From positions 19,779,955 through 19,843,954 of the forward strand of contig NC_089728.1 of NCBI RefSeq assembly GCF_035083965.1: DNA of 64,000 nt, read 5' to 3'. This document shows, in pieces, positions 1 to 64,000 of this stretch (its first letter is position 1; each line of letters opens with the position of its first letter). Both the position numbers and the translations under genes were made by a program. The notes under the pieces were generated by a model. It did not search any database and was not told the DNA's origin. It was given only the letters and a program-made list of their open reading frames with translations. This DNA is from Branchiostoma lanceolatum. Taxonomy: Eukaryota; Chordata; Leptocardii; Amphioxiformes; Branchiostomatidae.

Positions 1-884
1 TAGCATAATCATTTCTTCCAATTCTTTATTGATTATGAGATTGGGCCATGATCGATGATTATATGGATGACATCCCCTGGGAACCCCAAAACTGATGAAA
101 GCGTACAAATAGAAAAAAGCTTGGCAAAAAAAAGTTCTCATTATAAAATCTGTGAGGTCAAGAATATTAAACACACAGAAAGGTATACCAAATAATGGAG
201 TCTTCATTTGTGCTCTTTCACAACTTCTTGAATTGATTCCCATGCGGATGTCCTCCATATAATCAAATCAACATGACCTTAGGCAGCAGGGAGAAGATTT
301 AAAGAAAAAGAAAAACAGTAGCATTCAACTGTAATTTTTCTACATTAGAATTTCATTTCCAGCCTTAAGCAACTTTTTACAAACAGATAATTTGAAATAG
401 AGCTTGCGAGTACATGTTATACAATCATTCTCTATGGAGCCAAAGCATCTTTGTATCTTTTCGTGAAAACAGGATACTGCTAATTCAAATTCTAAGGAGT
501 AAAATTTGTATAGTACATCATGTATGGCTGATGGCTAACACAACGATAATATTCTTTCAAAATGGCAGTCTTGTACTGCTGAAGTGCTTATTCTACTTGG
601 TGGGGGTACCAATGCCATCTGCACTACACTCCTCCGACAGTTATGTCAGTAAAGGATGAACTGATGAAGATGTTGCCCAGCATCCTTCCTGGTAAGAGAT
701 AAAGAAAAAAATGTGAAATGTGTTTCTTCGAAGGTAAAACGGTGGAAAATTCAAACCAGATAATAAGGAATTTGATTCACTGTGCATACCTCTGTGAAAT
801 GTGTTTGGTAAACAGTGGAAAGAATAAAAGAGGGATGAAAAGGTATATGATTAACTGTGCAGACCTCAGGAAACTCTTCATAAT
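1..884. other. no gene recognised
   Basis: AT-rich sequence with only short, low-complexity open frames on both strands. I see no splice-linked coding signal, no RNA gene and no clear repeat match to the rest of the window. Confidence 0.5.
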
Positions 885-1130
885 CCGTCATCCAAGATGG
901 CACTTTACATGTCCGTCTCGGCTTGGAGTCACTGCCGGTCTCCTGAAAGACACAGTAGATTTCTTCATTGCACAAGCATCACAGGAAGTCAGACTTTTTT
1001 TCATATCAATGTAATGTAGCGAGCAAAATAAACCACCAAAATGAAGTTCAAATGAGAAAATAAGATCATTAGTGTTATCATAGCAACAGATGCTTCCGGT
1101 GTCTGCCCAGGACCTCTTTTTTTGCTCCCT
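885..1130 (-). repeat. short interspersed element, modules A then B
   Basis: Two modules also found at 3010-3290. Module A (about 905-1012) carries a strongly conserved stretch around ACACAGTAGATTTCTTCATT. Module B (about 1013-1130) carries GATGCTTCCGGTGTCTG. Module B is shared with the 3' end of the pogo-like element at 3548-3710, which suggests a non-autonomous derivative of it. Here the order is A-B, and a second A follows the LINE insertion, so this copy is a partial tandem (A-B-A). The strand given is that of the related transposase. I cannot define terminal repeats with certainty. Confidence 0.6.
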
Positions 1131-1526
1131 TTCACTCAGAGATTGTGTCCAACATGTAATGGAAGTGTTGAATATGAATTCCACTTTGTGATGAATTGTC
1201 CAACTTATAGCAAAGAGAGAGATATGCTTTTACAGACTATTACTACTAAGACAAACTTCACCCTATCTGGTACACAGAGCGATATTTTCTATGTACTGTT
1301 GTCATGTCCGACCCCTATATCCATGTACATAGGTCAATTTCTCCATAAATCATTCGCAAAGCGAGACAGAATTACCCACACATGACTATATATTGTAACA
1401 AATACACTGGTTTCGAAAATATTTTGTACTTAGAATTGTAGGATAGATTAGCCTTGTAGAACCGATTGTTGATTTCATGCCATACATTGTACCATGTACG
1501 ATTGTTGAGCAATAAAGTTCACTTCA
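1131..1526 (+). mobile_element. 5'-truncated LINE, reverse transcriptase C-terminus and 3' tail
   Basis: The frame at 1122-1385 encodes the cysteine-histidine cluster that ends many CR1/L2-type LINE polyproteins: CPTC, then EFHFVMNC, then PTY and a charged tail that stops at 1383. The 3' UTR ends in GCAATAAAGTTCACTTCACTT. It interrupts the flanking short repeat between CCCTTTC and TTCTGTC, as shown by the uninterrupted copy at 3160-3175. A related tail lies at 47595-48010 and ends in the same AATAAAGTTC signature. It is dead on arrival, with only the last 85 or so codons present. Confidence 0.7.
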
Positions 1527-1621
1527 CTTTCTTCTGTCTCGGGGGGGGGGGGGCTGGTTTGGAGTCACTGCCGGTCTCCTGAAAAACACAGTAGATTTCT
1601 TCATTGCACAAGCATCACAGG
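1527..1621 (-). repeat. remainder of the interrupted short element (module A)
   Basis: Continues module B after the LINE insertion: TTCTGTC, a run of 13 G, then the GGAGTCACTGCCGGTCTCC and ACACAGTAGATTTCTTCATT segments, ending at ATCACAGG. Confidence 0.6.
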
Positions 1622-1987
1622 CTTTTACCTTGCAGGAACCAGGGAAGCTTGGTTCAACACTGTGTCGCACACAATAAGACCTTATATGGCAATACGTTCC
1701 CAAATCCTTGTATAGCCGTTGCCTTATATGGCAAGAGAGCACGAAAAGGCAGGCAGGCTAGATTTGCATGTGACACAGGAGGGCGACCGCATGTAACTGC
1801 TACAACTGTTCGGAAATATCATTGCATTGTGGTTTCGGACTTTGATATCCTGAAAAATGACCATATTACATCTATTCCACAAGATTGCAGAAGAAAAAAA
1901 ATGATTTCGTCAAGAAAACGACCAAAAATCGGCATAAATGATACCATATAGTGAGGTTATAGCATTACGTCCAGATTGATTAGTTAC
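1622..1987. other. no gene recognised
   Basis: Contains a 115-codon open frame (1604-1951, +) that starts inside the preceding repeat. It has no recognisable motif and I do not regard it as coding. The motif TTATATGGCAA occurs twice (around 1682 and 1724). Confidence 0.4.
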
Positions 1988-2064
1988 GTACCGCAGCTTG
2001 GCCGATCTGGCAACGCGAAGCACTTCGGACCCAGAAGATCCGGGTTCGTGTCCGTGCATGGATT
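1988..2064 (+). pseudogene. tRNA-Arg(TCG)-like relic
   Basis: The sequence runs through TTGGCCGATCTGG (box A-like), ACTTCGGACCCAGAAGAT (anticodon arm with a TCG anticodon, as in tRNA-Arg) and CCGGGTTCGTGTCC (box B-like), then a T-rich tract that could end Pol III transcription. The acceptor stem does not pair well and box B deviates from GGTTCGAATCC. I read it as a decayed tRNA or the head of a tRNA-derived SINE rather than a working gene. Confidence 0.45.
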
Positions 2065-3009
2065 TTTTTTTTCTTTTTAGATATTGAATATCAAAAAATA
2101 TATATTGATATTATATTAATCTATCAATATCATATTTATGAATATCATTTTTTTTCATTAATAAATAAAGAAATATTTTATATTTGTTATTTTTAAATAT
2201 TCATTTAATATATACAAGGCCTTTGTCTTATGAACAGGACTTCATAGATTCCAAACCCGGCATTCGAATTTTTCTGTTCATTGTAATGGAAAATACCGTG
2301 CAGCGGCTCCTATGCGCGGTAAGATGATTCTTGCAAAACACTCGCCACTAAACTTCTATCCCCGATGTAAACAGAGGCTCTTGATGTTGTTTGCAAAACA
2401 GCGATTCTTTGTTACAGTAGCAAATGCTCCATTGTTCACTATCGACTTCATTCAGACAACACGGACGCGGAAAGTGGCGCCCCTCGGCACAAAACTATGG
2501 GAATTTTCATGAATTTTAGCAAAATTACCCAGGAAAATAAGGAAGAAATGTTGTAAATGCGGAAACCAGAATAATACGGATGAGGTAGCTGTTGATTTGT
2601 TTGACATTTGGTAGTCATTTTAGATAGAACCTTAGCTGTTATGAACTTCTATTTCACTTAATTACCATAGTGCTGATGATTCAATGGTGCTTTTTCAAAT
2701 TTTATGTTTTATTGCGTGCCATGTACATAATTACATTGATAGCTTTTATAATGAGCCTATTATACATTTTACAAATAAGTACAAGTTGTAGGCCAAGACC
2801 AGCTTTTCAAAAGCACTTAAGTTAAGTGACGTAACTTCAAAATTGCTTTCCCCAATCTGCCTTTCTCTATTAAAACAGTACTCATTTCCCAAAATGACAA
2901 TTTTTCTTATAGACTGAACAGCCCTTGAGTGACTTCCTCTGGCAGATTTTACTTCAAGTAAAGGGAAAAGACAATTCACACTCATAAACGTAGCCGAAAC
3001 GCCAGCTTT
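2065..3009. other. AT-rich stretch, no gene recognised
   Basis: From 2080 to 2215 the sequence is almost pure A/T with small inverted motifs around ATATTGATATTA and TATCAATATCAT. The rest holds only short open frames. A minus-strand frame of 208 codons (2746-3372) is an artefact of reading through the SINE and the short element downstream. Confidence 0.4.
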
Positions 3010-3290
3010 TTTTAAAAGCTCTTGTTTTATATCAATGAAATATAGCGTACCTGAGCAAAATAAACCGTCAAAATGAAGTTCAAATGAGAAAATAAGTTCA
3101 TTAGTGTTACCATAGCAACAGATGCTTCCGGTGTCTGCCCAGGACCTCTTTTTTTGCTCCCTTTCTTCTGTCTTGGGGGGGGGGGGGTGGTATGGAGTCA
3201 CTGCTGGTCTCCTGAAAAACACAGTAGATTTCTTCATTGCACAAGCATCACAGGAAGTCAGACTTTTTTTTTCATCATATCTATGTAATG
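3010..3290 (-). repeat. short element, uninterrupted B-A copy
   Basis: The most complete copy of the two-module element. It has module B (AATGAAGTTCAAATGAG to CCCTTTCTTCTGTC), a 13-G run, then module A ending in AGTCAGACTTTTTTTTCAT. Module B matches 3590-3710 of the pogo-like element. It serves as the reference for the LINE insertion point in the copy at 885-1621. A SINE abuts its right end. Confidence 0.6.
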
Positions 3291-3545
3291 ACCAGTGTAA
3301 TGGCATAATGATTGTTCGCCTTGCAGGTTTTGAGTTCGATCCCGGCCAGTTCATACCAAAGACTTGGTACATACTACTATCTCAGTTAAGCATTTGGGAA
3401 AGAGTATAGAAGTTAAACACACATCACTATCAGCAGACAAGCCTCCTGCTTAAGAGTTGTGTTGCCCAAGCTTAAGGGCTGCGAATCGGAAATAAGAGCC
3501 ACAATAGGCTCCATCAAATGGTGCCGGAGGGCTTGAACGTTTTAT
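3285..3545 (+). mobile_element. tRNA-derived SINE
   Basis: A box B-like TTTTGAGTTCGATCCCG at about 3327 lies downstream of GTGTAATGGCATAATG, a box A-like segment. The body that follows (CATACCAAAGACTTGGTACATACT, then AAGCCTCCTGCTT, GAATCGGA and GGTGCCGGAGGGCTTGAACG) aligns with the better preserved copy at 52894-53199 and the 3' fragment at 37697-37818. Confidence 0.6.
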
Positions 3546-3582
3546 TTATGCAATATAGCATACAGATCGGTTTCTGACCACG

Positions 3583-5505
3583 TTAAAAAACCACCAACAT
3601 GAAGTTCAAATGAGAAAATATGATCATCAGTGTTACCGTAGCAGCAGATGCTTCCGGTGTCTGCTCAGGTCCTTTTCTTTGCCTCCCTTTCTTCTTCGTC
3701 TTTGCCAAGGCAACAGCCTCCTTCCTTTTTTGTTGATTTTCTAGCCTTTCTAGCTTTCTTTCTTCTACCTCTTGCATCTTTTTTCTCTTCTTTTCTTCTT
3801 TCTTCCTTCTTCCTAATCTGTTCCTCATGTTTTTGTTTCTCTTTTCCTCTTCTTTTCTTCTAATCTCATCGAGATATTCTTGATCAAAGACGAGTGCCTT
3901 GGGTTTCAATATTTTTCGTTGCTTTGATTCTGGTATTGGCTGAAGTATGTCAGCTACATAGGGCGGCACAATGCCTGCCTTCACGAAAGGGTTTTCAGGT
4001 TGTTTTTGTCCAATATTTCCCCCACAAGCATAACAGGGTGTTTGCGTTGAACTACTTGGGACCTTCTCCTTTCTTTTATCACAAAGGCTTCTTCTGGCTG
4101 CTTCTTCTGCCATCTGCAGCACTTCCTCTTCTATGTCTAGAAGTACACGGCTGTTGTCTTCTTCCTGTTCTTCAGCCTCAGCTACTACCTTTGCCATCTC
4201 AAGCACCTCTTCTTCTACAGGGAGCAGTTCATAGTTTTCTTCGTCTTGTTCTAGATCTGCATCTTCTTCTTCGCCATCTCCTTTTGTTGAACTCACTTCA
4301 TTCAGCTTGAGCCACCTCTCTTTTATCTGAGCTTCATTTACAGGATATAAACCTGACTTCTTGAATCATGCTTTGATACATGCCATAGTGAGGCTTTCTT
4401 CTCTAGTAACTTTGGAGATTTTAGGGAATGATGCTTTCGAGACAAAGAAGTTTGGCTTTGCCATACTTATGTTGTTCACAACGTCCTCAAGCTTGTCTTT
4501 CATTCTAATGAATGGACCCCCAGGGGCATCTAGTGGTTGCAAAAAATTAGTAGCATGGGGTGGTAGACCCAGTCAGATAATGTCATTCTTCACAGCAAAA
4601 TCAATGGCTTTATGGTTTACATGTGTGCTGTGTTGGTCCATTACGACAAGTACCGGTTTTTCAGCTGAACAGAATCTTACAAAACCCTTCTGCAGCCATT
4701 GAAGGAAAATATCAGACTCTATAAAACCTGACTTAGTTGTAGCATACAGTGCATTGGTAGGTCCTTCCAATTTGTATGCTGTACTGGGAAACGCTTTGGA
4801 AAAAATAATGAGAGGTGGTAGAACTGATCCATCTGCACATATACACTCAAGGGATGTAATGTGATCCCGTGTACCCTTCCTAACAGAGGCAGCTGGAGCA
4901 CTCATTCTTGAAAAGGTTACCACCTTTTTCTTGTGGGGATCCAGATCAAACCCTGTCTCGTCTAGGTTGTAGATTCGGTGCGGTTGATTGGTCAAGTCAT
5001 TCTTGGACATTGTTGATGTCAACATTGTGAAGAAATTTTGAATTACCTTCTCATCCACAGCATTCCGCCTTCCCCTATCAAGTGGGTCTGGTTTACGTAT
5101 TGTCAACTTGTTTCTTTTTTTGAACCCCTTCCACCATGTTCGACTGAACCCTTTCTTTGGGTCCACCTTTGGACTCAGGCCATATTCCTTACAGTGTCTG
5201 AGATGTATCTGTAGTGCCAGACTGAAAATCGTCTTTTTGTTTATTGGAAATGCCCTTTCGACTCGATACTTAATGTAGAAGACAAGACTTTCCTCCTCCG
5301 TTTTGGTGAGGATACATGGTCGTCCTTGTTTTGCATCGATAGCACTCCTTCCGGATAACTTGTCACGTACAGTACTGTCCGGTACTCCATCGTTTCTCCC
5401 TGCTTTTGCTGGTGTCAGATTGTTCTCATGAACCTCTTTCAGCACTTCTTCAATTTTCTCATGATCCCAGCAAGTTATCTTCCTTTTTTGTGGGGAACCT
5501 TCCAT
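3583..5505 (-). pseudogene. pogo/Tigger-like transposase interrupted by one TGA
   Basis: A DDE-type DNA transposase of the Tc1/mariner superfamily, pogo group, which cuts and pastes its own element. Translation starts best at the ATG ending at 5505 (MEGSPQKRK). An N-terminal pogo/CENP-B-type helix-turn-helix region (KAGRNDGVPDSTVRDKLSGR) is followed by a second DNA-binding part (FSRTWWKGFKKRN). The catalytic core shows NLDETG (first Asp), VMDQHSTH (second Asp) and LPPHATNFLQPLD (third Asp). The frame is open except for one TGA at 4573-4575, just before the LPPHAT motif. The reading frame then continues unbroken to 3583. The C-terminal part is acidic, then Lys/Arg-rich, with a CYACGG motif. 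The single lesion suggests recent inactivation. I could not place the terminal repeats. The downstream end shares sequence with the short repeats at 1013-1130 and 3010-3170. Confidence 0.85.
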
Positions 5506-5530
5506 GCCCTGAAGATTTGAGTACAAATTG

Positions 5531-6526
5531 GCAAAAAGTTAGCCGGCCTTACAGTTTGCAACCTAGAGAGTCTGTTCGGACTCGCCATCTCCAAATGGCT
5601 CAAAGTAATACACCCATTATAATCTATTCACGTACACAAAGAAAGAAACTTGCTGTTATGAAGATCATTTGAGCAATACATGTAATTCAACCATCAGCTG
5701 CTAGGGTGGGGCTAGGCTCGCAGAACTTTTAACAGCAAAAGCTTCATAGAATGATGCTTTACACACAAAAATTGTACTATAACTAAAGAATATGTTTTGT
5801 TTGTGTATTGTTACCATAAAATTATATACTTTGTAAAGCTGACATCAAACCGACATGGTAATGGAAAATACAATTAAAATACATTTTTAAAAACCTGAGG
5901 TTACTGTGAGTCAAAGTGAGCAAAATCCTTGTACATCAATATCAAGTTCAATTAATATTCCCCTAATCTGGTAATAATCCAAGTTTATGTTTATGTTCCA
6001 TGAGGACAGGTGTATTTCGAATTCTGTGGTGTGGCTAACATTACAAGACAACATTTCTGTTTGATTGTAGTTAAATATAGACCTATATAAAACCTTGGTT
6101 AAATTGATGCCTTCTGTAGCTCCTGTTACTGTATCCACTTCTTCTGTTTCCCCCTCCTCTTGAACTCTTTCTCAATATGCATGGTAGTAGATAAGGCCAA
6201 GCACCTGGCAGCTAAATTCACAGCACAACTGTAATGAGACAAGTCCGTTGGCTTGCTATCATCCAAAAGAGCAGCATACTCATATTTATAAAGACAAATA
6301 TGACAAATAAAATGTCACAATATTCAATAAATGACTCACTGAAATATTTGTGTTTGCCTCCTTCTTAATCCTCTTCATGTGCTTCAGGAACTCTGGTCCC
6401 TACGCATTGTGGTCCTATTTACAAAAGAGTATATTAAAAAACTGCACCAACTGGAAAATCTTCCTTTATATACCAGCATGTAACATTGTACACTGTTATT
6501 TGAACGAGCAGTAGTGAAGTCACTTC
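5531..6526. other. no confident gene; one short minus-strand frame
   Basis: A minus-strand frame from about 6290 to 6145 reads an amphipathic peptide (EYAALLDDSKPTDLSHY onward) ending in a Lys/Arg-rich segment and a TAA. It might be a decayed exon, but I recognise no family and see no clean splice sites. The rest is non-coding in appearance. Confidence 0.35.
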
Positions 6527-6612
6527 ACGACCTCGGCACTTTATTCGGTGGTTATAGGAACGACCATACCTTATCACACCGTATAGACCGAAGGAAAGCG
6601 GGTCATTAACCC
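6527..6612 (+). repeat. fold-back MITE module, short copy
   Basis: The segment CCTCGGCACTTTATTCGGTGG through GACCGAAGGAAAGCGGGTCA to ATTAACCCTATA matches 38043-38140 closely and the hairpin at 11472-11584 more distantly. It represents one module of a dispersed family. Confidence 0.55.
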
Positions 6613-6657
6613 TATATTAATTACTTGCAGTCTTATACATTAGCCATAACAACAGTC

Positions 6658-6913
6658 GCCGTGCCGCCACTGTTTGGGACCCGTCCCCATGTCTAACACC
6701 CTGTCAAAATGAACCGGCATGAGTCTTCATCCGGGCATCAGATCATCTCGTACCCAGAGCTGTGTGATTCAGCACCCACTAACTATAAGAGCTACCCTGA
6801 AAACGAGACCGTGAGTTTACATGACGACATAGGTGACCCGGATGAAGAATCATGGTGGTCAGTTTGACAAGGTGTTAGATATGGAGACGGATCACCAACA
6901 GTGGCGGCACGGC
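6658..6913. mobile_element. fold-back MITE, arms about 78 bp
   Basis: Left arm 6658-6735 begins GCCGTGCCGCCACTGTTTGG. The right arm 6836-6913 ends AACAGTGGCGGCACGGC and is its reverse complement with scattered mismatches. The loop is about 100 bp. There is no coding capacity. Confidence 0.7.
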
Positions 6914-7459
6914 TAGCGCAGGGGGCGGTGGATCCTGCAAATACCCCGGTAGGCTCAGTAAGGTTGTTAAGAGTTGAGGGACTTGCAGAGTTCAGACTTC
7001 AAGTGTTCCGGCACGCATTTTCGGTACTTTGCTGTTCGTAGGCTGGAATCGAGGGCACCGCGACTGTTGTTAGGGCTAATATCAATAGTGCTAAAGGTTC
7101 CATTATTGAGCCATACTCTTCTTCTATCTATATATCCGCATCATCTCATACTAAGAGTAAGAGACACTCAATCATACAACAAATTAGAAAAGAACAAAAT
7201 ATGAGGTTTGAAGTGGTGAAATGGAGACTTAAAACTTCATGTATGCTGTGGCAAAATATTCAAGTACCAACTCAGATGCACATAATATGCAAAAAATGAT
7301 TCTTAGTTAAACTTACCACCAGTAGTGTCCTTAGACAAAACATCAGTAGTGGAAAACTCGGCTTGATAAACCAAAGGCCAATTCTTCCCTCATAACTGCA
7401 CAAACCTAGTTGACCAGAGAATAAGTTAAGTCTGATTTGTTTGTGCTTTGTGTATACAT
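6914..7459. other. no gene recognised
   Basis: Mixed-composition sequence with only short open frames; nothing further seen. Confidence 0.4.
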
Positions 7460-7468
7460 AGCCAAGGG

Positions 7469-9704
7469 TAGCCGAGGCGACTAACGAAGGGTGTTTTTGC
7501 TTGATATTACATATACTATCCCTTCTTAGTCCTGGGGCACGCCACTAGTTCCACTCCGAAACAAGTTCGTCCGGCCGTTAAACTTGGACGATGGGCCCGA
7601 TGCTTGTTCTCCCTGAACTCCTAACACCCTTACCTACGTGTACGGGCACTTTAGCAACGCCGGAAACCCCAAGTTAACTCACAGCATGGCCAGACACTAT
7701 AATAGTGCATTATAGTCAATAGAGAACAGTACCGGGTCGCCATTTTCCTTCAAAATGACGATATCAACAGTCAGCCTGATTGGCCAGGCTCAGTCATGTG
7801 AATAAACGTATCAAAAAGGAGCCAATCACACTGATTATCTTCGCCGAGTACTATAGTACTCGGGGTAGATTATATTTTCGGTTGAGCCAGCTGTTTGGTG
7901 GGTCTGTATGTATGTCAAGAGCATAACTCAAGAAACCTTTGATGAATCTTTATGATTTTTGATAGGTGTGTAGTGGTTGTGCAAAGAAAGGTCAAGTCCA
8001 AAAATCATAAAGACCTTTGATGAATCTTTATGATTTTTGGTAGGTGTGTAGTGGTTGTGCTAAGGAAGGTCAAGTTTAAAAATGGTTCACCTTGCGTTTT
8101 TCAACAGTACTGCAGCGGACTTTTAATTTTTGTGCGTTTGTATGTAGGCAAAAAAAGTGACGGAAACGTTGATGGATCTTCATGATTTTTTGCAGGTGTG
8201 TAGATGTTGTGAAAACAGAGGTCAAGTTTAAAAATGGTTCTCCTGGCATTTTTCGTCGGTACTGCATCGGGCTTTGTGTGGATGTGTATTTGTATGTGGA
8301 GTCTTATGGACAACATAACTCAAGGAGCTGTTGATGGATCTGTATGATATTTAGTGAATGGGAAGGGTTTACGGAAAGGAAGGTCAAGTTCGATAATGGG
8401 CCTTCTAGCGGGTACCTAAGGTACTGCAGCTGAGCTTCAAAATTAAGTGGCATATTTTCTGAAAGTGCTATGGTCATGATATTTGTGCGGTAGATAGTTC
8501 ATGCCACAAGAAGCAAGTTCTGTAAGTTTGGGCCCCCTAGCGGCTTGTTTAGAACTGCAGTGGGTGTTTTTGTTTTGACATTCGGACACGTATTACTTGA
8601 GAAGGGGTTAAGAGATTGTCGTAAGTTTTGTATGTAGAGAGCTGCTCAGATGGTGCTTTACACAATTGATGTCTAATTATAGAAAACAGAAGCTAATCTG
8701 CATAATTAGTAAGGAAAATTGTAAATCCATTACATTCCATAATGGGACATGTGACAGTGTTCCTGAAACAGGCCAGCAGAAGGCCTTGCCTAGAAGTATA
8801 AATAAACAGATGGGGTACATAAATAAACAAATGGGGCAGTCTCACTACAATTCAAGCAGATGTGTGGGTCCGGTTGGTTTTTAAAGATTTCAGTTTCGGC
8901 ATTTTTGTCCAACACACGGTTGGAGACATAACGGAAAGGGAACAAAATAGAAAGCCTTACAAAACACCTAAAAAAATGTGAATAACCAGCCCGGACCCAC
9001 TCCTCTGCTCAGAGAGTTCATTGCACCAACACTGCACCACTGCTAGGTATTACCTAGCACCGTATGGAAAAGTGACATGTACTATGTCTTGCAAAATGTG
9101 TATGATATGGATTAAGATTTATTCTAGTCATATATATTGACTGTACCATTTAATTATAACTTTCAATTTTTTTGATGACCAGTTATAACATATATCAGCA
9201 CACTATACACATATACTAGTCCTGTACCACCAAATGATTTTTTATCCCTATCTAGACTGGACTCATCCCCCCACCCCTTAACTTTCAAACGGTATGGTGT
9301 ATGATCAAGTTTGCAGAGGGTGACAAGGATGTAAATATTAATCACTCTCCACAATAAGTCTTGATTATTTGGCGAAGATAATGTGTTTGTGGAACTCTAG
9401 TTGTTGATATTACGTCATTTTGATGAAAAATGGCGACCCGGTACTGTTCTCTATTGACTATAGTGCACTGTTATAGTGTCTGGCCGTGCTGTGAGTTAAC
9501 TTGGGGTTTCCGGCATTGCTAAAGTGCCCGTACACGTAGGTAAGGGTGTTAGGAGTTCAGGGAGAACGAGCATCGGGCCCATCGTCCAAGTTTAACGGCC
9601 GGACGAACTCGATCTGGAATGGGACTAGTGGCGTGCCCCAGGACTAAGAAGGGATAGTATATGTAATATCAAACAAAAACACCCTTCGTTAGTCGCCATG
9701 GGTA
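7469..9704. mobile_element. long-TIR DNA element, Mutator-like architecture
   Basis: Two inverted arms of about 300 bp, 7469-7769 and 9402-9704, share long near-identical blocks such as GACTAACGAAGGGTGTTTTTG and CGTACACGTAGGTAAGGGTG (given for one strand). The element is flanked on both sides by AGCCAAGGG (7460-7468 and 9705-9713), a perfect 9-bp direct repeat. Long TIRs plus a 9-bp target duplication is the pattern known for Mutator-like elements, but no transposase is present, so the assignment rests on structure only. The 1.6-kb interior holds another repeat (7880-8760) and no open frame of note. Confidence 0.75.
7880..8760 (+). repeat. diverged copy of a 1-kb dispersed repeat
   Basis: Contains CATAACTCAAGAAACC followed by GATGAATCTTTATGATTTTTG, repeated about 80 bp later, and CATAATTAGTAAGGAAAAT near the end. 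The same order of motifs is found at 43449-44859 and 53370-54434. Internal duplications make the unit irregular. Confidence 0.5.
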
Positions 9705-9713
9705 AGCCAAGGG

Positions 9714-11471
9714 ATCATAAATGTACAAATGTTGGTATAATAACCATGTAGCATTGACCAAGGAGGTTCTATTTCAATTCTCCTTGCATTGACCCAATCA
9801 TTCTCTACAGCATTTAAAGTATCTAAGGCTGATCCTGTCAGCAGTAGAAAAATCTGCACTGCTGACAGGATGAGTAGCCTAAAGCAAACTTACATTTTTC
9901 ATGACAGGACAATCCAGCAGGTGGCATTGAACTCAAGAAACAATGCATGCACTTTGGGATTCGGATCAGTCATCTCCCAGATATAGATAGGGCCACTGTT
10001 GACAAATCCGTGATGACAGTAGTACTGTACTCGAACTACAGCTATTTTCGGCGTCAAAATTAAATGCAAAATGCACGGGAAAGTTGCCAGCCACCTCAAT
10101 GTCAATTGCTCCAGCAGGTGGAGTGCAATGATTGGGTCCGCCTCGCACATTTGGATCGATCTTAAAATCGTTGGATGGCAAAGGGCAGTGAAATTTCGCA
10201 GAAATTTTCGAGACTCAGCAAAATGGCCGACTACTTTCCCGGGCATTTTGCACGATGATGACGCAGACCCACACCGGGATAGTCTACTACTAAATTTGCA
10301 CTATTTTTTGCACTCGTCGAACATTTGAAATCTCCTCTTTATGTGTGCTTACATTCGATTAAGTAATAAACTGTGCATTCAGTTATTATTGTATTTTTGC
10401 TAGATAATTTGTATGGCTTAGTGGGCATCGAATCTAAAACCAAAGATTATACTCCCGTTATATATTGGTTCAGCCTAAGATGGTCTTCGCCGTTTTGCGA
10501 TATGTATATCAGGATTACAACAGTTGTTTTGCGGCATGCATATCAAGATTACAACAGTTGTGTGTTATAACGCTTTCTCTCGTTTTAAAATCACCTCTGC
10601 TTAAGAAAAGAATGATAAGTTACCTTCTCCGGCGAGCCTATTCCTGGCTGCCTCTATGGACACACTTTTATATTTCATAATAGCCACTATTGTCACACCG
10701 GCCAAGAATCCCCCCCCCCCCATCTTATTTCACATGCACGCCCCGACACCAGCGAACTTATTATATCTCGTTTAGTTACATATCTAGCATTTCCATGTGT
10801 TTCTGAAGGTGTTATGAGCAAACTTTGAGGAAAACATCGCATTCAGTCCACAATCACACAAAAAAAGTTCACGTACCTTTGGTAAGTTAGTCGTCTACTG
10901 TCGTCTGCTAAAATCTTCGCAACAGAATTCTGGGTAATGAAAATGGCGGCGGTAAAATTCACCAAAAGTGCCGTAAGTTGCAGCAGCAAAGTGGCATTTA
11001 TGATAATTGATCACACTTAGAGTCCAATTGCAGGTCAGTAATTTTAAGAAAATAAGTTGTCTTGTAAATGATTGTGTTTAGCAGGAAGCGGATGTGACAT
11101 TTGTCTTATAAACCAGCCGACAACGATGTAATGTGATTCTCCCACGAGCCCTCAGACTGTTCCAATAAGGGACGGAAAGTTTTTGACCTCGTCGCCTTCT
11201 AATGCATGGTTATCGAAGCTTTTCAGACAGTGTTCTGAATGCGTTAGTCTGTCAAGTTTGCATTTCTAGTGGTATTACTGATGTTGCATCTAGCACATAT
11301 CCCTAAATACCCCGTTTTCGAAAAATCCCGAAATCTAAGAACCCCACGAATTTATGTTACCCAACGTTACATATGTCCCGGTATGGTGATGACAACTCCC
11401 GTCCACTGGCTCCTCAGGTTGCGGATAGGAGAACGGCCTCCAGATATAGAGGTTAACTATGAATTAAGGGA
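9714..11471. other. mostly non-coding, small hairpin at 9826-9878
   Basis: GCTGATCCTGTCAGCAGT and GCACTGCTGACAGGATGAG form a near-perfect 20-bp stem with a short loop. Overlapping open frames at 9899-10328 on both strands have no recognisable motif. A possible first exon at 10943 is listed separately. Confidence 0.4.
10943..10972 (+). CDS. possible orphan first coding exon
   Basis: ATG in a good context (GAAAATGG) opens ten codons (MAAVKFTKSA) directly followed by a consensus donor GTAAGT at 10973. Start codons of this GCGGCG type before a strong donor are common in animal genes. No continuing exon was found downstream on the plus strand, so this could equally be chance. Confidence 0.15.
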
Positions 11472-11584
11472 TAATGACCCGCCTGTTCCTCGGTGTATAT
11501 AGTGTCATAACGCCTGGTCATGTGGTTATAGCACATGACCAGGCGTTATGACACCATATACACCGAGGAACAGGCGGGTCATTA
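11472..11584. repeat. 53-bp inverted repeat (hairpin)
   Basis: The arm 11472-11524 (TAATGACCCGCCTGTTCCTC through to CGCCTGGTCATG) is repeated in reverse complement at 11531-11584 with one or two mismatches and a loop of about 6 bp. The outer motif GGCGGGTCATTAACGTTATT is shared with the modules at 6527 and 38043. Confidence 0.75.
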
Positions 11585-11822
11585 ACGTTATTATCACATA
11601 GCCTATCCAAGCTGACCCATATAAAAGAGACAAATTCCTGTATAATACATAGATTATTTATTCAATACTATACATGTGAAATCGTTATGACACCATATAC
11701 ACCGAGGAACAGGCGGGTCATCAACGTTATTATCACATAGCCTATCCAAGCTGACCCATATAAAAGAGACAAATTCCTGTATAATACATAGATTATTTAT
11801 TCAATACTATACATGTGAAATC
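11545..11822 (+). repeat. 139-bp perfect tandem duplication
   Basis: The unit 11545-11683 is repeated at 11684-11822 with a single difference noticed (CATTAACG versus CATCAACG). It includes the right hairpin arm and the TTATTATCACATAG terminus, so the duplication arose after the fold-back module was in place, and recently. Confidence 0.85.
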
Positions 11823-12868
11823 AATCCATTTAATGCAGCACGGCAACAAAGCATTTGGCATTGTTCGTAGAAAATATTGTTGTGGACACGTACACTTCAT
11901 ATCGGACGGTGCAATTGTAAATTTCAGTTCAATTTTCACAATTTCTGACGTGTTGTTAAACGCTTAGCTGTGGTAAGAAGTCGTGCATGTTTACGTCCCC
12001 TTTGCTTGTAGTTCCCCCTGATAATTTTTGCTCAAGCCGGAAAAAAATCCCACAGAAGCGTAAACATTTAGGGGTGAGATCCTTGTAGGTAGAAACTTGT
12101 AAGAATTTTGGCGATTTTGACCGTAATTTTGTTTGATGCCCACACACGTACACGTAGACTTTGGGCCAGTGGGGAGGGAGGCATGTTTAGTGCGTGTGGC
12201 GTGTTTTGAACAAGACCACATCACTTTGCCGGCAATATTTTCAATTTTAGCCGGAAACGTGAACATGCCGGCCTGGGGTCCTCCTAGGTAGAAACTTAGG
12301 AGAACTTCGGCGGCTTCATGGGCGATTTCTCTGTCTGCCAACATATTGCCCGCTGCTCCCTGGTCACACTCGTCAGCTTCCCGCCCCTCAACTGCTGCAG
12401 CATATTCCTGGGCGTCTTCCCCAGCTTCCCATGACCCGAAAACTGACTCTAACTCGGCGTCTGACAGTTCCTCGACGAAAAACTGGTACTCCGTCCGTAA
12501 CAATCTAACTGGTTTCAATGGCGGACGAGGTGAAATTTGTTGGAACGGTTCCATTTACGGCGGGGGTGTCAAATTTTTGTTTTTCAGTCCTTCCGTTTAA
12601 ATTGAACTTGAATTGAATGTTGTTCCTTTTCTATGTATTTTCAGAAGGTTTTGTGAATTTTAAGACGATAAAGATTTTTTTTAAACAAAGTTAAGAAAAA
12701 GAATCATCAAAAAGATACCCCTCTGCAAAATGGAACGGTTGTGCTATGACGTCATTAAGTGGTGTGTTATACTATGACGTCATTAAGTGGTGTGTTATGG
12801 CCTTATAACACATGGGCAATGGAGACTTCTGATGGGTCGACGCCATCTGGCCATGTGATAATAGCCAA
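11588..12868. mobile_element. TIR-bounded element carrying an unknown ORF
   Basis: The left end TTATTATCACATAGCC (11588) is mirrored by GGCCATGTGATAATAG (about 12852-12867), 14 of 16 positions pairing. The motif TTATTATCATATAG also marks the related element at 38043-38383. The interior holds the 187-codon frame on the minus strand and the 139-bp tandem. A direct 30-bp duplication (CTATGACGTCATTAAGTGG twice) lies near 12743-12790. The borders are approximate. Confidence 0.45.
11991..12554 (-). CDS. hypothetical protein, possibly transposon-encoded
   Basis: An ATG directly preceded by an in-frame TAA opens 187 codons. I do not recognise the family. The N-terminal third is acidic (ELSDAELESVFGSWEAGED, DAQEYAAAVEGREADE). 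The segment AEVLLSFYLGGPQAGMF is echoed about 200 bp later at the DNA level by GCCAAAATTCTTACAAGTTT, but in another frame and with stop codons, so the 3' part looks like a decayed duplicate of the preceding domain. The ORF lies inside a TIR-bounded element, so it may be a transposon accessory protein or an exon picked up by one. Whether it is expressed cannot be told from sequence. Confidence 0.35.
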   Translation of the reverse strand: MEPFQQISPRPPLKPVRLLRTEYQFFVEELSDAELESVFGSWEAGEDAQEYAAAVEGREADECDQGAAGNMLADREIAHEAAEVLLSFYLGGPQAGMFTFPAKIENIAGKVMWSCSKHATRTKHASLPTGPKSTCTCVGIKQNYGQNRQNSYKFLPTRISPLNVYASVGFFSGLSKNYQGELQAKGT

Positions 12869-12994
12869 ACACACCCCGACCAATCGACCTCTCTTAAACT
12901 CAGATTCGATGAAACAGCCCTGACCCGACAAATTACTTCCTAGTTGGCTTTAACAACTAAATCTGGCCAAACAAACTCGCCAATGAAATGCCAG

Positions 12995-13155
12995 CTTTCA
13001 AAATATGTTTTCAGATTGACAATTTTGGCACTTTGGAAATGATAAAAGCTGACCGCAATTTAACGTTTAAGAAAAATAGTTTATTATCTCTGAGGAAAAA
13101 AATGTATATTCAAAAATTTCAAAACGGCCGATCCAAGATGGCGGATCCCAAAAGG
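12995..13155 (+). repeat. fragment of a dispersed repeat
   Basis: GGCCGATCCAAGATGGCGGA with the preceding AAATTTCAAAA matches 19440-19495, part of the element inserted in the Penelope-like relic. Confidence 0.5.
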
Positions 13156-13379
13156 ATAACTAAATGCACTAGACTTTCAAACTAGCAATTCATTCTTAAT
13201 TAACTGGTGATAGAGAATTATGATTATAATGGAAAGTATCATATTTTTGCTAGTTAAAAGTCACAACAAAACGTAAAATACGGGGACATGGTTTTAACAT
13301 TTCTAAATACAGACTTTTTTTATTGGTACTGGCTACTGACAGGTGTAACGTAATGCATATTTATTCAATTGATATTTAG

Positions 13380-13610
13380 TTAGACTGTCAATAACACGTT
13401 TTTGGCACTGATGACAGGGAACAGCCTTGAGGCGAACAGCTCGGACACCAGAACAGGCACGCGTCCTACAGAGTATGGAGACAGGTTTAGGGAACGTTTG
13501 AAGACGACAAATACCAGGAGAAAAGTCGCAAAGAGGACAAGAAACGCCTGCAGAGTCAGCCCAGGGATCCTCAAAGTCTCCAGGACGGACTCAAATATCC
13601 ATATGGCCAG
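13380..13610 (-). pseudogene. cytochrome P450 exon 1 relic
   Basis: The minus frame reads a clear relative of exon 1 of the P450 gene that ends 1.9 kb upstream on this strand. PGLTLQAFLVLFATFLLVFV corresponds to its membrane anchor, and FKRSLNLSPYSVGRVPVL to the proline-rich hinge. The relic then jumps directly to SELFASR, deleting about 55 codons. The start ATG is replaced by CTG (13608-13610). No other P450 exons are seen nearby. It is the remnant of a tandem P450 copy in the same orientation. Confidence 0.85.
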
Positions 13611-14010
13611 TCTTGATTACAATTCAGTCCCTAAATCTTCATGGGCAAATTCCTTTTGCACACCTTTATCTCTTCCCTAATCAGGCGACACGGCAAAGGC
13701 AAACATGTCCGTCCAAAGTCCATCAGTTATATAACAAACTGGGGTGTCCAATGTCCCGCTCTTACCCAGCGGACAATCAGCAGTTCATCTTAAACACAAG
13801 TGCATGTATACATGATCATACGCGTTTACATGGTATCAAATATTCCAACCCACTCATCATCGAAAGTGTAGGACTTTTATTTTTCACTGCTTTCAAAGAA
13901 GTACCGTATATATACTTAGTGTTGACAAGCAAAATAGTTTAATCTTGTATCACATGTATTCCTTATATTTACTTTATGTTTGTACCTCGACACTGTTGTC
14001 AACATGCAAT
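13611..14010. other. no gene recognised
   Basis: Short open frames only; no recognisable repeat. Confidence 0.4.
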
Positions 14011-14041
<31 letters not shown>

Positions 14042-14424
14042 TTTTGATTTACCACATTTTTGTGGAAGGATTGACATAACAGGTGAACTATCACCTTTTT
14101 CAAGATGTCATCCCAGACCGGACTGTAAGATTTGGTCCATCGCACACCGGGGCATGCCCCTACTCTTTTCGAAAGGTGTGGTGGGTTCTTTAACGTGCGC
14201 GGGGTGTTGCTCTCCCCAAACACGGGACCTCCATTTAACGTCCTATCCGAGGGACGTCCCTAACCCTAGATGAGCTAGGTACTCATTTACACCTGAGTGA
14301 AGTGCCTTTCCCAAGGGCACAACGTCGGGGCGCAAGTTCGGACATGTCTCTGGGCACACCTGGGATTAGATCCCGGGACCCATTGTTTGACAGCCGCGTG
14401 TTCTACAGTTGCGCCACACGACGC
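14011..14424 (-). mobile_element. tRNA-derived SINE with (AAAT)n tail
   Basis: Read on the minus strand it begins with a tRNA-like head: TGTGGCGCAACTGTAGAAC (box A region) and CCCGGGATCTAATCCC (box B region). A central segment with CCTTGGGAAAGGCACTTCAC follows, a motif common in SINE core regions, then a long 3' body ending in an (AAAT)n tract (14011-14044). The head, core, body and simple-sequence tail order is typical of a Pol III retroposon mobilised by a LINE. Confidence 0.75.
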
Positions 14425-14432
14425 CACGCAAT

Positions 14433-15547
14433 TAGCTAAAGCCTGCAAGCATGAATTTGCAATGAACTTATTATCATTATACATAATCAAAACTCAAGCT
14501 AGGCAAAATGACGCACACACGACTGTATTCATAATCCTATTCATTAACTTAATCTAGCTTTCCACTTCATGATGATATAAGAAAGTAATTGTTTAACTAC
14601 GTGACTAAAATATATTCACACTTTCTTATTATTCCTGACCATGAAAAAACAATACTACTGTTAAAATCAAGGAACCCACATATTAGAGAAGTGAGTAAAT
14701 TTCTCTGCCACTGCCTCAAAAGAAGAAGCCAAACCCAACATAACTAGATCGATGTATATTCTAGAATGTAAAAGTAAGTAGTTGACTGTAGTAGGAATTA
14801 GTCCTTAATATCTTTTTATCTGTACCACTATACGCATGTGTTATGAACTTGCAATTAGCCTTCGGGTATGTACTTGCACTAAACATATGTATCTATCTTA
14901 ATTGTTTAAGACATGTTAACATTGCCCTATACCTTATATAGTTCCTCTCGAAATTTAAAACTGGAAAACATGTAAACTACATAGTTTTCAAACACTATCT
15001 ATACGCTTTCAAACAAGACTTGACAGAAACAAAGCTAAGAATTCACAAAATAAGTTGAGCATAGAAACAAGATGATTTCTGTTGACCTAAGGGTTCGTGC
15101 ATTTCGTCCGGAACTGGTGGAGGTTGGAATATCTAACACTCACTCAGACAATTTCTTATGCACTGTCATACACTTGATATGTTTACAATTCAGAGATTAT
15201 TACAGGTCAATATACAAATCTGGCCCTCTTTTGAGACAAATTCTGGTATAGAAGGCAACCAACTTATGCATAACACTGTTATCACACCCAACTCTACATC
15301 CGCCTTATTCTTTTAAAGCTATAACTGATTACGAAAACGAGACTAAATCATCTGTGTATGACAATACTTGCAAATGAAAATGACAAAAGTTATTATAATG
15401 TGTTGCAGTATATAGAATAGACTAGCCTTCTAAAATTGTGTCAGCTGTTCCATAGATTGTGCCTTGTAAAACTGTCGAACAGGGATTTTTTTTAAATTTC
15501 ATTCATCATTCCTAAAGTGACTACTGGCCATCACAATTCAGCAAAAA
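14433..15547. other. no gene recognised; downstream flank of the P450 gene
   Basis: AT-rich sequence. It includes whatever 3' UTR the P450 gene has; I could not place its end. Confidence 0.4.
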
Positions 15548-18500
15548 CTAACGCGGTATCGCACAGAGATGGAACGGATGCGGGGCCAACGTCATCCCAA
15601 AGACGCCCTCAGTGTTTGGAGGAGGAGCGCCCTCTGGCGTCTTGAAGGTGAAGGACTGCAGCATGGTCGAGAAGAACAGGAAAAGTTCCATCTTGGCCAG
15701 CTGCTCAGCAAGACACACGCGGCGGCCTGGAAATAAAGAATGAACAGTAGTGACAAAAATAGACAAGTATGTAATTACTGTTGTGAAATATGTGCAATAA
15801 TAACATATCTAATTAGCTAAGCCTGGTAATTACCTCCTCCAAAAGGCATGAACGACTCGGGCTTGTTGATGACGTTCCCTTCCGCGTCCAGAAACCTTCC
15901 GGGGTCAAAACGTTCCGGATCAGGCCAGTAGGCAGGGTCCATGTGGACGGAGTACAGGTTCATCAGCACCTGGGACAATCAAAGTGAAAATGAGGTTACA
16001 AATACAATTTCTCGAAGAAACTCTCCAAAATGATAAACTTCAAGGAATCATTTCTGCAACGGTACAGAAAGGTTTGAAATCTTATAACATGTATCACGCC
16101 ATACCTTAGTTCCCTCAAGAATGTCGTATCCCTGCACTTTGACATTTTGAGTGGTGGTGTGAGCTGGCAAAGTAACAAGAGTGCGGATCCTCATGGTCTC
16201 CAGCAGGCAGGCATTCACGTAGGGCAGCTGGGAACGGTGAGACAGGGTCGGCAGACTCTCACCAACAACGGCATCAAGCTCCTGCTGTGCCTGTGTATAT
16301 GCAACTGCACCTATATATCACCTAAAGACAGCTTTGAGACGTCTCACAGTGCATAAGACACCGATGACATCGAAATCAAGAATTTCTTGAAAATACATTA
16401 ACCATAATATTATTGTTTAGTAACATAGAAATTTTCACAAGATATTTACACTTCAGATGATATAGAATATCGAACCATCAAAACATCATACCTCCAGCTT
16501 TTGATTCTTCCCACCAGGTAATTACTTTCATCAGTGACTTGCCCACTCATGAACATGGCAGCCGATTTGGAACTTTGCACTGCGGCTCGGAAAGAACGTT
16601 ATTTTTGGAAGCAAACAAAATAGATATTGTCATGTCCTTTAATTGAATTTATCCTGATTAATAAGCACTGCTTGTTCATCAATGTTTTTACAAGCCGCGT
16701 GTTAGGTTCCGAACCGGCTGCCGTGTTCATTTTGACGTCATGAGTGGTCATGTCACTGAATAATGTAATTACCTGGTGAGAAGATCAGATAAGAATCAAG
16801 AGCTGGAAGCACGGTTTCTGATGGTTCAATATTAGATAACATCAGACGGGTATGGATTCGTTTTAAACATTTATATTCATTGAATGATAATAATAACAAT
16901 GATAATGATAATTCAGATAATAAGAAAGTGTTGCATTTTGGCGTATTATGCACTTTAAAATCGCATGAAAAGCAAAAAAATATATTGCGACCTTTGCCCA
17001 GCCCTGACAGAGTCTGACAGAAGCAAACGCTAAATTCGAAGAAGGCAAATTGCTCACAGATACCTTTTCTTGGATGTCGGGGTTCAAAGTCATGTAGAGT
17101 AGACTCCACAGCAGTGTGTTGGTGGTTGTGTCCGTTCCAGCGATGAACAGATTCCCGGCCATGTACAGAACATTCTCCTCTGTCAGACCGTCCACCTTTC
17201 CCTGCTGTTCAAGCTCCAGCAGGCAGAAGTCGAGGAAGTCTCGCGGGTTCTCGCGATCCAGGTGTTCCCGATGGCGAGATATCTCCTCGCTTATCACATT
17301 TATGACCTTGTAGGACGCATCAAGTACATTTATACCGGCTCTATTTACTGAAAAAAATATGCATGTAATGATTTAACATAAATACAACGTTTCTGCTTGT
17401 CATGAAATACCCATAGAGCTTTTGGTAACTCCTCAACAACCTTCCTCATAGCCTGAATGGACTATACTACTCTTTGCCGCATGGCGGCGTTGTGGCAATG
17501 ATGCTGTCCCAAACGTGACTCAGTTTGTCCCGAGGAAGCTAGCTGATAAGTTATCATAACGTCGGCCAGGTAAGTTATAGCAAGGTTGTTTAGTATAAAC
17601 ATAAAGTAATATTCCTACGACCTACCAATCTATTCATGGAACTGTAGAAAGCGTTGTGCAAAGGGCAATGTGACCTACCGACAGGAACAAAACGAAGCAA
17701 TGGGAAGACGCTGATGATCTGCCCAGCTCCGAGTTCAACTAAGAGTGTGACAAACGCCTCCCTCAGCTCTCGGAACGTTTCATCCTCGTAGTCATACCGC
17801 TTCCCGAACGTCATGGAGCAGATGACGTTGGTCACTGTCACGGTGACGTCATGAGCGATGCTAAAGGGCTGTCCGTTGTTTTCTGCAACCTGAATATTTT
17901 TTTAATGTTTTTTTGTTGATTGATTCAACCAGGGGAGGGGGTGTTACATATCGCCTATCAACGGCATTTTTTCGATATTCCCACGGGGGCAATTCCCACA
18001 TTGTTCAACAATCCTAAATTCATAAAATGGCAAAATTAACGCAAACTATAGGTAAACTAGAAAGGCAACATTTGCGAGCAAATACAGCATGTTTAGCTTT
18101 ACTTCTCCCCATGCAAAAAACGGACTGTCCCAACATAATAATGGGCCATTCTAAAATACTGCCGCTGAGAAAAATGATCACCCCTGTTCAAATTTGAGTT
18201 TAAAAACAATTAGTCCCTCATACAGGATTGGAGTCTTCCAGTGACACCTCCAGACAATATGGACCAGTCCAAAAGCATATTCACTTAGCCCTAGTCCTGC
18301 TGCACATTCTTGTTCTGTATGCTAGCCTTGACAATTGCTAGGTTGAGAATAATTCTAGAATGCCTACATTGCACCTGCGTGGTTGTTGTTAAGTGTGGTA
18401 ACTAAAATTGAGCAATATCAAACGAGTACCCTTTATTTCTAAATTTTCTGGGCACTTCAGCAGTGGGGTATATTTTTGATCTGGAGCTCCAGCAGGGTTT

Positions 18501-21500
18501 AAACATATGGACTTTTGCATAAGTACCCCAGCCCAAAATGTAATGTAGAAAATGTCCCCCTTTAAGAATTGACTCTTCCAGCACAATCCTCGTTTAAAAT
18601 AGATCAGTTCAAATACACTTCTGCTAACGAATGGACTTTTTCATATTCTCTCCAGCCATAGTTGAAATAAATAGAGAATTCTCCCTTGAAAGAATGGAAT
18701 ATTCCAGTGCCATCTCCATGTTAAATAGACCAGTCGACAGCCACAACTCTGAAAGTCTCTAAACCCCCACCTAGCAACATCAACAGGGAAGAACAAACCG
18801 CGCTCAAGGATTTGGCCACTAATCAAGACATATTGATCCTTCTTGCTGAAAAGGGCAGATGCACAGTAGTCTTTGACAGGGCACAAAACGACAAGAAGGT
18901 TCAAAACCAATTGGGGGACAAAGACATCTATACGCCCTTAACCCTATCTAGACCGGGGGGGGGGCTAAAAGTGCCCGCGCCAACTTTGACATCGTATAAC
19001 TGCCAAACGACGTATGGTAGGACAGCGAAACTTGGTGACTTTTCCTAAAATTTAGTTGGCAACAATATTATGATAAAAGTATAAGTTCATCATTTTTCGT
19101 GTTGCCATGGCAACGGGTTTCTGGAGAGGCATTTTATGCAAATTTCACTAATTTCGATTTAAACATAGTTGTTTCCAATGTTTTCTTGCTCAACCACACT
19201 AGTTTCCTAAATGTATAACATTATATGTGATTTAATGTAACTGTCATGATTTGATATTCATCAATTATGCTAATTTGATGACGTCATCGCTCAAAATCCA
19301 AGATGGCGGACAAGATCAATTTTTTTTCTATAAACAGGCTTTTTTGCGTTTAAATTCGTCACAACCTGGAATTTTCTTAGCCAGAAACATTTAGATTAAT
19401 GTTTTTGGCCTATTTTGATTGTTATTTGGGGTCATACATGGAAAAAATGTATTTTAAAAAATTTCAAAATGGCCGATCCAAGATGGCGGATCCCAGGGGG
19501 TCGCTAACAACGCATGACGTCATTCTTCGACGTCAATTTGACGTCAACTTAGTCACCACTGACGTCAAATGTCTTGGCATACCTTTAAATCAATAACACG
19601 CACTATTTTGTCTAATACTTTTAGATATTATGGGAATTCCCTATTTAGCCAATAAAATCACATCGATGACGTCATTATAACGTCAGATTACGTCATAACG
19701 TCACAAAAATTACAGGAATTATCAAACTTCACGTGAACATCACTCCCTGCAAATTTGGTGATGGTAGAGCATACCGTTCGGAAGTTATGAAGGGGGGGGG
19801 GGTCCAAAGGCCCCCCCCCCCCCGTCCAAGAAGTCTCAAAAAAGGGATCCCACAAGCAAATTCAAAAGAAAATCCATGACGTTCTGAAGAGATTGGAAGA
19901 AAAAGAGAAAGCTCTGGATCGTGCCACCTATCTAAGGATTAACCACACTATAGAACAACCCCCAGCATTCTACGGCCTTCCCCAAATCCACAAACCGCGC
20001 ATCCCCCTACGACCCATAGTCTCCAGTATAGGATCAGTCACTTATAACCTAGCAGGTCATCTGGCTAAGATTCTGGGACCATGAGTGGGGAAGTATCAGC
20101 ATCATGTACAGAGCAGTGCAGATTTTGTCCACAAAATCAAAGAGATCGATGTAGCAGACGATGAAATCATCACTTCAGATAGAACCAACCTTTCCGTTAA
20201 CCACATACATGTGAACTACTAGACCTTTGCCTAGGGTGCACATACTTTACGTACAAACAACCGTTTTTCCACCAAGTGCACGGCTGTGCTATGGGATCAC
20301 CGGTTTCACCCATTGTAGTAAACCTGTATGAGAAGTTTGAGAATGGCCCTCCCCCGTCAAACTGGTTTCGCTATGTAGATGGCACTTGGTGCAGGCTGAA
20401 AGAGAGTGTAATGGACGACTTCTTTGACCAAAAGAAACCAGGTAGATGACAACATCAAGTTCACGCAGGAGTCGTGTCAAAACAACAGGCTCCCCTTCCT
20501 AGACACGAAAACCATCATGCATTACGTGGCACCGCGCATGTTTTGTAAAAGTAAACAGAGAAGCCGCTTTTTGCGACCCGCCAAACATTAGCAGGTGCCC
20601 CAGCAGCGCTGCGGGAAGGCTCAGTAATCTGTATAAAGAGCAGCGAGTGGCTAGTTTTGGACGGTTTTTCTTTACCTGCTGACATTGACATGTGCCAAGC
20701 TCGTTCGCAGTGCCGTAGAGAAGCATAGGTGGTTTAAAGCATGGGCTTTGAATTATGTCACATCAACTGCCGATCAAGCTCAACAAAATCAGCTTCTGGA
20801 ATTCACAGCTGTCGTTTTTGATTTGTTTTGTGCTTTTCTTGTTCCTCCGCGCTTAGTTGTGTACACAAGTACGTAGCGGGCGACCTTCTACACTCTGGTA
20901 GTAACCGTTATTTCTTCTAACTAAAGACGTTGAAAATGAGACGCAAGTTCGCTATCTTGGGGGTAAAATGTTGCTCAAGTGCGTTATGTTATAAGAAACG
21001 GAGATTTACATAGTACCTTATCGTTGGCGCTGTTAGAGTGTTAAGATTACCTCTCTACATTGCGCTCGGAGGGGAGTTATGTGACGGACCCAACTTTGCC
21101 ACGGGAGGAAGTTGACCAATCATCAACACGTTCCCAAGACAGTTTGCCTCTCCCAGCATGCTATGCGCGAAAAATACGATCTCCTTCCCAGGACCGTCTG
21201 TGTGACGAACCCAGGCGCCCGTAGCGCTCATGCGTATAGAAAAGACTCGTACACGCAATCGGTGTTGGAATAGGACTTATTAGGACGCTGCGGAGGAGCG
21301 TGGACATGTACGGCCAGGCACGTGATTCAAGCCTAGCCTGGCTATCTAAATATGGTAAATTTATGTGAACGCCACGCGCAATTTTCAATAGAGACGATGA
21401 CAGCGCCGGGCTGGCAGACGGTGGCTATGGACTGGCGGTTGCTAACATAATGATGGACGGTGGCAGCCTCTGTTCTGTACGAAAGACCAAAACGACAATT

Positions 21501-24500
21501 CTAGACAGCTTCCTCAACTCATTTCTTACCGCTCCAAGGTATGATTCAAACAGGTCCGAGGCATGATTCCAACCGGTCCGAGGCATTTCCAACCTATTCT
21601 CCAAGCAGAGGCTTCGATCGAGAGGGGTAGTTTTGTCCGGGATTTCTAACGTCCCTCTTGTGTACTTGACGGGATCGGTAAGGGGGCATCCTTCTCTTAG
21701 CTCTCCTTTTACATACTAGTAACGTTATACTATAGGTTGGAATTTGTTTCTGTGTTATTTCAGATTCTCAAACTGAAATAAACGGACCTGTCTCGCAGGA
21801 TAATCCTACGGTGACAGAAGTTGGCCACGGGTTTTAGTCCTTTCAGCATATCGCAGTTATTTTATGAAAGTTCATACATGGACAACATAGATTATTAGTA
21901 ACAGATTACTCCTCTAATCCCGTTTGGACATGATAGCATTTCCATAACATTCCATTTTATTCATGGCCAGGGCTATAACAGGATGTTCATGTGAACAAAA
22001 ATATATTTTGTATTATCGACCGTATGTTTTGTGTATGTGTGTGTGTTTGGGGGGGGGGGGGGGTCTTGCCGAGTCAACGACAGGCAGATTTCTAGCGACG
22101 GTCAATGCCCACTATATCGTCTTTTCCAATGCAAGGAATATTTAACGCCCATTGTCCGTCGATTGTTGTTGATATTGACAATCAGGTCTTCCTTTTAGTT
22201 TGCAGCACGTGTTTTAGAGATGGTGATAGTCAGAACGAAGCACTGAAAAAGTTTTCAACATCGACATGACCTGACTGGCTGTTCACATTCACAACACAAT
22301 GGTGTAGTGACCCTTGGCATACATGGGATCGTCCACTGTATGAGCGTGGGGGACAGGGGGGCTCTGTCGCGGCACGTAAGGAAATTCTGTCGCGGTGCGT
22401 AAAGAAATTATGTCGCGGCAGTAAGGAAATTCTGTCGCAGCGCGTAAGGAAATTCTGTCGCGGCGCCTAAGGAAATTTTGTCGCGGTGCGTAAGGAAATT
22501 TTGTCGCGTTGCGTGAGGAAATTCTGTCGCGGACCGGTTAGAATCCTGGCGCGGAGCGAAAGGAAATGCCTCGGACCGGTTGGCATCATGCCTCGGACCG
22601 ATTGGAATCATGCCTCGGAGCGGTAAGAAATGCGGTGAGGAAGCTGTCTATTATTGTCGTTTTGGTCTTTCGTAGTTCTGTGTTGCGGGCGTGATCAACG
22701 TGTTGTTTTTCATAAGCCGACACAACTTGCCGTGGGAAATTTTTTTTCTGGATGATAAATAAGCGATATTTTTGCGAACTGTTGCAAGAATTTTAATGCC
22801 GCGATACAACTAGTAACCGGTTTTTTTTTTACCATATTCGATGCTATTTCTTCACACAACGGATTGAATATTTGAAACAAGATGTGGATATCGTGGCCAT
22901 GATTGAAGGCTAGTTGGTGGGACTTATTGTGCCGACGTAGCTTCCATGTCACTTCAATAATCTTCGTCGAGTTGAGCGGTGATTTCTGTAGTCTTGGAAA
23001 TATGTTGAAAATACCTAGGACGCTTTACAGAGGGTAAATAGTTTCGTAGTCCGTGACATTTAACGGTGGTAAGGTTTGAACAAATAATTATTCATTTAAA
23101 GAGACTAAACATCATCTAGTTTGCGCACATTTTGAATCTTACCGTTCATAAATCTTATTGTAAATTAAACTTACGGTGCCGGTGAACCTTTCTGTGGTTT
23201 CTTGGGCCCTGGGATTGCCTGGGTCCCGAACCATCCCTGCGGTATGACTCAGGGCGCCGGGTGCTAAGTGCAATGACTTTCAGTGCAGTACGGAACGAAT
23301 CTATTTTTCGTGTTATTCTTGATATCAATAGTTAATACACAAACGAAACACTGTCGTTTATTAAAGTTCAACTTTATTTTTATGCGTCAACATTCTTATC
23401 TAAATGTTTTATGGATGAATCGGTGTTACTGAATGTTTCCCGGCCTTCCCCTGTCTTCCGCAAGGTTGCTTTGGAACACTCGCGACGGAAAGTTGGAACA
23501 TTACCGAACTCAAGACTGCTGCGTGGTCGGATAAAATTGTCAAAAACTGAGGTCAAAATTTTCAGGACCATTTTCTGCGCAGTTCTTGTGACGATACAGG
23601 CAACATAGGGCCCGGCAGGGAGTCGCACACGTTGTGGTAAATGACCTCACGGGCGACACGGGCCCTGCCGGCAATAAGGCACGCAGACCGCTCTGGTGCG
23701 TTGCGCAAGGGCTAACGATCTCACTCTGCGCGGTCTAAAAATATATTGAAGCCGCGTGTGCATCTGGCGCGGGGATTAGCTATTCTCCAAGCAGAGGCTT
23801 CGATCGAGACGGGTAGTTTTGTCCGGGATTTTTAACGTCCCTCTCCTCTCGATCTAGTGTATATTCGAGCCTTGTTGGCTTGTCTACTACTTGAGTCAAG
23901 TTCAGATCACTAAGCAGTTCCAAAAATTGGCGGTGTAGGCCTGGGTAGGGGCAGTCTGGTTTGAGTAAAGGCTGCTGAGTCTCTGCCCAATCCCACCCTG
24001 GGAAATTTAAGTCGACGACGACCCATACATGGTTGTTCCGCTTATTGCAGATGCGCTCCAAGGATTGTTCTAAGTAATCCAGACTGGTGCTGTCACTTAC
24101 CTGTGGCCTATAGTAGGCACATATATTCATACATTTCGACCCTGCCAGCTCTATTTTAATCTAGGCCATTTCGTAGTCAGTGTCAAGGTGAGGCTCCTGT
24201 GTACAAATAAATTCATTACAAACAGCTATTAAGACGCCACCATGGGCGTCGTCTGGTCTGTTCATATGATATGGCACACTTGCATGTTAGTGTGGTTCGG
24301 AAAGTATTCTGCAATATTACAAGTGCTATCTAACCAAGTCTCCGTAATCACTAAAATGTCAGGCTTAGTTTGTTCTACTAGAGTTTCCAATTCGACTTTC
24401 TTATAGAATTATTTCTAAGGGACTGGAAGTTTGCATTGATAAGCCGTAACGGTCTTACATTTGACTTACTTTTATTTTGTACAGGAGATTTTGGGGAAGA

Positions 24501-25836
24501 CGCAGCCTGCGGAATACCTGGGCTGTTGTTACTTAGTGGAGTAAATGGATTAGGAGAAGATAGGTCGCGGCAATCGGAGAAGAATGTTGTTGAGAGGTTT
24601 GGCAATCCTCAATTCAGACAGATCCAAGAAACGTTTGAGTTTCTTAAATAGGGATACATACATGAGCTGAAACCTTGGCAATCATGGTGAAACTAATATT
24701 CTTATGCATAAATTTGTCGAGATGGAAACATTCCTAAGAGGTGTTGGACAGACGTATCATGACCCTACAGTTCCTAGACTGCATACCATCGCCATTTATG
24801 TTTTCAATTCAAAGAAATTATGAAAACAATATAGAACAAATATCAATACAAACTACATCGAACAATACATCAAGAAGCCATCGCGAGGAGGGAAAAACAT
24901 GTGATTGGTCTGAAAACGTATCAACAGATTGATGATGAGGATTTCTCCAATACTATGAAAAAACAAATAATATGACAACATATATGCGAGCTGGAAAAGT
25001 CGGGATCCTAAATAGGTCACCATTAGTTTTATTGGTTTCATCTTACCCTGTTGCGGAGACAGTCCACCTCCTCACGGATTTTCTCCTCAATGCTGCCACG
25101 TCCAACCTTCATGCCAAGGCTCCTCATGATGGTGGTGGCAAACCTCTTCCTCTGTCTGAACCCTGTCCCCCAGCGAGCAGCAACAATGTCTACAGCAACA
25201 AAGAACACAAAAATGTAATTTGATATCATACATGCTGCTGAGAAGACATCATGCTGACGCCATTAAGAAAGAAAACTGTAGGTACATACGACGTACGGTT
25301 TTCAGCGTCAGCGACGCTATAGTAGACTGGACTGACAGCAAGGCGTTTTCTGTCACAGGACAGCTGACAAATTGTCCTCGTCTTTTCATTTTTCGTTGCA
25401 CACTTGTCGTACGACATTTGTCAAGAAAGCAAATGATGAATAGAAGTTTACCTTTTCCGAAACCAGTTGTCGCTTCAAACAGGTAGACTGGCGTCCTGGA
25501 CGCGAACAGTTCGGACCTGTCCACGAGCGCGTCCTTGACGGCAGTGTAGCCGTTCAGAACCACGATATCTTCCATCCCCATCCTGACGGTGAAAATGTCC
25601 CCGTACTGTCGCCTCCATGCCGTCAGCTTGAGGTGGGGCGCTCGGCGTAAGGCGAGGAGGTGCCCGAGAACAGGCAAACGTCCTGCCGGGTAAGGAGGCA
25701 GGTTTCTGGGACGCTTGAAGATGACACTTGCCAGGAGGAAAGTCACACAAAAGACAAGAAACGTCTGCAGAGTTAGCCCAGAGATCGGCAAAATCTCCAG
25801 GACGGTCTCAGCTATCCACTGAACAGTACCGGCCAT
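15548..25836 (-). CDS. cytochrome P450, CYP2-like (7 exons)
   Basis: A haem monooxygenase of the microsomal CYP2 clan type, anchored in the ER and fed electrons by P450 reductase; the substrate cannot be told. Exons: 25452-25836, 25047-25189, 17679-17889, 17064-17347, 16105-16290, 15834-15969 and 15548-15726. All introns are GT-AG, phases agree, and the total is 507 codons plus TAG, the normal family length. Visible parts: N-terminal anchor ([20 protein letters not shown]), proline-rich hinge ([15 protein letters not shown]), I-helix AGTDTT near residue 316, K-helix ETMR at 372-375, the PERF region ([10 protein letters not shown]) and haem loop [14 protein letters not shown] with Cys at about 453. 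The usual Gly two after Cys is Ala here. Intron 2 is 7.2 kb and filled with repeats. A relic of a sister copy lies at 13380-13610. Confidence 0.93.
18742..20520 (+). mobile_element. Penelope-like element relic, reverse transcriptase part
   Basis: Lies in P450 intron 2, antisense to the gene. Fragments in order: [20 protein letters not shown] with VVFDRAQND (18800-18945), then after an insertion [18 protein letters not shown] and [20 protein letters not shown] (19870-20030), [11 protein letters not shown] near 20280, RYVDGTW near 20375 and NNRLPFLDT near 20480. The FYGLPxIHK and YVDxTW motifs are characteristic of Penelope-like reverse transcriptases. Here the catalytic YxDD reads YVDG, and stops and frameshifts break the frame, so it is inactive. 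The GIY-YIG endonuclease was not found. Confidence 0.8.
18950..19850. mobile_element. element inserted in the Penelope-like relic
   Basis: It interrupts the Penelope-like frame between DIYTPL and the DPTSKFKRK segment. The left edge carries an 11-G run followed by CTAAAAGTGCC. The right edge carries a 10-G run, then GGTCCAAAGG and a 13-C run, so the ends are partly inverted. The interior is non-coding and includes ATGGCCGATCCAAGATGGCG, also at 13120. The edges are approximate because of the homopolymers. Confidence 0.5.
20530..21480. other. intron sequence, no gene recognised
   Basis: Part of P450 intron 2. It has short frames and nothing I can assign. Confidence 0.4.
21481..22672. mobile_element. 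TIR element with 110-bp arms and an internal minisatellite
   Basis: The left arm 21481-21590 (GAAAGACCAAAACGACAATT to GGTCCGAGGCATTTCC) is mirrored at 22562-22672 (GGAAATGCCTCGGACCGGTT to AACGACAATA read in reverse complement). The arms themselves contain repeated GGTCCGAGGCAT units. The interior includes TTCTCCAAGCAGAGGCTTCG (21590), also present at 23783, a 14-G run and the 23-bp minisatellite. No transposase. Confidence 0.6.
22363..22524 (+). repeat. 23-bp minisatellite, about 7 copies
   Basis: The unit is close to TCTGTCGCGGCGCGTAAGG plus AAAT, with single-base variants and one 22-bp copy. It is CpG-rich, tandem without spacers, and so not a CRISPR-type array. Confidence 0.85.
22673..23780. 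other. intron sequence, no gene recognised
   Basis: P450 intron 2. Overlapping frames at 23380-23628 on both strands carry no recognisable motif. Confidence 0.4.
23781..24655 (-). mobile_element. CR1-like LINE fragment, endonuclease region
   Basis: Minus-strand pieces of an APE-type endonuclease of a non-LTR retrotransposon. [18 protein letters not shown] lies near 24430, typical of the start of ORF2. After frameshifts come [34 protein letters not shown] (the catalytic GDFN-like motif) and [19 protein letters not shown]. The 5' end may start further upstream and the reverse transcriptase is missing. Its left edge is joined to a short repeat (TTCTCCAAGCAGAGGCTTCG) also found at 21590. It lies in sense orientation within P450 intron 2. 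Confidence 0.8.
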
Positions 25837-27839
25837 TTTCTCACGAATGAAGTGGGTGGCCCAGTTAGATGGAAATAAGGCGACCTACGACCTCCATTGT
25901 TTATACTGTTCATCCACGGAACGATCAGGTGCATTGGAAGCTAAGTGAGGCCTGACTGTTAGCAGAACAGATATTATCATCATCCTTTAAGTTAACAAGG
26001 TTCAATGTGCTATCTGAAGAAAAATCTTACATGTACATGATAAAAACGCATTGGAAATGGCACTGTAGTTGATTAAGATACGTTAACTCGCATCTTTCGA
26101 TTGTTTACAAGTAACAGATATTAACAACATGGACCACTTTGGAGATCCCATTTTCTACTCAGGGGTGGACGTGCAAGCTATTTTTTTTACAGTCTGTAAA
26201 GTGTCCTTCAGCTGTAGCCATTATACCACTACGAAATATAGCAGGTCATGAACAAATGTACTAAAGCTTTAACATTGTGTAAGCATTAAGTTGCTGCTGT
26301 TTGGGGTCACTACAATTATGATGTACATGTACCTGTTATCTGAGGCTTGCCCGGAGAATGATTCGGGACCCGCCGTGAGAATGTTTTTTTAGTTCTCGTG
26401 AGAAGTGCCTGATCGAGACTAGCCTGGCCCCAGTCTCTAGGGGGCGGCTTAGGGGTGTTTTTCCGGACCAAGTCTACTTTATTGATTCGTTTCTGTCAGC
26501 CTGTCTACTTAGCTGCCATATAGAATTTCGCAGCCTTTCTACTTTAGCTGCCATAGAGAATTCCAGCGATACCCTAGAGGGCGAACTAATTTAATCAAAG
26601 GCCGTAAACACACCCCGAGTGGACTAAGTTGTCTGGGCGGGCGGGGATCACTCCCACCGCCGTAGAGATATCAGGGAGCCCCCGATGGTAGGCCATTTTC
26701 CAGGCTAGATCGAGGCTGTCTGTTCCAAGCTCTTCCCGGCTACCATAGTCGCTGCCTCGTGCTCCACAAAAGGCCCTTAGCTACTGGTACTATACCGTAT
26801 GCGTGTTGTGTAGCTTTTGGACAGCAACCCATTTTCAAAACTCGATGGATAATGCGCCGTTGACTTCAAAATCGTATATCTTGTTTTGCTAGGCAGGAGA
26901 AAGGAGACCTTGCCTTAGTTCCTCACGCAACTTAAAGGCCGAAGAAATGTCAGCAACATACAATTCAAATAGTTTTAATTTGATGCTTCTAAACTAAACT
27001 GACATAGAATTAGTCATAACAATGATAATAATAAGGACGATGAGTAATAACAAAGCTTACTTGGGTTTTTGACATCAAACTTTGAAGTAACATTTAAAAA
27101 AATGCAAGGAATGGAGGTCAAAATAAAAAAATAACAAAAAAGGATGAACTCATATTGAAGATCCAAAAGAATATCGGCACAGCGTAAATAATAACTGAAA
27201 TTTAGAACAACAAAATGCATCAAAATAAATTCACAACAAGTGTAAAGGAAATATTAATGTACCTAACGCATGAAGTAAAGATGATAACACTTTCCCATGT
27301 CATTTCGGACTCTTTATTGAACATATTTTTGAAGAGTGAAGAATGGAATGTATTTGACCTTCATAACATTGTTCCAACAATGATGACACCTTTACCTGTA
27401 GAGGTGAAAATTTTGCTATACCTCAGGTAAACATAAATATCAAGATTTATACAGAAGGCACACTTATTGGATTAGCTTAATTTGTGTTAATACTTCCCCA
27501 TTTTTGGTTTTAACCATTAAAATTGGTTTAAAAAATGAGCTAGAGAGTCAATTAGCAATGGATACAGGGACAACGAGCACATTCTTTCAAATTATGAAAT
27601 CCAAATACATTCGTATAATATATCATGGAATTGAATTAATGGTGAATAGAATTGCTAAGTCAAATGAAGTATGACTAATAGTCTAGATCGAATTCTTATT
27701 CAAATCATGTTTTTCTACTAGAATTGCCTTAAATAGAATAGGATCTATCGATATTAACAGATACATAAAAGTGTATACTAAAATATGACTACATATTACA
27801 ATATGGACTGCTAATACTGACACAGCTAAGTCAAAGTTA
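25837..27839. other. intergenic, 5' flank of the P450 gene
   Basis: No coding signal. At 26440-26660 there are short inverted or repeated motifs (CTACTTAGCTGCCATA and CTACTTTAGCTGCCATA; CTCTAGGGGGCG and CCTAGAGGGCG) that suggest a small repeat. I could not pick out a convincing core promoter. Confidence 0.4.
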
Positions 27840-28455
27840 TACACATAGAAAAAAAGACTAATTTTATGCATACACTGACCACAATACAGTTATTGTGTAA
27901 ATCAATTTGGTTAATTACTTCCACAAATACAGACCTTGATCTGTCCTAACATGTCATTTCTAAAGTTGAACATGAACCAAACTGAAACAAACTGAAAAAT
28001 CAGTTGCTATGTTGTCATTTGGTAATGATGATCAGCAACATGTTCCTAAGAATGAATCAATACATTGACTACATCCAAATGTGTCTACCTTTCACATCAA
28101 CTCAAAGTTCAAGATGTCATTCTCGAATATAGAATATAAATACTTGTAAAACCTCATGCAGAAGCATACACAAAGAAAGACCACTTTTATACATACACTG
28201 AACACAAAACAGTATTGTGTACACTAATTTTGCTAATTACTTCCACAAAAGCAGACCATGCTATGTCCTGACATGTCACTTCTAAAGTGCAACATGAACC
28301 CAAACTTAAACAAACTGAAAAATCAGTTGCTCCGGTACATCATGTGAAACGAGTGATCAGCAACATCTTCCTAAGAATGAATCAATGCATTGATTACTTT
28401 CAAATGTGTCTAAATTTCACATCAACTCAAAGTTCAAGATGTCGTTCTCGAATAT
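27840..28455 (+). repeat. diverged tandem duplication, period about 322 bp
   Basis: A first unit around 27843-28130 and a second around 28170-28455 share ordered blocks: ACTTCCACAAA, AAACTGAAAAATCAGTTGCT, CCTAAGAATGAATCAAT and TTCACATCAACTCAAAGTTC. Identity is high but interrupted by small indels. There is no coding frame. Confidence 0.75.
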
Positions 28456-28689
28456 TACCACTTTTTCTTCTTCACTATGTATAACCACCTGTATGTGTAT
28501 TTGATGTAGAGTCTAAGTGAGCTTCATTATGTTAAATGATGGAAATTCTAAACTGCAGAAAATTTGAATTCTCAATTGAGTGCTTTGTCAGAAAAATAAA
28601 TGCATCATGTACAAGTATGCCCGATAGACCATATTGATTGGTTGGCCGATTTCTTTTCGTTGGATAAGTAAAGAATTTGGGTAATGGTT

Positions 28690-28844
28690 TGATTATTTGG
28701 TTGCTTGCTTGCTAGCTTGATTGCTTAGTTGATTGATTGATTGCCTAATTACTTGATCGATTGATTGCCTGATTGACTGTTTAATATATTGATTAATCGA
28801 TTCATTGATTGATTGCCTGGTTGATTGATTTGTTGCTCAATGTG

Positions 28845-28881
<37 letters not shown>

Positions 28882-28905
28882 CGATTGATCGATTGATTCA
28901 TTGGT
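28690..28905 (+). repeat. (GATT)n microsatellite
   Basis: Imperfect GATT and TTGC/TTGATT repeats end in a clean tract of at least ten GATT units (about 28845-28880). Confidence 0.9.
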
Positions 28906-28919
28906 TCATGCCACATGCC

Positions 28920-30141
28920 ACGATCCTGCCCACTGGTACAAATTGACGTTCTTACAGATATGATTTATACAAAAATCCAATGAGAATCATATTTTGTTAC
29001 AAATATTCGACTCTTCGACTTAAAGAGGAAATGGCCTCCAGAAGCAGGTGTATTTCTAAATAAGATGATATCAATATCAGTATCAGTACAAAATCAACCA
29101 AAATTTTGTTCAATGTTATCACACATAAACAAAGAATTGGACTAATGTGACTCAATTTATGATCATGAAGAATGCCCCCTTACAGACCCTTATTGTTATA
29201 TTAGCATGAGTTCCAATGGGATAACTGCCCTAGATCCAGATAATTTCCCAATATAAGGGAGCAATTAACTTGCTAAGACATCAATTTTAAGATGACCGCT
29301 AGATTTCTTGAAAGAGCCCTACTCCTCTGAGGGCAGTTTAATAAAATAGCGAGCAAAGGTTTCAGAGGGATATTTGCCAGAGATCAATTTTAAGTTTGGG
29401 GCCAAAGAGAAAAGGAAGTTGCGAAGAATACAAATTAATACATAAGTATCCAAAACCATACAGCAAAAATGGTATTAAGATCATCCCAAGCTGTTTCAAA
29501 CTAAGACTCTCCCAATATTATGAGAATAATAGTTACTGTAGGTGCTTTTAAGTTTTGGTTTACGCATGGTTTTCATCTTGCGATAGGGAGAAGTGTTCGC
29601 GGTTGTTTTATGTTCGCATTTGAAACAATTATAGTAGTGCTACGAAACACAGGCAGAAATGCTGGCGTTCGCGGCGAAGACCTTTCCGGGAAAACCGCAG
29701 ACACTAAACCACCGGTGCACCGCGAACATATCTGCATTTACAGTAATTCATTTCTCTGGAATATACATTTTGCATTCGGTGGGATATGAGCACATTTTTC
29801 GTGTATGATGCAACTGCGGCCTAGTCCTAATTCGGTGGGCCGATACAAAGATCTTTTCCGATCAAAAAATCTGAAGAAACAGGACTATATCTTGAGTTGA
29901 GTTCCCCTTAAGGGTTCAATACAGACATTGATATAGAAATCCATCTACATGAAAATCTAGTCTGGTATTTCTCTACAGTACACTTGTTCACTCTCTTTGT
30001 TGACAGTTTCTATTAATTACAGACAGTAATCCACAGTGACGTTTTACTATGCTGCAGTTACAAAAGTGCACATTATAGACCTACTAAGTGAAAATGTTAT
30101 AACCATTTCCATTATACAAATGCCATCGTCGTGCATCATTA
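28920..30141. other. intergenic, possible small MITE at 29525-29757
   Basis: TTACTGTAGGTGC at 29531 and GCATTTACAGTAA at 29737 could be inverted ends. CACCGCGAACAT is shared with the repeat in the introns at 51180 and 62830. The 3' UTR of the NHL gene must lie in the right part of this interval. Confidence 0.35.
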
Positions 30142-33100
30142 TCAGTACTGGGGGAAAACAGTGATTGTGTTTGTATTGATTACAACCAAATGTCCTCCCG
30201 GGCCCACTGCAACCCCTGTTGGGTTTTTAGCACGGACAGCGATGTGTCGGACGTACCTGCCCCAGTTGTTGTACATGACAACACGCTGGTTGCGTGGGTC
30301 CACCACCAAGATGTGACCGGAAGTGTCCACACAGATGCCCTCAGGATGATCCAGGCGGCCACCACTCCTCCCCGGTCCTCCGAGCTTCGACACGTACTTT
30401 CCGGTCTCATCATATTCGTACACGAAGTGAGTACGAAAGTCCGACACGAAGATGTTCCCTTTCCCGTCAACGGCGACGTTCATCGGCGACTTCATCCGCT
30501 GCTGCCGCCCGACATCCCACAGGAGTTTGCCATGAGGCTCGAAGGCTTGCACACCACCACGGTTACCGTCAGACCAGGTGACGAATACGTGGTTATTGTG
30601 CAAGCCCGCGGCCATTCCGCGAAGCGCCCCCCGTGGTACAGTGTCAGGGAGGTTAAAGTTGGCTTTGACATTGCCATCCCTGCCGACCTGTACCACGGAG
30701 TAAGGGCTGCCAGGATATCCAATCATTAAGACCCACAGATGGCCATCCCTGTCGATGGACACATCAGATGTGGTCTTTGATGGGTACCCTAGCCCCTGTG
30801 CACCTGGTGGGAACTGGCCCAGGTAAGCGCCCTCCATGCTGTAGACTTGGAGGCGCGCTTTGGACCGATCAGCTACCCAGATCATGTGGTCGGGGGAAAC
30901 TGAAACACCACGTGCGGTGCGCAGTTTTCCAGCCCCCGGCTCATCGCCAAAGGTGATGATCTGTGACCCGCTGCCCTGATCTGTAGAAATAAAAATAATG
31001 CATGATTTCATTTCTTTTCATGATCATGGGACAAATGTTTCATTCCATCAGTCTGGTGTACATTGCCTTATGTCTTATTGAATTGTAAACCTGCTCCTCC
31101 GATCACAGCCCCCCATATGATACAAAGGCATAAATGGTATGTGCTTACATGTTATCAAAACAATAGAAGACACAATGAACAATAGAAGATACAATTAACC
31201 TTCCATGTGCAATTATCATTCCCGAAAGGTGTTGTCCGAAACCGATTACCTTGGGTATGTGTGTGTGGAATATCTAAAATTCATCCCATCTTAATAGTAT
31301 ACTAACGGCTCCGCCCCTTAGGCATCGCCAAAAAGTACCTTCTAATGCATCTAATGACAATGACAATGATGATTACAAGTGAAAGCGCCGGTTACGACGA
31401 GAATAAAGTTGAAATCGGTCGAATTCCTTCTCAGCGCTGTCATTGTCCCTGAGCTACGTATATATATTCGAATGACATTCAATAAGAACTCTTATAACAA
31501 ACCTTTGATGTCCGTGATCGTGGACACTGGTATGTTGATTGGTGTAGGTCCTGCTGCTTCCATCTCCGCCGTGATGCCGTGTGAGTGACCATGTCCATGG
31601 ACCGGATTGACCTGAACGGTAAGAATTAGGGGTAACGTAAGGTGACCAGTTAACGTCCAATTTATTCAAAATGTATTTATCTTAAAACCGCGCGGACAGA
31701 GCCAAAATTTCAAACCCATGGGCAGAAATATCAGCTCTTCTAAAAAGAAAATGCATGGTCTGTAAGTTTTTCTCCGCCTGTTTAACGCCGTGCGAGCATG
31801 TATTTATACTGAGGTATATGATGAAGAATTGTGCTAGGATAACCCATTATCGTCCACTTCTGAATCTTTTCCCTTCTAGCGCTATGCTTGAAGAACATAG
31901 ACCAGAAAAAAATGCACAGTAACTGTCCAAAGTAGTCTGCAGACAAATGATAGTAAAATCACTATGTCTGTCCGGCCACTTGCTTAACGCGATGGAAAAA
32001 AACAATGTTTATCTGTAAATTTCCCCCACATGCGCGGCACGTGGCTCTCACGTGGTAAACGCATGGTCATTATGTTTTACTGTGCAAAAATTAAAGAGAT
32101 GGCTAAGGATCATACTTATGATGTTCTTTATTGCTCATGAGAACAGGCTTTGGCATAATACACCGCGACATGTGGACATGAGCAAAACCGGACGTAAATA
32201 GGTTCTGCACGTAAATAGGTCATGTTACGTTAGGTACACGGTACCGGTAGAAAACCGGAATTTCTTAATGGACCGGTTAAAAAAACGGCCCGTAAAAAAT
32301 CAGTGGACCGGCCTATGGACCGATTGGAAAATTCATAGTACCAGGCTACCGGCAGGCGGCCACATAACTGGTCTAAGAAAATACAAAACAGCAGATTTAA
32401 CGAGTCTTTTTCGAAGACGTTAGCAGTGAATTCTATCTAGAAACACTTAAAGGATGAGTAAACAGACGGCGAGGAGAGTATATTTATAATTTTGAGACAA
32501 AGTGCAAACCTAAGAAATTATATCGTTACAGACATGACGTTTGGAGACTTTTACGTGTGTCTCGCTCTCCAAAATATGATGTACTGCGACACTTCTATAA
32601 TCAGGTACATGTACAGGTCCGGACCTGGACCTGACCCTCTGGACCTGGACCTTGACCGGACCTAAATTTTATGTACCGGTACCCACCCTTAGTTAGAATG
32701 GGTCAAATTGAAGCAAACCATCTTTAGCGCAATAAGCATCAAAACGAAATTCTGTCATTTCAATTTCTTTATACATGTTACGATTTGGTGTCGTCAAAAT
32801 TCCTACATGATGACAAAACTTCCGAACGACACAAATGACTGCTTTTAAGAAATTATGTGTAAAGCTCAACTTCTGTAGAGTTCATATACATTAACGTTGG
32901 TTTTTGGTGTGTGGACTTGAACACAGCTAATAGTCCCTAATAGTCATCTGTTGTTTTATGGTCACCATGGCTGCATTCATGTTAATTGTGCGTCCATCCC
33001 AAAAACAGAAAGAATACTGAGAAGTACTGACCTTGATGACGTCAGCAGATGTCACTTCGTCAGTCTTCATCAGCACAGCGGGCCGAGCATGCGCAGCACG

Positions 33101-36100
33101 ATCAGTGGTTGTACGTCCTCCTCGTGTTGGAGCCGGCTGTAATGGGATAAATAAACAATGGTTGTGCCATCTTTCTTATAATGACATCATCAAAAGTGGA
33201 TTAACATTGAAAAAGTGGTTCTCTGTCTTATATTGGTGCAGTTTGTGCATCCATCCCAAACCCAAGGGATGCTGACAACTACTGACCTTGATGACGTCAG
33301 CAGATGTCACTTGGTCAGTCCTCATCAGCACAGCAGAACTCTTCCAGGCGGCACCGCCGGTGATGTTTGGTCCTGCTGTGGTTGTAGCCGACTGTAAAGG
33401 GGTAAATAAATGAACAATGCTGATTGTGCCATTATTTACATTATATAAGGAAAAATCGTCAAAATCAGATTAATAAAAAAATGTAATCTTATATGGACGT
33501 AGTTTGTCTTTTTTAAATTCATCTACAATCATTTCTGTGTGAAATCAAAACAAAACAGTAAACTTACGGAGTCATGGTTTCCAGGTCCGGAGTTGAGGTG
33601 CGTCAGAAGTACAGGTACCACGATCAGCAGGGTTACCAAGGCAACGGATGATATGGCAACGCATATCAGTAGGCGTGGTCGTGACAGGCGCTGACGTAGC
33701 TGTCCCCAAATGGTACGATTTTCTGGGGCTGAGTTGGACAGAAAAGAAATGCATTATTTGTGTTACGTGTACTTTGTTCTTGTGGTGGCTTCTATCAACA
33801 CAAAGGAAGTTTTATCAGAAAAAATACGATGCTGTTCTGATGTTGTTTCATGTGCAGTCTATCTGGTGTTTAATTCAGCGACTTAATACAATAATTAAAA
33901 ACTGTAAATAATACTGTTTGGATTGATTGTGGTTGTAAGCACTAGCACTCTGTGTGTCAACGGGTATCTCATTATCAAGAGATATTTAAATTGAAGATGA
34001 CTCAACCATTGTTTTGCAGAGCCTACTTTGCATATCAAGCAGCATTGATGGGAACTCATGTTAAGTTTTATCAAGTTTTTCTACATAATGTATTTTGCAA
34101 ACATTGTTTCATATTGAATAAGCATTCATAATTGAAGAAATAGGAGAATACAAGATGGCCAATTCCTTATATTACAATTCTGCATAACACCAACCTGGAG
34201 GCTGAGCCTGGTTTGAGTTGTACATCGGGTTCGGTCGAAGCTGGTTGAGGATGGCCTGTGGATTAAGTAACGGATTCGGCCCAGCCGGCACGTGTTGGAC
34301 CCCACCGGCCTGCCTTCCAGGTCTCGGTGTGGAGGGGACAGGCGGTGCGTTGAGATCATCTCGGTTCATGGCTGGCCCGAGACGCATCCCGAATGACATT
34401 CCATCCTCGTACACGTGCTCGGCGGGGGGTCTTTCTGGTCTCGGGGTAGGGGGGACAGGCGGGGCGCGGCGAGCCTTTCGTTTCAGGGGTGGCCCGAGAC
34501 GCATCCCGAACGTGTCACCATCCTCGTACGCGTGTGTTGCCGGACCACCGGGGCTGACTCCCGGTGGACTATGGACTGCCGGCCCGTCCGAGCCTGTCAT
34601 CTCGGTTTTGCTTGCCCCACCCACTTCTTTTGGAGTTGTTTGTTGGCCATCGTGTGCTACTCGAGAATAATAACAATTCTATCAGCAAATTTTCTGAAGA
34701 CGATTTTGTTCCTAGATGTGTACGAAACACGCTACTATACATTGCGTTGTATATTGTTCATGTCCAAGGCAGAAGCAAATTCACACAAAAATTCAAAGGC
34801 AACGTTTTCGACCAAAAGCAGGGTATTTCCCTCCCATTAATGAAGGTAGTATGAGATATGAATTTTCTACATTGTGCAAAGTAGGTCCTCATTATGATAA
34901 TACACACCCCATTATATTCACCATTATTCACCGGCCTATATTCACTCCATTATTCACACCATTATATCAGTTTAATCATCTTCTCCAGCATGTTAAGACT
35001 CGGCGGGCCTTGCCTTCCAAAAGGCTCATTTAAATATTGTAATAGTATTGAAATGAGCTAAGGTGCGAGTAGAGAGGCTATAATTGGGTGATAATTGCTC
35101 TGGTTTCACTTCCCACTGCTCCTCCTATATTTTGCATTTCTATACGCATCCTGTCCAGACAGAAACAAAGCAGCCAGTTAATTGGCATTGGTCCCTCAGC
35201 AAAATGGATTGAACGATAAATGCACAGAGGTTTGGCGCCAAAAACTGAAAAGGCTTTAGTTTTCCTGTTTTTTTTAATAGTAATTACGTATACTGAACTA
35301 ATTCTAGTGATAGACAAGAGCAAAAGGTGTCAAGACCATCATCAAAAACATGACAGCCTTCTTTGGCACAGATTTGAAGGAGGACCATTTCTTCATTTGA
35401 TACATTAAAGTGATTAAACAATTACTCTCTTTTTTGGTAAATGTACTATACTATCCGTCCTTCGTCATATAAGCTTCGATTGTTTTGTTTCTTACAGAAA
35501 CTTTAATGGAATATGCATTTGTACAACGAGTAGTGCGTCTTATTTAGTGGGTATACGTAGTACGGAAGGAAAAATACAAAATATTTTCAGTCTACACATT
35601 GCCAGACAAGTCAATACACATCTGACTATAGTCTGTTTTGACTCAAAGAAAAAGATTTCCTTTCGAAATCCTCGTTTGGAAAGGTACTGGTAATAAGAAA
35701 ACATGTTGTACCATCAGGAAGGTGTTATGAATGCCGCATATTTTGTGTGAAACGTTAAGCTTTCCCCTGTAATCCAGAGCCTATGTACCGGCGCGCGCTC
35801 CAAGCTCCCCGGGCCTACCCCTCCGCTGACCCTGACGATCGAGGTAGATCGTCGGGATCATCGGAAAGGTAGGCCCGGGGAGCTCGGAGCGCGCGCCGGT
35901 ACATAGGCTCTGGATTCCAGGTAGTAAAGCTTAGACCCCCATATCTGTTCAAAATGCATAGATTATCTCTACTAAACAAACTTTATCTACTGTCTACAAT
36001 AAAATGGTACTCATATGCATCATCTAGTCAATTCAGACTAAGAGCTTTATTACACAACCCCATGATTCTGATCTTGATCCAGACAAATTTGTTGTTTTAG

Positions 36101-39100
36101 TAGCGGTCCGACTATTTACTGGGCTACGCTGGAATACACTAGTACTGTTATGCGCGTAAAGAAGGGTGAAATATTTGAAGGAGTACTGATTAAAACACAC
36201 TGAATTTGGTAGATTTCCACCACTCTTCCTTATAATTAGTAAGTATTACTCTGAGACTTTGCTAACAAACATTGAAATCGCTGATGATAGTTCGGCAGTA
36301 TGAAAGAAGAAGATAACAAAAATGGCAACGGGCAAGTACTAGTATCTCCATGGCCCAGTATTTTCTTATGATCTTTTTATTCCTAGGCCCATACACTTAA
36401 CTTTACACCAAAATATAGCAATCTGTGATGTTACTCATCAAACAAAGACAAAAGCAATGTATTCCCTGTAGATTTCATCCTTCCGGGGTTGTATTTCGGT
36501 ATAGTTGGGACTGTTATGTTATGTAGGAGTGACGCTTACAGTTTGAATCAATTGTTCTGTAGATTCTTTGTTCTGAATTCGAAGGGGTACAAAGTTAAAC
36601 ATTCTTTCCTGTTTCAATAGATGTGTATTAGTGTATTCTATAAGAACATATGCCAAATTTGGTGCAGGTAGTCCTGTACTGTACGTACATTAATTGGCCG
36701 TGCTCTTCTTATGTTCCGATTATGTTTTTCTCACCGCATTTCCACTCTCAGCAATTTTCTTTTTAAACGTTTTACCAACCTTCATGGTTTTACTATAGCA
36801 ACGAGTTAATTCTATATAGATCCCCCTTGACTGGTCAGACAACGTCTTTCCACCAGGACTTGAATGGACACTGTGGTGCTGTCTGCCCTATGCATAAATT
36901 AAGATAATTGCAGATAATGAGTTCTTGAAGGGGTGTGAAAACAATTAATCTATTGAGAGATATGCGGCTGTCAGATTGATGGATGGGATAGGAAGACCAA
37001 ACTCTGAAAAAAGTAGGGTTTTAGACTTAAAAGCCTCAGCCAAGTTCGTAGCTATGGCATACAAAGTTGTAATTGGGCATGAACAAGGCCTAATGATTTA
37101 CTTTCTTTCAAAGTCTTTCCCAAAAATTCATTTCATCTTACAATCTTTAGATACTGGCTGATAAAGTCATGGTTACCCCCCAAAAAATAATCAAAATCAA
37201 CAAAAATATTAATATTTCTCTAAACCTGAGCAGTATTCTAATTTTCCGGAAAGACTTCCTTGTAGCAGCTGACTATCACTACCTCCTGTAAAAAATTCTA
37301 TAGTCCAGGATCTACGCAGCAACTTGGCTAAGTCAATTATTGTAAAAATGATATCGATCCTATATTTATGAATTATGAAAATACCATAACTCTATTTCCA
37401 GTTTCTTATTCATAGTTGAAAGGTGTGGTACCAAGGCAAAGTTTCCTCTAAAATTTCAAACTCATTGGCCTTACGGCACTGGGGATATGGCGGTTTGTAT
37501 CCACCCTACCGTTCACTCTATTTCAGGTCTTAATCAGGCGTGGTCATGTCTTAACTTACTGGAGTTACAAATTGAACAAAACATGAAAGTTTTATCTTAG
37601 CAAAGAAGGTGAACAGGTTATTGTAGCATTTCCTCATGAATCATGTAAATGGGTCATGGATTTGCATGATTTATGTCTACGTATGTTAACCTTTTACCAG
37701 TGGACTAGCCCCCTGCTGTAGAGACTTGCAAAAAGTTGTGTGGCCCAAGGGCCGAGAATCGGAGATGGGCGCCGCCATATGTTCCACTAAGTGGCGCGGG
37801 AGGACTTTAACTTTTTCAATGTTCACCTTTACCAAGCTTCCTAATGCCGCAAGTATGAAATTCCCATGTACTATGTAGTATTGTTAGAACTATCGTAAAT
37901 CATTTAATCGCCGTCATTACAAGTATATTTTTGGGTCATCATTGCTTGGCTGCATAGTTAGTTGTGTCATGTTGTCTATGGTGTGAAATACATCCTTAAA
38001 TTTCGGAGTTTTGACATAAAGGAAATATCACTGATTTTAATATAGGGTTAATGGAAGCGACCGAGGCACTTTATGGGGTGGTTAGAGCAACGACCATGCC
38101 TTATCATACCGTTTAGACCGAAGGAAAGCGGGTTATTAACGTTATTATCATATAGCAATTGTCCATACAGTAGTTAGTAATACTTTGTGTAGTATATGAT
38201 TTGTGTAGTATTTGTCTTAACATGAAATATACAAACAAAACCCCCTGCCATTTAATGGTAACGTTCAAACACCGGGTCTGTACGAAGTTTACAGACCCGT
38301 TTTTGGGTCTGTTTGTAGAATGCAGGCCCGCAAATGGAGCCTTCTGATTGGTCGACGACATCTACCTATATGATATTGAGAAAAAATTCAGAATTTATAT
38401 GATTTGGTGGCTGTCAGTACACTTATTTGTGACTGGACGAGAATAGAGTTAACTGCTATATTGCCCAAACCTGAGTGTATAAGAAGGCTTTGGTAAGTGA
38501 AAACAGCACGAGTGATTCAGAGAACATTGATCTACACCCCTGTGTCACATAAATATAAGAAATGAGCTAGTTCAAGCACTGTTAGTTCTTCAATATTTAT
38601 AAAATAACGCAAGTTATCCGCTATGCAGGAAAAACAAGTCTACAATATACCAATTTAGAGCTTGTGTACGTGACCGGTAAAAAACGATCTCCAAAACGAA
38701 ATAGATATCACAACATTTGGTATTCCTCCATGATAATCAAGAACAATATTTTATACCACAACAAAAACAAGCTCTGTTTCCTAGTCCATTAGTGAAAATT
38801 ACTACTGAACAGTTAATACGAAAATAACCACTAATATGTGGTAAGTCACACTTGTTGTTTATGCATGTAAACCGCAACAACCAATTTCCAGACAATCAGA
38901 GCTGCTATATTCGTGTGAGACCTGTTGAGAACGCAGTTAGGAGAGCTGCACTCTGCGATCAGCACCAGAGACAGAGGGCGTGCGGCCCAAAGTTCGGGAT
39001 GGTGGGTTGGTGGGTGGGCCCGTTGACTAACTACAGCAGATCCTAACAGCCAGATAACCATAGTGATGGCTGACCCACGAGAGCCATCACGTCTAGAAAG

Positions 39101-41140
39101 CGAAGAAATTGAGATGACATCCATTCAGGGAGATTTCGACCGACATTCTCCGAAAGCGGCTAGGAGGCACCTTTGTCAAGACCATACCGAAACACACCAA
39201 ATACCAACACAATCAAACCGCACCTTCCTTAGTTATTTTGGGTAAAATATGAATAAACACGCACTTACATACACACCCAGAAAGTCGTCATAACTAACCA
39301 ACCGCGCCATCGATAGATGCAGAAATTATCGATGCTAAGATATTGTCTGCTTTACAGTGTAGAGAGTGAGTATGAACCTACAAAATTTGTCACCAATAGT
39401 ATAACACTTTGAAGTTGAATCCCCATTGAACAAATTATTGACAGTTTAGTTTCCAAAGTGAGACCGGTGCCTAGCATACCTCTATCACCTTTAACAGTAA
39501 TTGTGGCAAAATTAATAGAACTTGGTGAGGTAAGGATAAGCTAAGACCTAGAAATGCAGTTATCAAATTCATAGAAAAGCATGCTAATATAACCATATCA
39601 TAAAGAGCCAAGGGAAATGCGTCATCAAATTGAAAATCGTTTTGCTTTCTATTTTGAAACTTGATGTAGATGTAAATCTTAAGTGATTATTGGACTCGTA
39701 AAACTGTATGTGAAAATATTGCACGGACCCAGTCAACACAAGTAGTTGGTTTACCTGAATATTTATAACTGGAATGTAAATTATTCACCAAATTGTAGCT
39801 AGCTAAAAAAAACAAGTCTCAAAATCCCTACTTGTAAAACAGGGCTCACAAATATTTCCTCCAAAATAGGTAACATACATTTCAGAATACGGCTGCCCCA
39901 AGAGTAATTGAATTTTTTTTTATACTGCCACATTGATACAGCACTTTAAAGGTGTTTGATATCGCACTTTGTTACTAGTATTGTTGAAATTGGCAATATA
40001 CTAAGGAATATAATGTGTCCACAAAAGGAAGTATCTCATTGAAACTGCGACATGTTGTCGACCTGTTGGCGAGCGATTTTTCAGAGCCATCAACGAATTT
40101 CATCGATAAATAGGCTTTATGTTTTGGTTTTCTTTTCAGTAGGTCTTGTACATTTTGCATGATGTTGCCATTATAAAGTCAGGGATAACACAAATCCAAT
40201 GAAGGTCGCAGCGAGGTCGCCAACAGGTCACAGTCCAGTGAGATACCCGCTAAACGTTTGCTTGTTGGTTTCTTCGTTTGATTTGTATACTTTGTGACCA
40301 GACGATGCAAGCTTCCTTTGTTTCTAAATTTTGTCATGTTTTCAAGACACGAAATATACCCATTTTTCACTTTTCATTTTTTCACTGACATTTCTTTACA
40401 TGCATATTAAGTGTTTCAAACCGGCCTTTACTGCTTTATTTAATTTCGTTCTGTACAACCGATAGTGTTTTGTGAACTAAAACAAATGGGAAAATATGTT
40501 GTCTTTCTGCATGCCTAGGTTTGCGCTATTCCTACAACTGTCAAATTCTGTAATGTTAGATTTAAAACTAACCTGACGGCAGATCTAGGTCCGCGCCGTA
40601 CATCGGATTCAGCGGCATCTTGACGATGTCTTCCTCCCGTCGCCTGTGCCGGTACACACCCGCTACCTTCCCGTCCCTCTGTTTGGGGCGAACGCACGCT
40701 TCCGCCGGGGTCTGTCCGGTTGTATGAGATGGCTCGCAAGGAATCTGTCCGGAGCGAGCAGACGGATTCCTAGAACTTTGTCCGGAAGGACCAGACCGAT
40801 CCACCGAACCTTTTCCGGACGGGCGAAGCATTTCGCCTGGAGCCTGATCGGGCGGACGAAGGGGCAGCTCAAGACTCTCTTCGGGGTAACGAGACGGGAC
40901 CCTGCGGGCATTTGGTCCACCTCTCTTCCTGGATCCATGAGACGGTTGCCCAGGAGTTTGTCCGGATGGACGCCGAGTCGGTCGCCCCATAGGCTGTTTT
41001 GGGCGACAGGACAATACCTCCCAGGGTTTGTCGGGGGGAAGAGGCGATACCTCCGGATCATGGCGGTCGAAATCTCCCTGGATGGATGTCATCTCTATTT
41101 TTTCACTTTCTAGACGTGATGGCTCTCGTGGGTCAGCCAT
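30142..41140 (-). CDS. type II membrane protein with NHL propeller (7 exons)
   Basis: Exons: 40573-41140, 34195-34659, 33568-33728, 33287-33391, 33032-33136, 31503-31611 and 30142-30980. Introns are GT-AG, phases agree, and the total is 783 codons. Cytosolic tail (1-362) is rich in Pro, Arg and Ser, with two NPMY motifs (LNPMYGADLD, PNPMYNSNQ) of the NPxY type read by PTB and clathrin adaptors. Two copies of YEDGxxFGMRLGP are each followed by a PPVPxTPRP SH3-ligand-like stretch. The single membrane span (LLICVAISSVALVTLLIVV) follows RQRLSRPR, so the C-terminus should be outside. A stalk has two 35-codon duplicate exons, an NIT glycosylation site and HGHGHSHG. The C-terminus is six NHL blades (GVSVSPD, DVSIDRDG, GMAAGLHN, NVAVDGKGN, GICVDTSG, GVAVGPGG). 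It may be annotated TRIM2/3-like in databases, but no RING or B-box is present. The ligand is unknown. The join of exon 1 to exon 2 across 5.9 kb rests on phase and motif only. Confidence 0.85.
32223..32690. repeat. CCGG-rich repeat in the NHL gene intron
   Basis: A high density of ACCGGT, GGACCGG and GGTCCGGACCTGGACC motifs (32223-32345 and 32605-32690) contrasts with the AT-rich surroundings. The short units are degenerate and partly palindromic. No coding. Confidence 0.45.
34660..35754. other. intron 1 of the NHL gene, no further feature
   Basis: AT-rich with short frames. The only pattern is CATTATATTCACC and similar motifs (34900-34970) in loose repetition. Confidence 0.4.
35755..35932. 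mobile_element. GC-rich fold-back MITE, 178 bp
   Basis: The left arm 35755-35818 (TAAGCTTTCCCC, then AATCCAGAGCCTATGTACCG and GCGCGCGCTCC) and the right arm 35870-35932 are near-perfect reverse complements around a loop of about 50 bp, itself partly palindromic (GACGATCGAGGTAGATCGTC). It is strikingly GC-rich inside an AT-rich intron. Confidence 0.75.
35933..37696. other. intron 1 of the NHL gene, no further feature
   Basis: AT-rich; nothing recognisable beyond short open frames. Confidence 0.4.
37697..37818 (+). mobile_element. 3' fragment of the tRNA-derived SINE
   Basis: GGACTAGCCCCCTGCTGTAG, GTGTGGCCCAAGG and GAATCGGAGATGGGC match the 3' half of the SINE at 52894-53199. The tRNA-like head is missing (5' truncation). 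Confidence 0.65.
38043..38383 (+). mobile_element. MITE inserted in the inverted copy
   Basis: It begins with GGTTAATGGAAGCGACCGAGG and contains GACCGAAGGAAAGCGGG, TTATTATCATATAG (38142) and, near its end, CTATATGATATTGAG. The paralogous site at 42225-42275 (reverse complement: CTGATTTTGATAAAAG then ATTCAGAATTC) lacks it, which fixes the borders to within a few bases. It also holds GGGTCTGT repeats (38275-38315). Confidence 0.7.
39066..39151 (+). pseudogene. partial copy of NHL gene exon 1
   Basis: An ATG opens a peptide nearly identical to the true N-terminus (MADPREPSRLESEEIEMTSI, then QGDFDRH). Homology ends after about 28 codons, although the frame stays open to 39245. It carries its own copy of the 5' flank, so it could be transcribed away from the gene, but the encoded peptide lacks every later domain. 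Confidence 0.7.
39153..40572. other. intron 1 spacer between inverted arms
   Basis: AT-rich sequence with no recognisable coding or repeat content. Confidence 0.4.
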
Positions 41141-42292
41141 CACTGCGGTTATCTGGCTGTTAGGATCTGCTGTAGTTAGTCAACGGGCGCACCCACCATC
41201 CCGGACTTTGGTCCGCACGCCCTCTGTCTCTGGTGCTGATCGCAAATTGCAGCTCTCCTTACTGCGTTCTCAACAGGTCCCACACGAATATAGCAACTCT
41301 AATTGTCTGTAAATTGGTTGTTGCGGTTTACATGCATAAACAACAAGTGTGACTTACCACGTATTAGTGGTTATTTTTTTACATATTTACTGTAGTAATT
41401 TTCACTACTGGACTAGGAAACAGAACTTGTTTACGGTGTGGTATAAAATCTTGTCCGTAATTATCATGAAGGAATACCAAATGTTGTGATATCTATTTCG
41501 TTTTGAAGATTGTTTTTCATCTGTCATGTACACAAGCTTTCAATTGGCATATTGTAAACTTACTTTTCTTGCAAAGCGGATAACTTGCGTTATTCTATAA
41601 ATATTGAAGAACAACTGAGAGTGTTTGACCTAGCTCATTTTTTTTATATGTACGCGACACAGGGGTGTAGATTAATGTTCTCTGAATCACTCGACGTTGT
41701 TTTCACTTTCAAAAGCCTTCTTATTCAGCCAGGTTTTGGAAAAAGCAGTTAACTCGATACGACGACAGTCACAAATAAGTACTACTGCCGAAACAGCCAC
41801 CAAATCATATCAATTATGGATTATTTTTCTAATTTTCTTTATTTCATTTTATTTTATTTCATTTCAATTTTTTATTGAATGACATTTAATAACAGGACAT
41901 GAAGACGACATAGTCAAGCTGTAGGCTTATGTTTGTGGGCAGAGACCACAGTCAGTCACGTACACAAGCTCTCAATTGGTATATTGTAGACTTGTTTTTC
42001 CTACATAGCGGATAACTTGCGTTATTTTATGAATAATGAAGAACAGCTAAGTGTGTTTGAACTAGCTCATATTTTTATAAGTACGCGACACAGGGGTGTA
42101 GATTAATGTTGTTTGAATCACTCGTGTTGTTTTTACTTTCCAAAGCCTTGTTATAAACTCAGGTTTGGGCAACAAGGGGTTTAACTCGATTCTCCACCAG
42201 TCACAAATAAGTGTACTGACAGCCACCAAATCATATGAATTCTGAATAATCTTTTATCAAAATCAGTAATAGGTCCTTTATGTCAAAACCCT
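41058..42292. repeat. 5' flank of the NHL gene: right inverted arm and a direct third copy
   Basis: 41058-41835 is the arm that includes the real start codon (41138-41140). A third, direct copy of its distal part occupies 41940-42292. ACACAAGCT, ATAACTTGCGTTATT, GCGACACAGGGGTGTAGATT and the CAGTCACAAATAAGT block occur in both in the same order. The gene's putative promoter region therefore exists three times within 4.3 kb. No clear TATA box or initiator was identified. Confidence 0.8.
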
Positions 42293-42369
42293 ACATAAGG
42301 ACCCACCCAACAGCTGGCTCAACCGAAAATATAATCTTCTCGGCGAAGATAATGACACATGCTCAACCA

Positions 42370-42830
42370 AGGTGTCAAACTGAGTATCTGACAGGAGGAG
42401 TTCGACCGGAACCCGTCCAAGCTCCCACCAACACCAGCACGACGTTCGCCCGAAACTCTCACAGCTTTACAATAGTCGGGCGGAACACCGACGACGGTCG
42501 TCCGATAATGGTAGGAACCTCGAGCGATCCTCGCGCGAGGCCGGCGAGTTCGGACGACTTCCGATTTGCCAAGTGTTGTCCGAGCGTTGACCGTTGCTCG
42601 GGCGGGCTACGGCCAACCTGTTGACAAGCTCTCCGAGCTCACAAATCATCGGCGAGGCCTCGCTGAATTTAAGTGCAGCTTCCAGTGATCCGCGAACGTC
42701 GGCCGAGCTCCTAAAAATCGCCCGAAGCCCGCGGAATCGCCAGGACGTCGGCCGTACTTCGCCCCAAAATCCCCATTTGGAGCTCGCCGACTTGTCGGCC
42801 AAGCTAAATTCTTGATTTGTGACGGGGGCT
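42370..42830. repeat. GC- and CpG-rich block
   Basis: A sharply bounded GC-rich segment with many CGGCCGA, GAGCTC and CGCCGAC motifs lies between AT-rich flanks. Open frames exist on both strands (42280-42624 and 42467-42802), as expected of CpG-rich sequence. It is preceded at 42298-42350 by CAGCTGGCTCAACCGAAAAT, also found inverted at 7870, so it is probably part of a transposon rather than a promoter island. Confidence 0.45.
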
Positions 42831-43448
42831 TTGCGAAATCGCTTAGAGGAGCGTTAAAATACCGATTTCTGTGCCCTGCGGTCAGAACCATAAACTAATT
42901 TAGGAAGTGCTTCCCACTGTGGCCTTGCTGAACTTTGAAAGGTGGATGGACCCCCATAACTACATAAACACAAAAAAATCCAGACTGTCTCAACCTGGAC
43001 ACAAACCAAGAGAAGATTAGCATAATACTGGTCAACGAGATTCAAATATTTTTTTCTACTGGTTTTTCAAAGTAACATTATGAAACCATACAGAACGACG
43101 TAGAATGGTTGTAACAAAGTTTCGTAATCAAAACAACTTTCAATTTTTAGAAAATCCATCTTGTGTTCAAATATCAACATTCAAATCAGCCTGTCAAAAT
43201 TGTTTCAAAGTGTAACTGTATCTATCTTTGCAACTTGGAAATGTCCTCTTCGCCTCGAATTCAAATGTTTGGTAGTTGTATGTCTAGAAATATGACCTGT
43301 AGCTGTGGTGTCTACATGGTAATCTAAAAGCCAGTTATATAGACTGGAGCTCTGTAGAACTTAATTGTAAGGTAGAACTGCACATGAACTGCCAGCCAAA
43401 GTCTTTACTTATACCACCAAACAGAACATGGCAAGCCAGTGTTGTCAT

Positions 43449-44859
43449 TATCTCCATGAAAAAAGGACATATTTTTTTTGCGTGTTTGAGTGTGTGTGTG
43501 TCTGTTTGTGTTTTCGGACTATTGTAGTCAGCATAACTCAAGAACCTCTAGATGGATTACGATGATATTTGGTAAGTGGGCGGGTGTTTCAATTCAAGGT
43601 CGATTTTGGGCCCCCTGGTATGTGACCTTGGTAGTGCAGCAGAACTTCCGTTTTTGTATCTTTTGGCCTGGACGGGCTACGGTCTTGATTTTTGGGTGGC
43701 AGATAGCTTGTGATTTAATAAAGAAGTGAGGTAAGTTTGGTGCCCCTAGCAGCTTGCTCTGGAACTGTAGTGGCGTTATTGTGAAAATCTTCTGAGGAGA
43801 ATAACTGAACGGTTTTCCATGATATTTAGTATGCAGGTAGCTTAGACAGAGATGTACACAATGATGCTAATCGACACTTAATTTCCATAACTAATGAGGA
43901 AAATCTATATTTGCAATGTTTTCCATTACAAGATCCAAATACATGTAATATATGTAGGTAAGGTCTCGGATCGGAGTTTTTTTGCGATTTCGTATGTAGG
44001 CCGACACCCTCAGGTCGACGGGCTGCAATTCCGCCAAGAAAAGTATAACGGAAAATGTTATCACATGGTCGAAAAGCGGTTTTCTGCTGTTTTCCGATGT
44101 ATTTATCGGTATTGTCCGTTGTCCCCTTATTTTGGGTAGAAACCATAGTAAAATGTAAATTTTGCACTCTAAAATTATCTTTTTTTTACACCTTTTTGAT
44201 CGAACCTGCTTGGAAAAAACGAGTTTTCCTGGGGTCACGACATACATGCTGAGAAAGCTTAGTAAATGGTGTCTCTAAAAAATGAAAAAAAATAAATAAA
44301 AAAAGTTATGTGATAACTTTTTCACAATCTCCGATGACCCAAATTCGGTGAAAATGCATTAAAAACGATTCTATTTGGGTCACCAGGCAAGAAAACCGCA
44401 TCACCGTTGCCGCGGACTAATACAAAAAAAAGGCTTCGATAGCGAACCAACTGCACCGCGCCCAAAAATACTACAACTCACGGGCTTTTCAGAAGATTAA
44501 AAATATTTATGCACAGCTAAAACTATCACCAAGCAATCTCGGGCAGAAATCAGGGTGACGACCACGCACTTCCGGCAGATTACCGGGTCATGACCCAACC
44601 CAAGATTCGAACTCCGACCCGGAATCGTAACATGTAACATATGTATCAGCAGATACCAATTATGAAAATAAATTCCTAATTTGCATAATTAATGCAAAAG
44701 TGCGAGGATTCATTCAAGTGGAAAATTATAGGAATGACAATATTGCATCATGTTTAAGTTAGATAAATGTGTTTATGACCAAGCATATATTATGTAAATG
44801 TGCAAGTCATTTGCATAAACAGAATAGTTCATGGAGATATGAGGTCGCAGAACTCTTGT
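43449..44859 (+). repeat. 1-kb dispersed repeat, copy with a 0.7-kb insertion
   Basis: It starts TTATCTCCATGAAAA and ends TTCATGGAGATATGAGGTCG, matching the copy at 53370-54434 over most of its length (CAGCATAACTCAAGA, GGGCCCCCTGGTATGTGAC, GGTGGCAGATAGCTTGTGAT). Between about 43955 and 44632 this copy holds unrelated sequence bounded by CATGTAATATATGTA and CATGTAACATATGTA. That looks like a target duplication of about 15 bp around a secondary insertion. Confidence 0.65.
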
Positions 44860-45408
44860 TTATATTCTTGGTTACATAAAGCTAACTTCTTCATGTATAG
44901 CCATACAATTCCTTATCTGACTACATTTCAAAAGTTTATTGAGAGAGTAACTTGTGTTGGTGGTGCCAGGCCTCCACGACGTGAACACCACGACAGTCAG
45001 TAGCAGACTGACCTTGGTAGTTTACGTTAGCCGAATTTATTGGGTGATTTTATAGTACAAGCTTCCTCTTTAGAACCACACTCATTGTCAATTAACTAGT
45101 TTTGTCAAAAAATGTAGTTCTTATCTGTTTAGACGCTTAAATGTCATCTTGTTAACATGGTGTAAAGTAACCAAGGCACGGACCTGATCAGATTGAAACA
45201 TTATCGCTTGTCTGTGTCTTATATAGTCCATCGCGGCGTATTTGCGTAAACAACACCCATGGCGGTAACGATCTTGCGCATGCTCCGTGTATGTAACATT
45301 CTAGTCAAGAGAAACAGGTGAAATAAAAACAAAATGACTTAAAATATCCTTTCCATTTTTTTTTTATTACTTCGTTTTCGAATCACATCTGAGCTGAAAG
45401 CCAGGACG
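44860..45408. other. intergenic, 3' flank of the methyltransferase gene
   Basis: No coding signal. It must contain the 3' UTR of the gene, whose stop codon is at 45409-45411. Confidence 0.4.
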
Positions 45409-48400
45409 CTATAGGACCTTGTAGACGATGGTTATCCCGTCCTTGCCTGGGAGAAAGTTGGGAAAGATCTCCCGGCTGACTCGCTCCCAGAGCCCCTGTT
45501 CCTGCAGGCGGGCCATGGCGGGCTCCAGCTTATCCTTGAAATCCTCGTACAGGAGCAACCACTCCTCGCGGAACGTAATCACGATGTAGCCGCCTGGAAA
45601 TGAGAAACTGAACGATTAGGATGTTTTCACTTTTACGGGGTATTGTGGCTTTTCATTTTACATGTTACAAACACAAGCACACAGAAACGCCCAAATCAAT
45701 ACCTCCATTCTTCAAGGATGTAAAGAAGTGCTCCACCCCCTACGTTTCTATAGTCATTGCTAGTCCACTAGCTGGTAGTGTTAAGAGTTGGACTCCCACA
45801 CTCATTCTCATCAGTGCTAAGCAGACGAAGCGGTTCCCAATCTATGCATGTGCATGACACCCGGAAGGTGATTTAAACCAATGTAGGGTAACTACCCTAC
45901 CCCTAAATCATTGTACGGGTTTGAGATTAGATGAGGCTTATCTGAAATCTCCAACTGCAGCTAACCTGGTTTGACGACCCGTATAAGCTCAGGTAAACAG
46001 TCTTCCTTCAGGTGACCCGCGGCGAAGCCACCACAGCAGACAATGGCGTCATATGTGTCTATGAAGGGTACAATTGTTTTTCAGTAAGAATATACGAGTT
46101 AGCTTGCTTTGAACCTATCTATTCCAGAAGTTTGGAATTTGTGACAGATGCATATGATCTCTCTGTGTATATGTCGTTTGTAGGTACGTGCTAAGACCTG
46201 TGCTTAATATTTTAGTTTAAAAAAAGAACGCTTATCAATTGTTCATTTTGCCAGTGTTCAACAGTTACATGTTCATGTAATCACCAGGTAGTAGAAGTTC
46301 ACCTAGGGGGCCTTGGACCCCATGACGTCACTCCTCCTAGCTTCCCAGCAAAGCTATTAGAATAAACATGTTGAGTCACACATCTACAGTCTCAATCCTT
46401 CCTGAATCTGGCGTCTATAGTAAGCATCCATAGACCACAGAGCACAACATAGTGGCGTTCGTAGGAACGCTTATCAAGTGTTCTTTGCTAGTTTTCAAGA
46501 GTTCAGATTTAATTCTTTTTTTGTTGTTGTTGTCAAACGTTGTGAAAGAGGACAAATACCTTTTTCGATGTCCAGGGGGTTCGGTCCGACAAAGTCACAG
46601 ATGAGTCGGCGGTAGATCTGCTTCCTCTCGGCAAGGTCCAGCATTTTCTGACTCCCGTCCACCGCGTCTATGTTGGTAAATCCTTTCTTCACCAGCTAAG
46701 GAATGATAAATCAAACGATCGAATAATTAGAATGACTATAAGAGAAGTAAAATAAGCATCAGGAATTCAGGGCCCTACAGCTATGCCTCAACAGAGACGG
46801 GGGTCGCCATGACGTTTCTGCAACTTTGGGAAATAGGGTTATATAGTTTTACTGAGCGCCTTTAAAAACAGTTTGAGCAATTTAAAGTGAAGGCATATCT
46901 ATTGCACAGGTTATGCCCAGGAGGCTTGATAAAATTCTGATTTGCATAATTAACAACTAATTATACCAACCAACCTTGAAAATGAATAACACTTTATCCT
47001 AGATGGTCCACGATATCATGATAAACGCTCAAAGCTGTTCAACCTTTCTTCCGCTTGCTCAACAGAATTTGATGCATTCTATCCTATAGATAGATTCAAG
47101 TACACTCTAGAAGGAGATACCGTTACTGTGCACAAATAGGTTAATATAACAAAGAATGTTTAGATCTTAGAACTAGTAGTGTAAGTGATAGTTTAAACTC
47201 GACATGTTGATGTATTCATATACTTGTTATTCTTGTACGTAGGTTAATTATTTTGTATCCCATTGTTGTTGTTTACATGTATAGTTCTAGACGACCTTAC
47301 GGATGTCGCTGTACTTTGTTATGTCAATAAAGATTTCTTTAATCTACATGCCAGAAATCATGATGATCCGTCAACCCCTTCTTGAGTTGAATTGAGTTCT
47401 CTTTCAAAACCAGCTCCTGCAGCTCCAAAAAATCCGATAGGGGGCCCAAACCTACCCCCTACTACAAGAGCTACAGGTCAGAATTAACAAACATAACATG
47501 ACTAGAACACGTGATATAGAAACTCCAGTTCCAATGCGGCACATAAAAATCCGCGGGGGGGGGGTCAAATTCTTATTATTGCCAAGTCTCATAATCATAT
47601 TGAGAACGAATTCCACTTCATGAGGGATTGTCCAAGCTATGACAATGACCGGCAAAAATTTTTCCAATCTATTGTATATGAGTCCGGTGAAATGCTGCCG
47701 CATTCCAAGACAGAAATATTCAATATGTTGTTGTCATGCCCTATTCATATATCCACCTATGTAGGCAAATTTATATACAACTCGATGCAAAAGCGAGACA
47801 TTATTTTACATTCCTGACGCAAAATACTATCATCGTCACCATTACATTGTATACTGTTTTAGCCATTAGAATGCACATTATTAGATCAATTGTTATTCAT
47901 GTTGCAGATGAGATCTCTGAAAATGTTAAATATTAGTAATAGTCGATTGTTATGTATGTTTACGAATTATTGCCATATTTTTTACCATTTACAATTGTCG
48001 TGCAATAAAGTTCTTCTTCATGAAGACACTTACACCATGTATCAGAGCAATCCATCCAGGCCTTCGAATTCTCGAGTTATGCTGCTATTGCACACATACA
48101 CGTAAATACATGCGTACAACATACATACATAAAAACGCTATCGGAAGCATAGCCTTCTTGACGAAGGTGCTAGTTTCTACAGGACAATCACCTGGTATCG
48201 TTCCGATAACTTTATAGCTATAGCTACCTCATGTTTAGGTCCCAATTGCGACGGTGCCCGTCGGGGATGTAGGGTGTATCTATAGGTGTTAGCAACATTA
48301 GCTCACGGTGTCTGTTTGTTACAGTGTTCCTGTTAAATTAAGTCCGAGTTTAAGTTATCGCGGGCTCCGGGAATGTAACCCCGTGGCCACAAATATGTCC

Positions 48401-51400
48401 CGGTGGACTGCCGGGTACGGGGTGGTGGGGTGCATCTATCGGTGTTAGCAACATTAGCTCATGGTGTCGGTTTGTTTCAAGGGTTACTGTTAAATTTGAG
48501 TCCGAGTTAAAGTTATCGCGGGCCCCGGACGTGCCCAAAAATAGCCCAGTAGCCGCAGGGTATCCAACGGGGCCGCGTTGGGGTCACGCCCGAAAGCGCC
48601 AAAATACATCCCGTAAACTACTCGACAGGGCCCCTGTCTACTCCTGGATGGAGGACAAAGCCTACAACAGCCTTTTTTGCTAAGATGAGACTTTCATACT
48701 TTGCCACCTTTTTTACGTCTGGGTCTGTAAATCAAGATCAGTTTGGTGGAATTGTCTGAAATTTGGCGTGTCGGTAGTTCAAGACGGTATCAAAAGCCTC
48801 AGCTACACCGCATATACCGTTATAGCTTCACGGAAGATTGTGTCCTTGGGACTCTTGTTTCAATATGGACCTAAGAATTAGACAAAACCTGAATTGCCCC
48901 CTTGCCGTATGGTGAAATGATGTCGATGTAAATAGCTTAATGAGTTATCAAATATGCTAAGTCTACACAGCCGCGTCATCACAGACGTCTTGGCTTCTTT
49001 CATTGGAGTGTACAGCGGTCAAGACTTCATCCTTCTTACCGCTGTAACGCCACCATGCGGCAAGGAGTAGCATACATGTACCTCATTATGCCCTGAAGAT
49101 GAAATTGACAGTGGTAGCGCGCGTTGAAAAGCACTTCACTTTGACAGCCACTGAGGCATAAAGAAAAGCTGTCTGGACATTATATATCAAGTATCGTCTA
49201 GACAAGAAGTGTTTCTGAGCAAGGGGCTTACACGATCATGCGCAAGGCTAACCGTGAACCCTATTATCCTTGGACCACTTCACCTCAATTATTTGCAATG
49301 GATGTCACTTGAAGACAGAAGAACAACGTCCAGACTTTGCATGATGTACATAATGACTAACAAACTTGTGCGACTGATAAGTATCTAATGTCAGCTCAGA
49401 AGAGGACTAGAAATAGTCATGCTTTTAAGTACCAGAGTTATCAGCCAAGGATTGATGTGTTCAAAAATTCGTATTTTCCAAGAACAATAGCAGAATGTAA
49501 CTTCTTGTCATCAAGTACTGTAGAAGCATCCTCACTAAATAGCTTTAAAGAACGGTTGCAGTCAGATATGCAAAGACTAGTTGTAACAGACGGTTCGGTG
49601 TAATATAACCAGCTGCTACCGCGCCGCGTGCCTGCGAAGCTGGTGTGTTACGCCTAATGGCGGTTATAGGGCTGACGTCACTGTTGAGTTGCGCAGTGGC
49701 CTGCAAAAATTGCGAACACAAATTGGGTCCTTACACTAAACTTTTGAAACCCCTTTTTTTTTCTTGAAAATTTTGGTCCATTTTGGATTCTTTTGGGCTA
49801 GAAGGAACATGTAGGGTCTACGCTTTCCCAGTTTGGTCAAAATTTGTATGTTTCAGTCGTTTATTTGGTGTAAGGAGATATCTTTGTGGTTTGGTTTCAC
49901 ATGCTCCGAGTGGACTCTTCCAGGCTGGGAGTAGGTCAAAGTTGACGATTGTTTTCGTCTGTCAGCTGTTACGAGAGAACGAGCTGGTCAACTGTCTATT
50001 TTCTTTGCATGATTCTAAAGTAGACAGATGTGGCTTTCTGGTGCATAAGAATTTTGTGGCCTTGCATTGAAGGTGAATACTTTTCTGAGCCCTTGTTTTA
50101 GTGCTTTAAAGCATTACTGCCTATGGGCAAGTCTATCTCTTGTATCTGCCCTCAAACCGTCTATATAGATACAGATACAGATACCTCTTCCGCGCACAGT
50201 CCAGTACCGGCCGCCACGTCAAGAACACGGACCTCCTTGCGGTTTGAGCCGCCCTTGACTTTCTCCATAGCGTCGGCGCACTTTCTGGGAGCAGTAAAGC
50301 TCAGCTGCGTCATCAACTCCTGTTGAGAGAGACGGTATAAATTAATCTCCAAGCAGATGTCGGTTTGGAAGATTACGCTCGCTAGGTTCCGTGACGACTA
50401 CACCGCTTCTCTCACAGCCAGGTTCTCCAATACACCTTTCTCACTCGGCGGACATGATAGAATGAAGACGAGGCCAATGAGGCAAAGAAACAAAAATGAT
50501 GTACAGATTTAGTTTTCCTCCAAAATCACATTAAGTTTTAAAATATGATGTCCAAGTATCAATATCATAACAAATGTAATGCACAAAAAAGATGTACCAA
50601 TTTAGAGCTTTATTGACCGATCCCATTGTCCCCGCCCTCCTCCGTCAAAACGTAGGAATGCAAAATAAACACATAGAAATGCAAATATTTGACGGTCATG
50701 CAGCCACTTCATCATTGGTCGATTCTCTAATCATCAGGTAATCATTGGCTAAACTGCTAATTGTGATTGACAGTTAGGATCGGTCTATTGTTTGCCACAA
50801 GGGCCTCGTTTTCATTCTATCATGTCCGCCGCATGAGAAAGGTCTATATCGGGGGGGGGGGGGGCAAACTTTAAAGATCTTCACCACCATCTGCTTAAGG
50901 ATAGATATTTAGAGCTTGACTTTGGAAGCCGTGACGTCACGATGTATCCATGGTGAGAGTTCCGTTTTTGAACACATGTTTTGATGGTGTTGCAAAACAC
51001 TAAACTTGTGTATCAACTATCTATAACACTTTTTGACATAACATGAGCTTGACTGGTTCAAGCTAACGTTAGGTCTAAACTAAACGTTTGGCTTGAAAAA
51101 GCATAAAACACGCGAAAAACAAACGGAGCCGAACCTTTGCTTGGAGAATACTCTTCACCAAGAACCTTAAACCACCGCGAACATTTCCCTTTTCACAGTA
51201 AACCCCTTCATGGCAGTTTCAACCGTTAATTTGAACCTAAAACCACAGCGAAAACATTTTCTTCCTTTCCCTACCGGTAAATTACATCCACGCGAACATT
51301 TCGCCTTTTACAGTTACAAGATCTGCCTTAGATTTGTTCATTTATTTATATTTTGTTTGTTTGTTTGTTTGTTTGTTTGTTTGCTTGTTTTTTCTAGCAT

Positions 51401-51522
51401 ATCGTTAAGGTACACACCTCGTCATAGCTCCCGGACCAGTCGTCGTAAGATTTTGCCAACGCCTCTGGGGTCGAGTTGGGGTCGAGATGCGTTTCTAGGG
51501 TTGTAGTCGGTTCTGCAAACAT
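45409..51522 (-). CDS. METTL27: METTL27/WBSCR27-like SAM-dependent methyltransferase (5 exons)
   Basis: Exons: 51418-51522, 50185-50319, 46560-46695, 45966-46058 and 45409-45593. Introns are GT-AG with consistent phases, giving 217 codons plus TAG, near the family length. A class I Rossmann methyltransferase: motif I is VRVLDVAAGTGLCAEE, the acidic end of strand 2 is NIDAVDGSQKMLD, the strand 4 region is TYDAIVCCGGFAAGHL, and PELIRVVKPGGYIVITFRE is the usual strand 5 turn. The N-terminal SYDDWSGSYDE is typical of the METTL27 group. It is probably soluble. The physiological substrate is not known to me, and the symbol is by motif likeness only. An inverted paralogue starts at 62530. Intron 2 contains two LINE fragments and a tandem repeat; intron 1 contains a MITE. 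Confidence 0.9.
46696..47590. other. intron 2 sequence, weak repeat at 47340-47520
   Basis: The stretch around ATCATGATGATCCGTCAACC, GATAGGGGGCCCAAA and ATGACTAGAACACG resembles 51920-52110 (ATTATGACGATCCGTCAGTC, AATAGGAGGTCCAAA, ATGTTCAAAACACG), so a low-copy dispersed repeat is likely. Nothing coding. Confidence 0.4.
47595..48010 (+). mobile_element. 5'-truncated LINE, C-terminal end
   Basis: IENEFHFMRDCPSYDNDR, then LLSCPIHISTYVGKFIYNSM and a stop at 47815-47817, parallels the LINE end at 1131-1526 (EFHFVMNCPTYSKERD, LLSCPTPISMYIGQF). The 3' UTR ends in TTGTCGTGCAATAAAGTTC. It is antisense within intron 2 of the methyltransferase gene. Confidence 0.7.
48250..48560 (+). repeat. diverged tandem repeat, period about 155 bp
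   Basis: GTGTTAGCAACATTAGCTCA (48286 and 48441) and AAGTTATCGCGGGC(T/C)CCGG recur in the same order. The intervening sequence is GC-rich. Confidence 0.7.
48966..49150. repeat. repeat shared in inverted orientation with 63880-64000
   Basis: AGCGGTCAAGACTTCATCCT, TTACCGCTGTAACGCCACCA and CATAATGAGGTACATG (or complement) occur here and at the window's right end. Both copies lie in intron 2 of their methyltransferase gene, so they may be part of the same inverted duplication. Confidence 0.6.
49275..49680 (+). mobile_element. LINE fragment, end of reverse transcriptase ORF and 3' UTR
   Basis: LEDRRTTSRLCMMYIMTNKL, then SHAFKYQSYQPRIDVFKNSY and FPRTIAECNFLSSSTVEASS, match the C-terminal pattern of CR1/L2-like LINEs (RR...RL..MY, then FKNSFFPRTI.EWN). 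The TAA is followed by GCCGCGTGCCTGCGAAGCTG and GTTACGCCTAATGGCGGTTA, probably its 3' end. The frame is broken upstream. Confidence 0.75.
50432..50852 (-). mobile_element. MITE with about 45-bp TIRs
   Basis: The left end CCTTTCTCACTCGGCGGACA, with TGATAGAATGAAGACGAGGCC, is mirrored at 50805-50852. The interior is AT-rich with AATCATCAGGTAATCATTGG. The same element, in opposite orientation, lies at 63411-63828. Here it is in intron 1; there it is in intron 2. A G-run follows its right end. Confidence 0.75.
51353..51390 (+). repeat. (TTTG)n microsatellite
   Basis: About eight TTTG units. It is positionally matched by the AAAC tract at 62655-62682 in the inverted copy. Confidence 0.85.
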
Positions 51523-51616
51523 GTTTTCTGCTAGAACAAACGTTGGCCAGACAAGTTTGAACCTGAAGTAGTAGTAAAATGCAAAAAATAGTTACTCAAG
51601 CAACTTAACAAAATTG

Positions 51617-51720
51617 TGAAACAGTCAGACGTTTCAGACAGCATCCGCTGTCTTTCGTCAGTGACTAACGATATGACTGGGAAACCAGGTTTTATACTAA
51701 AACTCTGAATAGATATATTA
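51617..51720 (-). promoter_or_regulatory. transposon-derived TATA-bearing segment upstream of METTL27-like exon 1
   Basis: On the minus strand, GAGTTTTAGTATAAAACCTG contains TATAAAA (51690-51696), 168 bp before the ATG. It is followed by CTGACGAAAGACAGCGGATG and GTCTGAAACGTCTGACTG, a sequence of the kind seen near the ends of Penelope-like elements. The same block lies 168 bp before the ATG of the inverted paralogue. Promoter function is inference. Confidence 0.3.
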
Positions 51721-51760
51721 ATGAGGTTAAGACAATGAAGGATGTCTTGAAGTATTCTTC

Positions 51761-51835
51761 AAAAGAAGTCGTCGTAACATTGTGCTATCGCTTCTGGGGT
51801 CGAGTTGGGTTCGAGATGCGTTTCTAGGGGTGTAG
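51761..51835 (-). pseudogene. decayed duplicate of methyltransferase exon 1
   Basis: On the minus strand CTAGAAACGCATCTCGAACC, with CAACTCGACCCCAGAAGCG and TACGACGACTTC, repeats the coding part of exon 1 about 240 bp upstream of the real one. The start codon is lost. The matching relic of the paralogue is at 62201-62293. Confidence 0.75.
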
Positions 51836-51919
51836 GGAGGCAGAAAAAGTATATGGCGATATTGATCGCTAAGTATATGAGGATCAGTATGACTATATAA
51901 CGTACTGCAAAAGACCTAC

Positions 51920-52407
51920 TGATCTACATTCCAAACATTATGACGATCCGTCAGTCTATTCTTAGATTATCGTCTTTTAGAAGTTTGATAGAAAAATCAG
52001 CCCATGCAGTTAAAAAAAGCCAATAGGAGGTCCAAATCTACAGGACCTATTTTCCCTTCAAAGAGATATCCACCCCTGAAAACCATAGCATGTTCAAAAC
52101 ACGAGATTTCAAAAGCGAAATCCTCTGCAGTACCATTGACAATTGCTAGGGGGCCGAAAATCCAATAATTCAGAGGTCACACAAATACCTACTTATCTAC
52201 GAAATATGAATACAATGCATTCAGACATTCTTGAGTTCTAGTCCATCATTTTTGTGGATATCAGAATAGAATTCTTGCAAACTGCACACAATGTGTATAC
52301 CATAAGGCTCACCGCCCCCCTGAGGTTTCGCCAAAAATCTCAGAACATATTTATATTCTGACTTGTCGGAGAGGAACAGCAGTTGTCGACACTGGCGGAC
52401 CTCTATG
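51920..52407. other. no gene; weak dispersed repeat
   Basis: The part at 51920-52110 resembles 47340-47520; the rest has only short frames. Confidence 0.4.
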
Positions 52408-52745
52408 GTTTTCAATTCTGGTCGAAACTCAAAAACGTCGTATTTCAGCCAACCACAACGTATTTCAGCAAATTATATCGTACTTCACCCCACACTACGT
52501 CGTAGTAGACAAACACGAAGTGCTGTACACTCAAATACCTCGTATTTGTCAGAAATACAGCCTAACTGTACTACGTCGTGGTGACAAATAGATACGAAGT
52601 AGTTCTCCCCAACTATTCTTTTGGTTGGAGTATGACATGTCTGAAATACGACGTAGCAATACGCAGTAAAATGTGTTTAACCCAAGTCCAGCATAACAAG
52701 GAGAGACCTGGGGGACCTCCTTAAGAGGAAATTGATTGGTCAAGA
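52408..52745 (+). repeat. ACGTCGTA-rich repeat family, copy 1
   Basis: It contains many ACGTCGTA and TACGACGT motifs and their variants, ending ACATGTCTGAAATACGACGT, GCAATACGCAGT and TTTAACCCAAGTCC. Copies 2 and 3 are at 59041-59460 and 60691-61010 with the same order. Non-coding. Confidence 0.75.
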
Positions 52746-52893
52746 GCAGCTTTTAAAGAAAGTAGCTAAAAATGAAATTGTTTCAGTAGTTTCTTTCATG
52801 ATCCTTTGTTATTTAAAAAAAGTATATCAAAGCCTACTGGTAGGGGCCGTCATTCGACCTGTAAAATGCTCTGCGTCTGGAGGGAACAACGTT

Positions 52894-53199
52894 AGTTAAA
52901 ATCCTCCCACACCATTATTGATGTATAGGGCGGTGCCCATCTCCGTTTCATAACCCTGGGCCACACTGTTGTGCAATCACTGTAGCAGGGGGCTAGTCTA
53001 TAGGCAGTGAAGTGTGCTTAACTTCCATACTGTTTCAGAAGTATGTACCATTTTTATAAAGTCTTTGGTATGACTCAATGCGCCTCCTGTCCAGAGATGT
53101 CCTACCCGGGGCTTGAATCCTAGTCCTTCTGATCCACGTAATTGGAACCAGATGTGGTCAGAGATAAAGGCGCAGGCCACTACACCACAGGGACACCCC
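52894..53199 (-). mobile_element. tRNA-derived SINE, full copy
   Basis: On the minus strand it begins GGTGTCCCTGTGGTGTAGTG (box A TGGTGTAGTGG fits the consensus) and carries ACTAGGATTCAAGCCCCGG (box B-like). The body (CATACCAAAGACTTTATAAA, CTAGCCCCCTGCTACAG, GAAACGGAGATGGGC) is shared with the copies at 3285 and 37697. It is flanked by GGAGGGAACAACGT (52879-52892 and 53200-53213), a clear target duplication. An unoccupied version of this site is at 55873-55890. Confidence 0.85.
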
Positions 53200-53369
53200 C
53201 GGAGGGAACAACGTAGCTAGAGAAAAAACACATTTCAACAGGCTTCAAGACTTTACACAAGATTGAACTATCTAGTTCTGCGTGAAAACTATTGATTTTA
53301 TGTTGAATACCTACTTTTGCGGGCCTGCATGGTGCACATGGCGTCTCGAGAACGATCGACGCTAAATTC

Positions 53370-54434
53370 CGGAGCTACATAATGTTGTTGTTATCTCCAT
53401 GAAAAATGGAGATATTGTTTTGGGTGTGTCTGTTTGTCTGTTTGTTTTTCCGCACCACTCCAGTCAGCATAACTCAAGAGCCTCTTGATGGATTACGATG
53501 ATAATTGGTACGTGGGTGGGTGTTGTGAAGCCGAGGGTCAAGGTTGGTTTTGGGCCCCCTGGTATGTGACATTGGTACTGCAGCAAACCTTCAATTTTTG
53601 TATCTTTTGACTTGGACGTGCTGTGGTCTTCATTTTTGGGTGGCAGATAGCTTGTGATGTAACAAAGAAGTGGTGTAGCTTTGGGCTCTCTAGCAGCTTC
53701 CTCTGAAACTGCAGGGGCATTTTTGTGAAAATCTTCTAAGGAGAATAACTGAACAAAGGAACAACGGATTTCCATGATATTTGGTATGCAGGGTAGCTTA
53801 AACAGAGATGTACACAATGAAGTGCAAATTATGCTTATTGGGACTTGATTTGCATAGTTAATAAGGAAAATCTATATTTGCAGTGTTTTCCATCATCAGA
53901 CTCTAGTACATGTAACGTATGTAGTTTAAGGAAAGCGGATCATCACCAGATAACGATTATGCAAATAAATTCCTACTTTGCATGATTAATGCAAACACCA
54001 TATCTCGTCTAAGTGGAAAATTATAGGACTGTCAATATGATACTTAGTATGCAGGTAGCTTAGACAGAGATATACAGAATGAAGTGCAAATTATGCTAAT
54101 TGTCACTTAATTTGCATAAGTAATGAGGACAATTTATATTTGCAGTGTTTTCCATTATCAGACTCAAATACATGTAACGTATGTAGTTTATGGCAAGTGG
54201 GGCATCAATAGATATCAATTATGCAAATAAATTCCTAATTTGCATAATTAATGTAAAAACACCATAATTAATCTAATTGGAAAATTATAAGACTGTCAAT
54301 ATTGTAACATGTGTACGTTAGATAAAGGTGTTTATGACCAAGCATATATTATGCAAATGTGTAAGTCATTTGCATGAATAGAACTGTTCATGGAGATATG
54401 AGGTCGTGGAACTCTTGTTGTTGTTGTTGTCCTT
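53370..54434 (+). mobile_element. 1-kb dispersed repeat with 12-bp flanking duplication
   Basis: It is bounded by GACGCTAAATTC on both sides (53358-53369 and 54435-54446). Inside are TTATCTCCATGAAAAATGGAG near the left end and TTCATGGAGATATGAGGTCG with a (TTG)n tract near the right end, plus two internal copies of TTGCAGTGTTTTCCAT with ACATGTAACGTATGTAGTTT. The copy at 43449-44859 is colinear. A 12-bp duplication and a TTG tail would suit a retroposon, while the inverted CTCCATGAA ends would suit a DNA element, so the class is unresolved. Confidence 0.6.
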
Positions 54435-54446
54435 GACGCTAAATTC

Positions 54447-56680
54447 AGTCAGCCTGTCCACGCCCTACTCTAAATGCTGATCGATCATGAGTCAAAACTC
54501 ACACACCTAGCGGCTGAACTCTTAGCTTGCGTCAAAGCTGGTGATTTTTAGTATCTTGGAGATGATTTGAAAAGCAGTTTAATTTAGTTCTTTGCATTAA
54601 ACGCATGAGTGATAATGACCAAGTCTAGACTGGCGTGAGGTCACACACAATGACTTCTGTATCAAATGGAGTCTAACCTGTTTTTTTACTTATAATACGT
54701 AGCACTATTGAACTACGAACTTTGATATTTGACATGAGAGGCCACATTTGAGCCCGATTAACACCAAATGAAGAAAGACCTTTTATGGTGGAAATTTCTA
54801 TTTTCGTGTATTTAGAAATAATAATGTGACGTTATGAGGGACCTTAATACGACCACACACGTTGAAGTCTCCTAACTCCACTCCAGCGTATTTGAAGGAA
54901 ATACGGTCTCATTGCACAAGGTCATGGCTCTTCCCATGACAACATGGTATCCTGACGTGCGCCATTGTAAAAGACACTAATTTTGTGCGGCAACGTTCAA
55001 CCAAATTGATGTAGCAAATGCACTGACAGTGACTGTAATTGATAATCTGGTCACGTCCATTACATACCAAACCAATTACCCCTCCCCATTCCTACCCCAC
55101 CTCGACACGTATATGTATTTTCCACTCGAATAAACAACTTTCGGACCAACCTTTTCGTCGCAACTTTTCAGCATAACGTGTGGCAACTGAAAACCCGAAG
55201 AAGCATTCAGTGCGAGAAAGCCTGTCAGAAAGCGTGGAAAACTGTTCTGGTCTTTCGTGAGTTAGCAGCAATGGCAGCTACCTTCTAATATGAAAAGAAA
55301 GTGTGACTATAACATATATATTTATATAACAACGACAAATTTCTATGTCGTAATGCAAACATTCCTCAAAGATCTAGAATTTGTACAGTAAATGTATTCC
55401 CACCTGTGAGGCACAAATCGGACGATAATGTCAGAGATATCTTAGTGATGGTCCGCCACGGTATTACTCTTGCATGAAATGAAGTAGAACCTGTCTGGTC
55501 GCTCTGGAGCTTATTGTGCGTCATCTCTGACATGGGAGTGACACGCGGACATGATAATGGGAGGTGCTCGCTTGTGGATTGGACCATTTTGAAATCAGCA
55601 TACGCCTTTCTAGTAATTTATGGATTTCGCTTAACGTTGCATAAAGGTAACTGTTACGGTTTACGTAGAAGGAAAGAGACCAATTACGTGTTACGGTGTA
55701 TGTATTGCTTACGAATTACGTTGATTTCGGGCGACTGCCTACAGATTACGAAGACGAAAAAGGGTATGCAGGCCCTCCTTTATAGAAAGTAGCTAAAAAT
55801 AAAATCGTTTCAGTAGTTTCCTTCAAGATCCTTTGTTCTGTCATTCGACTTATAAAATGTCCTGCTTCTGGAGGGAACAACGTAGCTAGAGAAAAAAAAA
55901 AACTTTTATGCAATTGAAGCAGGATCTGAATCTTAATTTGTTCAAGCGGTACAAACGCCATTTCGCGTAACACACCCTGACTGAAACATGCTAGAAATTG
56001 TCAAAATTATGGGAAAAATTAAGTTGGCGGTGAAAGGTCACCGCGAAAACCTCAAACATAAAACCACCTGAACATTTCTACATTATGCAGTATTTGGGTC
56101 ACCCTGATACCTGCGTCAATACGACTTGATTTACCACTCCAGCTATCCATTACAAACTGGCCGTCCAATGCCGGAGGCAAACCAAGCAGATATGTGGGTC
56201 ACCATATATGATAGTTGGAGCAAATAATAGCTAGAGCTAATAATAGCTGGAGCTACTATTATGACCCATATAGATGAATAAAACCTAAATTTTCCCATTG
56301 TCAGATAAAATGTACCACCACGATAGCCATATTTCGCTTTAAAACGTGGGAATTGATCAAGAGCAACTTCTATAGATAGTAACTAAAACATAACATCGTT
56401 TCAGTAGTTTCTTTCAAGATCCTTAGCGTACATGTCTGGTCTACTGTGGGGGTCACCCTTTTACTTATAGAATGTCCTGCTTCTGGAGAAAACAACGTAA
56501 CTAGAATAAAAGTTTGTGAAACATTTGAAGCAGAATCTGAATCTAGGTCACGACAGGAGGTATAACCACCATTCGGCGTACACACCAGGACTGAAAAATG
56601 GTAGAAATCGACCAGAATAGGGAGAATATTTCATCAGAGGACTTGGGGAGTCATCTTAGTACAGATATGTTTACAAAAGA
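54447..56680. other. no gene; two copies of a short repeat
   Basis: The block TTTCAGTAGTTTC(C/T)TTCAAGATCC, followed by AATGTCCTGCTTCTGGAG, occurs at 55808 and 56400, and a third, SINE-interrupted version lies at 52780. No coding signal elsewhere. Confidence 0.5.
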
Positions 56681-57117
56681 CAAATCTGTCCAACCTTTGC
56701 CAAATTATTCAACCTATCTTTTTGGCAACTTACAGAATCGAGAATAGACAACAAATGTAACACAATATCCAAACTTACTTCTATTCCGGATGACTTCGCA
56801 ACGTTCTGGTCTCTGATCTACTTTTTGCTATAAGTGCAGACTAATTGTCTTTAAGATGACCTCTAACCTAACACTGAGCACAAAGTTACAAAACCGGTTT
56901 TTCTCTAGCACTTGCCCACTATTGGCTGCTTGTTCATCACTATGGTTACCGACGTAGATTTGGTTAGAAATGACAAATCTGTCCAGCCTTTGCCGAATTA
57001 TTCAACCGTATCTTTTTAGCAACTTACAGAATCGAGAATAGACAACAAATGTAACACAATATCCAAACTTACTTCTATTCCGGATGACTTGCAACGTTCT
57101 GGTCTCTGATCTAGCTT
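56681..57117 (+). repeat. 145-bp direct repeat, period 293 bp
   Basis: AAATCTGTCCA(A/G)CCTTTGCC through CTTACTTCTATTCCGGATGA to GTTCTGGTCTCTGATCTA occurs at 56681-56825 and 56974-57117 with few differences. Confidence 0.85.
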
Positions 57118-58288
57118 AAGTGGTGATTGAACGCGGTCCTTCCGGTCTGACTGAGCCATTCGGGCCCATTATCTCTGGGGCATCAAATGTCTTATCACCT
57201 AATCTATTCTGGAAGAAGGTTCACTTCATACATTGAATGAAGTTTCTCGCTTTATTTAGTCCACAATTTAACTCATAACTGCATTCAGTAATGGTCTGGA
57301 AACATCTATTCGGCTGTGTAGAATTAGATATTTTTATCTCCATGGGATGCATTCATTAACAAGAGATGATTTTTGTCTTTCTCAAATTAGAGAATAGGGC
57401 TGTTGACGCCGTGGGCGATGGTAGACAACTGACACTTGGCTCCTGTTGTTTTACATATATTAAGAAATCACTGGGGGATTTTTCCTGTGATGCTCGATCT
57501 CGAATTCTTAATTTTTTTGCTACCAAACAGTGCAACTTGGGTGAACTACAGGACAGATACTTCATTTTTTTGGTTTGGCATCTGCATGTGAAAGACTAAA
57601 AAAACATTCTGTGTTTGTGTTCTCTTTTAAAATGGGATATGAGAACGAGGGATCCATGAGACTTGTGTTACTTTCTTTCATTGTGAGGAACACACTACTA
57701 TTTAGAGACGTGGAAGAGACATTAGCAATTTTGAGTCTTTCACATCCAGATGACAAACCCAAAAGCTAAAGTATCTGTCCTGTGTTCACCCAATTTGCAC
57801 TGTTGGGGAGAAAAAATTAAAATACCGAGATCGAGTATCACAGGAAAAATCCCCCAGTTTTATTACAGACTTCTTAATATGTAAAAAAAAAAAACAGGAG
57901 CCAGTTGCCTACCATCGACGCCCACGGTGTCAGCAGCCCTATTCTCTGATTTGAGAAAGACAAAAATGATCTCTTGTTCATGAATGCATCTCATGGAGAT
58001 AAGAATATCTAATTTTACACGGCCGAAGAAAGATATCTCGAGACCGTCACTGTCTGCAGATATGAGATAAATTGTGGACTAAATAAAGCGAGAAACTTCA
58101 TTCAACGTAGGAAGTGAACCTTCTTCCAGAATAAATTAGGTGATAAGACATATGATACCCCAGAGCTAATGGGCCCGATTAACCCGGTCAGGGAGCAGAC
58201 TGGAAAAACGGGTTCAATCACCACTTAAGCCAGATCAGAGACCGGGACGTTACAAGTCATCCGGAATTATAGAAGTAAGTTCGGATAT
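57057..58288. mobile_element. 1.2-kb fold-back element, arms over 500 bp
   Basis: The left arm (57057 to about 57610) and right arm (about 57690-58288) are reverse complements with modest divergence: ATTCCGGATGACTTG and CAAGTCATCCGGAAT, TAAGTGGTGATTGAAC and GTTCAATCACCACTTA, GGAAGAAGGTTCACTTC and GAAGTGAACCTTCTTCC. The centre is near 57645. Open frames within it are palindrome shadows. There is no transposase. Confidence 0.8.
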
Positions 58289-58636
58289 TTTTGTTGTTCA
58301 TCCTATCTAAAATCGAGAATGGACATACCGATTGGAATGTTGTCCATAGATAGATTTCATGTGGATGATTTTTGTCGATACATGTGAATTGCCCTGTTCC
58401 CAGCCAGCTGACCCAGTTACAACATGTTTTTTATAATGTGAGAACATGTAGGAACAAATGATTAATCTATGTTGCAACAGTTTCGAAATAATACAAATAA
58501 CCGTGCAATGTTAGGAATTTGTCTAACATGTTGGAACACAGTAGAACTATTTAGAACATCAACTAAATGTTTGAAATTGTTCTAAACAGTTACTTATCTC
58601 CATGTGAAAGTTCATCTGTGTTGGTAGAAGTCATTC

Positions 58637-58904
58637 TGAATGAAGTTTAAACATTAAAAGCTAATACAATAAATTGGACTTACCAAAAATTTCGACTGAA
58701 CAGCTACAGTCTTTTTCAATGGATGAACCATAGACTTTCTGCAACATATGATCCACTGCTCATCGAGTCACGTGTCTCATCTGCATAACGTGATGTCACA
58801 GAAGCAGTGGATGGTTCATTCCTTGAAAAAGACTAGCTGTTCAGTCGAAAATTTGGGTAAGTCCAATTTATTGTGTTGGCTTTTACAGTTTAAACTCCAT
58901 TCAG
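58637..58904. mobile_element. fold-back MITE, arms about 100 bp
   Basis: The left arm ends in AATTGGACTTACCAAAAATT, TCGACTGAACAGCT and GTCTTTTTCAATGGATGAACC. The right arm (58805-58904) is its complement: GGTTCATTCCTTGAAAAAGAC, AGCTGTTCAGTCGA and GTAAGTCCAATT. Confidence 0.75.
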
Positions 58905-59040
58905 AGTTACTTATCTCCCTTAGGTTGTTAGAAAAAATTTGCTGATTTTAAGACAAAGCTAGCTACTTGTTCTCTTAAGTAGGTCATTTCACAAGCCGTA
59001 TGACGGCACTCATAGTAGGCCATTTTTGAAGAACAAAGGA

Positions 59041-59460
59041 TTTTGAAAGAAGTCGTAGTCAGTTGAATTACGTCGTAGTTGAGTTTTGACCGGAATAGAA
59101 AACCACGTTATGGTTTTCTATTACGCTCAAAACTCAAATACGTCGTATTTCAGCTCAACACGACGTACAACTGAGACGTACTTTATAATCTCCAAGCAGA
59201 TCCACACCGGGCGCGAAAATCGTATATGCTAGCCGGAGGAGGTCCAGTCAGCCTGAGAGGACTGATTGGACCCTCTCTGGCTGACTGGACCTTCTCTGGC
59301 TAGCATATACGATTTTCGCGCCCGGTGTGGATCTGCTTGGAGATTAGTACTTTGGGGCGGAGTACGACATGTCTGAAATACGACGTAGCAATACGCAGTA
59401 CAACGTGTTTAACCCAAGTCCGGAATGGCAAGGAGACACCTTGGGGGCCTCTTCAAGAGC
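59041..59460 (+). repeat. ACGTCGTA-rich repeat family, copy 2
   Basis: CTCAAATACGTCGTATTTCA begins the part colinear with copy 3. The 5' side is a local inverted repeat around GAAAACCACGTTATGGTTTTC. It is interrupted by the fold-back at 59185-59346, after which GTACTTTGGGGCGGAGTACG continues. Confidence 0.7.
59185..59346. mobile_element. fold-back MITE inside the ACGTCGTA repeat
   Basis: Near-perfect arms start TAATCTCCAAGCAGATCCAC and end with the complement GGAGATTA. GTACTTT flanks it on both sides (59178-59184 and 59347-59353). The intact copy 3 reads GACGTACTTTGGGG with a single GTACTTT, proving insertion and a 7-bp (possibly 8-bp) target duplication. The motif TCTCCAAGCAGA also appears at 21593, 23785 and 50345. 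Confidence 0.85.
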
Positions 59461-60050
59461 AAAGGATTTGAGCTTGATGATGATGGCAGCAGATAATTAC
59501 CTGCAATGTATACAACTAGAATTATAAAACTATCCTTATCACTTCTATATTTTGCCGTACATGTCACTCAAGAAACTCAATGGATGTGAGAGTCAAAAAC
59601 TCTGCTGCCATCTTTTTCTGCTTTGTTGCTACATCAATATTGTTGGTCTGCAGGTAACTATATTCTATGATATATAATGGGGAGGGTATAAGTCGGGGAG
59701 GGGCACAAGAAGACTGCGACCTGCAATTACATGGATGGGTGATTATAACAAAAGGAATTTTATCTGAAGTAGTTGTCTACTCGAGTCGAATACAGTCTTT
59801 GTGCTGGGGGGGGGGGGGCGTGGCATGTATGGGTCAACCCTGGTCCCACCATGTGAATCGAGTTTTCATCGATATCTGTTTGTTAATCAGTGCCCTGACT
59901 GATATACATTTCTTCAAAAGGCGGATTAACTGTATGTGTAGATGCGTGTTACCAACGAAGATGCAGTCAGTTAAGAAGTATAACTTCATACAGGTCTCCT
60001 TCACCTGGAAATTAAACTTTATTAACATCTGGACTGTACTGCCGTAGGTT
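59440..60050 (+). repeat. dispersed repeat X, copy 1
   Basis: GATGATGATGGCAGCAGATA, TTGCCGTACATGTCACTCAA, GTCTACTCGAGTCGAATACA, an 11-G run, and the tail around AAGGCGGATTAACTGTATGT. Copies 2 (61000-61470, direct) and 3 (61495-62125, inverted) share this order. Confidence 0.75.
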
Positions 60051-60335
60051 GAAGTAGATCTGTACCCATGTGAGTATTAGATTATATCGCACATGTGATA
60101 ACCCCATACAAATCGTTAATCATTTTTTTCTTTTATCTATTGAAATAGTGGACGAACTGAGGTCCCTTGACTTGTTTTCAGGCTCCCTTGATGCAAATAT
60201 AATGAACAGACATAATACAAAGGATCGCAAGAATGTAGAAATTACATACTCCAGTACCAGCCCTAACCCTAGTCCTAAAGTAAATTTCCAAAAGTCGATA
60301 CGGTAATAAGTTTTCTTTGTTCAACAACGTTCAAT

Positions 60336-60501
60336 CCTTGGTAAGTCCTTGAGGTACGCCTTGGTATGGTTACTAATTAAAATTTGCAACAGTGCTCATG
60401 ATCAATGATTTTGCAATTTTTCTGCTTTTCATTCCCGCAAACTGGTTGGCCATTGTGGCATGAGAATTACGTAATGTATATATATATTTAGGAATTAGGT
60501 A

Positions 60502-60543
<42 letters not shown>

Positions 60544-60679
60544 TACGTAATTCCTATGCCACAATGCCCAGCCAGTTTGCGGGAACGAAAAGCAGAAAAA
60601 TTGCAAAAATTGATTATGAGCACTGTTGCAAAATTTAGCTAGTAACCATACCAAGGCGTACCTCTAAGACTTACCAAGG
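60336..60679. mobile_element. fold-back MITE with a central (AT)n
   Basis: The left arm from CCTTGGTAAGTCCTTGAGG and right arm to CTTACCAAGG are reverse complements over about 150 bp (CCCGCAAACTGG and CCAGTTTGCGGG; ATTACGTAATG and CATTACGTAAT). The centre is (AT)n at about 60504-60541. Confidence 0.8.
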
Positions 60680-60690
60680 CTTAAACGTTT

Positions 60691-61010
60691 ATGGTTTTCT
60701 ATTCCGGTCAAAACTCAAATACGTCGTATTTCAGCTCAACACGACGTATGTCAGCAAACTACGTCGTAGTTCGCCCACACTACAACGTGGTAAACAAGCA
60801 CGGCGTACGGTACACTCAAATACGTCGTATTTATCTGAAATACGGTCTAACTGTACTACGTCGTGGTGACACAAAGGTACATTGTAGTCAGTCTCCCCCA
60901 ACTACGACGTACTTTGGGGCGGAGTACGACATGTCTGAAATATGACGTAGCAATACGCAGTTCAACGTGTTTAACCCAAGTCCGGTATGGTAAGGAGACA
61001 CCTTGGGGGC
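60691..61010 (+). repeat. ACGTCGTA-rich repeat family, copy 3 (uninterrupted)
   Basis: The best copy: TCAAATACGTCGTATTTCAG, AAACTACGTCGTAGTTC, CTGTACTACGTCGTGGTG, AACTACGACGTACTTTGG. It is followed directly by repeat X copy 2, as copy 2 of this family is followed by repeat X copy 1, so the two may be one element. Confidence 0.75.
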
Positions 61011-62125
61011 CTCTTCAAGAGCAAAGGATTTGAGCCTGATGATGATGGCAGCAGATAATTACCTGCCATAGTATACAACTAGAATAATAAAACTATCCTT
61101 ATCACTTCTATATTTTGCCGTACATGTATTCAAAAGAAACTCAATTTATGTGAGATTCAAAAAAATCTGCTGCCATCTTTTTCTGGTTTGTTGCTACATT
61201 GTTGGTCTGCAGGTAACTATCTGCTATCATATATAATGGGGAGGGGGTAAAAGTCGGGGAGGGGCACAAGAAGATACCTAACTGCGACCTGCAATTACAT
61301 GGATGGGTGATTATAAGTGAAAGGAATTTTATGTGAAGTAGTTGTCTACTCGAGTCGAATACAGTCTTTGTGCTGGGGGGGGGGGGGGGGGACGTGGCAT
61401 GAATCGGTCAACCCTGGTCCCAGCATGTGAATCAATTGCTCATGACAACCTGTCATTAGATACTTGATTGATTACGAGAATTAACATAATTGTAGTCCGC
61501 AACCTACGGCAGTACAGTCCAGATGTTAATACAGTTTAACTTTCAGTTGAAGGAGACCTGTATGAAGTTATACTTCTTAACTAACCGCAACCTCGTTGGT
61601 AACACGCATCTACATGTACAGTTAATCCGCCTTTTAAAGAAATGTATATCAGTCAAGGCACTAGTTAAAAAACAGATGAAAACTCGATTCACATGCTGGG
61701 ACCAGGGTTGACCGATACATGCCACCCCCCCCCCCCCCCGGAAAAAAAGACTGTATTCGACTCGAGTAGACAACTACTTCACATAAAATTCCTTTCACTT
61801 ATAATCACCCATCCATGTAATTGCAGGTCGCAGTCAGGTATCTTCTTGTGCCCCTCCCCGACTTTTACCCCCTCCCCATTATATATGATAGCAGATAGTT
61901 ACCTGCAGACCAACAATGTAGCAACAAAGCAGAAAAAGATGGCAGCAGATTTTTTGAATCTCACATAAATTGAGTTTCTTTTGAATACATGTACGGCAAA
62001 ATATAGAAGTGATAAGGATAGTTTTATTATTCTAGTTGTATACTATTGCAGGTAATTATCTGCTGCCATCATCATCAGGCTCAAATCCTTTGCTCTTGAA
62101 GAGGCCCCCAAGGTGTCTCCTTACC
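61000..62125. repeat. repeat X copies 2 and 3 in inverted arrangement
   Basis: 61000-61470 and 61495-62125 are near-identical reverse complements centred near 61480. G-runs and C-runs (61376-61391, 61724-61738) occupy matching places. The right copy ends with GTTTAACCCAAGTCCGGTAT in complement (62120-62150), the boundary of the ACGTCGTA family, so the fold-back includes a piece of that family. Confidence 0.8.
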
Positions 62126-62200
62126 ATACCGGACTTGGGTTAAACACGTTGAACTGCCACTTTCAAACATGTCTGGCCAACGTTTGTTGTAGCAGAAAAC

Positions 62201-62293
62201 ATGTTGGCAGAAACGACTTCATCCCTAGAAACGCATCTCGACCCCAATTCGACCCCAAAAGCAATGGCAAAATGTTTCGACGACTTCTCTTGA
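62201..62293 (+). pseudogene. decayed duplicate of methyltransferase exon 1
   Basis: ATG opens MLAETTSSLETHLDPNSTPK and continues to a TGA after FDDFS, where the working exon reads YDDWSG. It lies 237 bp before the real exon 1 of the paralogue, as its counterpart (51761-51835) does in the other copy. The exon duplication therefore predates the inverted gene duplication. Confidence 0.8.
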
Positions 62294-62355
62294 AGAATAC
62301 GTCAAAACATCCTACATTGTCTTAACCTCATTAACATATCTATTCAGAGTTTTAG

Positions 62356-62362
62356 TATAAAA
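62356..62362 (+). promoter_or_regulatory. TATA-like box in a repeat-derived segment
   Basis: TATAAAA within GTTTTAGTATAAAACCTGG, 168 bp before the ATG at 62530, mirrors 51690-51696. Function is inferred only from position and conservation between the two copies. Confidence 0.3.
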
Positions 62363-62529
62363 CCTGGTTTCCCAGTCACATCGTTAGTCACTGACGAAAG
62401 ACAGCGGATGTTGTCTGAAACGTCTGACTGTTTCACAATTTTATCGAGTTGCTTGAGTAACTATTTTTGGCATTCTACTACTACTTCAGGTTCAAACTTG
62501 TCTGGCCAAGGTTTGTTGTAGCAGAAAAC

Positions 62530-63372
62530 ATGGACTACATCCAGACTACATCCATAGAAACGCATCTCGACCACAACTCGACCCCAGAGGCGTTGGCAAA
62601 ATCTTACGACGACTGGTCCGGGACCTATGACGAGGTGCGTACCTTAACGATATGCTACAAACAAACAAACAAACAAACAAAATATAAATGAATTGACAAA
62701 TATCTTGTTACTGTAAAAGGCGCAATGTTCGCGTGGATTTAATTTCACGGTAGGGCCAGGGAGAATATGAACTGTTCGCTGTGGTTCTAGGTTTACTGTT
62801 GAAACTGCCATGAAGGGGTTTACTGTGAAGCGGTGGTTTAAGGTTGTCGGTATTATCCAAGCAAAGGTTCGGCTACGTTTGTTTTTTGGCGTGTTTTAGG
62901 CGTTTTCAAACCAATCGTTTGACATGGTGACATATAAAACGGAAAAACATAAAGCCCCCCCCCCCCCAAAAAAAACACACCTAAAAACATGTCAAAAACA
63001 AACGGAACCGAACCTCCGCTTGAAGAGTAGATTAATAGGTCTTGAAATCTATAAAAATAACACCACCGCAAACATATGCTGCTTGATCAGTTCTGTACTT
63101 GATATAACAGGTCCAGGGGGGGGGGGCTTAACTCTTAACGACAGGCACTAGATTTCTAGCGAGGTAAACGCCCACAGAGCCGGTGCAGTGAGAACTGATT
63201 CTTAATTTGGTTATATTTATGCCGTCTCTCCTAACAGGAGATAATGACGCAGCTGAACTGTACTGGTCCCAGAAAGTGCGCCGAAACTATGGAGAAAGTC
63301 ATGGGCGGCTCAAACCTCAAGGAGGTCCGAGTTCTTGACGTGGCGGCCGGTACTGGACTGTGCGCGGAAGAG
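62530..63372 (+). CDS. second METTL27-like methyltransferase, first two exons, cut by the window edge
   Basis: Exon 1 is 62530-62634 (35 codons: LAKSYDDWSGTYDE) and exon 2 is 63238-63372 (45 codons: VRVLDVAAGTGLCAEE), the same lengths and phases as in the minus-strand gene. Donor GTGCGT and acceptor CTCCTAACAG are intact, as is motif I, so this half looks functional. Later exons must lie beyond 64000. Intron 1 is homologous to that of the first gene (AAAC tract, CACGGTAGGG block, TGCCATGAAGGGGTTTACTG). The arrangement is tail-to-head inverted, with starts pointing away from the first copy by 11 kb. Confidence 0.85.
62655..62682 (+). repeat. (AAAC)n microsatellite
   Basis: Six or more ACAA/AAAC units just inside intron 1, matching the TTTG tract of the inverted copy. 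Confidence 0.85.
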
Positions 63373-63410
63373 GTTAGAAACACTTCTTGTCTAGACCATG
63401 CTTGATATAG

Positions 63411-63828
63411 ACCTTTCTCACGCGGCGGACATGATAGAATGAAAACGAGGCCATTGTGGCAAACACTAAATCGATCCTAGCTGTCAATCACAATTCGCAG
63501 TACAGTATAGCCAATGATTACCTGATAATTAGAGAATCGATTAATGATGAAGTGGCTGCATGACCGACAAATATTTGCATTTCTATGTTTTTATTTTGAA
63601 TTTCTACGTTTTGACGGAGGAGGGCGGGGACTATGGCATTCGGTCAACGAAGCTCTAAATTTCTGCATATTTTTCGTGCATTAAATTAGTTATAATATTG
63701 ATACTTTGATATCATATTTTAAAACCTACTGAGATTTAGGAGGAAAGATAAATCTGTACATTATTTTTGCTTCTTTGCCTCATTGGCCTCGTCTTCATTC
63801 TATCATGTCCGCCGCGTGAGAAAGGTGT
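63411..63828 (+). mobile_element. MITE with about 45-bp TIRs, second copy
   Basis: ACCTTTCTCACGCGGCGGAC at the left and GTCCGCCGCGTGAGAAAGGT at the right are complements. The interior aligns with 50432-50852 in opposite orientation. It lies after exon 2, so its site differs from that in the other gene copy. Confidence 0.8.
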
Positions 63829-63879
63829 ATATGATGTCCAGGCGGCTTTTCCATATTTCTCAGTGGCCGTCAAAGTAAA

Positions 63880-64000
63880 TCACTTTTCAACGCGCGCTGC
63901 CTGAGTCAATTTCTTCATAAGGGCATAATGAGGTACATGTGTGCTACTCCTTGCCGCATGGTGGCGTTACAGCGGTAAGAAGGATGATGTCTTGACCGCT
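63880..64000. repeat. repeat shared in inverted orientation with 48966-49150
   Basis: GGGCATAATGAGGTACATG, TACTCCTTGCCGCATGGTGG and AGCGGTAAGAAGGATGATGT are complements of the segment at 49014-49110. Confidence 0.65.

Follow-up and report, generated by a model that had tools for sequence, protein, structure and literature searches.

A candidate single-pass type II membrane protein with an NHL propeller and an NPxY-bearing tail in Branchiostoma lanceolatum

On the minus strand of the analysed stretch of Branchiostoma lanceolatum DNA (64,000 nucleotides, hereafter the window), an exon for an NHL propeller is preceded by exons for a membrane span and a long proline-rich segment. This locus raises the question of whether these exons form one gene and what kind of protein it would encode.

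Gene model and surrounding repeats

Seven minus-strand exons between 41140 and 30142 can be joined in a single frame, giving a predicted protein of 783 amino acids. The exons and a related repeat are located as follows.

40573..41140, minus strand: exon 1, start codon and residues 1-189, proline-rich, with the first NPMY (178-181); donor CAG/gttagt, phase 1
34195..34659, minus strand: exon 2, tandem YEDG...FGMRLGP...PPVPxTPRP unit and the second NPMY (333-336); weak acceptor
33568..33728, minus strand: exon 3, arginine-rich juxtamembrane part and the sole membrane span (by hydropathy)
33287..33391, minus strand: exon 4, stalk, 35 residues with one N-I-T sequon, phase 0-0
33032..33136, minus strand: exon 5, duplicate of exon 4 with the same VTSADVIK end, phase 0-0
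31503..31611, minus strand: exon 6, stalk with a His-rich stretch, ending in STITDIK
30142..30980, minus strand: exon 7, the whole six-bladed NHL propeller and the stop codon
38381..39152, plus strand: inverted copy in intron 1, ~87% identical; the whole plus-strand arm, 38364-39152, corresponds to 41054-42274 (minus strand)

GT-AG borders are present at all six introns and the phases are consistent (0-1-1-0-0-0-1 at the starts of exons 1-7), while the joined frame of 783 codons contains no internal stop. The donors score 8, 7, 6, 8, 8 and 7 in intron order (maximum 9), and the six acceptors are pyrimidine-rich except that of exon 2, which is weak: 25% of minus-strand AGs reach an equal score. 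The frame of exon 2 lacks an ATG ahead of this acceptor. Among ATG-started exons between 34.7 and 42 kb, exon 1 alone combines a length of 20 codons or more with a phase 1 end and a donor scoring 8/9 or better, and four in-frame ATGs share its donor; another first or middle exon with a weaker donor could escape this search. The join of exon 1 to exon 2 is therefore favoured and is supported by sequence logic. The own frame of exon 1 stops a few bases past the donor, so that the alternative product would be a protein of ~190 residues from an unspliced transcript. Splicing across 41140-30142 is predicted, and the features described in the earlier note lie where it puts them. When the window was searched with the whole protein (tblastn), the exons themselves and the inverted start of exon 1 were the only matches, and there was no second copy of the gene.

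The inverted copy covers the upstream region and approximately the first 29 codons of exon 1, and is probably a truncated duplicate outside the mature transcript. The arms of this inverted duplication could pair around the start codon in the pre-mRNA, and the copy could serve as an opposite-strand promoter. Intron 1 also contains an imperfect palindrome of ~178 bases (35756-35933, 87% self-complementary), perhaps a small mobile element. A direct repeat of ~300 bases (41520-41828 and 41952-42255, 83% identical) lies upstream of the gene. Cytochrome P450 exons are located downstream (16866-17372 and 25252-25884, minus strand, Pfam p450). The window also has a transposase-like open reading frame (4576-5538, minus strand) with DDE_1 above its cut-off and a sub-threshold match to a Tc5-type DNA-binding domain. 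No Pfam domain was detected in 42001-64000 in six frames read through stops (E 0.001), a search that weak or split domains could escape. Rfam gave no matches at the gathering threshold.

Membrane span and N-terminal tail

The hydropathy maximum (3.0) falls at residues 364-382, and 19-residue windows above 1.6 start only at 361-375, which corresponds to one hydrophobic stretch. The 15 residues preceding it include five arginines, whereas from the span to the end of exon 3 there is no lysine or arginine and one aspartate; a signal peptide is not visible by eye. According to the positive-inside rule, these properties point to a type II orientation, which is likely: the N-terminus would be cytosolic and the propeller outside the cell. 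Sequons occur at 348 (inner side in the model) and 407 (outer side), that is, on both predicted sides, and therefore do not decide the topology. A cuticle-collagen N-terminal match on the open reading frame of the span (E 0.005, 17.3 bits, below the cut-off of 23.5) was rejected as a generic match to a hydrophobic segment. The span is separated from the propeller by a stalk of 118 residues. The last 18 codons of exons 4 and 5 differ by six replacement and no synonymous base changes, so this stalk segment carries no sign of purifying selection since the duplication.

The predicted cytosolic tail comprises ~360 residues, is rich in proline (62 of 362 residues) and, judging by its composition, is probably disordered. 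NPMY motifs are located at 178 and 333. Two NPxY motifs in the first 362 residues compare with a mean of 0.033 in shuffled sequences, and a fraction of 0.0004 of 5000 shuffles reaches two; since the motif was picked after the sequence had been seen, this figure is a guide rather than a clean test. An NPxY in the tail, here in two copies on the presumed cytosolic side, is a property of endocytic NPxY receptors. The usual PTB consensus also has a hydrophobic residue at Y-5, where proline and arginine are not favoured. This second property is absent, as proline stands at Y-5 in the first NPMY and arginine in the second, so that binding of the tail to domains of the Dab or ARH type may be weak.

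Other docking signals are less distinct. SH3 class I and class II core patterns occur twice each (the two class I matches overlap) and are not commoner than in shuffled tails (fractions of 0.44 and 0.42, respectively); they were discarded as evidence of partner recruitment because shuffles reach equal counts. PP.P is found four times, against a mean of 1.7 in shuffles (fraction 0.089). The tail has no YxxPhi motif (Y..[ILVMF]), whereas shuffled tails average 0.95. The YEDG...FGMRLGP and PPVPxTPRP pairs described in the earlier note are indeed present. They lie in one tandem repeat of exon 2 (period 117 bp, 1.8 copies, 81% matches) and therefore have a single origin. A comparison of exon 2 with viral contigs gave five pattern matches, none confirmed, and says nothing about animals.

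The NHL propeller and its relatives

Exon 7 matches the Pfam NHL model with E 3e-20 and 71.6 bits (cut-off 20); SGL and DUF5128, propeller models that overlap it, exceed their own cut-offs as well. The AF2 model (mean pLDDT 82.6) contains 24 strands, which are read as six four-stranded blades with an N-terminal strand closing the ring, in agreement with the six-blade propeller of the earlier note; in two of the five models the mean pLDDT is poor (54). The propeller has one cysteine and a mildly positive net charge (29 K/R vs 23 D/E).

The best sequence matches of the propeller are TRIM3, TRIM71 and TRIM2, and the solved structures closest to it in sequence are likewise TRIM NHL domains. TRIM proteins function intracellularly. 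In the fold search, RNA-bound relatives rank high among the matches listed. Phytases and lactonases, also among the fold matches listed, were set aside, having only the propeller arrangement in common. Vertebrate and fly teneurin chains are not among the 50 matches listed for the propeller, which is compatible with a relation. With the Pfam model of the teneurin NHL the propeller reaches 22.8, under the cut-off of 27.1. Comparison of the NHL domain with prokaryote genome contigs gave four pattern matches, none confirmed, and says nothing about animals.

TRIM-NHL proteins (TRIM2, TRIM3, TRIM71, Thin, Brat) are among the closest known proteins. TRIM (RBCC) proteins are defined by a RING finger and a B-box upstream of the NHL domain. 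By Pfam, neither domain was found in exons 1 and 2, where only a sub-threshold PT repeat appeared, nor in the three minus-strand frames of 31.0-64 kb read through stops (E 0.001 for some stretches and 0.01 for the rest), although short or split exons could escape this search. As positive controls, the NHL exon was recovered by the read-through search at 47.8 bits (71.6 for the exon alone), as were two P450 exons (24-39 and 12-27 kb); the method works but loses score. The absence of a RING and B-box put forward earlier therefore holds over this range. The predicted protein, with a span and a long proline-rich tail instead, is not a TRIM by this search, while its propeller is TRIM-like.

The earlier description of NHL domains as best known in TRIM proteins or secreted enzymes is incomplete, since extracellular NHL propellers are also reported for teneurins (PMC6297184, PMC5851990) and, by the titles of database entries, for mycobacterial PknD. 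PknD has a kinase domain, whereas Pfam finds no catalytic domain in the tail described here. Teneurins are described as type II proteins with an extracellular six-bladed NHL domain and, typically, proline-rich SH3-binding sites in the cytosolic domain (PMC6297184). The lancelet protein would resemble them in its single span (with the predicted orientation), its proline-rich N-terminal domain and its propeller. Unlike teneurins, which also contain EGF repeats, an FN-plug, a YD shell and C-terminal toxin-related domains, it has none of these in the sequence found: there is no EGF match by Pfam on the minus strand between the span and the propeller, and the frame ends with the propeller, where a YD-repeat shell follows in teneurins. 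The top face of the teneurin NHL is reported to carry five disulphides (PMC5851990), in contrast to the single cysteine here. Judged by its predicted sequence, the protein is not a teneurin. An NHL domain on a receptor is not new in itself, as teneurins demonstrate. In a mostly lancelet-directed literature search, the present architecture was not found outside teneurins, which does not show it to be unpublished. Lancelet gene sets contain many predicted NHL membrane proteins, TRIM2/3-like by annotation, with NPxY-bearing N-terminal tails and one span, which may share the layout described here.

Candidate functions and significance

The layout is likely receptor-like, while PTB and SH3 signalling is putative. 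The reading preferred here (probability of about 0.55) is a single-pass type II surface protein with a TRIM-like NHL recognition module and a docking and endocytic-sorting tail. The propeller would be displayed at the cell surface on a short stalk, where it could bind a ligand. The long, probably disordered N-terminus would act in the cytosol: the NPMY motifs could recruit PTB-domain adaptors for internalisation, and the repeated YEDG and proline segments could recruit further partners. The weak acceptor of exon 2, the sequon at 348, the SH3 cores at chance level, the lack of YxxPhi and the residues at Y-5 count against this explanation, as do the lone propeller cysteine, set against the five teneurin disulphides, and the intracellular TRIM-like relatives.

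A surface adhesion molecule is a rather less probable interpretation. Its propeller would make contact with itself or with a partner on an adjacent cell, and its tail would anchor the cytoskeleton, the NPMY motifs being incidental or only endocytic. In teneurins, homophilic specificity is reported to be determined by the NHL domain (PMC5851990), and the tail shares the proline richness typical of teneurin tails (PMC6297184); however, Pfam detected no adhesion module, whether EGF, YD-repeat or another, on the minus strand of 31.0-64 kb, and the stalk is short. The relatives of the propeller, by sequence and among the fold matches listed, would also suit a cytosolic or RNA-binding TRIM-like protein encoded by the NHL exon, with the tail and membrane exons belonging to a separate gene. 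This is improbable in view of the RING and B-box search, the matching phases of the exons for the span, the stalk and the NHL domain, whose splice sites are mostly good, and a charge that is only mildly positive.

The locus could also be a recently rearranged or decaying paralogue of a fast-evolving family, with little or no expression. The inverted partial copy in intron 1, the tandem duplications in exon 2 and exons 4/5 and the replacement changes at the ends of the latter would fit such a history. It is nevertheless about as improbable as the previous reading, given the uninterrupted 783-codon frame and the comparison of the exon 1 start with its copy, in which four synonymous changes and one replacement in 27 codons resemble evolution under constraint, the numbers being small.

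If the preferred reading of a type II surface protein is correct, propellers of a class familiar mainly from RNA regulators and cytosolic ubiquitin ligases would also form the extracellular part of a small receptor whose tail docks adaptors. Metazoans would then have another layout of type II NHL receptor in addition to that of teneurins, in a protein small enough for whole expression and ligand testing. More tentatively, the locus may represent a minimal NHL receptor family apart from teneurins: a propeller of the TRIM class would have been transferred to the cell exterior, placed on a stalk and combined with an NPxY tail, giving invertebrates a set of propeller-based endocytic or recognition receptors.
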